NCBI GenBank assembly: GCA_938028625.1
Contig: CALIZB010000020.1
Location: forward strand, 1-45,314
DNA: 45,314 nt
Origin: an uncultured Bacteroidia bacterium
Lineage (GTDB): Bacteria > Bacteroidota > Bacteroidia > JANWVE01
Reading direction: 5' to 3'
Part shown: one piece after another, positions 1 through 45,314 of the stretch
Layout: each line of letters starts with the position of its first letter
How positions within the stretch are numbered: the stretch's first letter is position 1
Made by a program: the position numbers and the translations under genes
The notes under the pieces: model-generated
Databases searched by the model: none
What the model was told of the DNA's origin: nothing
What the model saw: the letters and a program-made list of their open reading frames with translations, nothing else

Positions 1-143
1 GATAACGCAAATAAAGCATAATACTCCACATAGTTCCGCGAACCAAAACTACACCCAAAGTTAAATGTCCACCAACAAGAATATATGTATGTAATGATTA
101 ACCATGTTATACCTAATACATATCCATCTCGTTTTTTAACAGT
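1..143 (-). CDS. C-terminal fragment of a multi-pass membrane protein (5' truncated, 3' end off the window)
   Basis: One minus-strand frame is open from the edge of the IS remnant to the window end (47 codons). It reads as a hydrophobic helix (GITWLIITYIYSCWW) followed by NFGCSFGSRNYVEYYALFAL. That pattern, WW then a Gly-rich S-F-G-x-R segment then a new hydrophobic stretch, resembles the C-terminal part of integral-membrane glycosyltransferase-like proteins of Bacteroidota; this is recalled from family knowledge, not searched. The frame runs into the IS remnant, and no N-terminal half is found on the other side, where the sirtuin gene begins, so the gene is probably dead. The short length leaves real doubt. 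Confidence 0.4.
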
Positions 144-859
144 TTGTGGTTTAGAATGTATAACAATGATAATTACGTTGTTGAAACATTATCTTGATGG
201 TTGGTGAACTTGGTTGGTGAGCATGCCGAACCATAGCGGCTTCATGATACTCGTCATTTTTAGAAAAACAAGCAGTTTTTCGTACCAAAGGTCTATTTCT
301 TGCTCTTAAAGCGTTACTGACGCCTTCAATAGCACGAGTAAAACGCTTCCCTACCTAATGGTTTTCCTGTGCAAATACTTGAGTAAAGGCTGTCCAGTTA
401 TCCGTACAATACTCGTCAATTTGAAGCCTTTTAAGCATTTGATATAACTTTCTAACCGTTTTAGCACTGCGACTACCTATCACATAGCCTAAAATTTCAT
501 CTGTTTCAGGGGCATAAGCATAGATAAGCCAATGCTTTTTCTTTTTTTTGTACTGAACATAAGACCAATGTTCATCAATTTGAACGCTTTTATAGTGTTG
601 TTATTTGGGAGTTATTACACACTTGTAAGACTTAATAACATACTCACTATCATATGTTTGTTTCTAGGGTATGCCCCATTGTACAGATACACAAATTGAA
701 ATTGCTTACAACAAGACTTACACAAAAAATTTTGTGTCCCATTTTTTACTACTTTTGCACTATGGCAATGAGGGCAAGTTGCTTTTGTTAATACTTCGCA
801 CATATTACAAATTACCCTCTCTTTGTCTTCTAAAAAGTATTTTACAATCTTTACCACAA
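144..859 (-). mobile_element. IS1-family insertion sequence remnant
   Basis: The element is bounded by imperfect terminal inverted repeats of about 20 bases. Reading inward, the left end is TTGTGGTTTAGAATGTATAA (144-163) and the right end, on the minus strand, is TTGTGGTAAAGATTGTAAAA (859-840); 16 of 20 positions agree. The 716-base length is close to that of IS1 elements. The interior is a damaged IS1-type transposase on the minus strand. I see no target-site duplication: the 8 bases left of 144 (ttaacagt) and right of 859 (cgaagaat) do not match. That fits a later deletion or rearrangement at one end. Confidence 0.75.
151..803 (-). pseudogene. IS1-family transposase, frameshifted and interrupted
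   Basis: From ATG 803 the first frame encodes the InsA-like zinc ribbon (CPHCHSAKVVKNGTQ then CKSCCKQF) and the start of the helix-turn-helix (MLLSLTSV), then stops at 615. The InsB-like catalytic part resumes in another frame near 597 (VQIDEHWSYVQYKKKKKHWL) and shows the typical DNWTAF, VGKRFTRAIEGVSNALRARN and RKTACFS segments. An in-frame TAG lies in the middle (ENH-stop-VGKRF). The distance between zinc ribbon and DE-W motif is about 30 residues shorter than in full-length relatives as I know them, so the helix-turn-helix is partly deleted. The C-terminus (KIMFQQRNYH...YTF) ends inside the left inverted repeat. The gene cannot make an active transposase. Confidence 0.8.
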
Positions 860-878
860 CGAAGAATTGTAATGCTGC

Positions 879-1607
879 TCACACCATAGTAAGAAGATTT
901 TCTACGAGTTTTGGTATAACGTTACTAGCTGTATCGGCAAAAACTTCATAACCGCGAAGCATACTATATGCAGGATTAGGGTCAATAAAGTATTTTTTAG
1001 GTGTATCTTGAAAAGCAGGTAAAAGTCCTGCGGCAGGATATACCTGCGCAGATGTACCTACTCCAATGAAAATATATGCGGTTGCTATCAATTCTTGCAA
1101 ATATTCATATCGCATATCTACGGCTTCACCAAACCATACAATATCCGGGCGCATCTGTCCACCGCATTTGGGGCATTTGTCATTTTTTGTAAGTAGTCCT
1201 TTTCGCGTAGTTTTGTAGTCGCAGTAATAATAATTAGATATACCTGTACTAATATCTATATGATGCTCGCATTTAATAGTTTCTACACTTCCGTGTAAAT
1301 GCCATATTTCATTGCAACCTGCGCGTTCTAATAGGTTATCTATATTTTGAGTGATGTTTACTACGTGATATTTTTCTTGTAGTTTAGCGATAGCAATATG
1401 TGCAGGATTGGGTTTAACTTCATCAATTTTTTTATAGCGTTCATTATAGAAACTTAATACAAGTTCAGGATTTCGCATCCAGCCTTGTGGGGAGGCTACA
1501 TCTTCTATTCTATGATTTTCCCATAAACCGTCGCTTGCTCTAAAAGTGGGAATGCCACTTTCAGCAGACAAACCTGCACCGCTGAATACTACTACGGTTT
1601 TTTTCAT
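879..1607 (-). CDS. cobB: NAD-dependent protein deacylase, sirtuin class III (CobB type)
   Basis: Removes acyl groups from protein lysines using NAD+. The 242-residue protein has the NAD-binding GAGLSAESG (10-18), FRASDGLW (23-30), TQNID (86-90), the catalytic His in WHLHG (H105), and four Cys for zinc (C113, C129, C145, C148). The pair Y54 and R57 (FYNER) matches the Tyr-x-x-Arg that lets class III sirtuins accept succinyl and malonyl groups, so desuccinylase or demalonylase activity is likely. Length is normal. Its ATG overlaps the stop of the small gene upstream (ATGA), so the two are translated together. The decayed IS element begins about 20 bases past its stop. Confidence 0.9.
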   Translation of the reverse strand: MKKTVVVFSGAGLSAESGIPTFRASDGLWENHRIEDVASPQGWMRNPELVLSFYNERYKKIDEVKPNPAHIAIAKLQEKYHVVNITQNIDNLLERAGCNEIWHLHGSVETIKCEHHIDISTGISNYYYCDYKTTRKGLLTKNDKCPKCGGQMRPDIVWFGEAVDMRYEYLQELIATAYIFIGVGTSAQVYPAAGLLPAFQDTPKKYFIDPNPAYSMLRGYEVFADTASNVIPKLVENLLTMV

Positions 1608-1828
1608 CTTTGTACAGGTTTTATATTGTACATAGCAATTTTTATCTCAAAAGTATCCCCTATTTTGTAGTATTTTGCATCAGGGCTATCTAATACTTTT
1701 GTAATTTCTACTGTTCCCCAACAACCTTTAATTTCTTTGAACTTACCATGATATAAAGCCGTGTTATCCATGCCAAATTCGTATATTGTATCGGTACTTA
1801 AATCTCTTTCAAACTGATGATTTGCCAT
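1604..1828 (-). CDS. small conserved-looking protein of unknown function, coupled to the sirtuin
   Basis: I do not recognise this 74-residue protein. ATG 1828 is preferred over an in-frame codon five positions upstream because a -7 element TATATTTG (1840-1833 on the minus strand) ends only four bases before it; the longer form would overlap the promoter. The sequence is soluble and mixed in charge, with no signal peptide or membrane segment (starts MANHQFERDL, includes CWGTVEITKVLD). It ends with TGA overlapping the sirtuin ATG. Co-translation suggests a partner or a shared condition, but nothing in the sequence names a function. Confidence 0.65.
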   Translation of the reverse strand: MANHQFERDLSTDTIYEFGMDNTALYHGKFKEIKGCWGTVEITKVLDSPDAKYYKIGDTFEIKIAMYNIKPVQR

Positions 1829-1858
1829 AGTGCAAATATACAAAAAGATAAGAATGCT

Positions 1859-3997
1859 TTACCTTGTAGATGAGGTATATTTGAAGTCTCCTATAATTTT
1901 AAGGTCTATGCCGTAATCGCTGTAAATTTTTGTGCCGTTTACCGTGTTAAGTACAATTTTGAATATTACTTTTTTACTATTTCGTATGCGTGCCATTTTA
2001 TCTTTGTTCACATAAGTAGGCATAACCGTACGATTAGGTTCTGTAATTAGCCCTGCGCCATTGTCTTTACCTGCTTGTGCGGTAGATGGTCCATTAGTAA
2101 AGAGTGAGTCTATAATCATGTTATTAGCATCTATAAAATAGGCTTGGATAGCGGCAGAGAAAGGAAACTTGTTGTCTATCATCAACTTCAGCGTTCCTTC
2201 GGCAATTTCTACACCGCCTGTACTCGCAAAACTGATATTAGAAGTATCTAATAAAGTTAAGTGGTCAGCTACACCATTGAGCGGTATATTGATATTTAAG
2301 TCTGCTTTGGCACGGCTGAAATCATACGCATGGTTAATGTAAAAAGTACTAGGGACGCCTTCATTCATTTTAGCAACGCCTTCATAAACAATTTTATTAG
2401 GCAGATTATTTAAGAAGGTTTGTATATTAGAATTAGATTTGTTGATGCTGTATGTATTCGTAATAGTCTGTCCTTTTTGGGAGAGGGTAGGTCCTGTAAT
2501 GGTTACTACGTTGTCTATCACAGGTGAGGTCAGAGTTACACTGTTACCTGTTCGGGTATTTATGCCTTTAATTTTGCCACCTACATACATATTTGCATTT
2601 ACACCGATGGAGTTTTCTACGGTTAAATCCATGTTAATACTTTGGAAATCAAACGTTCCTGCTTGAATTTTATCAAAAAATGAGAAATCTACGCTGCCTG
2701 GGGTGATGTTTATATCTTTATTGATAAACCAACCTTCGGCGTATTCAGGTACAATATCATACAAGCCATAAGTTACCTTGACGCTATCTGATATATCAAT
2801 AGTTCGTTCTATACCTGTGGAGTCTATGCGTACTTTAAAGATTTGTTCAAAAGTATTTACAGTAACGCCTGGTCCTCCGTATTGATTATAGGTATAGTCT
2901 ATTTCGTAGCCGTCTATGTAAGCAATAGTACTATCTACTCTTACGCCGCCCGGGGGTGCAGGAGGTACTTTGGCTTCTGCAATGAGGGAGTCACCATCTT
3001 TGATAGCTTTGGGTACAGAGAAAAGTACGTACATAGTATCTTCCAAAGCGGATTCTACTTTTATCCTGATTTTACCTGATTTTACCTTGATTTTGGTAAT
3101 GTTATTACCGCCCATGTCATAGACAACGTAGCTTTTTTCATTTTTAAGATATTGTGTAGGAAATACCGCTGTTGCTTTTGAAGCCTGTAAATCGTAAGCC
3201 CGTAGAGTAATAATGATAGCTTTATTGGTATCAATAGGCACATTATTAGTAGAAGGCACATTCATACTTACTACTTGTCCTTCCATACTACCTTCTACGG
3301 TTTTACCTGCAAGGTTTTCGGTATGGGTGTATGTACCAGTATCTGCTTCCAAAGGAACAGGAACTACGATATTGGCAATAGTAGCTTTATCCGTTTTATT
3401 TCTGATAAGAAAACTTAGGTTTTGAAGTTCTATGGGAAAATGGTTTTCCATTTTTACCTCTAAAAATCCTGCGCTCAAAGTAGCCGATTTGAATAATGAT
3501 GTAGCATTAAATTCTTGCCATGGAGACGTTGGCCCTGATGTGTAAGATAAAGCAGGTATATTAGGAATAGTCGAACCATGACTGGCTAAAATAGCATTGC
3601 CTAGAAATATATTAGTAGGTACTCCTGTGGCAATTAAGTCGCGAGCAAATCTACCTAAGGTATAGATATAAGTAATAGTTTGAGAAGCGAGTTTAAGAGA
3701 GTCCAAACGGGCATAGGTTACGAGTTCTGTGTCAGGAATCATGAGATAATTTTTGAGAGGCACATCTAACAAAGTTTTTTTATACACATACGTTAAAGAG
3801 TTATCGCCTTCCACTCTTAAGGTAGTATCTCCTACTACATTCTGCATAGTCAAGCGCGTGCTTACTAATGGGGTTAAGGCATTACTTTCCCATTTAGGGT
3901 TTTCTAAATTTTTAGTGTTGTATTTACACCCTGTTGATAACAAAAGAGACATGACTAAACCAAGAGCAGTAACAAGAAAAAAAGACTTTTGTTTCAT
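1859..3997 (-). CDS. large lipoprotein of unknown function
   Basis: A 712-residue exported lipoprotein. The N-terminus is a signal peptide with lipobox LLSTGC (lipidated C24), so it should sit in the outer or inner membrane facing the periplasm or surface. The mature part starts with a segment W-x-S-N-A-L-T-P-L-V followed by beta-rich sequence with many short hydrophobic strands; this opening is familiar from uncharacterised Bacteroidota lipoproteins. No enzymatic motif is visible. It is transcribed alone from a strong two-part promoter (4014-4044), divergent from the helix-hairpin-helix gene. A 30-base gap separates it from the small gene downstream. Confidence 0.75.
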   Translation of the reverse strand: MKQKSFFLVTALGLVMSLLLSTGCKYNTKNLENPKWESNALTPLVSTRLTMQNVVGDTTLRVEGDNSLTYVYKKTLLDVPLKNYLMIPDTELVTYARLDSLKLASQTITYIYTLGRFARDLIATGVPTNIFLGNAILASHGSTIPNIPALSYTSGPTSPWQEFNATSLFKSATLSAGFLEVKMENHFPIELQNLSFLIRNKTDKATIANIVVPVPLEADTGTYTHTENLAGKTVEGSMEGQVVSMNVPSTNNVPIDTNKAIIITLRAYDLQASKATAVFPTQYLKNEKSYVVYDMGGNNITKIKVKSGKIRIKVESALEDTMYVLFSVPKAIKDGDSLIAEAKVPPAPPGGVRVDSTIAYIDGYEIDYTYNQYGGPGVTVNTFEQIFKVRIDSTGIERTIDISDSVKVTYGLYDIVPEYAEGWFINKDINITPGSVDFSFFDKIQAGTFDFQSINMDLTVENSIGVNANMYVGGKIKGINTRTGNSVTLTSPVIDNVVTITGPTLSQKGQTITNTYSINKSNSNIQTFLNNLPNKIVYEGVAKMNEGVPSTFYINHAYDFSRAKADLNINIPLNGVADHLTLLDTSNISFASTGGVEIAEGTLKLMIDNKFPFSAAIQAYFIDANNMIIDSLFTNGPSTAQAGKDNGAGLITEPNRTVMPTYVNKDKMARIRNSKKVIFKIVLNTVNGTKIYSDYGIDLKIIGDFKYTSSTR

Positions 3998-4013
3998 GAT
4001 TAATTACAATAAG

Positions 4014-4044
4014 CAAAAATAGTTTTTTTTTCCTGTTTATACAA
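4014..4044 (-). promoter_or_regulatory. Bacteroidota-type promoter of the 1859-3997 lipoprotein gene
   Basis: Minus strand TTTG (4044-4041), 19 bases, TATTTTTG (4021-4014), 16 bases before the ATG. Both elements match the consensus TTTG-N19-21-TAnnTTTG. Confidence 0.75.
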
Positions 4045-4103
4045 ATTTGCTTTATAGAAAATTTAATTTTATTTGTACAAAATCAATAAAAATGCGATTA
4101 ACT

Positions 4104-4136
4104 TTTGGAACTTCTTGTAAAGTTTTTCTATATTTG
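4104..4136 (+). promoter_or_regulatory. Bacteroidota-type promoter of the helix-hairpin-helix gene
   Basis: TTTG at 4104-4107, 21 bases, TATATTTG at 4129-4136, followed 22 bases later by ATG 4159. Divergent from the promoter at 4014-4044. Confidence 0.75.
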
Positions 4137-4158
4137 AAGCACTTTTAATACAAGTATT

Positions 4159-4755
4159 ATGAACATTAAAAAAGCATTAGATGCAAAATATGAGCATTAC
4201 ACGCTCAATGCACTGCTAAGTGCGCCTGTAAGTGCGCTGGAAGGAATTGGCCCTGTCGCTGCCAAAGCGGTAGAAGAACATTTAGGTATCCGTAACATTG
4301 AAACCATGCGCTACTTTAACCTTAAATTGCGCCGCCTACCTGCGGATAAATTAGAAGCTATTTGCAAAGCGTTTAACGTAGCTAACCGTGCGGAACTTGT
4401 TTCTAAACCTTTTGTAGGCATTGCCCGTGCTATCTGCGAACTAGCCAAATATGAGAGAATAAACATTGCCGCCGCAGTTGACAAAGAATACGAAAACAAA
4501 CGCTTCAATGACCTGCTCAAGGCCCCGATAGAAGCTATTGAAGGTATCGGAAAAGCATCTGCCGAAGTAATTACTAAATATACAGGCGCAAAAACTATCG
4601 GAGACTTAGGCTATATCTTTATTGACAACCTTAAAGCAGAAGAAAAACAAGGACTTATCAGTTTCTTTAAATTAGAGGACGAAGAAGCATTAGAAGACTT
4701 TTTTATCTTTGAAATTGCACGCTCTATTGTCAGCCTTGCAAAAGTAGAAGACTAA
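4159..4755 (+). CDS. tandem helix-hairpin-helix (DUF4332-like) protein
   Basis: A 198-residue soluble protein built from two homologous halves. KYEHYTLNALLSAPVSALEG plus IGP near the N-terminus corresponds to EYENKRFNDLLKAPIEAIEG plus IGK about 100 residues later. Each half has an EGIG hairpin, as in helix-hairpin-helix and DUF4332 proteins, followed by an acidic or basic helical segment. Such motifs bind the DNA backbone or mediate protein contacts. No catalytic residues are seen. The first half is basic around LKLRRLPADK and the second is acidic (EDEEALEDF), so the copies may have diverged in role. It has its own promoter and a strong terminator. Confidence 0.7.
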   Translation: MNIKKALDAKYEHYTLNALLSAPVSALEGIGPVAAKAVEEHLGIRNIETMRYFNLKLRRLPADKLEAICKAFNVANRAELVSKPFVGIARAICELAKYERINIAAAVDKEYENKRFNDLLKAPIEAIEGIGKASAEVITKYTGAKTIGDLGYIFIDNLKAEEKQGLISFFKLEDEEALEDFFIFEIARSIVSLAKVED

Positions 4756-4779
4756 TTACAATAAGTTTTTTACTTTACA

Positions 4780-4814
4780 AAACACACTGTATAACTTGTA
4801 CAGTGTGTTTTTTT
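4780..4814 (+). terminator. Rho-independent terminator after the helix-hairpin-helix gene
   Basis: A perfect 12-bp stem AAACACACTGTA (4780-4791) and TACAGTGTGTTT (4799-4810) with a 7-base loop, running into a T-tract to 4814. It lies 25 bases past the stop codon and upstream of comB. Confidence 0.9.
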
Positions 4815-4857
4815 ATTTCATGAAAATATATCAGAATAAAAATTGTACTTTTGTGCC

Positions 4858-5616
4858 ATGAATGTAGAAGTTTGCTTTACCCCACACCAACTGTCTTTGT
4901 ATCCTGTGCAGAACAGCATTGTTGTAGTAATAGATATTTTAAGAGCAACTTCTAGTATATGTGTAGGATTTGCGTATGGTGTAGATAAAATTTATCCCGT
5001 AGAAAGTATTGAAGAATGCGTTAATTTGATTCAGAAACATGGTTTTATTGGTGCGGCAGAGAGAAATGGTGAAAAACTTCCTGGTTTTGTTCTCGGCAAC
5101 TCTCCTTTTGATTATATGAACCCTGCACTTAGCGGCAAAACGATTGCTTTAACCACAACCAACGGAACACATGCTATTTATACCGCCAAAAAAGAAAAAG
5201 CAAAAAAAATTGTAATTGGTGCTTTCACTAATCAGCAGAGTTTATTAGAATGGCTACTCGCGCAGAGCGAAGACGTATTGCTTTTATGTGCAGGCTGGAA
5301 GGACAAATTTAATTTAGAAGACACTTTGTTTGCAGGTTCTATGATATGCTTACTCAAACAACATGGCTATTATTCTGAATCTGATACCGCTTATGCCTCA
5401 GAACTTTTGTACGTGCAGGCAAAAGACCACATTCATGAGTTTCTAAAAAACAGTAGTCATGCCAAGCGTTTAGCACATTTAGATATTCAGCGGGATATAG
5501 ATTTTTGTTTGCAAAGCAATCTTGCTTCTGTTGTACCTGTTTTTGAACAAGATTATCTCTATAATGCTGATACACCACAGCCTATCTGTAATTCTCTGAA
5601 AATGTATGCACAGTAA
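4858..5616 (+). CDS. comB: 2-phosphosulfolactate phosphatase (ComB family)
   Basis: Family function: Mg2+-dependent hydrolysis of 2-phosphosulfolactate to sulfolactate, known from coenzyme M synthesis in archaea; many bacteria keep it for sulfolactate-type sulfonates. The 252-residue protein shows VVVIDILRATSSI, GAAERNGEKLPGF, LGNSPFDY, TTTNGTHA and LLCAGWKDKFNLEDTLFAG, the sequence blocks typical of ComB. ATG 4858 is chosen over an upstream TTG because the -7 element TACTTTTG (4845-4852) ends five bases before this ATG, giving a near-leaderless transcript. No other sulfonate genes lie nearby, so the physiological substrate here is inferred. Confidence 0.88.
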   Translation: MNVEVCFTPHQLSLYPVQNSIVVVIDILRATSSICVGFAYGVDKIYPVESIEECVNLIQKHGFIGAAERNGEKLPGFVLGNSPFDYMNPALSGKTIALTTTNGTHAIYTAKKEKAKKIVIGAFTNQQSLLEWLLAQSEDVLLLCAGWKDKFNLEDTLFAGSMICLLKQHGYYSESDTAYASELLYVQAKDHIHEFLKNSSHAKRLAHLDIQRDIDFCLQSNLASVVPVFEQDYLYNADTPQPICNSLKMYAQ

Positions 5617-5809
5617 CCCGTATTTTATCAGGAAAACGGTAACTTTGTTTTAGAAAATTAAACTATTGCTAATACAGAGAAAAAAATGGGTAAGCTATAA
5701 CCATAAAAGGAAAAATTATACAAATTGAAGGCGAGAATTACTTTTGAGATATTTTGTTTCAGATATATTTTTTTAGAATGGACTTTAATACTGACATAGT
5801 TAAATTTTT

Positions 5810-5835
5810 GCCCTTCTCTTGATGTAAGGAAGGGC
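5810..5835. other. hairpin next to tRNA-Ser
   Basis: GCCCTTC (5810-5816) pairs with GAAGGGC (5829-5835) around a 12-base loop, just past the tRNA 3' end. It lacks a following T-run in the tRNA direction, so it may be a processing or weak termination signal. The rest of 5617-5841 holds nothing I can identify. Confidence 0.45.
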
Positions 5836-5841
5836 TGTATG

Positions 5842-5926
5842 CGGAGAAAGAGGGATTCGAACCCCCGCTGGTGTCACCCAGGACGGTTTTCAAGACCGCT
5901 GCAATAAACCACTCTGCCATTTCTCC
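5842..5926 (-). tRNA. tRNA-Ser (anticodon UGA)
   Basis: The minus strand folds as a class II tRNA. The acceptor arm pairs GGAGAAA (5926-5920) with TTTCTCC (5849-5843); 5842 supplies discriminator G. The anticodon loop CTTGAAA gives TGA. A long variable arm (CCTGGGTGACACCAGC) and GGTTCGAATCC T arm follow. CCA is not encoded. Decodes UCA and related serine codons. Confidence 0.95.
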
Positions 5927-6055
5927 ATACAAGTCAAAAGTTGCCTTGACTTAAATTGGATTGCAAAAATAATACATACTGCTTAAATAGCAATATGTAT
6001 GAGAGGTTTATTTTATTTTATCAATTTATTTTATTGATAATCAGCAGAAAAAAAT

Positions 6056-6613
6056 CTATTTACTGACTTCTATTTCAAGCGTTGCGGTAAGTTCATCACT
6101 CATCATAAGGCTTTTTCCACCTACACCATAGTCAATTCTGTTAAGTAAAATAGTACTTTTAAAGTGTGCTTTATTGCCTTCTTTTGGGGTAAAATGAATA
6201 GGTATTAGAATTTCTTTGGTTACGTTTTTTATGGTAAGCTTGCCGCGTGCTACATAATTTCCTTCATACTTGAATATCTGTTCTGACTTGAAAGTAATCT
6301 TTGGGTATTTGGATACATCAAAATAGTCGTCACTGCGAAGATGTTTATCTCTTGAACCAATTCCCGTATCAATAGAATTTACATCAATAGTGCCTTCAAT
6401 CTGGCTTTTGTCCAAATGTTCAGGGTCAAATTTGATGTTAGCAGTGAAGGTTTTGAATTTACCGTTTACAGCAATACCTGCATTTTTAATAGTAAATTTA
6501 ATTTCTGAGGTGGGTTCTATTTTCCAGACTGTCTGTGCTGATGCAGGTGGTATAAAACTGAATGTTACCACAAGAACAGCTAAAGTTCCGAAGAAGTTTT
6601 GTAATGTTTTCAT
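6056..6613 (-). CDS. secreted YceI-family lipid-binding protein
   Basis: A 185-residue protein with signal peptide (MKTLQNFFGTLAVLVVTFSF, cleavage after PASA-QT) followed by one YceI domain: VWKIEPTSEIKFTIKN at the start, SIDTGIGSRDKHLRSDDYFD in the middle, KYPKITFKS and LTIKNVTKEI. YceI folds into a lipocalin-like barrel that binds polyisoprenoids or similar lipids in the periplasm. The gene follows sdhA on the same strand but a hairpin terminator lies between, so it is probably a separate unit. A second, cytoplasmic-looking YceI protein is at 16711-17391. Confidence 0.88.
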   Translation of the reverse strand: MKTLQNFFGTLAVLVVTFSFIPPASAQTVWKIEPTSEIKFTIKNAGIAVNGKFKTFTANIKFDPEHLDKSQIEGTIDVNSIDTGIGSRDKHLRSDDYFDVSKYPKITFKSEQIFKYEGNYVARGKLTIKNVTKEILIPIHFTPKEGNKAHFKSTILLNRIDYGVGGKSLMMSDELTATLEIEVSK

Positions 6614-6682
6614 AATGTAAAGTAACTTACGAAATATTGTGTCAGGATAGATAAAATATATTATTTTTTATATGAAATTAAG

Positions 6683-6715
6683 AAAGACTGTTAATATGCT
6701 ATACTAACAGTCTTT
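6683..6715 (-). terminator. hairpin terminator after the sdhCDA operon
   Basis: An 11-bp perfect stem, AAAGACTGTTA (6683-6693) and TAACAGTCTTT (6705-6715), with an 11-base loop, 35 bases past the sdhA stop. The T content after the stem is moderate on the minus strand. Confidence 0.7.
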
Positions 6716-6749
6716 GTTTAAGCATTGAATAGTCTAATATTTCGTTTGA

Positions 6750-8516
6750 CTAATATTTTCTTACGCGGGGTTTGAATTTTTCAGCATACTCTTCGTTACT
6801 CTCTGCAAGTGCCATATTGATAGGGCGGTACTTGATTTCTGTGTTACCGTTATCATCAGTGTAGAAAAAGGTGTGTTTCATCCAGTTTTGGTCATCGCGT
6901 TCAGGATAATCCACACGGGCTTGTGCGCCACGGGATTCTTTACGGTTTAATGCCCCTACAAGTACAGATTCGGATATAGTTATCAAATTTTCTAATTCTA
7001 ATGCTTCCATTAAATCTGTGTTAAACTCTTTACCTTTATCTTTGATTTTGACTTTTCTGGCACGTTTGCGAAGTTCAGGGAGTTCTTTTACCCCTTCCTG
7101 CATCACTTCTTCTGTACGGAATACACTTGCGCACTTAGTCATCATTTTTTGTAAATCTTCACGTACAATAGCTGCGCTTTCTCCATCATTATTGGCAAAT
7201 ATCTGATTTATCTTGTTTTTAATTTTGGCATCAGCATCTTTCGGCAGATGTGGTTTTTTTGTACCTTCGGTTTCTAGTTCTTTAAGAATTTCCAAAGCGG
7301 CACGTCTGCCAAATACTACTAAGTCTAACAAAGAATTTGTACCCAAACGATTTGCTCCATGTACAGATACACAGGCGCATTCACCTGCGGCGTACAAGCC
7401 TTTTACAATACCATCACCTTCATTGCTGCGTACATGACAGTTAATATCCGTAGGAATGCCTCCCATAGCATAATGACAAGTAGGTGCTACAGGAATAGGA
7501 TTTTTGGAGGGGTCTACACCGAGATAAATTTTAGCAAAAGTAGCAATCTCGGGTAGTTTTTTCTCAATCTCATCTAAGCCGAGGTGGGTTAAATCCAAGT
7601 GTACGTAAGGTTGTCCGTTAATACCTCTACCTTCCTGAATTTCTTTGTAGATACATTGAGAAACCATATCGCGCGGCGCGAGGTCTTTTACTGTGGGGGC
7701 ATATTTTGCCATAAAACGTTCTCCGTTATTATTAAGCAAAATACCGCCTTCTCCTCTTGCACCTTCGGTTACTAAAATACCTAATCTGTACAGCCCTGTG
7801 GGGTGGAATTGTACGAATTCCATATCTTCGGCAGGTAAGCCGTTTCGTAGTAAAATAGCTACCCCATCACCTGTGTTTGCATGAGCGTTAGAAGTTGTCT
7901 GATAAATCCGTCCTATACCACCAGTTGCCATCATGGTAATTTTAGAATGGAATATATGCAATTCTCCTGTACGAATATCCATAGCTACAATACCTGCACA
8001 TTCTCCATCTTCGTTGATAATAACATCAACCATCTGCATTTCAGGATAAAAGCGTACATTACGCTTGATACAGTTTTCATACAAGGTATGCAGACAAACG
8101 TGTCCTGTTCTGTCTGCGGCATAACAAGCTCTGCGTACAGGGGCTTCTCCAAAGTTACGAGTATGACCTCCGAAGGGGCGTTGTGCGATAAGTCCTTTTT
8201 CTGTACGAGAGAAAGGTACACCAAAATGTTCCATTTCACGGATAGTTTTAGGGGCATCATAACACATCTGGGCAATAGCATCTTGGTCGCCAATGTAGTC
8301 TGCGCCTTTCACAGTATCAAAGGCATGCCATATCCAACTGTCTTCTTCCTCATTACCCAAAGCGGCACAAATCCCTCCTTGCGCGGCACCTGAGTGAGAA
8401 CGTAACGGATGTAGTTTGCTTACTACCGCTACATTATATTTTTCGGCACTTTCAATAGCGGCACGAAGACCCGCTAAACCTGCGCCTACTATAACAACAT
8501 CATGATTGATAATCAT
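6750..8516 (-). CDS. sdhA: succinate dehydrogenase flavoprotein subunit
   Basis: Catalytic subunit of complex II: oxidises succinate to fumarate with covalent FAD. The 588 residues contain the dinucleotide-binding GAGLAGL (11-17), the FAD-attachment His in [10 protein letters not shown] (H41), [36 protein letters not shown] and [18 protein letters not shown]. The length is that of enzymes with two membrane anchors (C and D), shorter than the roughly 640-residue forms paired with a single anchor in many Bacteroidota. It is the last gene of sdhC-sdhD-sdhA; no iron-sulfur subunit follows. Confidence 0.96.
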
Positions 8517-8583
8517 AGCAATCTTTTATATTTAATGTATTTTCTTATGAATTAAACAAGATAAAATAAGATAAGTTCAATCT

Positions 8584-9087
8584 TTAAGGAAGCCAAGCTG
8601 TAGCTTTACTTCCCAAATCTAAACCTGCCACAATAGTAGAATATGCTCCTACCACAAACAATGCTCCTGCTAATAACCAGCAGGCTGTAACCGCAATTGC
8701 CCTTGCTGTACCGTTTTTCACGTAATCCGAAATGATATTTGTGAGTCCATAGAAACCGTGATGTAAAGCAAATACTAAAAACAAGATATTGAATGCCTTC
8801 CAGAGGATAGCATAATCTGGGCTTTTTAGGCGTTGCATAACACGGTCATAAGGAGTGAGTTTACCTCCCTCAGGATAGCCTAAAGTATTTTCTTTTGTGC
8901 CTTGGCTTACTTTTTCTAATTCTGCACCACTTACAGCTTTATGCCCTACGGATTGCGTAGAACTGTTATAGTGCTGAACCCAAAAATGCGTTACCAAAAA
9001 GAATATCAATAATGTACCTGATATTCTATGAAAGAACCAATTAAACGCATTAGATTTTGAAGACTGTCCGTATTGATAATTTTTCAT
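8584..9087 (-). CDS. sdhD: succinate dehydrogenase membrane anchor subunit
   Basis: One of two hydrophobic subunits that fix complex II in the membrane and bind quinone and heme. The 167-residue protein has three predicted membrane helices; the first carries FNWFFHRISGTLLIFFLVTH and the second ends with the HHGFYG motif (a probable heme ligand His). Between helices 1 and 2 is a polar loop of about 60 residues, so the protein is longer than the usual 115-130. It lies 16 bases after sdhC and 67 before sdhA. Confidence 0.85.
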   Translation of the reverse strand: MKNYQYGQSSKSNAFNWFFHRISGTLLIFFLVTHFWVQHYNSSTQSVGHKAVSGAELEKVSQGTKENTLGYPEGGKLTPYDRVMQRLKSPDYAILWKAFNILFLVFALHHGFYGLTNIISDYVKNGTARAIAVTACWLLAGALFVVGAYSTIVAGLDLGSKATAWLP

Positions 9088-9103
9088 AAATTTTTCTCTT
9101 TTT

Positions 9104-9463
9104 TTATCCTACAATTGCCATTAAACTGGGATACCCGCCTACAATTACAATTAAGAGCGCTAAACCTGCGGCTACAAACCACATTTTTTTCTGTTTATTA
9201 GACCAACCTAGTAAATCTACTAATACAATTCTGAAACCATTAAACGCATGATAAGCACACGCCGCTAACAGTAATATCTCACCTATCTTGAACGCAGGCA
9301 AATGATATTTTGCGATAAGATGATTAAACTGTTCAGGACCCTGAGCTAATGCTTTTAATCCCCAGACATGCAAAATCAAATACAACACGATAGCAATGCC
9401 TGATAATCTATGAAATAGCCATGCTATCATGTGCGGACTAAGTTTATACTTTACTCTTTCCAT
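9104..9463 (-). CDS. sdhC: succinate dehydrogenase cytochrome b556 subunit
   Basis: First gene of the complex II operon. The 119-residue protein has three membrane helices, the N-terminal signature SPHMIAWLFHRLSGIAIVLY, the LHVWG motif and YHAFNGFRIVLVD, which contains the expected heme-ligand His. Length is normal for SdhC. A near-consensus Bacteroidota promoter lies just upstream. Confidence 0.92.
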   Translation of the reverse strand: MERVKYKLSPHMIAWLFHRLSGIAIVLYLILHVWGLKALAQGPEQFNHLIAKYHLPAFKIGEILLLAACAYHAFNGFRIVLVDLLGWSNKQKKMWFVAAGLALLIVIVGGYPSLMAIVG

Positions 9464-9486
9464 AATAAACTGTTATGTTTGAACTG

Positions 9487-9517
9487 TAAAACTACAACAC
9501 TTATTCGTAAAATCAAA
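9487..9517 (-). promoter_or_regulatory. promoter of the sdhCDA operon
   Basis: Minus strand TTTG (9517-9514), 19 bases, TAGTTTTA (9494-9487), 23 bases upstream of the sdhC ATG. The -7 element differs from TAnnTTTG only in its last base. Confidence 0.6.
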
Positions 9518-9623
9518 TTTCATACTGCAAAAAAGTAGAAAAACCATTCCTTTTACTTGCGACAGAGCATACTCTACCCAATTACAGTGTGTTTTCTGAC
9601 CCAAATAAAATATACTTGCTGAT

Positions 9624-10130
9624 ATGAATACTGAAAATATTCCAAAAGAAATTAGAAAAAATGCTGTTGGTTATTTTGCAGGTTTACTTGTTGTACTGCT
9701 TTTAGCTCAAATAGGACTTACCTGGCGGTTTACAGTTCTTTTGTATTATTATCTATCTTTTGGGATAGTTGCCCTGCTGATACCTTTAATTACTGCTCCG
9801 ATTTTTTTAGGGCTATATCTGGAAAAACACTCTAACCCAACATTTAAAGAAGTAGGAAAGATATTTAGTAAAGCCTTCGGATATACAGCGCTTATGCAAG
9901 GAGTATTTTATATTACTTTAGTATTCATGATTTTAGGCGGGCTAACCGTAGCATCTCCAAACTTTACTTCGGCAGCCAAATTTATGTTTGAATGGATAAT
10001 GGGAAGTATGTACGCTTCTTTTCTCATTTATGGATTAGCAGGGTTTATGCTATTTTGGTCAAAACATAATTTTATAGGCTATATTTTATGTGTATTTGTT
10101 TTGCTGTATGGCTGGGGGGGGTTGTATTAG
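9624..10130 (+). CDS. multi-pass membrane protein of unknown function, frame ends just past a G8 tract
   Basis: I do not recognise the family. The 168 residues contain about five hydrophobic helices (AVGYFAGLLVVLLLAQIGL, LLYYYLSFGIVALLIPLI, ALMQGVFYITLVFMILGG, SFLIYGLAGFMLFW, and a last helix cut short at YGWGGLY). The frame ends at TAG 10128 right after a run of eight G (10114-10121). With nine (or six) G, translation would pass into an overlapping open frame and gain a completed fifth helix and a sixth. A -7-like TATACTTG lies at 9611-9618. The true protein is probably about 216 residues. Confidence 0.55.
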   Translation: MNTENIPKEIRKNAVGYFAGLLVVLLLAQIGLTWRFTVLLYYYLSFGIVALLIPLITAPIFLGLYLEKHSNPTFKEVGKIFSKAFGYTALMQGVFYITLVFMILGGLTVASPNFTSAAKFMFEWIMGSMYASFLIYGLAGFMLFWSKHNFIGYILCVFVLLYGWGGLY

Positions 10131-10132
10131 TT

Positions 10133-10276
10133 ATGGGATTTGAAAAAGAATTTATGTTATGGTACTATGAACATACTGTATTAGGGAACATATTGTATTT
10201 TTGTAGTCAATTGCTGTTTTCTTTTTTGTATGTACATCTTATGATGCTCAACAAAAACAGTCAGAAAAAAAATTAG
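10133..10276 (+). pseudogene. downstream portion of the same membrane protein in another frame
   Basis: The frame that continues past the G8 tract reads GVVLVMGFEKEFMLWYYEHT then a strong hydrophobic helix (VLGNILYFCSQLLFSFLYVH) and a polar tail, ending at 10276. Its composition matches the upstream protein, and it completes the helix that the first frame cuts. ATG 10133 could start a separate 47-residue peptide, but a frame break in one gene is the simpler reading. The convergent asparaginase gene ends 11 bases further on. Confidence 0.45.
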
Positions 10277-10286
10277 CATTTTATAG

Positions 10287-11312
10287 TTACTGTGCGGTCA
10301 ATTCCCCTCTGATACTGTTTTGTAGAATAAATTTTATTTTACTTGCATCTTGATATTTTCCAAGCACATACATTAGTTTAGTCAGTGCGGCTTCGGGAGT
10401 AATATCTGAACCTGAAATAGCCCCTGCATGTACCAAAGGTAGACTGGTTTCATATTTGCCTAGATGTACACTCCCGCTTATGCATTGCGTTAGGACATAC
10501 AAAATACCTTTTTTTTGGGTGTATTGTGATAATACTTTTTGGTAAGGTTCAAAATTCATCATATTCCCCATACCAAAAACTTGAATAATATATGCTTTAA
10601 CTTCGTTATTGTGTAAAATATGTTGTAACTGACGCACAGACATACCTGGAAAAATGGTTATCCAACCAATTTCTGTATAAAAGTCTGTGAATATGCTAAC
10701 GGTATTTTTAGGCTTTATACTGTAATAGTTGTTTTTATATTGCAAAGTAACTCCTACCTCTACTAATGGAGCATAATTTGGAGACTCAAAAGCATTGAAT
10801 TTTTCAGTATGTAGTTTTCTTGCTCTATTTCCACGTAGTAAGGTATTTCCAAAATAAATACACACTTCACTGATATTGGGCATACCTTTTTTGTATGCCG
10901 AAGCTAACTCAACAGCAGTAATAAAATTTTCGCGTGCGTCTGTACGTAAGATGTTCATAGGTAACTGCGAACCTGTGAGAATAACAGGTTTGCTCAAATC
11001 TTCCAACATAAAAGAAAGCGCAGACGCTGTGTAAGCCATAGTATCTGTACCATGTAAAATTACAAAACCATCAAATTCTGAAAATTTATCTTGAATGATT
11101 TTAGCAAAAATCGTCCATTGTTCAGGTTGTATATTGGAAGAATCTAATGCAGGGGCGCAAGCCACACAAAAATCTAATTCGCAATCTAATCGTTGAAGTT
11201 CAGGTATTTGAGTAAGAACTGTATTAAGGTTGTATGGAACAAGGGTGTTATCAGCATTTTTAACCATACCGATAGTTCCTCCCGTGTAAATAATTAGAAC
11301 TTTACTGCTCAT
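10287..11312 (-). CDS. ansA: type I (cytoplasmic) L-asparaginase
   Basis: Hydrolyses asparagine to aspartate and ammonia. The 341-residue protein has the N-terminal TGGTIG (10-15) with the nucleophile Thr, DSSNI (57-61), the second catalytic motif HGTDTM (87-92), and GSQLPM. There is no signal peptide, so it is the cytoplasmic type. Its ATG overlaps the stop of the upstream lipoprotein gene (ATGA, 11309-11312). It is the last gene of a three-gene operon from the promoter at 12578-12608. Confidence 0.93.
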   Translation of the reverse strand: MSSKVLIIYTGGTIGMVKNADNTLVPYNLNTVLTQIPELQRLDCELDFCVACAPALDSSNIQPEQWTIFAKIIQDKFSEFDGFVILHGTDTMAYTASALSFMLEDLSKPVILTGSQLPMNILRTDARENFITAVELASAYKKGMPNISEVCIYFGNTLLRGNRARKLHTEKFNAFESPNYAPLVEVGVTLQYKNNYYSIKPKNTVSIFTDFYTEIGWITIFPGMSVRQLQHILHNNEVKAYIIQVFGMGNMMNFEPYQKVLSQYTQKKGILYVLTQCISGSVHLGKYETSLPLVHAGAISGSDITPEAALTKLMYVLGKYQDASKIKFILQNSIRGELTAQ

Positions 11313-12028
11313 GGCAATTCTTGTAATAACTGAATGGTATGGCGAATATAGGCAGGTTTTGGCACTTGGTCATTACTGTATTCAATAACTTTTGTTTCTT
11401 TGGCTACCTTACCTATGTTTTTTACATAAATAACTTGTGAATAATCTAATCCTGCAATGTTATCTTTGTTAGATTCTAATACTCGCATGCCTGAATATGT
11501 ACCCGCAGGTGTATTAACTAGCGTATCTAATGTAGTAATTTTATACATTTTTCTGCCAAGAATGTTATATGCATTACCGTCCCAAGTTGCTTCAGGAGTG
11601 AGCGGAGTCTTCAAGATTATATATTTGATGTTTTCCAAAGTACGCTCTACGGTATTTTTATCTTGATAGTCATATCCTACTCGCATACTATCAAAAACAG
11701 AATAAAACGCACTTGCGGTATGTCCTGTTGGGCTATCTATAAAAATATATTCGTTTTCAAACCTTGTTACAGGTCTATTTTTAGCATCAGTTTGTTTTTC
11801 TTTGAATGTTTCTATGAGATAATATCTAAAAACTGTTAAAACGGCGGGGGCAAAACCTTCGGTAATGCTATCTACTACATAATACTTGTAAGTTCTATTT
11901 TCTGAAATAGGATAATACTCACTCGTAGGCACTAAACCAGGATTATCTAATTTTTTTCTGCAACTTAGAAACACAATTACAAAAAACAAGAGCAAAATAA
12001 ATATTGCGCTATAATAATTTTTTTGCAT
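11309..12028 (-). CDS. lipoprotein of unknown function
   Basis: A 239-residue exported lipoprotein: hydrophobic N-terminus and lipobox VFLSC (lipidated C23) followed by RKKLDNPG. The mature part is beta-rich with segments such as YYPISENRTYKYYVVDS and TPAGTYSGMRVLES, a pattern seen in Bacteroidota lipoproteins of unknown role. It overlaps the asparaginase start and begins 5 bases after the upstream gene, so the three are cotranscribed. No function can be assigned. Confidence 0.75.
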   Translation of the reverse strand: MQKNYYSAIFILLLFFVIVFLSCRKKLDNPGLVPTSEYYPISENRTYKYYVVDSITEGFAPAVLTVFRYYLIETFKEKQTDAKNRPVTRFENEYIFIDSPTGHTASAFYSVFDSMRVGYDYQDKNTVERTLENIKYIILKTPLTPEATWDGNAYNILGRKMYKITTLDTLVNTPAGTYSGMRVLESNKDNIAGLDYSQVIYVKNIGKVAKETKVIEYSNDQVPKPAYIRHTIQLLQELP

Positions 12029-12033
12029 ATTTT

Positions 12034-12573
12034 TTACCAGTCAGACATATTAGCGTGCATATTAGGCGAGTAAATGACAAAATAAGAACGGATAGTATTG
12101 TTAGTACGTACAAATTCGTCTGTAAAGATAGATTTATCTTTCCAGTCGTTTTTATAGTATTCTATATGATTGCCGTTTTTACCTTGAAAAGTGTATCTTG
12201 TTTGTGTATAGAGTTTTGAACCTGTATATATGTCATCTTTTCTTACTTCTGCCCCGTAGGTGGATTGTAAGTACCCTAATATAGCTTCTGCATCACCTTC
12301 TTTATCTTCTCTAATAGTTACTTTCACTTTTACGAGTTTGTTGTCTTTATAGAAATAAAGTATATTGTGTAGTCTTACCCCATTAATATATTTAGGGTCT
12401 TTTCGGTCTTCATAGCCGTCATAATCTGATATTCCGTCATTTTCTGTTTCGGAGTACTCTCGGTTGGGTAAAACAGAAACTGCACTGCCCCATACCTTGC
12501 CCCTGAATGCCTCCTGAGCGACAAGCGAAGACACAAAAAAACATTGAATAATGAGGACATACCACAGTTTCAT
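12034..12573 (-). CDS. exported protein of unknown function
   Basis: A 179-residue secreted or periplasmic protein with a signal peptide (MKLWYVLIIQCFFVSSLVAQ). ATG 12573 is chosen over an in-frame ATG at 12627 because a perfect promoter at 12578-12608 lies between them; transcription starts too late for the longer form. The mature part (EAFRGKVWGSAVSVLPNREY) is unlike any family I can name. First gene of the operon with a lipoprotein and L-asparaginase. Confidence 0.7.
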   Translation of the reverse strand: MKLWYVLIIQCFFVSSLVAQEAFRGKVWGSAVSVLPNREYSETENDGISDYDGYEDRKDPKYINGVRLHNILYFYKDNKLVKVKVTIREDKEGDAEAILGYLQSTYGAEVRKDDIYTGSKLYTQTRYTFQGKNGNHIEYYKNDWKDKSIFTDEFVRTNNTIRSYFVIYSPNMHANMSDW

Positions 12574-12577
12574 GCTA

Positions 12578-12608
12578 CAAAGATACAAAAAATACGCAGA
12601 ATTACAAA
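12578..12608 (-). promoter_or_regulatory. Bacteroidota-type promoter of the 12573-10287 operon
   Basis: Minus strand TTTG (12608-12605), 19 bases, TATCTTTG (12585-12578), only 4 bases before ATG 12573. Implies an almost leaderless mRNA. Confidence 0.75.
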
Positions 12609-12727
12609 ATGTCTGTAAAAATCTCATGATGCTCTTAAAACATTCAAAAATTATTCCACTATCATAAATAAAATTTTATTTTACATTGAAATACATGCTA
12701 TTATAAGCCAGAACGCGCATCTTAGGG

Positions 12728-15607
12728 TTAAGAAAAAATAAACTTGATGTCTTCTACATCTAACTGTTTGGTAAAATTGGCTTCTATGGTAATTAAATCT
12801 TCAATAAGTTGTTTTTTTTGTTGCTGAATAACCGCAATACGCTCTTCTACGCTGTCCAAAGTAATCATTTTGTAGGCAAATACGGTTTGTTTTTGTCCGA
12901 TACGGTGTGCTCTATCAATAGCTTGCGCTTCCACAGCAGGATTCCACCATGGGTCTGCAATGAATACATAGTCTGCGGCAGTAAGCGTAAGCCCTACCCC
13001 TCCTGCTTTGAGCGAGATTAAAAACAAACGTACTTCATCTTGTTGTTGAAATAAATCTACTTGTTTTTGCCGTTGTGGCTGTGCCGTTTGCCCATCTAAA
13101 TATGCATATTCAATGCGTTTTTCATCAAAAGCAGAACGAAGTAAAGTAAGCATTTTTACAAATTGAGAAAATACAAGCACTTTATGACCCTCCTGAATTA
13201 AATCGCATACTTTCTCTACTAACATTTCATATTTACCTGAACTTTCTGTGTAGTCTTCAAATACCATTCTTGGGTGATTAGCAATTTGCCTTAACTGCGT
13301 CAATCCTTGTAGAATACTGAACTTTGTTTTGAGTATGCCTTCTTCTTCTATTTGTCTAAAAATAATGTTACGGAAATACTTTTTTGCTTCCTCATACATT
13401 TCTTTTTGTTTGTCAGACATTTCACAATATAAAACTTGTTCTACTTTATCGGGTAAGTCTTTGGCAACTTGTTGTTTAGTTCTACGAAGTAAAAACGGTT
13501 TAAGCATAGCTTTGAGAAACTGAGCTTTTTGGGCATCTTTATTTTTTTCAATAGGGATAGAAAAATAATTTTTGAAAAAACCCACTTCTCCGAGTAGATT
13601 AGGGTTAAGAAAATTCATTTGAGAATAAATGTCCATAGTAGAGTTTTCTATGGGTGTACCTGTAAGTACCAATTTGTAGTTAGATTGTAGTTTTCTGATG
13701 CTTTGTGCCGCAATGGAATACATGTTTTTAATATTCTGGGCTTCATCAAGAATAAGATAATGTAAAGGAATTTTGGCAAGAAAATCTACATCATTACGCA
13801 CTATGCCATACGTAGTCAGGATTAAGTCATAATACAAAAAACGGTGATAGTTATATTTTTCACGGTCAGAACCGTTGTGAATAATTATTTTGAGATGTGG
13901 TGCAAATTTATAGGCTTCTCTCCGCCAGTTTTCTAATAATGAAGTGGGCATTACTATCATACTTGGAGTATTTACACCGAGTTCTTTTTCTTTACAAAGT
14001 AAAGCAAGGGTCTGAATAGTTTTACCTAATCCCATATCATCGGCTAAACAGCCCCCCAAACGGTATTTTTTAAGAAAATAAAACCAATCTAAACCTGCTT
14101 GTTGGTATGGACGAAGTTCTGCCTTAAACTGCACGGGTGGACTTACAGGTTCTATTTGTTCAAAGTTTTCTGCCAAATGACGTATTTTTTCTTTGGTAGG
14201 TCTTGCATCTAACTGTTGTATATCCTGTACAATGTAGCTGTGATAATGAGATAGACGTATTTCATCTTCTATATTTTGTTTTTCTGCTAACTGAAACACT
14301 ATTTCTAATTTAGAAAACCAGTCCTGTGGAATAATAGCTACACTACCGTCAGGAAGTTTATATTCAGAAATACGGTTAAGAATATGTTTGCGGATTTTAA
14401 CCAATGGAATTTCAAAATTTCCAAACTTAACCATAGCTCGTATGCCAAACCAGTCTGCATTTTGTTGAGTATCAATACGGATATGAGGATATTCTAATTG
14501 AATAGTAGGAAATTTTTCAGATGGGATTTGAATAACTTCTATGTTTTTGCTTTTTAGCCATGAATACAATTCATTAAGTTTGGAAAGTCCCTGCTCTCGG
14601 GGTAGATACAGTGCGCCGCCCGTCATACTTTGTGCAAACTGCTTTTGTATTCCTTGCCAGATTTCTTTTTCTGCTTCACTATCCCGATAAATTTTTGTAA
14701 ACACATACTGATTGTTTTCCGTATGGAGTTCTACTTTTACTTTACTTTCTGGACTTATTTCATATTCATACTGTCCGTATTTTACCTTAAAATACAGGTT
14801 AATCTGGTGTTCATTAGGTTGGGCAAATTCTAATACAAACTGAGGAGGTTCTTTATATTCTTTAATTTCAAAGCCTTTGGCAAATACATCATGTTGAGCA
14901 ATAAGATTGCGTACAAATTTATCATAAAAAGCAGGTTCTTGCTTAGTTTCTATAACCATGCGATTTTTTTTCGTAAAAGGGATAAGTTTCTGAATATCTA
15001 CTTCGGGGTCTAACTTATAGATATTGTTGTCTACCAAAATATACCCTGGTTGATAGAGCAATATTTTAGTTTCATGAGATTGAAATTGAATGTTGTATTC
15101 ATTATTATAGCGTAAAGTAGGATAGTAATGCGTATTATTTGGATTTTTGAAGAAATGAAAACGTATAGAAGTGTAATTAGGTCTGAAATTTACTTTTTTT
15201 CCTGCGGGATACCCGTCTGAGTCCATAAGGTATACATTTTTTTTCTCTATTAAGGGCAAAATAATAGACATTTGTTTGTGTATCAGTTGTTTAATATATT
15301 GTTCTCGGGTTTCTGTAAAATATTTAGCGCTAAAAAACTGCTCAATAGATATATCTTTTCCTATGGTCTTGCGTACCAAAACATTCCATTGTAGATTTTC
15401 TAAATACTCTATGATTTGTATATCTGTAGCATCAAGATAGGTCTGAAAATCTATCAAACTATGTTTGTTTATTTTGCGTGTCATTAAGCTCAGAGAATTA
15501 TCGGGGCGTACATTGACTAAATGCGCAGAAATAAAGCATCCTAACGGTACTTGTTCATAAATGCTATAGACCACAATAAAGTTTTGCTTTTCGTTGAAGT
15601 TAGACAT
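12728..15607 (-). CDS. SNF2-family DNA-dependent ATPase/helicase
   Basis: A 959-residue Swi2/Snf2 motor that translocates on double-stranded DNA. The C-terminal half holds both RecA-like lobes: Walker A in LADDMGLGKTIQT (about 520-532), DEAQNIKN (about 619), LTGTPIENS, then VLVFSQF, LDGQT, SLKAGGVGLTLTAAD and QAIDRAHRIGQ (near 894). The N-terminal 480 residues have no motif I recognise and may bind DNA or a partner. It has its own promoter. No methyltransferase, nuclease or other defence partner is adjacent, so a general role in transcription or repair is more likely than a defence island. Confidence 0.93.
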   Translation of the reverse strand: MSNFNEKQNFIVVYSIYEQVPLGCFISAHLVNVRPDNSLSLMTRKINKHSLIDFQTYLDATDIQIIEYLENLQWNVLVRKTIGKDISIEQFFSAKYFTETREQYIKQLIHKQMSIILPLIEKKNVYLMDSDGYPAGKKVNFRPNYTSIRFHFFKNPNNTHYYPTLRYNNEYNIQFQSHETKILLYQPGYILVDNNIYKLDPEVDIQKLIPFTKKNRMVIETKQEPAFYDKFVRNLIAQHDVFAKGFEIKEYKEPPQFVLEFAQPNEHQINLYFKVKYGQYEYEISPESKVKVELHTENNQYVFTKIYRDSEAEKEIWQGIQKQFAQSMTGGALYLPREQGLSKLNELYSWLKSKNIEVIQIPSEKFPTIQLEYPHIRIDTQQNADWFGIRAMVKFGNFEIPLVKIRKHILNRISEYKLPDGSVAIIPQDWFSKLEIVFQLAEKQNIEDEIRLSHYHSYIVQDIQQLDARPTKEKIRHLAENFEQIEPVSPPVQFKAELRPYQQAGLDWFYFLKKYRLGGCLADDMGLGKTIQTLALLCKEKELGVNTPSMIVMPTSLLENWRREAYKFAPHLKIIIHNGSDREKYNYHRFLYYDLILTTYGIVRNDVDFLAKIPLHYLILDEAQNIKNMYSIAAQSIRKLQSNYKLVLTGTPIENSTMDIYSQMNFLNPNLLGEVGFFKNYFSIPIEKNKDAQKAQFLKAMLKPFLLRRTKQQVAKDLPDKVEQVLYCEMSDKQKEMYEEAKKYFRNIIFRQIEEEGILKTKFSILQGLTQLRQIANHPRMVFEDYTESSGKYEMLVEKVCDLIQEGHKVLVFSQFVKMLTLLRSAFDEKRIEYAYLDGQTAQPQRQKQVDLFQQQDEVRLFLISLKAGGVGLTLTAADYVFIADPWWNPAVEAQAIDRAHRIGQKQTVFAYKMITLDSVEERIAVIQQQKKQLIEDLITIEANFTKQLDVEDIKFIFS

Positions 15608-15629
15608 ATACGCAATCTCATTAAACTTG

Positions 15630-15661
15630 CAAAGCTAATGTCTAAGCAAAGAATGTCCAAA
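15630..15661 (-). promoter_or_regulatory. Bacteroidota-type promoter of the SNF2 gene
   Basis: Minus strand TTTG (15661-15658), 20 bases, TAGCTTTG (15637-15630), 22 bases before ATG 15607. The remaining 15662-15815 shows no gene or clear structure. Confidence 0.75.
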
Positions 15662-15815
15662 TTTTTAGCTGAACAATCAAGGTCTTGAATATGATTTGGT
15701 TATACTCTTCAACAAAAGTGAAATGAACGCAACCCTAGTTTTGAAACCAAAACAAGATCTCTTCAGTGCATCTAAAGCCTGCTTAATGAACAAAAAAATA
15801 AAAAAATGACAGGAA

Positions 15816-16610
15816 TTAATTATGTCTCGTTTTTGAGAATACCTGTTTTACCAAACTGTCAGACAGTCCAGGAACTACTTTGCTAGCAAAAAGTGTAAAT
15901 TTATTGAAACTGCCTATAACTACTTCTTTTTCTCTGCGGTTAATGGCATCAAAAATACCTTCGGCAACCTCCTCAGGGGCGCCTATATCAATAACCTCGG
16001 CTTGTTTTCTGCCTACGGCATCTTCATCTTCAAAATAATTGCTATCTATGGGACTACTGATAACATTGATAATATCTACTTTGGTATCAGCGAGTTCTCT
16101 GCGAAGCGATTCTGCAAAACCATATAAACCAAATTTAGTGGCTGTGTACACTGCCATCATGTGTAGAGGTAGTTTTGAAGCAATAGAACACATGTTTACA
16201 ATCTGTGCGCCGTCTTTGTTTTTTACAAGATTAGGTAGTAAGGCACGGGTGAGCAAAATAGTATTAGTTAGGTTCACTTGTATGGTTTTGGTAATTTCTT
16301 CTGTACTTTGTTCTACAAGTGTACTCCAATTACCGATACCATTATTATTTACAAGAATATCTACTTTACCGAATTTGTCAAGAACCTGTTTTGCAATATT
16401 TTCTATGGATTCGGGAGTATCATCATCTAACGCAAAAGCCACAGATTCTGTACTATAATGCTGGCATTGTGCGGTAAGCACGTCTAATTCTTCTGAACTA
16501 CGGGCTACCAGAGCTAATTTTGCGCCACGGTTTGCCATTAATAAAGCGAGTATATTACCTAAATCATTGTCCGCACCCGTAATGAGTACAATTTTATCTT
16601 GTAAAACCAT
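15816..16610 (-). CDS. short-chain dehydrogenase/reductase
   Basis: A 264-residue NAD(P)-dependent oxidoreductase of the classical SDR fold. Catalytic triad Ser142, Tyr155, Lys159 (SIASKLPLHMMAVYTATK) and the NNNG motif (88-91) are present. The glycine motif reads TGADNDLG (11-18): the middle Gly of TGxxxGxG is Asp16, an unusual change next to the cofactor pyrophosphate. The motif Ala-Arg-Ser after beta-2 (VARSS) fits NADP preference. The substrate cannot be told from sequence. No neighbouring gene gives a pathway. Confidence 0.87.
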   Translation of the reverse strand: MVLQDKIVLITGADNDLGNILALLMANRGAKLALVARSSEELDVLTAQCQHYSTESVAFALDDDTPESIENIAKQVLDKFGKVDILVNNNGIGNWSTLVEQSTEEITKTIQVNLTNTILLTRALLPNLVKNKDGAQIVNMCSIASKLPLHMMAVYTATKFGLYGFAESLRRELADTKVDIINVISSPIDSNYFEDEDAVGRKQAEVIDIGAPEEVAEGIFDAINRREKEVVIGSFNKFTLFASKVVPGLSDSLVKQVFSKTRHN

Positions 16611-16710
16611 AATTTTTTTGTTATACTTGTTTTGTTATTTTCGTTTTCAAAGCTGCATAAGTAATAATAAAGTAATATAAGCAGAATAAATCACTCAGCT
16701 CATATAAGGT

Positions 16711-17391
16711 CTAACTTGACACATTTCCACTTTGTTGCTGTTTTATCATGTTTTCTAGCGCATCAAGTCCTTCTTTGGTGACCATCTCAATTAGTATTTC
16801 TATTTTCACATTGCTGTCTATTATGTAGTCATCTGTACCTTCAATCTTTATATCGTAATAATCTAAATTCCATTCTTTTCTATTTATCGTTGTATGAGCA
16901 GAAAAGCCTACTCTAGGAAAACCAAACATATCCTTGGGAATAAAATTTGTAAGCTTGCCCTGCAACGATATAAGTTTCTTCACTCCTTTGATAGTTAAGT
17001 ATCCTTCCAAGACGAAATTTCTGTATTTCTTCCATTTAATTAAAGTAGACTCAAAAACTATGCTAGGATACTTATCAATATCAAAAAAATGTGAAGATTT
17101 TAAATGTATATCTCGGGCTAACATGTCAGTTTGTATAGAGTCAACTTGTATTTTGACTTTAACTTTCATGTCTAAAAAATTGGGTGAAGTACCAGTAATC
17201 TCACTTTCCCACTTATTGAATCTACCAGGTGCTTCAACCATGCCCATATGTAGTATTTTGAAGTTAATTGAGCTGTTGTATGGATCAATGACCCAGTTGC
17301 TGAGTATAGGAAAGATACTTGCTTTTTGTTCTAATATAGCAGAATTCTTATCTTTTTTAATTTTTAATATAGACAGCAATTTTTCAAACAT
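16711..17391 (-). CDS. YceI-domain protein without signal peptide
   Basis: A 226-residue protein with a YceI domain (WVIDPYNSSINFKILHMGMV, DMLARDIHLKSSHFFDIDKY, LTIKGVKKLISLQG). Instead of a signal peptide the N-terminus is MFEKLLSILKIKKDKNSAIL, an amphipathic basic segment, so the protein may stay in the cytoplasm. ATG 17391 is chosen because the promoter at 17433-17464 covers the start of the longer frame (17463). YceI proteins without signal peptide are known in Bacteroidota as lipid or isoprenoid binders. The tail is rich in Gln and Ser (KQQQSGNVSS). Confidence 0.82.
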   Translation of the reverse strand: MFEKLLSILKIKKDKNSAILEQKASIFPILSNWVIDPYNSSINFKILHMGMVEAPGRFNKWESEITGTSPNFLDMKVKVKIQVDSIQTDMLARDIHLKSSHFFDIDKYPSIVFESTLIKWKKYRNFVLEGYLTIKGVKKLISLQGKLTNFIPKDMFGFPRVGFSAHTTINRKEWNLDYYDIKIEGTDDYIIDSNVKIEILIEMVTKEGLDALENMIKQQQSGNVSS

Positions 17392-17432
17392 AATAGCAAA
17401 TAAAATTGAACGATTTTGTATAGCTTTGGTCG

Positions 17433-17464
17433 CAAATATAGATATAAAAAATTTACTTTGCAAA
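17433..17464 (-). promoter_or_regulatory. Bacteroidota-type promoter of the second YceI gene
   Basis: Minus strand TTTG (17464-17461), 20 bases, TATATTTG (17440-17433). It sets the start at ATG 17391. Confidence 0.75.
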
Positions 17465-17703
17465 CATAAAAATAAAACTATTCTTAAATTGATAACCCTA
17501 GCTACATAATATCAAGCATATATAGTTGATTATTAATGACATTAAATTGAAAAAAATTTATGTGTGCAGTTTTAGTGATGTTTAGTATTGTTAAAAAAAT
17601 TACAAGCAAAATTATGTAGATAACTTTCCTTATTCCTGTACTGAGTAAAATTACAAATATTTTTTTACTTTTGCAGGAGTATTATTTTTTTCAACAGTGT
17701 CAT

Positions 17704-18264
17704 ATGAAGATATTTATCGTTTACTTACCTATTTTATATCAGTTCTTGGCTTTTTCTCAAGAATCTAAGTGGGTCAGTTTCAAAGACGAAATACTAGAAT
17801 GGACATATCAAATTCCTGACTATCTAGAAGACAAACGCAAGAATTTGATTTCTCCACATAACTTTGTACGCAACAGCCAAAAAATGCCCATAGACAAGTG
17901 TGGACAGTGCGTATTAAACATCAATATCAACATTGAAGATTTGGAGGGAGAAGATCTTGCAGAAATCCGCAGTTCTATTTATGAACAGCTAAAATCTGGA
18001 TTAGGAAGAAATGATAAAAACTACAAACAATATGCTATGGAAGAACTCAAAGCTAATAAATTACAGTGTTATGTAACCAGTAATGTAGAACTTGGGGACG
18101 CACAACCTAATTACGTGTATAATGTGTATATATTTACCGAAAAACCACAAAGAATGGTAGTGCTTAAATTTCTGTTCTTGGCATTTAAGGAAGGGGATAC
18201 ATACATCACCAATCCCGAATATAAAAAATTAGTGCTTCAGTTCTTAAATTCCGTTCAGAACTAA
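17704..18264 (+). CDS. exported protein of unknown function upstream of tsaB
   Basis: A 186-residue protein with a signal peptide (MKIFIVYLPILYQFLAFS, cleavage before QES). ATG 17704 is preferred because the -7 element TACTTTTG (17666-17673) lies upstream and overlaps the first codon of the longer frame. The mature part has paired Cys (DKCGQC) and a mixed alpha-beta composition. No family recognised. Its stop is one base before the tsaB start, so the two genes are cotranscribed even though TsaB is cytoplasmic. Confidence 0.7.
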   Translation: MKIFIVYLPILYQFLAFSQESKWVSFKDEILEWTYQIPDYLEDKRKNLISPHNFVRNSQKMPIDKCGQCVLNININIEDLEGEDLAEIRSSIYEQLKSGLGRNDKNYKQYAMEELKANKLQCYVTSNVELGDAQPNYVYNVYIFTEKPQRMVVLKFLFLAFKEGDTYITNPEYKKLVLQFLNSVQN

Positions 18265-18265
18265 A

Positions 18266-18973
18266 ATGTATTTTCTATGTATAGAAACCGCCACAGAGGC
18301 TTGTAGTGTAGTATTGTATCATAATGAAAAGCTCGTTTCCGCAGAATATACGGATACACCCAAAGCACACAGCAAATCTCTCACGGCATTTATTGAAAAA
18401 GTATTGCAGAAAGGTAATATCACCCCCACACAACTCAATGGTATCGTGGTTTCCGCAGGACCAGGTTCTTATACAGGATTAAGAATTGGTATGTCCACCG
18501 CCAAAGGATTAGCTTACGGATTAGATATTCCAATTATGCTTATTCCAAGTACCGCAGTAATAGCCTATTCAGGAGTTTATTATATTCAAAAAGGTGAAGC
18601 CACTGTAATCGGAATTATTGATGCCCCAAACAGAGAACTGTTTATACAGGTTTTTACTTTGAATGATGGTACACTTAACTTTGAACATTCTCCACAACAT
18701 GTTTTTGTAACTGAAGATATTCTTTCACAGTTAAAAATTGATACCGATAACCCTGTGTATCTTTCAGGCAAAGGTGCATCTAAAATTAAAGAATTTTATG
18801 CAGATAACAAAAATGTCGTTGTCTTGGAAGATGTAAAACAAGATATGCAAAATATAGGATATTGGATAATGGAAACCTATAAGAATAAGGTTTTTGCAGA
18901 TGTAGAACTCTGCGAACCGTTGTATATTAAAGATTTTTCTCCTACGCTTAAAGCTAAAAAAAATAAAGTATAA
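18266..18973 (+). CDS. tsaB: tRNA threonylcarbamoyladenosine biosynthesis protein TsaB
   Basis: Non-catalytic partner of TsaD in making t6A at position 37 of ANN-decoding tRNAs. The 235-residue protein opens with FLCIETATEACSVVL, the ASKHA-fold first strand, and carries the hallmark SAGPGSYTGLRIGMSTAKGL. The length is normal. The usual TsaD partner is not in the window. Starts one base after the stop of the exported protein gene. Confidence 0.94.
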   Translation: MYFLCIETATEACSVVLYHNEKLVSAEYTDTPKAHSKSLTAFIEKVLQKGNITPTQLNGIVVSAGPGSYTGLRIGMSTAKGLAYGLDIPIMLIPSTAVIAYSGVYYIQKGEATVIGIIDAPNRELFIQVFTLNDGTLNFEHSPQHVFVTEDILSQLKIDTDNPVYLSGKGASKIKEFYADNKNVVVLEDVKQDMQNIGYWIMETYKNKVFADVELCEPLYIKDFSPTLKAKKNKV

Positions 18974-18984
18974 TAAAAGTCTAT

Positions 18985-19626
18985 TTAGTATATGGCTAAT
19001 ACACTCTCTCCCCCAATAACAGCATCATTGATATGTACCTGTACGTGTACATGCACGGGCATAAGTACATCTACACGCGAACCAAATTTGATAAAACCTA
19101 TTTCCTGTCCTTTCTGTACAGTTTCATTTTCTTTAGCATAACAGACAATTCTGCGTGCCATAGCACCTGCAATTTGTTTTACGGCAATAAGAACATGTTC
19201 ATTTTGTATTTCTATGTAAGTTCTTTCGTTTTCCAAAGATGCTTTTGGCTTCCATGCGGGAACATGTGTACCTGCGTAATACTCCACTTTTTTAACTATT
19301 CCTGATACAGGACTACGATTTACATGTACATCAAGGGGACTCATAAATATAGAAACTTGTATCCATTCTTTATTTTGATGCTGTATTTTTTCTATAACCA
19401 CTACTTTACCGTTAGCAGGGGCAAGAATAATGTTATTTTGTTGTGGCACATCTACTTTGGGATTTCTGAAAAACTGAACTACAAATGCCCATAATGCTGT
19501 ACCTAATATCCCCCAACCTAGTCCTAATATAAAGTGCCATTGATATAAAAAATAAGCTATACCGTACCAAAAAAACAACACTAATGTGGCAATAAAAATG
19601 CTTTTGTAACCTTCTTTATGTATCAT
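18985..19626 (-). CDS. psd: phosphatidylserine decarboxylase (short, archaeal-type form)
   Basis: Makes phosphatidylethanolamine in the inner membrane. ATG 19626 gives 213 residues; two hydrophobic segments (IFIATLVLFFWYGIAYFL and LGLGWGILGTALWAFVVQ) anchor the N-terminus. The conserved NGKVV, FMSPLDVHVNRSPVSG and self-cleavage motif FGSRVD are present; cleavage before Ser183 would yield a pyruvoyl-capped alpha chain of 31 residues. The start codon follows the stop of the OmpA-family gene by one base, so they form an operon. Confidence 0.93.
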   Translation of the reverse strand: MIHKEGYKSIFIATLVLFFWYGIAYFLYQWHFILGLGWGILGTALWAFVVQFFRNPKVDVPQQNNIILAPANGKVVVIEKIQHQNKEWIQVSIFMSPLDVHVNRSPVSGIVKKVEYYAGTHVPAWKPKASLENERTYIEIQNEHVLIAVKQIAGAMARRIVCYAKENETVQKGQEIGFIKFGSRVDVLMPVHVHVQVHINDAVIGGESVLAIY

Positions 19627-19627
19627 A

Positions 19628-20776
19628 TTATTTTTCAATCATTTTGAATAGCTCATCTAATTTTGGAGTAAGTACAATTTCTGTTCTTCGGTTTTTTGCC
19701 CTGCCTTCAGGAGTAGAATTATCTGCACGAGGCATGAACTCTCCTCTACCTGCGGCAGTAAGGCGTTTTTCAGGCACTTTATATTCCTGACTTAATATGC
19801 GTACTATGCTGTTAGCACGAGCAGTACTTAAATCCCAGTTGTCTTTGTAAACCGCATTTTTAATAGGGAGATTATCGGTGTGTCCTTCCACCATAATATC
19901 AATATCAGGATTTTTGAGCAGTACAGCAGAGAGTTTTTTAAGAGCTTCTTTCCCTTTAGCTTCTATGGTGGCACTAGCTGATTTGAATAGCAGTTTATCA
20001 TTCATGAGTACGTACACACGCCCATTTTTCATTTCTACGGAGAGTTCATCTTTATTAAAACCGAGTAAAGCATTTTTTACCACACTGTTAAGAGCTTTGA
20101 GAATAGAGTCTTGCCTGTTCATTAAGGATTCTAACTCTGCTACTCTTTGTTCTTTTTCTTTGAGCAGACGTTCTCTTTCTGCAAGTTCTTTGTCTTTTTC
20201 CTGTAATTTTTTATCCCGTTCTGCAATGGACTGTTGTGCATTTTTAGAAAGTATATCATTTTTTTCTTTTTCGGATTTGAGTTTTTTCTCTAATGCTTTT
20301 ATAGCAGAGTCCTGCTGTTTTTGCTTGTTTTGGAGATAAGCAATTTCAGAATCTTTATCCAGAATAGATTTGCCTTTCTTTTGGAGTTCATGTTTTTGGG
20401 CTTCTATAATGTTTTGAAGGTCTTTTTTTTCAGTTTGATATTGTTCATTAAGTTTTTGATAATCCTGTTTTTGTTGAGCAAGTTTATCTTCGCAGTCTTT
20501 GTTTTTTTGAGTTAGATTTTGATTTTCCTGCTGTGCGGTTTTTACATCATTTTGTAGGCTTCGTATTTTTTTACCTTTCTGTGTAGTATCTGCTTTAAGA
20601 GTATTATTTTCGTTACAAAGAGCATCTCTTTCTTTTAATAAACTCTTAAATCGTTTGCCGTCTGTGAGATAGGTTTTGGTTTTCCCGCCGTCATTGCATT
20701 TTTTAGGCATGGCACAGTGAGAAAGTAAAAACAAAGTTAAAATACTGAATGAAAATACGCGAAAGTATTTATACAT
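19628..20776 (-). CDS. OmpA-domain lipoprotein with long coiled coil
   Basis: A 382-residue envelope protein. Lipobox LLSHC (C21), then a coiled coil of about 220 residues rich in Lys, Glu and Gln (for example KEKEQRVAELESLMNRQ), then a C-terminal OmpA/MotB peptidoglycan-binding domain with DIDIMVEGHTDNLPIK, WDLSTARANSIVRIL and GRAKNRRTEIVLTP. It should tether the outer membrane to the cell wall. ATG 20776 is chosen because TATTTTTG (20789-20782) ends five bases upstream. Followed immediately by psd. Confidence 0.88.
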   Translation of the reverse strand: MYKYFRVFSFSILTLFLLSHCAMPKKCNDGGKTKTYLTDGKRFKSLLKERDALCNENNTLKADTTQKGKKIRSLQNDVKTAQQENQNLTQKNKDCEDKLAQQKQDYQKLNEQYQTEKKDLQNIIEAQKHELQKKGKSILDKDSEIAYLQNKQKQQDSAIKALEKKLKSEKEKNDILSKNAQQSIAERDKKLQEKDKELAERERLLKEKEQRVAELESLMNRQDSILKALNSVVKNALLGFNKDELSVEMKNGRVYVLMNDKLLFKSASATIEAKGKEALKKLSAVLLKNPDIDIMVEGHTDNLPIKNAVYKDNWDLSTARANSIVRILSQEYKVPEKRLTAAGRGEFMPRADNSTPEGRAKNRRTEIVLTPKLDELFKMIEK

Positions 20777-20943
20777 GCAAGCAAAAATACAACCAATATG
20801 AATAACATTTTTGAATATGGCTGATATTTTATATAATTTTGATTGTAAAAGTTGCTGAACAGAGAAGTTGAAGCTACAATATGTGTCATCAGTAGAACTC
20901 TTTTTTATGTTGTGTGCAGAATTTTGTATTTTTGTGATTAAAC

Positions 20944-22194
20944 ATGAAAAAATCAATTCTTGTATTCTTTTGTTTATATACGTTTAGTTTTGTGTATTCC
21001 CAGAAAATAAACTTGGAATGGGAAAAACGCTTGATGGTATCTGAAAGGAAAGAAACAGTACGTGGCTTTACTCTTACACAAGACGGCGGAGCAGTGATAG
21101 TTACCACCTGTAAAGCCAAAACGAATGAAACAGGTAAAGAGGGTAGTAATATATCTGTTATCAAGATAGATGCACAAGGTAAAAAACAATGGGAACAGAT
21201 ATACGGCAGTCCAGGAGATGATGTGGCAAATATAATTATCAGTGTGGAAAATGGTTATCTCATAGGTGGAAATACAGATAAAAAAGCAGGTGGAGATAAA
21301 AAACAGGAAGGTTACGGAGAAAAAGATTTCTGGCTGATTAAAATTGATACACAAGGTAAAATACTTTGGGAAAAAGTATATGGCGGAAGTGGCATAGACG
21401 AACTGAGAGATGTTGAAATTTTACCTGACGGATACCTTCTGGGAGGGCGTACCCAGTCTGACAAAAGCGGATTAGTATCAGAAGCAACGTATGGAGATTT
21501 TGATTATTGGGTAGTTAAAATAAACAAAGAAGGAGAAAAAGTATGGGACAGACGCTATGGTGGTCTGACAGGAGATATTTTTGATTCTATCCTGCCTTGC
21601 AAAGACGGCGGTTTTTTGTTGCTTGGAGATTCTGGTTCTGATGAAAATGAACTTAAAACCTCACCCAATTACGGAGATATGGATTATTGGGTAGTAAAAA
21701 TCAATGATAAGGGAGAGAAAATATGGGATGGTTCTTTTGGTGGTACAGTAGGAGATGTCCTCAATGATGGTATTGCCTTAAATGAAGGTGGCTATCTGAT
21801 AGGCGGCTTTTCTTATTCGGGTGCGGGGGGAAGTAAAGCTACAGTAAGTCTGGGAGATGCAGATTATTGGCTGGTTTCTATTGATGAAAAAGGGCAGAAA
21901 AACTACGAAAGAGCGTACGGCGCCATGAATGCAGAATATTTGTACAGTATGGCACAGATAAATGAAAATATCTTTATAGCGGGTGGTAGTCAGGTAAAAA
22001 CGCAAACAAGTATGTATTATTGGTTATTGCTTATAGATGATGAAGGAAAAAAATTATGGGAAAAAGAATTTCCTAATATGGCAAGCGAAAAAGCATGCTA
22101 CGTTCAGACCGATAAAAAATATATATGGGTAACAGGTACAGGTACAGGAGATAGCGGAAACCATATCTGGATAGCTAAATTTATGTTAAAATAA
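20944..22194 (+). CDS. exported repeat protein, beta-propeller-like (about 60-residue repeats)
   Basis: A 416-residue protein with signal peptide (MKKSILVFFCLYTFSFVYS) and at least six repeats of about 55-70 residues. Each contains a D-x-D/F-x-W-x-V/I-K-I-(N/D) strand, a (D/E)-x-x-G-(E/K)-K-x-x-W-(D/E) turn and a (Y/F)-G-G segment with G-D or G-x-D, for example DYWVVKINKEGEKVWDRRYG. This matches the family of Bacteroidota propeller repeats seen in exported proteins. There is no C-terminal sorting domain: it ends at HIWIAKFMLK. -7 element TATTTTTG at 20927-20934, nine bases before ATG. Confidence 0.8.
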   Translation: MKKSILVFFCLYTFSFVYSQKINLEWEKRLMVSERKETVRGFTLTQDGGAVIVTTCKAKTNETGKEGSNISVIKIDAQGKKQWEQIYGSPGDDVANIIISVENGYLIGGNTDKKAGGDKKQEGYGEKDFWLIKIDTQGKILWEKVYGGSGIDELRDVEILPDGYLLGGRTQSDKSGLVSEATYGDFDYWVVKINKEGEKVWDRRYGGLTGDIFDSILPCKDGGFLLLGDSGSDENELKTSPNYGDMDYWVVKINDKGEKIWDGSFGGTVGDVLNDGIALNEGGYLIGGFSYSGAGGSKATVSLGDADYWLVSIDEKGQKNYERAYGAMNAEYLYSMAQINENIFIAGGSQVKTQTSMYYWLLLIDDEGKKLWEKEFPNMASEKACYVQTDKKYIWVTGTGTGDSGNHIWIAKFMLK

Positions 22195-22342
22195 TTTTTG
22201 ATGTAAAGGATATTAAACTAATTCTTTTCGCGCATTTTACATTTCCTTGTATGTGGAGTTTCATAGGTGATTTAACATTGTTCTTTGATAGATACACATT
22301 CTTCAGAAAAAAGTTGTATAAGCTCTGAGTTACTAAATAGTA

Positions 22343-22376
22343 CAAAAAAAAGGACTAATTTTGACAAATTAGTCCT
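22343..22376 (-). terminator. Rho-independent terminator of the PorV-like gene
   Basis: Stem AGGACTAATTT (22351-22361) and AAATTAGTCCT (22366-22376), 4-base loop, followed on the minus strand by eight T (22350-22343). It may also end the convergent plus-strand gene. Confidence 0.85.
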
Positions 22377-22402
22377 GATTGTATATAAATATAATCAAAT
22401 CA

Positions 22403-23464
22403 TCAGATATTCAAGCGAATACCTATAGCGTGTGTGCCACCAAAGGGATTGGTAGTGCGGTAGGAATAATCTACTCCGAAGGAATTTTTCTTTTCTTTAC
22501 CAAAGGGAAGTTCTACGGTAGCACCAATAGCAAAACCTGTATGTGCATTAAGGCGTTTTTCTTTGTCAAATATATTTTTTTCATAGTTAAAGCCTGCACG
22601 AAGCATAAACATTTCATTGTAAGCCAATTCAGTACCTAAACCAATTTGGTCGTAGTAGAAAGAGTTAGAGGTATAGTTTGCCGCAACTGTGGTACGGAAA
22701 GTCTCGCCAAAACGAAAATCATAAGAACTACCAATCATCAGTTGGAGGGGTAATTCAAATGCTTGAGAACGATGACTAACCGTTAAAGCATAGGTAGTAG
22801 CATTAGTAGAAGTACTTAGTGTGGTTTTTACAGCAAGTCCGTTACCTCTAAACTGCATAGCGGGTCCTATATTTTTAAGTGTAACACCAAATTTGAAAGC
22901 ACTGTCTTTACCTGTCCAGTAATGAATACCTGCATCTACGGCAACCCCAATAGCACTTACGTCTGTGATAGATTCAGAAATAACACGAAGCGTCATAGCA
23001 CCGAAGATATTCTGAGTAAATTTTCTGCCATACGTAGCCCCTATGTTAAGCAACTGAGGAGAAAAAGTACCAATTCCTTCAGGGTTATCTACGGTAGTAC
23101 GGATAAATTCTCCTAAATCAAAAGATGTTACAGATACTCCGATAAAATTGTCTTCACCAATTTTTTGTCCATAACCAAAAGCATTGATTTTAATATCTGT
23201 ACCTACTAACCAGTTAGTACGGGAGAACTGAAGTTCAGTTCTATTAGCTAAGTGGGTAATACCTGCACAATTGTTGGTTAAGGCTTCCACACCTTTAATA
23301 CTTGCAGTATTGAGTGCATTCCAGCCTGCACTTCTTGCCCAGGGATTTATCAGAAGTTCTGTGGCACCTGCCTGCCCGATACGGTCAGGATTTCCTGCAA
23401 GAGCAGTATTGGTTAATAACAGTCCAATAAAAAGAGAATAAGCTATACGATAGAATAATTTCAT
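22403..23464 (-). CDS. PorV/PorQ-family outer-membrane protein
   Basis: A 353-residue beta-barrel with signal peptide (MKLFYRIAYSLFIGLLLTNT, cleavage near ALAG). The N-terminal mature segment RIGQAGATELLINPWARSAG and NNCAGITHLANRTELQFS, followed by many amphipathic strands, match PorV-like proteins, which shuttle type IX secretion cargo to the surface attachment complex. ATG 23464 fits the signal peptide better than the upstream start. It is the last gene after the TonB-dependent receptor and giant exported protein; the three form a unit often seen in Bacteroidota. A barrel of the broader UPF0164 group with another role remains possible. Confidence 0.8.
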   Translation of the reverse strand: MKLFYRIAYSLFIGLLLTNTALAGNPDRIGQAGATELLINPWARSAGWNALNTASIKGVEALTNNCAGITHLANRTELQFSRTNWLVGTDIKINAFGYGQKIGEDNFIGVSVTSFDLGEFIRTTVDNPEGIGTFSPQLLNIGATYGRKFTQNIFGAMTLRVISESITDVSAIGVAVDAGIHYWTGKDSAFKFGVTLKNIGPAMQFRGNGLAVKTTLSTSTNATTYALTVSHRSQAFELPLQLMIGSSYDFRFGETFRTTVAANYTSNSFYYDQIGLGTELAYNEMFMLRAGFNYEKNIFDKEKRLNAHTGFAIGATVELPFGKEKKNSFGVDYSYRTTNPFGGTHAIGIRLNI

Positions 23465-23568
23465 ATTTTTTGAATACATTTTTAAGATTGATATTATGAA
23501 TGTGGTAATTAAATAAATTTGAAGCTACACACACCTTTTCAGGTGCGTGTAACTTTATATAGAAAATG

Positions 23569-26500
23569 TTAGAAGGCATCTAAATCTGTAGGACGCATTA
23601 CACCAAACCATTTGAGAACTTTCTCACCTATACCCGGTGCATCAATATGAAATATGTACACACCACTGGCTACAGGTACGCCTGCTCGGTTGCGTAAATC
23701 CCAATCAATAACCGTAGTAGGGTCATCTTTATCTAAGATACGTACCAAGTGTCCTGACAGAGTAAAGATTTTTATCTTAACTTTCTGTGGCAAATTAGTA
23801 ATACGCACTCTTGTATCCAACTGGGACTGTTCATAAGCCGAGTAAGCAAGATAGGGGTTAGGTACTATCCGTATGAGGTCAAGTGCATTTTTGGCTGTGT
23901 TTTTGTCATTGGTAACTGTAGCAAAGCCTTTGGTACTGAAGTTATATACAGGGTAGTAGAGATTAAGACTATCTTTAGCCGCTTTCAATGGATTGAAGGC
24001 ATCATATCTGCGGTCTGTACGGAGTTTGATAGTTACATCACTTTCTAATAACTGACGTCCTTTTATGAGTGTAGGAATACCCACCCATGCTGCGGAAGCG
24101 TAAGCTCTGCCCAACCAGCGGGAACATGTTGTAGCATTACCACCGTTATCTAGATAATATATTAAGGAGTCCATAGCACGTTTGATAGTTTTACAAGAGT
24201 CATATTTGGTGTTGCATACATAGATGTAGTGCTTACCACCCATAGTGGGAATACCACTAGGTGCCTGGTTGACAATATGGAAACCGTCGTCAGGAGTGGG
24301 ATTCCAAATCATATCATTACCATTTTGGGCACCAAAACGGGAAGCTTCAGCAAAGAATATATTCAAACGTTCTCCTGTAATTACATCTACCGCATAACCA
24401 GGGAAGTAACTAAAACCTTTATCCGAAGTATCGCTTACCGTTACAAGTTGACCACCAGAAATCACTTTACTTGGTCTTTGTTTGAACAAATATGGACGTT
24501 GAACTGTTTTTGGTAAATCTGGAGGTAAGAAATCTACTTCAGTAGTACTCTCTACAACCACACATTTAGACCACTTAGTAACATCACTTGTGATGACAAT
24601 GTCTACATTAGGTAAAGCATTACCATTATACCAGTTTCTGTTATTATTGTACTGTGCAGTGATAGCCAACTCATTATTGGTAGTAGGCACTCCACCGTCC
24701 TGTGCGAGAGTAACCTGAGCGGCAGCTATTGGTACTGTAGTTCCATCTCTTCTGGTTAAACTAGCGGGTCTTGGGAAAGGTCCGTCTGTGATATTAGTAG
24801 TTATAGAAGAATTATAAGGTTGATACACTCCAGGACCCTTGGTTAAACGTAAGGGCGCCCATGTACCCCCAAGAATAGACTCAAATTCTCCATTGTGGTC
24901 TATGTCTTTACCAGAGTAAGCGGCATCATTCATACCATTCAATCCGAGCAAGTTTGTGTACTGAGCATAGGTAGGGGTAGAAGTAGAAGACTGAACAGCT
25001 ATAATCCATTCGCGGTAGAAATTATCTATGCTTGCTACACCGGTAAGCCATTTTCTGGTATTATCTTTATACTCTATCACACAGTTATCTTTTTGACTAC
25101 CATTACCAAGTGTGGTAATATCCGTAGGTTTATACTGACCAGGACTACCTGCAAATACTACTTTAATACCTAGACCATATTCTTGTAAGATTTCTTCGCC
25201 ACCATTATTAGTCTGACCACTGGGTACAGAAACTACTTTTTGATTATTAGCAAGTGAATTGTCAAAAGTAAATACACTATTAAAAGAACCTGTAATCACC
25301 CCACGAGCATTTGCACCCGCAGTAACCAATAAACAGGATTTTAGGTCTTGTTGGAAAGCAACTGCTTTATTTTGTAAAGAGCGGTCTTCTGTCCAGGTAG
25401 CACCGTCATCAGTAGTATAATACACTTTTCCTTTGTCTCCTACTAGTAAGCCTGTTGTAGTATTAAAAGTAATAGCATTAAGCGTTGTACCACCTAAATT
25501 CGGAAGTAAAGAAGCACTGTTTGTCCAGTTTTTACCCCCATCGGTAGTAGAAAGGAATATACCATTTGTACCTACGGCATAACCATTAGTAGCAGACTTC
25601 ATGTATATACCTTTGATTGTACCACTTAAGCCGCTTGGAAGTGTAGCATCATTCCATGTAGTAGCAGGAGAAGCAGTGGCAAAAACGCTGTTGTCTGCCC
25701 ACTTGATTTTGGGTGTTCCGCTGGCAGAGCCACCAATCCATGCAGTTGGGTCACCTGCGGTTGCCACAGGCAAGTATTCAGCCGCAAGATACTCTTCACC
25801 TGTAATTGTGCCTATCTGTAAAGTATTCCAACTTGGTCTAGTGCTAATAATAGTATTAGCATGTAACCTCATAGAATACAAATTGGTAATAGTCTGTCCT
25901 GCGGTATTTTTAGCAATTCCTACCACAAGCACATTTTGTAGCGTACCTCCATAATCCCCAGATATAGCTACAGCCGTAAGTTTATCTGATTTTTCACCCA
26001 AAGCCGTGGTAAGTTTAGAGGTTCTAAATACACTGTTTAATGTAGCGGCACTATCATAAGCGTAAATAAGATTACCTCTATCGCCCACACCCAGTATGAT
26101 GTCTCTATTATTAGTACCCACATCAATAGCATCAGCAGAGTTTATATTGAATGAAGATATTCTTTTAACTTCTTGCATGTTCATATTACCTGTGGTAGGT
26201 GCGAAAGTACGAGAGATATTACCAGAAGCACCAAAAGTATATACACGGTTAGTAGTACCATCTTTGGTCAGAGTGATAGTATTGAACGGTCCTGAATTAC
26301 CAGAATAATAGATACTATCTTTGGTGTTTCTATCAATTAAGAACCAACGGTCTAATTGTGGAGGAATTACGAGCTGATAATCTAACTCTTTTACTTTTTT
26401 AGGGTCTACTACACGTACCTGAACAGGACCAAAACCTTTTTTATAGGTAAGTTCATTAACGGTATTTTGTGCGAGTATTTCATTTACAGTAGTTTCATCA

Positions 26501-28650
26501 AGTTGTATATTAAAGCCACCATTACCTGTACCTTTTATACGAGTAATAGGTAAATAATCTCCATACTGACTATTGAGTATCATACCATTTTCTTCGGAGT
26601 CATTTAAGTGAGGCATTGCTACCACAACTTTGGCATTATCACTTTGTTTAAACTTCTCAGCTACCGCATAAGCATTATAAGCATAAGCTACAACCATAAA
26701 GTAATAATGTTTGTTATTAACTAGTCTGTTATCACTGATAGCAAACTGGTCTGTGGTAACTTTAAAGGTTTTGAAAGTACCTTTGTCGCTTACATCAGGG
26801 ACATTAGCAACCATTAAAGTATTTACATTGCCGAGAATAGGGTCAACTGTGGTGTTAATAATAGAAGTGATACCATTTTTTACATCACACTGACCAATTA
26901 AACGAGATTTATTAGGGTCTCTTAAATCAGAAATACTTACTGTAGCATCTTTCAGCTGATAAATTAGATAACCTTCAAAGTTATAGGTAGTGTCAGGAGC
27001 ATTAGCAATAACAAGTTCAGGGTCTTTTTGTTCATATTTTTCTTGATAGTTATTAGAGGTAATAGGGTTATCCCAATTTAAGATGATAGTACGGTCTAAT
27101 TCTACAGCAGTTACTACGGGAGCATCAGGACCTGATATGCGTTTAAAATTATTGTCAAATAGGGCTTGTGCTTTTTTATCTGCTTTAATCAAATTGCAAA
27201 TAGCATCTGTATTACTACCTAATGTTGTACCTTGTGCAAATACAGCACCAATAGTTACATAATTAACCGCACCGGGTTTAAGAGTAAATTTACCTGCGGA
27301 TTGAATAAAACGCCTATCTGCGGGAGTATTACCTGCATTAGCTTCTGTCCAGCCTAAATTACCGCCGCACAAACCACCAGGGAACATATAGTTGGTAGGT
27401 TTTGGAGTATAAGCATTGGGAACAGTAGAAGCAATCCCATCTTTACCGTCATCTACAATTGGATTACCATCTTTCCATTTACCGTCAAGATAACCGTAAA
27501 AATGCTGTGCCGCACTAGGGTTACCATAAGGGCTAAAGTCATTATTATAGTACACAAATTTACTCATAATGATTTTTTCGCCGGGTTCATCTACAGTACC
27601 ATCTTTATCATTATCAATTCCGTCCCCAGCATCGGCAAGAGGTCCTTCAAAGAAGTCTATACCAATGGCAGGTAAAGCCGTACCATAACCGCCTGGACCT
27701 TGGTCATCATTGTCTCCATTATAACAGAACCCTAAACCAAGCAAAGTATCACAGCCTACATAATCATCAGCATAGTTACCTAAGTCAGGGTCTACCCACT
27801 GACCTATATAGGTTTGATTTAGGGTATTAGTAGATCTATTGGTAATTTTGCTTTTGTAGAAAGTAGCGTTATTGAGTTCATCATTTGTAACAAAAGCGAA
27901 AGCCATAGTTTGAATTTCAATACCAATAGGTTCTGCGGAGGTTTCACTATGGATATTTCCTTTGTCATTGTATACCCACCAAATAGCCTGGTCACCGAAT
28001 ATAGCAGGATAATCACCAGAGTTAGGATCATATACACCATTTCCATCTACATCTTCAAAAGGTGCCATGTCATAGTCCGATACAGATTTTTTAGCTGGCC
28101 ACTCAGCGATACTCTTGGGAATAGAATAACTACCTGATGCTAATGCCCCTGTTTGATAAGCAGTAATAAAAGCATCTACCTCTGATTTAAATACAGTATA
28201 GTGTCTGTCGTACTTTAAGCAGGTAGAGACATCTACATCTGCAGTAGCGTCTAATGGACCAGGATAAAAGTCTGTACCTGTCTGACGATAAGTTTGTGCG
28301 GCAAGACGTAGCTGCCCTCCACCGTCATACCCACCAATCCAAATAGCACCGGCAAACAGGGCATGTTTAGGAACAGCACCAGGCGTATTATTTTTAGGCA
28401 CTTCATATCTGGCGGACCCTACTAAATCCCACCACATGTCTCCCCCATTCATGAGGGTTGTACGGACGTTGTTTATATCTAACTGAGCAAAGGAAGTAGG
28501 CGCGGCGCACCCACCAGCAGTACGGTTAGTACGACCTGTTTTTCCTCCCCCAATATTCTCTCTTGCGTTTAAGCTACCACCCGCTAGCAAAAGAGCAACC
28601 AAAATTATCACCGTTGAGCAGTTGATTGAATATATGGATGGTTTTTTCAT
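23569..28650 (-). CDS. giant exported protein with BNR-like repeats and FlgD-like C-terminus
   Basis: A 1693-residue protein with signal peptide. Acidic Asp-rich loops that resemble calcium-binding motifs occur near the N-terminus (DVDGNGVYDPNSGD, GDGIDNDKDGTVDEPGE). Around 1035-1090 are two BNR/YCF48-type repeats (IFLSTTDGGKNW and KVYYTTDDGATWTED). The C-terminus (VKIKIFTLSGHLVRIL then WDLRNRAGVPVASGVYIFHI) is the FlgD Ig-like or type IX sorting-like domain of Bacteroidota surface proteins. Likely secreted by the type IX system and attached at the cell surface. It lies between the receptor and PorV-like genes, 20 bases past the receptor stop region. Substrate or partner is unknown. Confidence 0.8.
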   Translation of the reverse strand: MKKPSIYSINCSTVIILVALLLAGGSLNARENIGGGKTGRTNRTAGGCAAPTSFAQLDINNVRTTLMNGGDMWWDLVGSARYEVPKNNTPGAVPKHALFAGAIWIGGYDGGGQLRLAAQTYRQTGTDFYPGPLDATADVDVSTCLKYDRHYTVFKSEVDAFITAYQTGALASGSYSIPKSIAEWPAKKSVSDYDMAPFEDVDGNGVYDPNSGDYPAIFGDQAIWWVYNDKGNIHSETSAEPIGIEIQTMAFAFVTNDELNNATFYKSKITNRSTNTLNQTYIGQWVDPDLGNYADDYVGCDTLLGLGFCYNGDNDDQGPGGYGTALPAIGIDFFEGPLADAGDGIDNDKDGTVDEPGEKIIMSKFVYYNNDFSPYGNPSAAQHFYGYLDGKWKDGNPIVDDGKDGIASTVPNAYTPKPTNYMFPGGLCGGNLGWTEANAGNTPADRRFIQSAGKFTLKPGAVNYVTIGAVFAQGTTLGSNTDAICNLIKADKKAQALFDNNFKRISGPDAPVVTAVELDRTIILNWDNPITSNNYQEKYEQKDPELVIANAPDTTYNFEGYLIYQLKDATVSISDLRDPNKSRLIGQCDVKNGITSIINTTVDPILGNVNTLMVANVPDVSDKGTFKTFKVTTDQFAISDNRLVNNKHYYFMVVAYAYNAYAVAEKFKQSDNAKVVVAMPHLNDSEENGMILNSQYGDYLPITRIKGTGNGGFNIQLDETTVNEILAQNTVNELTYKKGFGPVQVRVVDPKKVKELDYQLVIPPQLDRWFLIDRNTKDSIYYSGNSGPFNTITLTKDGTTNRVYTFGASGNISRTFAPTTGNMNMQEVKRISSFNINSADAIDVGTNNRDIILGVGDRGNLIYAYDSAATLNSVFRTSKLTTALGEKSDKLTAVAISGDYGGTLQNVLVVGIAKNTAGQTITNLYSMRLHANTIISTRPSWNTLQIGTITGEEYLAAEYLPVATAGDPTAWIGGSASGTPKIKWADNSVFATASPATTWNDATLPSGLSGTIKGIYMKSATNGYAVGTNGIFLSTTDGGKNWTNSASLLPNLGGTTLNAITFNTTTGLLVGDKGKVYYTTDDGATWTEDRSLQNKAVAFQQDLKSCLLVTAGANARGVITGSFNSVFTFDNSLANNQKVVSVPSGQTNNGGEEILQEYGLGIKVVFAGSPGQYKPTDITTLGNGSQKDNCVIEYKDNTRKWLTGVASIDNFYREWIIAVQSSTSTPTYAQYTNLLGLNGMNDAAYSGKDIDHNGEFESILGGTWAPLRLTKGPGVYQPYNSSITTNITDGPFPRPASLTRRDGTTVPIAAAQVTLAQDGGVPTTNNELAITAQYNNNRNWYNGNALPNVDIVITSDVTKWSKCVVVESTTEVDFLPPDLPKTVQRPYLFKQRPSKVISGGQLVTVSDTSDKGFSYFPGYAVDVITGERLNIFFAEASRFGAQNGNDMIWNPTPDDGFHIVNQAPSGIPTMGGKHYIYVCNTKYDSCKTIKRAMDSLIYYLDNGGNATTCSRWLGRAYASAAWVGIPTLIKGRQLLESDVTIKLRTDRRYDAFNPLKAAKDSLNLYYPVYNFSTKGFATVTNDKNTAKNALDLIRIVPNPYLAYSAYEQSQLDTRVRITNLPQKVKIKIFTLSGHLVRILDKDDPTTVIDWDLRNRAGVPVASGVYIFHIDAPGIGEKVLKWFGVMRPTDLDAF

Positions 28651-28676
28651 ATGCATATTTAATTAAAAAGTTTATA

Positions 28677-31600
28677 TTAGAATGAAATTATTACACCAAG
28701 ACGAATTCTACGAGGAAGCCCATAGTTATCAGGATTATTTACACGAATAGAATACAAATCTCTGTATGCCGCCATATTAGTTTGCTGTTGAAGGAATACT
28801 TGTGCCACAGCATGGTTTAAGTACCCATCATCATCAGGCTGTCCTGAATACTGATACACACTTTGGATATTAGCACTGTTAAACAAATTCTGAATTTGCA
28901 GGTACACGTTCAAGTTAATGTTTTTACTACCTTGTCCTTCTTCACCTCCGCCGATTTTAATTTGGAAATCTTTGTCTATACGAATGTTAGCACGGAAGTT
29001 TGCAGGAAGCCTTGCACTGTTAGGATTACCCACTAATGTAGTACGCTGAACTGCACTTCCGTCAACTGTTCTGATAGGGAATAAAATTCTGCTGTAAGGA
29101 GTACCAGAACCTGTGCGAAGTGTTAAGTTAACCCCAAAGTCTTGTAATATCTTACGTAACTTTTCAGGACCATTGTAAAACTCACCTCTGCCATAGCGAT
29201 AATCCGCAGTTACTACAAGAGCGTGTCTTTGGTCAAAGTCTAAGGCTAACGGAGTACGTAAGTTAGGCTGACCACTGCTTACTAAGTTACTAGCAGAGCG
29301 GTCATTAGAACCTGTACCGTCAGCAAACTGTAAAGTATAAATCACATTCAATTGAAGGTTAGAATTTTCACCAGGGCGTTTTTCATATTCAAAGGTAAAC
29401 CCTTTAACTGTACCAAAATCTACGTTTTCGTAAGTAGTGTAGTTAATAGGATATGCGTAGTTACGGCTTACAATGTTAATTTGGTCGCGTAGCTCACGGT
29501 AGTATCCGTTAATGGTAAGTGCCATTTTTTTGTTCAGAGCAGTTTTAAAGCCCAGAGCGTAGTCAATAGTTCTGTCCGCTTTAAGGTTAGGGTTATTGAT
29601 GGATTGGGTTGCATTAGCTACAAGGTACAAATAATCTACGGGAGTAGTAGCTAAAGGAGAGATAATAAGATTAGTAGAAGCAGGGCGCTGTGTTAACACA
29701 TCATAGTGTGCAAAGAATACTGCTTGTTCTGTAATAGGGAAAGAGAAAGCTAAACGAGGCATGATATTAACTTGTGGCTTGTAATCTACAAACGCACCCT
29801 CAGTTAGTTTATCTCCTTTTTTAAGATAAGGATAGGCTTTACCATTTGTACCAAAAATTAAGTTAGGTAGCTTTTCAACGCCATTAGCATCATAGAATTT
29901 AGGATAAACCGCATTAGATTTAGGGTCACTGAAACCTATAATAGCACTGGGGTTAGTAGGGTTATTGATATAAACAGTCCAGTCATCTTTGATATTATCA
30001 GGTACTACCAATGCGGGATTGTTCATAGCACGAACTTCACCTGCTGTATAGTACTCATACAATACAAAGGGGTTTTTAAGTACCTTTTGGTTAGCGTCAA
30101 AACGGTCTACACGAAGACCTATGTTCATAATCAGGTTGTTAATCTCAAATTTATCTTGGATAAAACCTGCAATATAAATAGGACGAAGCGCAGAAATAGG
30201 TCTGTTTACTGTATCTTTGAAAAAGTCAGAGAAGGTAGGTTGTTGGCTTCCTTTATATCTTTTACCTACGTGATTGTAGCCATAATAGGTTATGAAACCG
30301 TTACCATTATTAAGAAGTTCATTAGTAGTAAACAAATCCAAAGAATAAGTGGAAGGGTCTAAACCGTCTGTGTTAATCCAATCCGTGCTATTGATAGGCA
30401 TACCGAGTTTCTGACGAAGTTTTTTATCAAAATCTGTTTGAGCAGAAGCATTATACAGTGGCTTATGATTTACATAACCTGTCCAGATGCCATTACCATC
30501 TCTTACCAACTGTACAGAAGAGGAGTCTGGGGTTTGTAAATGTGCATTTGCTTTCTGACGCATCAAAGACCATAAACCTACGGGATTAACTGCCCAGAAA
30601 GCTTGACTTCTTTGCTCTACTTCAAGACCAGCGGTAATATTATGCCCTCTATACTCACCAGAACCCATAGCTGTAAAACGGAACTGACGGTCATCTACAT
30701 AACGAGCAAGATTATGAACTACACCAGGTGCAGAATACAAGCCATAAATATTTTGTGGACTATCACCATTACGTAATCCCCTTAAAGCGGCTAATTCAGC
30801 AAGAGTATAGATGCTATCCCCTCTATCTTTTTCCAACTGATAAGCGAGTTCTGTATATTTTGTAAGATATGGGTTTTTGTTACCAGGTGTAAATACAGGA
30901 TTAGTAAAAGTATAGCCTACGTTGTCATAGAAAGATGTGAAAGAAAGCGTATCATTGAAAGGATGCTCCCTGAAGAAATAATCTGTATTGTAGCTGTAAA
31001 TAGGTCTGAATGTTTGGTCAAACTTTCCTACATAACCATAATCAAAAAGGTTGTATTTGTGACGTGGGTCAAACTGTCTTTCTTGACTACCTGTATAATC
31101 TAACTGTACCTGATAATACACGTTCTTTAAACGTTTGTCCACATATTTGCCTTGTGCATTTTTGGAAGAGGAGTCTGGTTTAGCATCTGCAAAGCGTTGT
31201 GTAAAACGTACAAATCCACGATAAGTGTTTCTGCTACTGATACGGTGTGCATCACTGGCAAAAAGACTTCTCGTAGATTGCCATAATTGGTCCCAAGTGT
31301 GGTCATAGTTACCCCCTACGGTAATGTTAATAAATTCTGTGGGCTGATAATCTAACTTACCATTTACAGTATAACGTTTAGCTCTATTGTTCGGCTTAAA
31401 TTTTTGTGTGTACATGTCATTTTTAGTTAAAAATTCTGCATTATAGAGTAGCGCAGATTTATTATCATTGTAACGGTAAGGAGTATTTCTAATTTCATTC
31501 AATTTGTCTTCTTTAACTTGCCATATAGGAATACGAGAAGGAAATCTATCTTTTTGATATTCTACCTCACCCGCAAGCATAAAACCCAATACAGTTTTTT

Positions 31601-32471
31601 TCAAGTATTGAGTACTATCACTAGCTAATTTAATAGGGTTGCCATCTTTATCTTTGGCGGTAGCTTTCAAGACAGGACCAATAATTGTAAGCCCCCCTAG
31701 ATTGTAATTATAAGCATCTAAAAATTTAGAAGTAACGCCTTCACCAGTTATACTAAACTTTTGTGCTGCACCACGAGTAGTAATGTTAATTACCCCGCCC
31801 CCTGCATCACCGTACATAGCAGGAACACCTCCGGTAATTATACTCAAACTACCTATGGCTTGTTGCGGTAAGTTCACAGAACCCACTACTTTCATACCAT
31901 CTATAAAGTACACAGCTCCCGTAGAACGCTGTCCTGCAATATTAAGCCCTTTACCATCATCACGTTGAAAAGTACCACCCGCTAGACCTGCGGCGTCAGC
32001 GATATTACGAGTAGGAAGATTTCTTAACTGGTCACCTGAGAAACTTCCGCCTATGTTTGTTTTATCTTTTTCAATAATAGGCGCTTCGGTTTCTACAACA
32101 ACGGTTTTTGTAGTAACTCCGTCATCAGCTTCCATTTCTAAATTCAGGAAGGTAGTCTTGGAAGGTACTATCTGAATTTTATTAGCTTCAATATTTTTGT
32201 AGCCCACAAAAACAGCTTTCAGAGTGTACTCGCCAGGCATTAGAGGTGTAATTTCATAATTTCCTTCAATATCTGTGGTTGTACCCCCTTTTTGAATGCC
32301 CCCTTGTTCTACAACAATACTGACAAAAGGTAATCCCTCTTTGGTTTTAGCATCTTTCAGCACACCTTTGAGTTTGCCTACACCTCCTTGTGCGTACGTA
32401 TACCGTACTGCACCCAGCGGTATAAGCATAGTAATGACCCATAATAATGTGGTTTTTACGTACTTATTCAT
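28677..32471 (-). CDS. TonB-dependent outer-membrane receptor with carboxypeptidase-regulatory-like domain
   Basis: A 1264-residue energised transporter or receptor. Signal peptide ends near AYTYAQG; a CarboxypepD_reg-like domain (KLKGVLKDAKTKEGLPFVSI, GNYEITPLMPGEYTLKAVF) spans about 30-115; the plug follows (LPTRNIADAAGLAGGTF, YFIDGMKV, ITGGVPAMYGDAGGGVINI); the rest is a 22-strand barrel ending in Phe (IRLGVIISF). There is no SusD-like partner, so it is not a Sus polysaccharide pair. It is cotranscribed with the giant exported protein and the PorV-like gene, which suggests a joint surface function. Confidence 0.92.
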   Translation of the reverse strand: MNKYVKTTLLWVITMLIPLGAVRYTYAQGGVGKLKGVLKDAKTKEGLPFVSIVVEQGGIQKGGTTTDIEGNYEITPLMPGEYTLKAVFVGYKNIEANKIQIVPSKTTFLNLEMEADDGVTTKTVVVETEAPIIEKDKTNIGGSFSGDQLRNLPTRNIADAAGLAGGTFQRDDGKGLNIAGQRSTGAVYFIDGMKVVGSVNLPQQAIGSLSIITGGVPAMYGDAGGGVINITTRGAAQKFSITGEGVTSKFLDAYNYNLGGLTIIGPVLKATAKDKDGNPIKLASDSTQYLKKTVLGFMLAGEVEYQKDRFPSRIPIWQVKEDKLNEIRNTPYRYNDNKSALLYNAEFLTKNDMYTQKFKPNNRAKRYTVNGKLDYQPTEFINITVGGNYDHTWDQLWQSTRSLFASDAHRISSRNTYRGFVRFTQRFADAKPDSSSKNAQGKYVDKRLKNVYYQVQLDYTGSQERQFDPRHKYNLFDYGYVGKFDQTFRPIYSYNTDYFFREHPFNDTLSFTSFYDNVGYTFTNPVFTPGNKNPYLTKYTELAYQLEKDRGDSIYTLAELAALRGLRNGDSPQNIYGLYSAPGVVHNLARYVDDRQFRFTAMGSGEYRGHNITAGLEVEQRSQAFWAVNPVGLWSLMRQKANAHLQTPDSSSVQLVRDGNGIWTGYVNHKPLYNASAQTDFDKKLRQKLGMPINSTDWINTDGLDPSTYSLDLFTTNELLNNGNGFITYYGYNHVGKRYKGSQQPTFSDFFKDTVNRPISALRPIYIAGFIQDKFEINNLIMNIGLRVDRFDANQKVLKNPFVLYEYYTAGEVRAMNNPALVVPDNIKDDWTVYINNPTNPSAIIGFSDPKSNAVYPKFYDANGVEKLPNLIFGTNGKAYPYLKKGDKLTEGAFVDYKPQVNIMPRLAFSFPITEQAVFFAHYDVLTQRPASTNLIISPLATTPVDYLYLVANATQSINNPNLKADRTIDYALGFKTALNKKMALTINGYYRELRDQINIVSRNYAYPINYTTYENVDFGTVKGFTFEYEKRPGENSNLQLNVIYTLQFADGTGSNDRSASNLVSSGQPNLRTPLALDFDQRHALVVTADYRYGRGEFYNGPEKLRKILQDFGVNLTLRTGSGTPYSRILFPIRTVDGSAVQRTTLVGNPNSARLPANFRANIRIDKDFQIKIGGGEEGQGSKNINLNVYLQIQNLFNSANIQSVYQYSGQPDDDGYLNHAVAQVFLQQQTNMAAYRDLYSIRVNNPDNYGLPRRIRLGVIISF

Positions 32472-32575
32472 AAAGGTTAATAATGTTTAATTGATTGAGA
32501 GGGCTAAAATACAAAGAGCATGATTATTTACCTAATTTTTATTTATTTTTTTTTAACAAGGTGGTAATACTCGTT

Positions 32576-33508
32576 TCAAATAGTATTGATTTTCAGTATT
32601 TTATACGCAAGAACTTCTGAAAGTTTAACTTTGGAAGTGAATGTCCAGCCTGCAATATGCGGTGTAAGGATAACGTTTGAAAAACGGGCTATTTTTTGTA
32701 AAATTTCCTTTTCGTTTTGTGAATACGTATCAAAATTTTCATTGGGTAATACATCTAATCCTAAGGCACTGATTTTTCCTGTTTCCAAACCTCTGAGTAC
32801 ATCTTCCAGAACCGCTATCTTACCGCGTGCCATGTTTAAGAGTACTATGCTTTTTCTGAATTTTCTCAGCCATTCAAAGTGTATCCAGCCGTGTGTCTCG
32901 GGAGTTAAGGGTGTATGGAACGTAACAATATCTGCTTCTTCATAAAGCTGTTCCAGAGTGGCTTCCTGTGCATATAGATTGGAAAAATGAGACTTGTATT
33001 TGTCATAAGCTAAAATATTCATTTCAAAACCGTGCAAACGTTGCGAAAGTGCATAGCCTATATTACCGTATCCTATAATGCCTATCGTTTTACCTTTGAG
33101 TTCAAAACCTCTGTTTTCTTCACGTTTCCATTCAAAATGCTTTACTTCATTATTTGCTGTACAGATATTCCTCGCTAGACTTAACAAAATCCCAACTGTA
33201 AACTCCGCTACAGCATCTCGGTTGCCCTCGGGGGCGTTGATAATCGCAATGTTACGCTTTTTGCACTCGTTTTCATCTATATTATCTATTCCAGAACCTG
33301 CTTTGGCAATAAATCTCAATCTTTTCGCTTGGTCTAATACTTCTTTGTTTATTGGTGTGTGACTTCGCATTACTATCCCTTCGTAATTCTGTATTTCATT
33401 TAAAATTTGCGTATATGGCATCTTAGGCGCGTACGTGCATATAAAACCATGTTTGCAAAGAACGTTCATCAAAACAGGGTGAAGGTCATCAGTAATTAAA
33501 ACTTTCAT
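32576..33508 (-). CDS. D-2-hydroxyacid dehydrogenase (phosphoglycerate dehydrogenase-like)
   Basis: A 310-residue NAD-dependent dehydrogenase. It shows the cofactor loop GYGNIG (146-151) and the catalytic Arg228 (NMARG), Glu257 (LPNEN) and His284 (TPHIAG). The substrate-binding KAGSGIDNID matches 3-phosphoglycerate dehydrogenases, but the C-terminal regulatory domains are missing, so it is a short form of unknown substrate. -7 element TATTTTTG (33520-33513) lies four bases before ATG. A single-gene unit. Confidence 0.9.
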   Translation of the reverse strand: MKVLITDDLHPVLMNVLCKHGFICTYAPKMPYTQILNEIQNYEGIVMRSHTPINKEVLDQAKRLRFIAKAGSGIDNIDENECKKRNIAIINAPEGNRDAVAEFTVGILLSLARNICTANNEVKHFEWKREENRGFELKGKTIGIIGYGNIGYALSQRLHGFEMNILAYDKYKSHFSNLYAQEATLEQLYEEADIVTFHTPLTPETHGWIHFEWLRKFRKSIVLLNMARGKIAVLEDVLRGLETGKISALGLDVLPNENFDTYSQNEKEILQKIARFSNVILTPHIAGWTFTSKVKLSEVLAYKILKINTI

Positions 33509-33607
33509 TGAGCAAAAATACTAACTCTTCGCCACTTGTTTGATAATACAAAAATACTCAACCTTTATCCTGATTTTGTAACTGACTACTTGAACTGTCA
33601 GAATTTG

Positions 33608-33644
33608 TGCATGAACGGTTAAAAGTCCTGCATGAGCGGTTAAA
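33608..33644. repeat. short direct repeat in the intergenic region
   Basis: TGCATGAACGGTTAAA (33608-33623) recurs as TGCATGAGCGGTTAAA (33629-33644), 15 of 16 matching, 21-base period. Possible protein-binding or slippage repeat. Confidence 0.5.
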
Positions 33645-33744
33645 TAGTTTGCGCAAACTTATAGTGTATAATAAGTATCTCTACTTAATGAAGGAATGAT
33701 AAGAGCTACTTCGGTACGCTTCACTACTCAATGACCATATTGCG

Positions 33745-33877
33745 TGAGGCATACGAAGCAAGTGCGTCAGCACTGTGCGCAACGAAGTGAAGCACCGTAG
33801 CGAAGCGCAGTGCGCAGTACGCCGACCTTGCACGCATGAGCGCAAGCGAAACGCTGTGCAAGGACACGCCCAGATAC
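33745..33877. repeat. GC-rich palindromic intergenic element
   Basis: The 391-base gene-free stretch 33509-33899 holds this block of GC-rich sequence, standing out from the AT-rich surroundings and having no open frame of interest. It contains two hairpins: CACTGTGC (33771-33778) with GCGCAGTG (33805-33812), and CCTTGCAC (33826-33833) with GTGCAAGG (33856-33863). The repeated word GCGAAGCG/GCGCAGTGCGC and the ending GGACACGCCC resemble interspersed palindromic elements in Bacteroidota genomes. A second copy cannot be shown within the window. Confidence 0.6.
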
Positions 33878-33899
33878 CTAAAAACTATAATAACCCTTT

Positions 33900-35129
33900 T
33901 TATGTATTCTTTTGGCTTATTTTGTCATATACTTCCTGATACAAACGTATTCCTTTTTCCAGACTATACACTTCCTGCGCACCTGTACGGATATGCGTAT
34001 TTGGCTTATTGAGCATAGATAAAAGTTTTTCTATACTGTTTTTGTATCCTGTTTGAGAAAATTCCTGTACTAAAACTCCACTGTTTGTTTTCTGAACAAT
34101 ACTATCTACATCACCTATGCCTGTATTACACACAATAGGAATATTCATGCCCATGAGTTCGCCTTGTTTGGTAGGAGATGTGCCTTTTTTGGAATAGGTC
34201 GGTTTGATAAAAAATAAAGATGCATGCATGAGAGAAAGATACAGCGGCACTTGCTCCCGTTTGGCTTCCTGAACAATAATTTTATCTGTTTCTATGTTCA
34301 GGTTTTTTGCTTTTTCATACACAGGTTCAGGACTATCAGGAGTAACGAAGAGAAAAACAGCATTTTTTTCATATTCCAGAAATACTTTGAACCATGCCAG
34401 CATTTCATCAAGCATGTACCATGTTCCCAAAGAACCCAAATACCCGATTACGGTGTGATTAGGCTGTATGTTTAATTTCTGTTGCAGTTGGGTTTTATTC
34501 TGTTCGCTGATGTTTTCTGCATTAAAATGTTCAATATCCGCACAACAGGGTATAACCTGAATAGGGACGCTATGCATACCATTCCAAGATAAAATTTCTT
34601 GTTTTGCATTTTCGGTTAAACTGATAGTATAATCCGCATGGTGTAAAAACTGGCGTTCTTTTTTCTTGAAAAAGCTGTATATCATTTTATAGAGCGGATT
34701 GGATAAGTTCCATAGTCCGCCGTCTACGCGTTCATCTGCCCATAAACCGCGCATGTCAAAGAGAAATTTTACCCCATATTTTTTTTTGAGATGCAGTCCT
34801 ACCAAAGCACTGATATAGCTTCTGCAATGAACTAAATCAAAATGGTACTGTTTGTGCAAAGATACCGCCAAATGTTTCATGGCACGAATATCTTTGAGGG
34901 TAGAAAGTACGGGAGGTTTTTTTGTATAAGGCAAAGAATGCCAAGTAACAGAATACTTGGAAAGCCACTGTTCAATAAAATCTTTGCGCTGCGTATAGCG
35001 TTCGGGTTTATCACAGCTAATAAGGTGAAATGTATGTCCGTGTTGTGTAAGCCCAATTAAATAAGGTATAACTTGGGATTGTCCGAGTGGGTCAGTCATG
35101 CCGTCATAAGAGAGATAGAGTACTTTCAT
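33900..35129 (-). CDS. glycosyltransferase family 4 protein
   Basis: A 409-residue GT-B enzyme that probably adds a sugar to a cell-surface glycan or lipid. The N-terminus MKVLYLSYDGMTDPLGQSQV, HCRSYISALVG, DMRGLWADERVDGG and the nucleotide-sugar-binding segment GTSPTKQGELMGMNIPIVCN are typical of family 4 transferases of this subgroup. The donor and acceptor are unknown: no polysaccharide cluster is around. A strong terminator lies just upstream (35134-35169), so it is transcribed separately from the DUF4783 gene. Confidence 0.87.
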   Translation of the reverse strand: MKVLYLSYDGMTDPLGQSQVIPYLIGLTQHGHTFHLISCDKPERYTQRKDFIEQWLSKYSVTWHSLPYTKKPPVLSTLKDIRAMKHLAVSLHKQYHFDLVHCRSYISALVGLHLKKKYGVKFLFDMRGLWADERVDGGLWNLSNPLYKMIYSFFKKKERQFLHHADYTISLTENAKQEILSWNGMHSVPIQVIPCCADIEHFNAENISEQNKTQLQQKLNIQPNHTVIGYLGSLGTWYMLDEMLAWFKVFLEYEKNAVFLFVTPDSPEPVYEKAKNLNIETDKIIVQEAKREQVPLYLSLMHASLFFIKPTYSKKGTSPTKQGELMGMNIPIVCNTGIGDVDSIVQKTNSGVLVQEFSQTGYKNSIEKLLSMLNKPNTHIRTGAQEVYSLEKGIRLYQEVYDKISQKNT

Positions 35130-35133
35130 AGCA

Positions 35134-35169
35134 ATAAAAAAATCCTTTACCGTGCAAAATAAAGGATTT
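35134..35169 (-). terminator. Rho-independent terminator of the DUF4783 gene
   Basis: Stem AAATCCTTTA (35140-35149) with TAAAGGATTT (35160-35169), then a T-run on the minus strand. It sits between the DUF4783 stop and the glycosyltransferase start. Confidence 0.85.
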
Positions 35170-35206
35170 TGAGTGTATGTTAAGCGTTTTTGATTTACAA
35201 AAGCAC

Positions 35207-35605
35207 TTATGAATTATTTTCAAAGCGGAGTTCCTGCAAATAGTACCTGCCCGTATCTTGTTTAAGGAGTACATATAAACGCAAGTTTGTATTACTTGTG
35301 GTAGTGTAAGTCCCTATGGAGTACACCATGTTGTTGGACATACCTTTGTGCATTAGCTTTGCCATTTTGGGAGGATTTTTCTGAAAAAAAGACTTTAACA
35401 CGAATTCTGCCTGCGTGTTGGTATATGTACCTTCTTCTTCACGAATAGTAATATCTGCACTGCCTTTTATCATTTGGGAAATAGCCGAAGCGTCACCATT
35501 TTGTACGGCAATTTCTACCTGTCTGAATACATCATCTTGGGCATAAGACGCACTTATTCCTGAAAATATACACAACCAAAGCCAGAATATATACAATCTT
35601 TTCAT
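35207..35605 (-). CDS. DUF4783-family exported protein
   Basis: A 132-residue protein with signal peptide (MKRLYIFWLWLCIFSGISAS, cleavage YAQ-DD) and a small NTF2-like fold: FRQVEIAVQNGDASAISQMI, TQAEFVLKSFFQKNPP, FLQELRF-type end (YYLQELRFENNS). This pattern matches DUF4783 proteins of Bacteroidota; the role is unknown. Single-gene unit followed by its own terminator. Confidence 0.72.
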   Translation of the reverse strand: MKRLYIFWLWLCIFSGISASYAQDDVFRQVEIAVQNGDASAISQMIKGSADITIREEEGTYTNTQAEFVLKSFFQKNPPKMAKLMHKGMSNNMVYSIGTYTTTSNTNLRLYVLLKQDTGRYYLQELRFENNS

Positions 35606-35724
35606 GATGTAGACATATACAAGCGAAAATTATGCCATATTATGCAAACATTCAAATAAACATTATTTATTATTCCACATAAAACAATAGCATTCTAAAA
35701 ACTTTATAGGATTAGTTTGTTTTT

Positions 35725-37125
35725 TTAGTTTCTATTCTCATTTAGTAATTTCTCTATAGTTTGATTTATGATATCATAGGGATTTTTTTCCTCTTCGCTT
35801 ATATTTATTTTTTGCTTTAACCATTTTACTATTTCTTGTGTTTCATAGACACTTTTTATCTCTTCCTCGTCAGGTGCTTCAAAACTATGTGCGCCTATAC
35901 TTTTATTTCGCATCTGTTGTAAGCAATATGCTGTTTCTATACACTGGTAATCCTCCTTTAAGTATGAACCTTCAATAGATTGAAAATAAAATAATAATTC
36001 TTTTAATAAGTGTGAAGATGGGTCTTTACTTTTATATCTCAAATCCTTTTCATCTAACCATTTTTTAAGTTCGGGTTTAGTTTTAAGATAATTCTCAAAA
36101 ACTTTTTCCCAATTATTTGAAGTATATTCAATTTGAGTAATTTTAACGACTTCTTTGACAAGAATTTCCTCTATTAACCTAAAAAAACGAACTAAAAAAT
36201 CTACATAATTTTTTTGTCTATATTTTATATCTACATTCCAAAAAAGTTCTTGTAATTTTAGCTGACTACTCTCCTTTTCAATAATAGTATTCAATTCTCT
36301 CAATGCATTATTTCTTATGTTATGGTTGTTCACTTTGGAAAGTGCGTGTCGTGCTTTTTCAAAGTTAAACATCATTCTATAGTGTGCATACTGAGCAAAA
36401 TACTTTACATCATCAGAAACAAATTCTAATTCATTTATACCTTCATACAGATAGCCTTTAATCATTTTTCTAACCGTGTTATTATCATTACTTTGTAAAA
36501 ATTGCCGAATAGACTGAATAGGAGAAGCTGTACCTGTATCTTCATTTACATGTAATTCGGACTGAATTTTCGTACCTAACTTCTGTATGGCATTAAAACG
36601 TATGGACGTGTTAATAGCATCAATACCACCAACTAAATGCAAATAGATATTTTCATAATCATTAAGCATATTTAAGTTTTTGTTTTTTTGAAATACTCCA
36701 TGAATATACTTATACATTTTATCCAAATAAACTACTTCATCGCTTGTTATTTTGAATATCTCTATTTTGGATACATTTCCGTAGTTCTGGGCAATATATT
36801 TTTTGATGATTTCTGCATAATAATAGGTATCTGTATCTCGTGGAGTCTCTTGGTCGGTGGCTATAAGTAGCAGATAATCTATATTTTTAATCTCATGCTG
36901 TAAGTATTTTAGTGTGGGTTCTATGATAGGAATTTTAATATGTTTTTTTAGAGTATCATAGTTTTGGTTAATAAATTCACCTGCCTTTCGGGCCATGAGT
37001 GTGTTATTTTTAGGATTGATGTACTCTTGATATTTTTCTGGAAGTTTTTCTTTGAGTATAGACAAATCTACTTGTACATCGCGGGTGCCTACCGTAACAA
37101 TTAATGCGTTTTTTTTATTCTGCAT
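35725..37125 (-). CDS. csm6: Csm6 (CARF-HEPN cyclic-oligoadenylate-activated ribonuclease)
   Basis: Ancillary RNase of the type III system, switched on by cyclic oligoadenylate made by Cas10. The 466-residue protein starts with a CARF-like Rossmann domain (ALIVTVGTRDVQ, LLIATDQETPRDTDT, LHLVGGIDAINTSIRF, which takes the place of the TGGTP loop). The C-terminal HEPN domain carries the catalytic R-x6-H motif RNKSIGAH (R406, H413). The ring size it responds to (cA4 or cA6) cannot be read from sequence. It is the last gene of the operon, 14 bases after csm5. Confidence 0.87.
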   Translation of the reverse strand: MQNKKNALIVTVGTRDVQVDLSILKEKLPEKYQEYINPKNNTLMARKAGEFINQNYDTLKKHIKIPIIEPTLKYLQHEIKNIDYLLLIATDQETPRDTDTYYYAEIIKKYIAQNYGNVSKIEIFKITSDEVVYLDKMYKYIHGVFQKNKNLNMLNDYENIYLHLVGGIDAINTSIRFNAIQKLGTKIQSELHVNEDTGTASPIQSIRQFLQSNDNNTVRKMIKGYLYEGINELEFVSDDVKYFAQYAHYRMMFNFEKARHALSKVNNHNIRNNALRELNTIIEKESSQLKLQELFWNVDIKYRQKNYVDFLVRFFRLIEEILVKEVVKITQIEYTSNNWEKVFENYLKTKPELKKWLDEKDLRYKSKDPSSHLLKELLFYFQSIEGSYLKEDYQCIETAYCLQQMRNKSIGAHSFEAPDEEEIKSVYETQEIVKWLKQKINISEEEKNPYDIINQTIEKLLNENRN

Positions 37126-37139
37126 AGTACTATGGTTTA

Positions 37140-38279
37140 TTAGTTAAAAATAAGTTTGATAAAACCTAATGGTGTACCATCAGGCAAAAAACGGCGAGTT
37201 TTAGGTAAAGGAAATTTGTCATATTTTTCACCTCTTGGTCTTACTTTAATCTTGAACTCATTAAATTCACTCTGATTCATAACTTTCTCATGCCCTTGCC
37301 AATCACCCGTCATAAAATTAAAACCTATATGTTTTCCTAAACGAAGTACACATTCATTATTTTTACATTGTTCTACATCATTTAAAAGTTCCATAAGACG
37401 TTCTTTGTAATCATACAAATTATCATCATCTTGTTTTCGGATAAAATCTATTTCTTTTTTTAACATATTTTTTAGATGTGTGTTAAGCGTTTGGGTAAAA
37501 GTTTGTACATCAGCAATAAGCGTATGATTTTTACCTGTATAATCTATAATTTCAGATTGTATAGACTTATGTAATGACTTTTTCACGGTTTCATTCCATA
37601 AGTTTATACGAGTATTTGCAGACGCTCCTGTTGGAATAACTTCTGTCCATTGAGATAAATCATCTCTTTCTTCCCATCCCTCGCCGCGCATATTATAGGA
37701 ACACACCTTGCAGATTTTTGTATTTTGAAAAACCACATCACCTACTTGTAAAAATCGTAAAAAGTCTTTGTTTTGTGCATCTTTCTCAGGATTATCAGCA
37801 AAATAACTCTTTATCAGAGTAGTATCATTATAATGATTGTCATTTTTTCGGTTAAAACTTACCCTTGCCAAATCAGGGTTTTTAGTAATCATTTGTGCAA
37901 GTAAAGCAGTACGAATAGCACCTTTAAGTGAAGAACCAGGAATATAAGGTTTTAGCAATCCATTATGAATATGTTCATATACAAAAGTTTTATCTCCAAT
38001 ACTTCCTTCTACATAAGTTATTCTTTTTGCAATATCTTGGGGTTTTATGTCATTCTTTATGCTTCTCAAAAGTGATAAAAGGTCTTGTCGGTTTTGAATG
38101 TTATTCATCCATTTTTCAAAATGAGCATCTGTAACAATCGTATAGATTTTATTTTCATCAAGTATAGCCAAAGGTTTGTTATTCAAGTTAGAGAAGAATA
38201 TAAAATCTATATTTTTAGTAAGTTTTCTTTCACTTCCTACGTGTACAGCAGTTAAGGTTTTGATAGTAACATTACTCAT
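37140..38279 (-). CDS. csm5: Csm5, type III-A RAMP subunit
   Basis: Caps the 3' end of crRNA in the Csm complex. The 379-residue protein has the RAMP glycine-rich segment PYIPGSSLKGAIRTALL and the C-terminal RFLPDGTPLGFIKL. N-terminus VTIKTLTAVHVGS matches the first strand of Csm5. A cysteine pair CKVC sits in the middle and may bind zinc. 14 bases separate it from csm4 and from csm6. Confidence 0.9.
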   Translation of the reverse strand: MSNVTIKTLTAVHVGSERKLTKNIDFIFFSNLNNKPLAILDENKIYTIVTDAHFEKWMNNIQNRQDLLSLLRSIKNDIKPQDIAKRITYVEGSIGDKTFVYEHIHNGLLKPYIPGSSLKGAIRTALLAQMITKNPDLARVSFNRKNDNHYNDTTLIKSYFADNPEKDAQNKDFLRFLQVGDVVFQNTKICKVCSYNMRGEGWEERDDLSQWTEVIPTGASANTRINLWNETVKKSLHKSIQSEIIDYTGKNHTLIADVQTFTQTLNTHLKNMLKKEIDFIRKQDDDNLYDYKERLMELLNDVEQCKNNECVLRLGKHIGFNFMTGDWQGHEKVMNQSEFNEFKIKVRPRGEKYDKFPLPKTRRFLPDGTPLGFIKLIFN

Positions 38280-38293
38280 AGTACAAATTAAGG

Positions 38294-39271
38294 TTATTCA
38301 GTTTTTTTGACAGGAATAAAAATAGGTCTACCTTCGCGGTATACAGGATGTTGGATATTTTGGGGGGCAAGGTCAGCAAGTTTTCCTTTCAAGGTTTGCG
38401 CGTGAAATACAGAACCTTCCTGAAACATATACAAAGATTTTTTTCGGTAATTCATTTTAGTTACATCTTGTGGGTTAGCTAAATATCCCCCACGTTTAAT
38501 GAGTTCATAAGACGATGTTAATGTATTTATCTGTTCTATGTCATTGCGTGTAGGGCAGTATAAAGACAAATTCAATAAATATTCAGAGGTTTGAGGGACA
38601 CGTAAAGTCATCTGTGTTTTTTCTAATACAGGTTCAAACTGTCCATTTCCTATGGTTTTATAGCTTCCCACTCCATTCTGACCTAAAAGATAAAATGCGG
38701 GCATAAGTTTTTGGTGTAAAAAGTCTGTTGTACACTGTACTAATACATATAAACCTGCGTCTTTTTCAAAATAAATGCGTTCAAAATAAAAAGGGTCTGA
38801 GTCTTGTCCATAATTGATTTTTACACGGCTTTGTTCTTCTCGGAAGTATATTTTAGGGTTATTTTGGGCATCAAACTGTAATGAAAGAAATTTAGCATTT
38901 GTAGTAAAGTTATTTAAGGAAATATCCGCATTTTCGTTATGAATACACTTTTCAAATAGCGTTTTATCTAACCATTGCAGTTTTTTAAGTTTCTTGATAT
39001 TAGATGGATTTTGTTCTTTGATATTCAAAGAAAGTTTGAGAAAAGGTTTCGGAAAGAATCTGGTTTCTTTATAGTACGGAAAAGCAGAGGATAAACTAAA
39101 TGAGTCAAAAAAATTAGAGCTAAAATCACCAAAAAGTTGTGTATAACAAACAAATAAAGCACTTTTAAGGGTATCAGAGTGTAAAAAATCCTGAGAATCG
39201 GAATAATCTTCGCTACCTTTAGAAATATGTAAAGGTGAAATAAACTGTAATCTGATTACATGAAACTGCAT
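38294..39271 (-). CDS. csm4: Csm4, type III-A RAMP subunit (crRNA 5' end)
   Basis: Binds the 5' tag of crRNA and contacts Cas10. The 325-residue protein begins MQFHVIRLQFISPLHISKG, contains SDTLKSALFVCY, and near the C-terminal half LLGQNGVGSYKTIGNGQF, a Gly-rich loop typical of Csm4. ATG 39271 is preferred to an upstream TTG (39280) that is adjacent to the csm3 stop. 9 bases after csm3. Confidence 0.9.
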   Translation of the reverse strand: MQFHVIRLQFISPLHISKGSEDYSDSQDFLHSDTLKSALFVCYTQLFGDFSSNFFDSFSLSSAFPYYKETRFFPKPFLKLSLNIKEQNPSNIKKLKKLQWLDKTLFEKCIHNENADISLNNFTTNAKFLSLQFDAQNNPKIYFREEQSRVKINYGQDSDPFYFERIYFEKDAGLYVLVQCTTDFLHQKLMPAFYLLGQNGVGSYKTIGNGQFEPVLEKTQMTLRVPQTSEYLLNLSLYCPTRNDIEQINTLTSSYELIKRGGYLANPQDVTKMNYRKKSLYMFQEGSVFHAQTLKGKLADLAPQNIQHPVYREGRPIFIPVKKTE

Positions 39272-39280
39272 AGTTATCAA

Positions 39281-40015
39281 TTATTTACTTCGGAATATTT
39301 CAGGAATAGAATAGAGTGTATATTCTTTTTCTTGTTTTTCAGCAGATTTGTAGTACTCATTAGTTCGTTCAGTTACGGAGGATAAAGTAAATTTTATTTG
39401 TCCATAACCTCTTGAACCTGAACCGCCAAGATAATCATCTTGAATAAGTTGTAAGCCATCAAATATAGCTTTTACCAGTTCTTTTTCTTGGTTTTCATCA
39501 TGGCTATTCATGATATTAAGTACGATATTGAGTTCAAATTCTGCACCTGCGGGTACGCGCTCCATAATACGCGGGTTAGCTTTAGACGTAATTCTGTCAA
39601 TAGTTACTTCAGTTTTTACTTCTGCATATGGTACATCTGTATTTTTGAATAGTTCTTCTGCACTTAATAAAGACGCATCTCTAAAAATAACATAAGATGG
39701 GTGCTGGTTTTCGTCATTAGTAGATGTACCAAACAAACGGCATGAAAGAGAATTAGGATTATCAGAGACGCCGTATTGAATTTGTTTACTGGGGTCGCGT
39801 CCAATAGTTCCATCGCGAAGTTCTATCAAAGCGCGCATTTTGCCTTTAAGCGAACTACCTGGAATGTATGGCTTATTATCTATGGGATTACGGATAATGA
39901 TATTATCCAAGCCCCCGATAGACATGGCCGAAGAGCTACCTCCTATACGAAGCCCCGTGAGTAATTTAATTTTACCTCTGAATAAAATTTTTTTCTTTAA
40001 TCCTAATGTACTCAT
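39281..40015 (-). CDS. csm3: Csm3, backbone and target-RNA nuclease subunit
   Basis: Repeating backbone of the Csm complex that cuts bound target RNA every six bases. The 244-residue protein (ATG 40015) shows TGLRIGGSSS, the catalytic Asp in GGLDN (D37, equivalent to D33 of the Streptococcus thermophilus protein), PYIPGSSLKGKMRALIE, and GGSGSRGYGQIKF. All features needed for RNase activity are present. The longer frame from 40048 would run into csm2 and is not needed. 19 bases after csm2. Confidence 0.94.
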   Translation of the reverse strand: MSTLGLKKKILFRGKIKLLTGLRIGGSSSAMSIGGLDNIIIRNPIDNKPYIPGSSLKGKMRALIELRDGTIGRDPSKQIQYGVSDNPNSLSCRLFGTSTNDENQHPSYVIFRDASLLSAEELFKNTDVPYAEVKTEVTIDRITSKANPRIMERVPAGAEFELNIVLNIMNSHDENQEKELVKAIFDGLQLIQDDYLGGSGSRGYGQIKFTLSSVTERTNEYYKSAEKQEKEYTLYSIPEIFRSK

Positions 40016-40034
40016 AGTTTTATGTAATTTAAAG

Positions 40035-40496
40035 TTATTTACCTCCATGAACCTTATGATACGCTAGTATAGCTTCTAAAAAATCAATAAAATTCTTAAA
40101 CCGTCTAGTGAATTCAGCCGTATCATTCTGAACTTCTTTGACTGCTTTATGCGCCTCTAAAATAACTTTTTCAAATAAATCTGCACCTTTATTACCTTGG
40201 CGCTTTACTGCATAAGAAAGTTTAGGTTGTAATAAAAGAAAAGCTGTTTTTTCTTTCTCTATACCTTTCATTTCAATTCTTCGTACTTCACCAAAAAAGT
40301 TTCTTATTTGGTTAGTAGTAAATTTTTGATCAGCTATAGCTTCACCAAATTTATCAGCAAAATCAATAGCATCTTTACCGTTAAATTTTTCTCCAAGTCC
40401 TTTGGTTATCCAGTCTTTGGTGAATTGCTCTAACCAATGTTTAGTATTATCCTCTTTGTTTTTTTGGTCAAAATTCTTTTTATTAAATGTATTCAT
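40035..40496 (-). CDS. csm2: Csm2, small subunit of the type III-A complex
   Basis: Small alpha-helical subunit that lines the target-RNA channel. The 153-residue protein carries the family pattern TTNQIRNFFGEVRRIEM and LLLQPKLSYAVKR. N-terminus is Lys/Asn-rich and probably disordered. Its first 14 bases overlap the end of cas10, so translation is coupled. Confidence 0.92.
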   Translation of the reverse strand: MNTFNKKNFDQKNKEDNTKHWLEQFTKDWITKGLGEKFNGKDAIDFADKFGEAIADQKFTTNQIRNFFGEVRRIEMKGIEKEKTAFLLLQPKLSYAVKRQGNKGADLFEKVILEAHKAVKEVQNDTAEFTRRFKNFIDFLEAILAYHKVHGGK

Positions 40497-42837
40497 AGTT
40501 TTTTGTATTTGAAGGTTTAAAGTTCACATCATTTTTAAGTTCCAATTCTGCCCAACGAGCAGATAAGTTAAGCAATTCAAGAAAACTATATGAACTACTT
40601 ATTTTTTTGCCTTTGTATGTATTTGTCAGAATGCTATTTTTCAAATCGGTAATAAAAATTTTAACAGAGTCATCTTTTTTACGGTCTAATGCTCTTTTGA
40701 AGTCATAAGACATAATCCATCTCCAGCTTTCATTTTCTTTACTTTTACGTTGTATAATAGACATTTGATAAAAAGTCTGAATTTTATGTAAAAAGCCTTT
40801 GGGAAGTTTTTCTTGTTTAAGCCATTGTGAAAGAGTATCTTTTAGTTCTTTAACCAAAGGAAACTCATGTTCCCAATTTAGGGGTATATCTAATATACAA
40901 ATAGCATTTTTTTGTTGTCCATTAACCTTGTGATTTTTAGCTTTTTCTTCGGCTTCTCCTGCGGTATCTGCGGCTTTGAGTATAGGATATTTAGCAGTTA
41001 CAATAGACACGCCCGCAGATAAAGTCAATTTAGGATTATGACAAGCCCATTTTTTGAATTCCGTTCTTACAGCTTCGGCAAATTCAATTACTTTATCCCA
41101 TTTTCCCACAATAAATAAATCATCGCCACCTGCATACACAATATAAATCCATTTTTCAAAATCAGATTTACTTTTCCATATTGTGTTGATATATCCTTTG
41201 AAAAAATAATCCAAAGAACGGCTTAGAGCACTATATCTCGCAAAAGTTGCATATTTACCTAATCCTTGTGTAAAAGTATTACCAAGATTATCCACGTCCA
41301 TACGAAGTATGCCTAAACGCTTAAATGAGTCCTTTTCATCTCCTGCTAAATCATTAAAGTTTTTAGGTACGTGCCAATTATCCGACCTAACAGGTGCTTG
41401 ATTGCCCCCATAAAAAGCAAAAGAATATACAACATCCGCAGGACTATTCCATTTAGTTTTGTTAAAATCATCAGGATTATTGAACTGAATAAGCGTAAAA
41501 GGAACACCCTCAGGAACAGTAGGTAATTCATCAAAAAAGTACCAATGAATGCCTAAATTCATAGGATTTTGATAGTGTAACGGTGTTTTTTCTTTCCACT
41601 TTATCGCCTGCGTAGATTGTACAATATACCTTGTCTGACGAAGGTATTTTCCTAAATCTATCTGTTGTTTAGTGAGCTCTAATACATATTTTTTTTGATA
41701 GTCAATTTCTTTTACGGGCTGTTGTAATATATCCTCTTCTGTAATTTCGTATACTCTATTGTTGTTAAGGTCTTTTGTGCTAATTTCTTGATTAGTAATT
41801 ACATCTTTTTTTAATAATCCTCCTTGTTCTGTTTCTTCAAAAAAGTATGTGTATTCTGTAACCAATTTAGACACATATTTTAAGCCTTTTTTACGATTTA
41901 GTTTATCAATTAGCTCTGTCCATTTTTGGCTGAGTGCATTATTTTGTCCTGAAATCTCTGTATAAGAAAGTTCTGTAAATGCAATGTTAAGTAAAAGTTG
42001 AGTTCCAAACTCCCTAAAAATGGCGTCAGAAACGAGTTTTTCTACTTCATTTATCGTTTTTTTAGTGTTTTCTGTATTGGGTACAAGAAGATAAAAACCT
42101 CCTCCTGAGGCATATACTATATTTGTATGAAAAAGTTTTAATTCATACAATAGCTTTTCTATAACAGAGTCTACAAGAAGTTGTAAGAAAAATGAGCGTC
42201 CTTTTAAGTTTTTTGTAGCAAATTTACTGATAATGTTATAGATATACTTTTGAATACCTGATATACTACCTCCTAAAAAGAGTACAGGCTTATCACTTTC
42301 TTGAACTTCATTTTTTTGATATTCTGTAACATAGTCATATAAACATGTTGCTATGGCGGCTGTCATACGAGAGTGGTCATACAAGGACACGTCAGAAAGT
42401 TCAGGTATGCCACAAGGTATAGTAACTGTATATTTATGCAACAAATTAGTGCAATTTTCAATAAATAAAGCGAGATTTTCGCGAGGTAATAGATTAGCTT
42501 TTTCAAAAAACTCTTGTATAAGTTTTTCAAAATGAGTATAATTAGACTGTTTATTGTTGTTTTTTGGAAAAAAACTCTGTTGTAAGGTTATTTTTACAGG
42601 TTCAAAAGTATGTTCTGACTTCTGTGCATTGAGTTCTCCTAATACAGAGTGCAGATAATACTTTGGGATACTATCTTGGGGGGCTTGTCCGCTTGATGAC
42701 CATAGTTCTGCTTTTTGTATTAGATTTTGGTACAGAGTATCTTTTACAGGTGTGTAACCATACAGATTAAAGACACTTGTGTAAGTTTTAGCAATGCGAT
42801 GCAATAATGCCGACAAAATAAATTCTTCTCTTTTCAT
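40483..42837 (-). CDS. cas10: Cas10/Csm1, signalling subunit with degraded HD motif
   Basis: Large subunit of the Csm complex; makes cyclic oligoadenylate when target RNA is bound. The 784-residue protein has the first Palm loop ASGGGFYLL (243-251) and the second Palm with the cyclase motif YAGGDDLF (568-575; GGDD at 570-573) and DVDNLG (514-519). In the N-terminal HD domain the expected HD pair of LLHDIGK reads HR (LLHRIAK, residues 11-17), while the later LYDHS (152-156) is kept. No CxxC pairs are present where Cas10 proteins often have a zinc-binding finger (about 330-400). The cyclase should be active and DNA cutting is probably lost. Starts one base after the cas6 stop. Confidence 0.93.
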   Translation of the reverse strand: MKREEFILSALLHRIAKTYTSVFNLYGYTPVKDTLYQNLIQKAELWSSSGQAPQDSIPKYYLHSVLGELNAQKSEHTFEPVKITLQQSFFPKNNNKQSNYTHFEKLIQEFFEKANLLPRENLALFIENCTNLLHKYTVTIPCGIPELSDVSLYDHSRMTAAIATCLYDYVTEYQKNEVQESDKPVLFLGGSISGIQKYIYNIISKFATKNLKGRSFFLQLLVDSVIEKLLYELKLFHTNIVYASGGGFYLLVPNTENTKKTINEVEKLVSDAIFREFGTQLLLNIAFTELSYTEISGQNNALSQKWTELIDKLNRKKGLKYVSKLVTEYTYFFEETEQGGLLKKDVITNQEISTKDLNNNRVYEITEEDILQQPVKEIDYQKKYVLELTKQQIDLGKYLRQTRYIVQSTQAIKWKEKTPLHYQNPMNLGIHWYFFDELPTVPEGVPFTLIQFNNPDDFNKTKWNSPADVVYSFAFYGGNQAPVRSDNWHVPKNFNDLAGDEKDSFKRLGILRMDVDNLGNTFTQGLGKYATFARYSALSRSLDYFFKGYINTIWKSKSDFEKWIYIVYAGGDDLFIVGKWDKVIEFAEAVRTEFKKWACHNPKLTLSAGVSIVTAKYPILKAADTAGEAEEKAKNHKVNGQQKNAICILDIPLNWEHEFPLVKELKDTLSQWLKQEKLPKGFLHKIQTFYQMSIIQRKSKENESWRWIMSYDFKRALDRKKDDSVKIFITDLKNSILTNTYKGKKISSSYSFLELLNLSARWAELELKNDVNFKPSNTKNYEYI

Positions 42838-42838
42838 G

Positions 42839-43582
42839 TTAGTTTTGCGAAGAGATATAAATAGTTTCTGGGTATGTGTTGTATTTTTCTTCTGATAAGT
42901 TTTCCAAAGATGTTTTTTTTACTCTTTTAACCATACCAAAACCTACGCTACTTGCTTTACCTAATCCTATGTAATCCGGCAGGGAGATATTAGTTTCAAA
43001 AGTAACATCAAAAGTAAGAAAATCAATTTTCTTGTATTTTATCCACTTCTGAGCATGAATGCGATGTATACCTACAAAAACACGGTCATAGATGTTACAC
43101 TGTAAGTGTTGTATAAAAGCCATGATGTGAGCTGTCATTAATTTTTCAAGCATGGCTACTTTTTCTCTAAGCAATTCAGTATTTTGAAACTTTTGATAGT
43201 TTTCAGAATTGAGTGCCATCCAATTATAGATTTTGTAGACAAAAACTTTGTCCCATGCTTGACATACATGATGAAATAAACTAACAGACTCTACATTTAA
43301 TTGAAAACTATGGTCATACACTTGCACAGTTTGATTTGGACTTGCAATTAAATTTAGTACTATATCTGCACCTCCCTCTAATGCAATTATATACAGTTTA
43401 TTTTGATATACTTTGTGTTGAATAAGCGGATAGTGATAAAGAAGTTTTTTGTTGTCAAGATGGTGGTGTTGCCATACAGACTTTTCAGGATATAAATTTG
43501 ATAATGCCGCTCTGAATGCAGGAATTTCATTCAATTTAAGCGAATTGTCAAACTTTAAGCGTGCACACCTTAGTTTTTTCAT
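42839..43582 (-). CDS. cas6: Cas6, CRISPR RNA-processing endonuclease
   Basis: Cuts the array transcript within the repeats. The 247-residue protein has two ferredoxin-like halves; the C-terminal loop YIGLGKASSVGFGMVKR is the glycine-rich Cas6 motif, and the segment LLYHYPLIQHKVYQNKLYI matches Bacteroidota Cas6 proteins. The catalytic residues cannot be fixed from sequence, though His residues are abundant (WQHHHL). It is the first gene of the cas operon; no clear -7 element could be assigned in the 125 bases upstream. Confidence 0.85.
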   Translation of the reverse strand: MKKLRCARLKFDNSLKLNEIPAFRAALSNLYPEKSVWQHHHLDNKKLLYHYPLIQHKVYQNKLYIIALEGGADIVLNLIASPNQTVQVYDHSFQLNVESVSLFHHVCQAWDKVFVYKIYNWMALNSENYQKFQNTELLREKVAMLEKLMTAHIMAFIQHLQCNIYDRVFVGIHRIHAQKWIKYKKIDFLTFDVTFETNISLPDYIGLGKASSVGFGMVKRVKKTSLENLSEEKYNTYPETIYISSQN

Positions 43583-43707
43583 GAGTAGATAAATTTGATA
43601 TAAAAAACGAATTTTACTTCAAATGCAATGTTAGAAAAAAAAAGCAGATATACCAATTTTTCAGAAAAGAAAAAACGTAAGTTATTGAAATAAAGACAAA
43701 TATTTTC

Positions 43708-44484
43708 CTAAAAACAAAATCCTATACGTGCCGTAGCAAACTTGTAATACGCTCTTCCTTCAATATACCGAATATAATTTATGAGTAATATTGTGTAGTA
43801 TTCTTGCCATTTATATCCTACATTGAATAAAAACGCCGTGTTTTTAGAAATAAATGTCTTTACTCCTAACTGAACGTGGAATATAGCTCCGTTATCACTA
43901 AGCTCATTTATATTAAAAGCCTTTCCAGCATTCAATATAAGACTTGGAGTTATCTCACCTTTGAAAGGATTTAATCGGACGTCCGCCATTATGGGAATAA
44001 GATTAGTTTTCTGATAAACATCCATTCCCAAGCCAAGACCCATAGAAAAATGCTGATTAAATTGGTATCCATTTGTCCAGCGAAAAGCAAAAGCTCTATC
44101 TCCATTATTTGTGTAGTAGTTATTTAACTTTACTTTACCTACACCATACGAATAACCTGCTTCTAATATACTTGTATAACCACTTTTTTTGTATTTATTT
44201 TCTTTTTCTTTCTGTGTTGTTTGTGTAGGATTATCAGTATTATTTGTGCTTACAAATTCCTTAGTAATTTTTTCAATTTCGTCATACTTAAAGAAGAACA
44301 CATTTCTATCCTTGGTTTGAATTTTAATACTTTGATTAGGGACCTGTTCAATAATAATTCCTCTGATAATACTGCCATTTTTTAGATAAACGACTTCTTC
44401 TATGGTTTGAGAATACGAAACAGAGCAAAATAACAGCAATACGAATAAAGTGAGCAATGAATAATGAAAAGTTATTATTTTCAT
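43708..44484 (-). CDS. outer-membrane beta-barrel protein with N-terminal YLKNGS domain
   Basis: A 258-residue protein. Signal peptide ends VSYSQ; a small all-beta domain (VVYLKNGSIIRGIIIEQVPN, FFKYDEIEKITKE) is followed by a Thr/Asn/Lys-rich linker and an eight-strand-like barrel that ends in Phe (ARIGFCF). Such proteins are common in Bacteroidota and not known to be linked to CRISPR. It sits between the array and the cas operon on the same strand and has its own promoter, so it is probably unrelated to them in function. Confidence 0.75.
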   Translation of the reverse strand: MKIITFHYSLLTLFVLLLFCSVSYSQTIEEVVYLKNGSIIRGIIIEQVPNQSIKIQTKDRNVFFFKYDEIEKITKEFVSTNNTDNPTQTTQKEKENKYKKSGYTSILEAGYSYGVGKVKLNNYYTNNGDRAFAFRWTNGYQFNQHFSMGLGLGMDVYQKTNLIPIMADVRLNPFKGEITPSLILNAGKAFNINELSDNGAIFHVQLGVKTFISKNTAFLFNVGYKWQEYYTILLINYIRYIEGRAYYKFATARIGFCF

Positions 44485-44506
44485 GGTAAAAACAGATTAT
44501 TTTGCA

Positions 44507-44535
44507 ATAATACTATAATTAAGCACGTTTGTCAA
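44507..44535 (-). promoter_or_regulatory. promoter of the outer-membrane protein gene
   Basis: Minus strand TTGACA (44535-44530), 17 bases, TATTAT (44512-44507), 22 bases upstream of ATG 44484. It reads as a classical sigma-70 pattern and, with TTG and TATTATTG, also as a loose Bacteroidota promoter. Confidence 0.55.
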
Positions 44536-44580
44536 CAGTTATTTGATTTTTTTTATACAAATTTTGAGTATTTATAAACA

Positions 44581-44616
44581 AAAAAACCCATAAGGTTTTG
44601 AGAACCTTACAGGTTT
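44581..44616 (-). terminator. terminator at the leader-distal end of the CRISPR array
   Basis: Inner stem TAAGGTT (44591-44597) with AACCTTA (44603-44609), outer stem AAACC (44584-44588) with GGTTT (44612-44616), then T6 on the minus strand (44586-44581). It ends transcripts coming leftward from the array and its right edge overlaps the most decayed repeat. Confidence 0.75.
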
Positions 44617-45249
44617 AGAAGAACCATAATGGACGGTGTTTACACCCGGATTTAGGATTTTCGATTTCGGATTTAGTTGTAATCCCCTACAAATGAACAT
44701 TACATACATCAGTTCGGTGGCTGAGCGTAGCCGAAGCCACCGATGTTCTAATCCCCCTACGAATGGACGGTGTTTACACCTACGTCTAGATTATCAAGTA
44801 CAGGTTGGTAGGTTGTAATCCCCCTACAAATGGACGGTGTTTACACCCCCGCAAAATTAGTGCGCGTTGGGTCGCGGTTGTAATCCCCCTACAAATGGAC
44901 GGTGTTTACACCCCTGTAAAGAAGGGGTTTATTTATTTATAAGTTGTAAGTTGTAATCCCCCTACAAATGGACGGTGTTTACACCTGTCCACATTGCTGT
45001 TATTCGAAAGACGCCGTTGTAATCCCCCTACAAATGGACGGTGTTTACACCCCTTGTTCAGTGGTTTAACGGTCAAATATCCGTTGTAATCCCCCTACAA
45101 ATGGACGGTGTTTACACCAAAGAATCGTAAAACAAGAAAAAAACGTAAGTTGTAATCCCCCTACAAATGGACGGTGTTTACACCTTAACTCATTTTTAGA
45201 AAAAAAATGGGTTGTTGTAATCCCCCTACGAATGGACGGTGTTTACACC
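44611..45249 (-). CRISPR. CRISPR array of the type III-A system
   Basis: Eight well-kept 36-base repeats start at 44745, 44812, 44877, 44950, 45016, 45083, 45149 and 45214; on the plus strand they begin GTTGTAAT and end TTTACACC. The first reads GTTCTAAT, and 44745 and 45214 share a CTACGAAT variant. The seven spacers between them are 31, 29, 37, 30, 31, 30 and 29 bases. Two decayed repeats precede them (44611-44646, only its last 19 bases intact; 44676-44710, one C short and its last half eroded). Decay on the left, an AT-rich stretch on the right and a minus-strand terminator at 44581-44616 indicate transcription on the minus strand from the right, giving crRNA tags ATTACAAC. Confidence 0.95.
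44711..44744. repeat. REP-like palindrome in the position of a spacer
   Basis: Between the second decayed repeat and the first good one lies a 34-base unit whose core is CGGTGGCT (44715-44722) and AAGCCACC with G (44734-44742) around GAGCGTAGCCG. Words of this kind (GGTGGCTGAGCGTAGCCGAA) are known chromosomal palindromes in Bacteroidota. Its length fits a spacer exactly. Confidence 0.6.
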
Positions 45250-45314
45250 ATACAAGAAATTAAGTATTTTTAATAAATTGTATTTCAATAAGTTAACTTG
45301 CAAAAATTGCAAAA
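45250..45314 (-). promoter_or_regulatory. presumed CRISPR leader (partial)
   Basis: AT-rich non-coding sequence at the intact end of the array, cut by the window edge. It contains GTTAAC (45292-45297) and two copies of the palindrome TTGCAA (45298-45303 and 45307-45312) separated by AAA. No promoter could be fixed. Confidence 0.5.

Follow-up and report, generated by a model that had tools for sequence, protein, structure and literature searches.

The DNA analysed here, a stretch of 45,314 nucleotides from an uncultured Bacteroidia bacterium (hereafter the window), carries a type III-A CRISPR locus in which the HD domain of Cas10 is, to judge from its sequence, a stub without a plausible metal site and in which the cyclase motifs are intact. 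The locus is very probably a signalling-only III-A system, predicted to cut target RNA and to make cyclic oligoadenylate without single-stranded DNase activity.

The type III-A locus and its Cas10 HD remnant

The locus comprises a seven-gene operon on the minus strand (43582-35725) encoding Cas6, Cas10/Csm1, Csm2, Csm3, Csm4, Csm5 and a CARF-HEPN effector. Csm1 to Csm5 lie within this single operon and all five scored above the curated cut-offs, which identifies the system as type III-A (Csm); a CRISPR array and Cas6b provide the source and the processing of crRNA. The features are as follows.

44745-45249, no strand assigned: CRISPR array, 8 repeats of 36 nt (GTTGTAATCCCCCTACAAATGGACGGTGTTTACACC), upstream of the operon and towards the window end
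42839-43582, minus strand: cas6, Cas6b-type, crRNA processing (PF17262, 8e-31; PF17955, 8e-19)
40483-42837, minus strand: cas10/csm1, 784 aa, ATG start; HD domain a stub, cyclase (palm2) intact
42787-42807, minus strand: LLHRIAK, Cas10 residues 11-17, remnant of the HD motif LLHDIGK (motif check and alignment)
42685-42717, minus strand: QKAELWSSSGQ, Cas10 residues 41-51, what is left of the final HD helix (alignment, with coordinates calculated from the residue numbers; QKADxxSSGxDR in intact relatives)
41119-41130, minus strand: GGDD, Cas10 residues 570-573, active site of the cyclase (without variation in two alignments of homologues)
40035-40496, minus strand: csm2 (Cas11) (TIGR01870, 2.6e-18)
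39281-40048, minus strand: csm3 (Cas7), predicted target-RNA nuclease with catalytic Asp D48 (TIGR02582, 6.8e-63)
38294-39280, minus strand: csm4 (Cas5) (TIGR01903, 4.7e-66)
37140-38279, minus strand: csm5 (TIGR01899, 2.8e-28)
35725-37125, minus strand: Csm6/Csx1-family CARF-HEPN effector (HEPN motif; PDLC01509, 1.6e-56; fold match to Enterococcus italicus Csm6)

The repeats of the array are mostly perfect; a degenerate partial repeat (44628-44647) and a further partial match (44684-44713) were found beside it. Between the array and cas6 lies a gene for a predicted beta-barrel outer-membrane protein (43708-44484, minus strand; weak Pfam match). The same 36-nt repeat was also observed on three other contigs of this genome, C45 (64388-64818), C100 (56-356) and C163 (10006-10567). 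These arrays are situated at contig ends and may be either pieces of a single long array broken by the assembly or several arrays served by the III-A locus.

The window Cas10 was assigned to Csm1 (TIGR02578, E 1.8e-152). The original prediction described a lost HD motif alongside an intact cyclase, and its particulars were borne out: the open reading frame spans 40483-42837 on the minus strand, LLHRIAK occupies residues 11-17, GGDD and DVDNLG are present at residues 570-573 and 514-519 respectively, and codon 14 (CGC) encodes Arg in place of the HD-motif Asp. The extent of the loss, however, had been understated. An alignment with Csm1 relatives and a structure model, checks of the kind that had been suggested, reveal a larger lesion. 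The HD motifs of Csm1 have established roles as metal ligands. Relatives in which the domain is intact (L074, L075, L076, L081 and L099) all have HDIGKF...HKHVLWT...HH...(S/A)SG-DR, and the N-terminus of the nearest relatives reads (I/L)LHDIGKFYQR...HKHVLWTAQF...HH...QKADxxSSGxDR. In the window Cas10 only 23 residues separate LLHRIAK from QKAELWSSSGQ, compared with 85 between the same anchors in L074; approximately 62 residues net are gone after LLHRIAK, the HKH and HH motifs among them. A second stretch, past the SSGxDR position, is likewise missing in the same alignments. Residue 34 of the protein is the first to align with TIGR02578, at profile position 63; in intact relatives the alignment sets in at profile positions 2-5. 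The AlphaFold model of the protein (alignment of 33 sequences, mean pLDDT 87) contains only two helices (3-22 and 35-47) before residue 65; taken overall, it resembles solved structures of Csm1.

The window Cas10 thus lacks the HD motif and the His motifs that mark an active HD single-stranded DNase: the Asp is replaced by Arg14, and HKH and HH are deleted. Since some 62 residues bearing both His motifs have gone as well, we read the domain as a stub and not as the product of a point mutation, the Asp-to-Arg change being the smaller part of the loss. The possibility that the HD region is encoded in another frame was ruled out, as cas10 starts directly after cas6 (the stop codon of which ends at 42839) and the intervening DNA is absent. 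An assembly error or concealed frameshift is unlikely given that the residues on both sides of the gap have decayed too (LLHRIAKTY against LLHDIGKFY; SSSGQAP against SSGxDR). Comparable motif decay was seen in HD-less relatives reading LHKIG (L083), LHGIG (L111) and LHGVG (L114). A separate Csm1 (L101:9452-12013, plus strand) keeps LLHDIGKF and has SRHL at the position of its relatives' HH motif; it is possibly an intermediate in HD decay.

Activities predicted to be retained and the proposed mechanism

The palm2 domain was recognised with its GGDD (PF22335, E 1.6e-39), a motif that is invariant across an alignment of 33 homologues and present in every HD-less Cas10 listed among the relatives. 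Within Csm3, D48 is located in the IGGxD loop; as the equivalent residue is Asp in all 88 of the 88 aligned Csm3 proteins, the cutting of target RNA should be intact.

The effector possesses an N-terminal CARF domain and a C-terminal HEPN domain with an RX4-6H motif (RNKSIGAH, residues 406-413). Among 24 homologues, little or no variation is seen at G13, G166-167, R406, N407 and H413. Pfam and NCBIfam gave no firm family placement (PF09670 below cut-off and no match, respectively), and the protein was assigned by PADLOC together with fold comparison. Its model (pLDDT 91.5) is best matched by E. italicus Csm6 and by Streptococcus thermophilus Csm6' with cA6 (or an analogue), followed by Thermus thermophilus Csm6 bound to cA4; sequence identity to the top Foldseek matches is 11-14%. 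A phmmer match in the PDB (6pz0, E 0.0028) was weak and irrelevant and was discarded. The Csm6-family label is fair, and the best fold matches hint at a cA6-type messenger.

In the mechanism we propose, an expressed crRNA-guided complex would bind target RNA, which Csm3 would cleave. Target binding would turn on the Cas10 palm cyclase, and the resulting cyclic oligoadenylate (cA6 or cA4) would activate the CARF-HEPN RNase, whose gene is the last of the operon. Single-stranded DNase activity of the HD domain would have been lost altogether, its metal-binding core having been deleted and the remaining motif having decayed. The expectation that the system signals and cuts RNA without degrading DNA is therefore well supported at the level of sequence, by the cyclase motifs, Csm3 D48 and the deletion of most of the HD domain.

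HD loss among relatives and the alternatives weighed

A scan of the collection with a single Cas10 as query returned no matches, and an alignment-based scan returned 80 loci. A tree was built from the core sequences of 86 Csm1 proteins, leaving out the HD region (61 HD-intact, 19 HD-less and 6 unscored); the figure of 19 in 80 is not a frequency, as the HD-less rows were partly hand-picked from genome searches, and the counts hinge on the rules by which motifs were scored and on whether a contig extends far enough. This tree requires no fewer than 10 changes of HD state. The window Cas10 groups with that of L074 (a Thermoflavifilum MAG, HD intact, 54% core identity) and with L082, the HD region of which lies off the contig. 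Given its position beside HD-intact L074, the loss is placed most simply on the window's own branch. Terminal branches are longer in HD-less rows (median 0.73 versus 0.32); HD-intact rows are more densely sampled, and for this reason the gap was not taken to indicate relaxed constraint.

The original prediction further held that loss of the nuclease makes immunity depend on Csm6. In its strong form, whereby the operon Csm6 enabled the loss of the HD domain and immunity relies strictly upon it, this extends the signalling-only reading without excluding it, and we regard it as possible, with somewhat under an even chance of being correct. An effector with an intact HEPN motif is indeed present directly downstream, and in staphylococcal III-A immunity the importance of CARF effectors is greatest if the Cas10 DNase is missing (PMC12715507). 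Against this, the effector family is about equally common beside Cas10s with an intact HD domain, adjoining 20 of 43 HD-intact and 6 of 15 HD-less proteins at loci with enough flank; on five independent pairs, at supported branches, no association between HD state and effector was detected, with low power. Moreover, a gene order ending in CARF-HEPN is common to the window and to HD-intact L074, L075 and L076, so the effector was most likely present before the HD domain was lost. With at least 10 changes of HD state that the Csm6-family effector does not visibly track, the data suggest that effectors usually predate HD loss and are not replacements for the nuclease. Other effectors occur at HD-less loci, namely a Card1-like protein and Csx1-Csx20 in L092 and Csx1 in L103. 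A gene for an AAA_15 (OLD/AriA-like) ATPase lies between csm4 and csm5 (L095:15176-17431) or immediately after csm5 (L088:8237-10735) in two HD-less III-A loci that are sisters; such a partner is unusual, and it is possibly an ancillary effector.

A second CARF-HEPN gene, unlinked to any cas gene, also weighs against strict dependence; it was found on contig C30 of the window's genome (L179:6305-7510, minus strand; 401 aa, Csx1-like, PDLC01802, E 2.4e-93), and its product is possibly a second receiver of the same messenger. A palm2 search of three fragmented genomes of the genus yielded five Cas10s, all five of them with GGDD and without a usable HD domain: the window stub; a III-B Cmr2 from the same genome that starts TIGPVQSFI (L156:2-1597, minus strand); a III-B Cmr2 from G001 (L178:3140-4861, minus strand); and two III-A Csm1 proteins from G002, one with an unrecognisable N-terminus (L160:6289-8613, minus strand) and one of 472 aa that begins at the SGIQNF domain (L177:6826-8244, plus strand). 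Also against strict dependence, no CARF effector adjoins L160, itself an HD-less III-A locus of the same genus. By eye, a 458-aa protein encoded beside the G001 III-B operon (L178:624-2000, minus strand) has the look of a CARF plus nuclease domain architecture. It is a fair conclusion that immunity would depend on signalling; the Csm3 RNase may contribute to immunity as well, and strict dependence on a single Csm6 gene is a possibility.

That the locus is instead decaying, with HD loss as the first step of inactivation and immunity already gone, is improbable. Such decay would account for a large in-frame deletion flanked by a decayed motif and for the lack of cas1 and cas2 by the locus within the window, cas1 being found on other contigs beside Cas9 (L155, C111) and Cas12a (L154, C145), where a small cas2-like gene was also assigned by eye at each locus. 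Yet the seven genes are open and in ancestral order with their catalytic residues intact, GGDD and the HEPN motif included, and the array has mostly perfect repeats of a sequence that recurs on three further contigs. We hold to the signalling-only reading. A broader proposal, that the CRISPR types here divide the work between them and type III has become a dedicated RNA-sensing alarm, seems doubtful. Least credible is a residual DNase, whether through an alternative metal site in the stub or another DNA nuclease recruited by the complex: the motif still has His13 and Lys17, but the Asp is replaced, the His residues of both other motifs are deleted and not simply substituted, a search of the window's genome gave no Cas3-type HD protein, and its second Cas10 (III-B) is also without an HD domain.

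Comparison with known systems

A Cas10 that lacks the HD domain and keeps the cyclase is an already known and common condition, of which the window locus is one clean further example. Among 1113 type III loci, Hoikkala, Graham and White (2024) recognised an HD domain in 39% (65% of III-A) and a cyclase in 92%, and used the presence of a cyclase and absence of HD as a criterion in their search for new effectors (PMC11229360). Like the HD-less III-A Csm systems of that survey, the window locus has a III-A operon, a palm2 GGDD and an effector adjoining the complex genes. Unlike them, it keeps a recognisable HD stub (LLHRIAK and the last helix), and the loss can therefore be traced to a deletion on its own branch.

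Experimental precedent for signalling comes from the Vibrio metoecus Cmr system, whose Cas10 is without an HD domain and which acts via cA3 and NucC; HD-less III-B Cas10s in Bacteroidetes were already pointed out in that paper (PMC8682760). The window locus shares the HD-less Cas10 and, by prediction, the cyclic oligoadenylate route. The two differ in that V. metoecus carries a III-B system with the cA3-activated DNase NucC, whereas the window carries a III-A system with a CARF-HEPN RNase. Similarly, a staphylococcal III-A Cas10 with a mutated HD domain (H14A, D15A) still signalled to CARF effectors (PMC11645235, PMC12715507). The window effector itself resembles E. italicus Csm6 (PDB 6tug), its best fold match, in combining CARF and HEPN; sequence identity is only about 12%, and the likeness is one of predicted fold.

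The closest counterpart is the III-A locus of Thermoflavifilum sp. HOT.MAX.088 (L074), which has the same layout (cas6-cas10-csm2-csm3-csm4-csm5-CARF-HEPN) and a Cas10 core 54% identical to that of the window, and differs in its intact HD domain (LLHDIGKF, HKHVLWTAQF and HH). Together, the two loci form a natural pair for testing the role of the HD nuclease in immunity.

Follow-up and report, generated by a model that had tools for sequence, protein, structure and literature searches.

Near the right end of the window (the whole stretch of DNA analysed, 45,314 nt, contig C20), the genome of an uncultured Bacteroidia bacterium contains a CRISPR array with 36-nt repeats (44629-45249) in which one spacer slot is occupied by an almost wholly self-complementary sequence of 34 nt, hereafter H. 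How does a palindrome come to stand in the place of a spacer: was it captured by the CRISPR system, did it arrive by a mobility of its own, or does it belong to the array as a functional part? Many bacteria contain REP-like palindromes, and the initial annotation of this DNA had already seen in H either a REP-like element captured as a spacer or one that had inserted into the array or replaced a spacer there.

A palindrome in a spacer slot of a type III-A array

The unit H (AGTTCGGTGGCTGAGCGTAGCCGAAGCCACCGAT) matches its first description as a 34-base, almost entirely hairpin-forming unit between a decayed and a well-preserved repeat (Table 1). A perfect 9-bp stem (TCGGTGGCT/AGCCACCGA) closes a 12-nt loop, and the predicted RNA fold of H reaches -17.3 kcal/mol. 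No other hairpin in the window combines arms of at least 9 with at least 6 G+C per arm (mean of 0.05 in 40 dinucleotide shuffles), whereas by arm length alone H is less exceptional, the window holding seven hairpins with arms of at least 9 versus 3.35 in the shuffles. The 35-nt repeat on its outer side is decayed, and that on its inner side keeps 34 of the 36 consensus bases. With its 34 nt, H falls outside the usual range of the other spacers, which measure 28-31 nt in 23 of 24 cases and 37 nt in one, although spacer length follows no strict rule. The 37-nt spacer (44913-44949) closes with GTTGTAA, the bases with which the repeat begins, and so resembles a 30-nt spacer with a 7-nt duplication of the repeat start.

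We take the right side of the array as the leader side for two reasons: all 64 bases after its last repeat recur beside the C163 array, and the repeats become decayed toward the left. H is therefore leader-distal, in agreement with the "decayed end" of the initial annotation, but it is not the last unit: the array runs on outward beyond the decayed repeat with a 29-nt spacer (hereafter X) and a truncated repeat. A second small palindrome of another type, AT-rich (TAAGGTT-5-AACCTTA, 44591-44609), lies just beyond this end.

The cas neighbourhood of the array is of subtype III-A, with cas6b, cas10/csm1, csm2, csm3, csm4, csm5, and a Csx1/Csm6-type gene. Between the array and cas6, an open reading frame on the operon's strand (43708-44484) has a beta-barrel match under the Pfam cut-off and none in the defence library. 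At Rfam gathering scores, the window yields one tRNA and nothing else. The assembly is a draft (2.9 Mb, 170 contigs) in which several arrays are broken at contig ends; the repeat is common to four contigs (C20, C100, C45, and C163) with two versions of the leader (C20/C163 versus C45), and Cas1 matches are found on two others (C145 and C111). Two genomes of the same genus (G001 and G002) have no match to the array and hence provide no empty site for comparison.

Table 1. Features of the CRISPR array and the adjacent cas operon in the window
Feature	Position	Strand	Remarks
Csx1/Csm6-type CARF-HEPN nuclease	35725..37125	-	under Pfam cut-off; matched in defence library
csm5	37140..38279	-	Pfam: RAMP superfamily
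csm4	38294..39280	-	
csm3	39281..40048	-	Pfam: RAMP superfamily
csm2	40035..40496	-	
cas10/csm1, subtype III-A	40483..42837	-	
cas6 (Cas6b)	42839..43582	-	
Truncated outermost repeat	44629..44646	+	repeat-family comparison
Outer spacer X, 29 nt	44647..44675	+	matches dispersed AT-rich sequence in genomes of same class
Decayed CRISPR repeat outside H	44676..44710	+	counterpart beside inner C100 copy differs at 2/35 bases
H in spacer slot	44711..44744		34 nt; inner 30-nt palindrome 44714-44743
Inner repeat beside H	44745..44780	+	34/36 consensus; G4>C change common to both C100 copies
Seven more repeats and intervening spacers	44812..45249	+	36-nt repeat GTTGTAATCCCCCTACAAATGGACGGTGTTTACACC
Leader side	45250..45314	-	45251-45314 identical, 64/64 bases, to flank of C163 array

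Copies of the palindrome within the genome

A search of the assembly for further copies of the H core, as the initial annotation had proposed, returned three in all (20-nt core, at most two mismatches), every one in an array slot and none outside CRISPR arrays. Besides that of the window, two lie on contig C100 and likewise occupy spacer slots at an array end, in the order decayed repeat, H1, repeat, spacer X, decayed repeat, H2, repeat, and further spacers. Repeats in the register of the array are found on both sides of all three copies. The outermost decayed repeat, to the left of the outer C100 copy, still matches in register at 18 of 36 bases and at 15 of the 22 of its tail, against a background maximum of 13/22 over 8,600 positions. 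The distances between repeat starts across the three H copies are 69, 69, and ~70, those of the other units being 64-67 and, in one case, 73. The ends of C20 and C100 are identical in X, with two changes among the 35 bases of the decayed repeat, three among the 34 of the palindrome, and one among the 36 of the inner repeat, which indicates a common origin of both array ends. The changes in the palindrome are one stem pair (C-G in C20, T-A in both C100 copies) and one loop base, and since the former affects both members of the pair, the stem remains paired in the C100 copies.

A search of the genome at E 0.001 gave no further copy of spacer X, common to the C20 and C100 ends. X matches a dispersed AT-rich sequence at 29/29 positions in one genome (G230) and at 24-28/29 in several other genomes of the class, although X is of low complexity and part of this resemblance may thus be due to convergence. 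By eye, some of the X-like sequences in other genomes adjoin tRNA-like sequence. As for H, the absence of any copy outside the arrays means that nothing else in the assembly would be targeted at that similarity, so the earlier idea of a self-targeting spacer finds no support here, unless ancestral copies since lost were meant.

A dispersed palindrome family linked to a GIY-YIG nuclease

H possesses the conserved TGAG...CGAA core with a paired but variable stem that characterizes a family of palindromes (consensus CGGTGGYTGAGCGNAGNCGAARCCACCG) in other genomes. A search of GTDB genomes for the 28-mer CGGTGGYTGAGCGNAGCCGAARCCACCG (one position fixed) gave 36 stretches, most of them from Bacteroidota, the other labels being a single Balneolia, a single Spirochaetaceae, a single cyanobacterium, and two stretches from one Calditrichaeota MAG. 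Own genome counted, the 26-mer GGTGGYTGAGCGNAGNCGAARCCACC is present in 10 of 395 genomes of the class, and the 20-nt core (at most one mismatch) in 26 of 119 genomes, with up to 95 copies in one of them; a reversed control pattern was found in none. In 70 distinct copies from the fetched loci, collected with a pattern that leaves one stem pair free, this pair is T-A in 49, C-G in 19, T-G in one, and C-A in one, so that pairing is conserved and sequence is not. The fetched loci of other genomes contain no exact copy of the 34-nt unit or of its inner 30 nt. The view of H as a REP-like chromosomal palindrome thus gains from these copies in other genomes, but not from this assembly, where none lies outside arrays. 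The genome richest in the core (G019, 2.0 Mb) has one GIY-YIG match and one weak Y1_Tnp match.

An origin in a phage or plasmid, which the initial annotation had set against a chromosomal one in case the genome held no other copies, is only half in keeping with the data: there is indeed no copy outside arrays, but the array region has no match among phage records at E 1 or among plasmids at E 0.1. H with three flanking bases on each side gives weak partial matches in 22 plasmid records (best E 0.1), and the 28-mer is found in one viral contig (L092). The CRISPR repeat has no exact match in viral contigs.

From sequence comparison, a physical and evolutionary link between the palindrome and a small single-domain GIY-YIG nuclease is well supported. 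An open reading frame similar to the small GIY-YIG protein first found in a Saprospiraceae MAG (L064, see below) is encoded in 16 of the 36 GTDB stretches, within 300 bp of the palindrome in 15 of them and at 1.5 kb in one more, and all ten frames tested (seven from GTDB stretches and three from our G-numbered genomes) exceed the PF01541 cut-off. The background of 460 PF01541 matches in 119 genomes, or ~1.14 per Mb if 3.4 Mb per genome are assumed and long frames such as UvrC included, corresponds to ~0.1% per palindrome at 300 bp. The binomial probability of the observed proximity would be ~2e-35 for independent loci, which these are not, as they are phylogenetically related and several of the 36 stretches come from one genome. 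Palindrome-bearing genomes have on average 5.1 PF01541 matches versus 3.5 in the others (Mann-Whitney p 0.006). In one of them (G067), the nuclease domain (60140-60358) is placed between two palindromes (60041-60060 and 60363-60382).

The same association is seen from the side of the nuclease. A TGAG...CGAA hairpin is present in 19 of 44 loci centred on the best-scoring, and thus not random, PF01541 places (43 distinct domains), as compared with a mean of 0.26 and a maximum of 2 in shuffles and with 1 of 20 control loci of our choosing. The nuclease-centred sample leaves out G030:C23, G067:C5, and G037:C2, all with palindromes and already in the data set, as well as G072:C83, which adjoins a contig end. 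When all loci are taken together, the hairpin lies within 500 bp of 33 among 58 distinct nuclease domains; it flanks 16 of them on both sides, with matching inner stem and orientation in 11 cases. The difference between stems follows that between nuclease proteins in the nuclease-centred loci (Mantel r 0.45, p 0.0012, n=19); a test over all loci gives r 0.67 but is to some extent circular, since the palindrome itself had served to select the loci behind 14 of its 33 rows, a problem that the n=19 test does not share. Nine nucleases of the GST type all have a hairpin, never with a TCA stem, and among the 34 others ten have one, always with TCA or TTA stems, in a split that was defined after inspecting the list and that leaves the 24 hairpin-less nucleases outside the comparison. 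Such co-variation is what a palindrome-recognising nuclease would leave behind. Against the link stand the 21 of 36 stretches without a nuclease frame within 300 bp (some of which end early at contig ends), the 24 of 43 domains of the nuclease-centred sample without such a hairpin within 500 bp, and G019, with its 95 core copies and a single GIY-YIG match. Tandem GIY-YIG genes also occur, ten being listed at 457-bp steps in G108:C9:906073-910392 and three at 345-bp steps in G095:C2:234372-235265.

The genome that carries H has only two GIY-YIG matches, a domain in a 619-aa open frame of UvrC size on contig C86 and a fragment on contig C135, and no GIY-YIG gene was seen next to the array. Of the 78 positions of the profile, the fragment covers 30; in the alignment its resemblance to the family stops after ~30 residues, and it starts with MKGYMYILKCNDGSYYTGST, which makes it a broken nuclease gene of the GST type, the type matching H. 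A nuclease of the kind that accompanies H was thus once present in this lineage or reached it. In positions 693-733 of the locus L127 on the same contig, GGTCGTTGAG...TGAAACGACC form a related-looking hairpin with a longer loop, 89 bases before the broken fragment (ATG at 822) and, by eye, at the 3' end of a restriction-modification-like gene.

A palindrome at the end of an unrelated array

In the Saprospiraceae MAG L064, the last repeat of an array with an unrelated repeat sequence breaks off at base 30 and leads, through GAA, into the same palindrome. Here the palindrome abuts the repeat and fills no slot, so something besides capture can place it at array ends. Self-comparison of this locus (847-909 with 1057-1119, 98.4%; 877-1023 with 1641-1785, 98.0%; 1087-1119 with 1641-1673, 100%) reveals in 847-1785 the succession repeat-H-B beside repeat-H-nuclease-H-B, with 33-bp identical copies flanking the nuclease gene. 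The two parts look like the empty and filled versions of one site, which would have arisen through the entry of a cassette into H or through recombinational loss between two H copies; the case comes from one MAG, so an assembly error is possible.

L064 is also the only CRISPR array found among the 36 GTDB stretches. Our test for such arrays, exact words repeated at least three times at 40-100 bases, misses those with mismatched repeats or with two repeats only. Beyond the array loci of the genome itself, it flagged L017, L035, L038, L064, L067, L071, L104, L105, L130, L149, L164, L172, and L182, and of the flagged loci that were read L064 alone contains an array. L067, L071, L038, and L105 were rejected on reading as tandem repeats of other kinds, and in L017, L035, L104, L130, L149, and L172 the repeated word is that of the palindrome itself.

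Origin of the palindrome in the array

The geometry of the slot, the restriction of H to array ends in the assembly, the nuclease linkage, the co-variation of stems and nucleases, and the broken matching nuclease gene are the observations from which an explanation has to start. Taking them jointly, we consider that H most likely is a dispersed, nuclease-linked palindrome captured long ago from such an element as a type III-A spacer, a reading to which we assign a probability of roughly 55%; the capture of H as an old spacer is, by itself, moderately supported. In the scenario that we propose, the nuclease would recognise the palindrome and spread or maintain palindrome-nuclease-palindrome cassettes, leaving lone palindromes behind; a palindrome cut from such an element would have entered the III-A array as a spacer, presumably through Cas1-Cas2; and the array end would later have been duplicated while the flanking repeats decayed. 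Capture accounts for the spacing, for the repeats on both sides, and for the company of X, itself resembling dispersed sequence. What speaks against it is that the palindrome sits almost exactly in the middle of the slot, as would be expected more readily after insertion or replacement than after a random cut, and that H, at 34 nt, departs from the 28-31 nt of 23 of the 24 other spacers. In addition, the three copies carry both common alleles of the family (C-G once and T-A twice), so that one capture followed by duplication requires paired mutations or gene conversion.

These same points favour a palindrome that moved in by its own mobility and displaced a spacer, in which case H would be a landed element and no CRISPR memory. 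Plain insertion can be set aside, since it would add ~30 bp whereas the repeat-start distances across H (69, 69, and ~70) are close to the 64-67 of the array, and the choice once left between capture and insertion or replacement is thereby reduced to capture and replacement of a spacer. Replacement would explain a unit that is almost exactly the palindrome, with its length and its near-perfect centring, as well as the presence of both alleles, and it has a parallel in L064, where the same palindrome is attached to a repeat truncated at base 30 and identical 33-bp copies flank the nuclease gene. Yet the element would have to remove a spacer of similar length and respect the edges of both repeats, and we regard this course of events as possible but doubtful. 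That selection instead keeps the palindrome as a component of the array end, for instance as a terminator, a processing signal, or a transcript boundary, would agree with the position of H between array and cas operon, on the operon's strand, with the pairing kept in three copies despite one differing stem pair, and with the presence of H at both recovered leader-distal ends, though these share their descent. It is an improbable explanation, as inspection of both strands found no T-run after the hairpin such as an intrinsic terminator would have, and of 37 loci (the GTDB stretches and the viral contig) the word test, once the flagged L067 and L071 had been read, left 36 without a CRISPR-like array, so that elsewhere the palindrome is not tied to CRISPR.

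A further candidate is a REP element of the kind linked to a RAYT (a transposase of the IS200/IS605 type). H shares with REPs a short, imperfect palindrome that is dispersed and reaches many copies in some genomes, and yet a RAYT origin is very improbable. A RAYT/IS200 partner was rejected for want of any association, Y1_Tnp being present in 20 of 26 palindrome-bearing versus 70 of 93 other genomes and having no match in the genome of H. The GTAG tag expected at the end of a REP palindrome is absent, the outer sequence being GGTG (TCGGTGG) and GTAG appearing only in the loop when the variable N is T. Nor is the copy number high in this genome, with three copies, the other sampled genomes having at most 95 of the core.

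Relation to known systems

Like the REPtrons formed by REPs and RAYTs, the family described here consists of tagged, dispersed palindromes of 20-40 bp and a linked gene that may handle them and may be flanked by them. Unlike in REPtrons, the partner is a GIY-YIG nuclease, the core is TGAG...CGAA, the outer sequence is GGTG (GTCA with the other nuclease type), and there is no association with Y1_Tnp. GIY-YIG homing endonucleases have a single GIY-YIG domain, as does the nuclease of the palindromes, and the empty and filled site side by side in L064 is also reminiscent of them, but here the presumed target, which the nuclease would cut, is a dispersed palindrome on both sides of the gene. As to III-A spacers, H resembles them in lying between repeats of an array beside csm genes and cas6, and differs in being self-complementary, 34 nt long, similar to chromosomal palindromes, and without a phage match. 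The main text of PMC3733652 describes GTAG- and CGTC-tagged palindromes together with RAYTs, puts forward a tyrosine transposase as the partner of the GTAG-tagged REPs, and does not contain the string "giy". In titles and the beginnings of abstracts of the open-licence literature, we found no description of the pairing of a GIY-YIG nuclease with a palindrome. If the mechanism is borne out, the system would be a variant of the REP-like ones with a categorically different partner enzyme.

We tentatively suggest that the palindromes and nucleases make up a mainly Bacteroidota selfish family, in which a single-domain GIY-YIG nuclease recognises its tagged palindrome and spreads it, in the way proposed for RAYTs and REPs although the enzyme is unrelated, and which CRISPR arrays meet often enough to hold its members. 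A second, unrelated class of enzyme, with types that match palindrome types, would offer a partner, open to direct testing, for a repeat widespread in Bacteroidota. Should the H slot be transcribed and processed, its self-complementary III-A guide could pair with transcripts from either strand of any member of the family, but it would also fold on itself. The CRISPR copies would record contact with such elements, which raises the question of whether immune systems acquire spacers from palindromes, and the array studied here suggests the record of a little-known selfish element.
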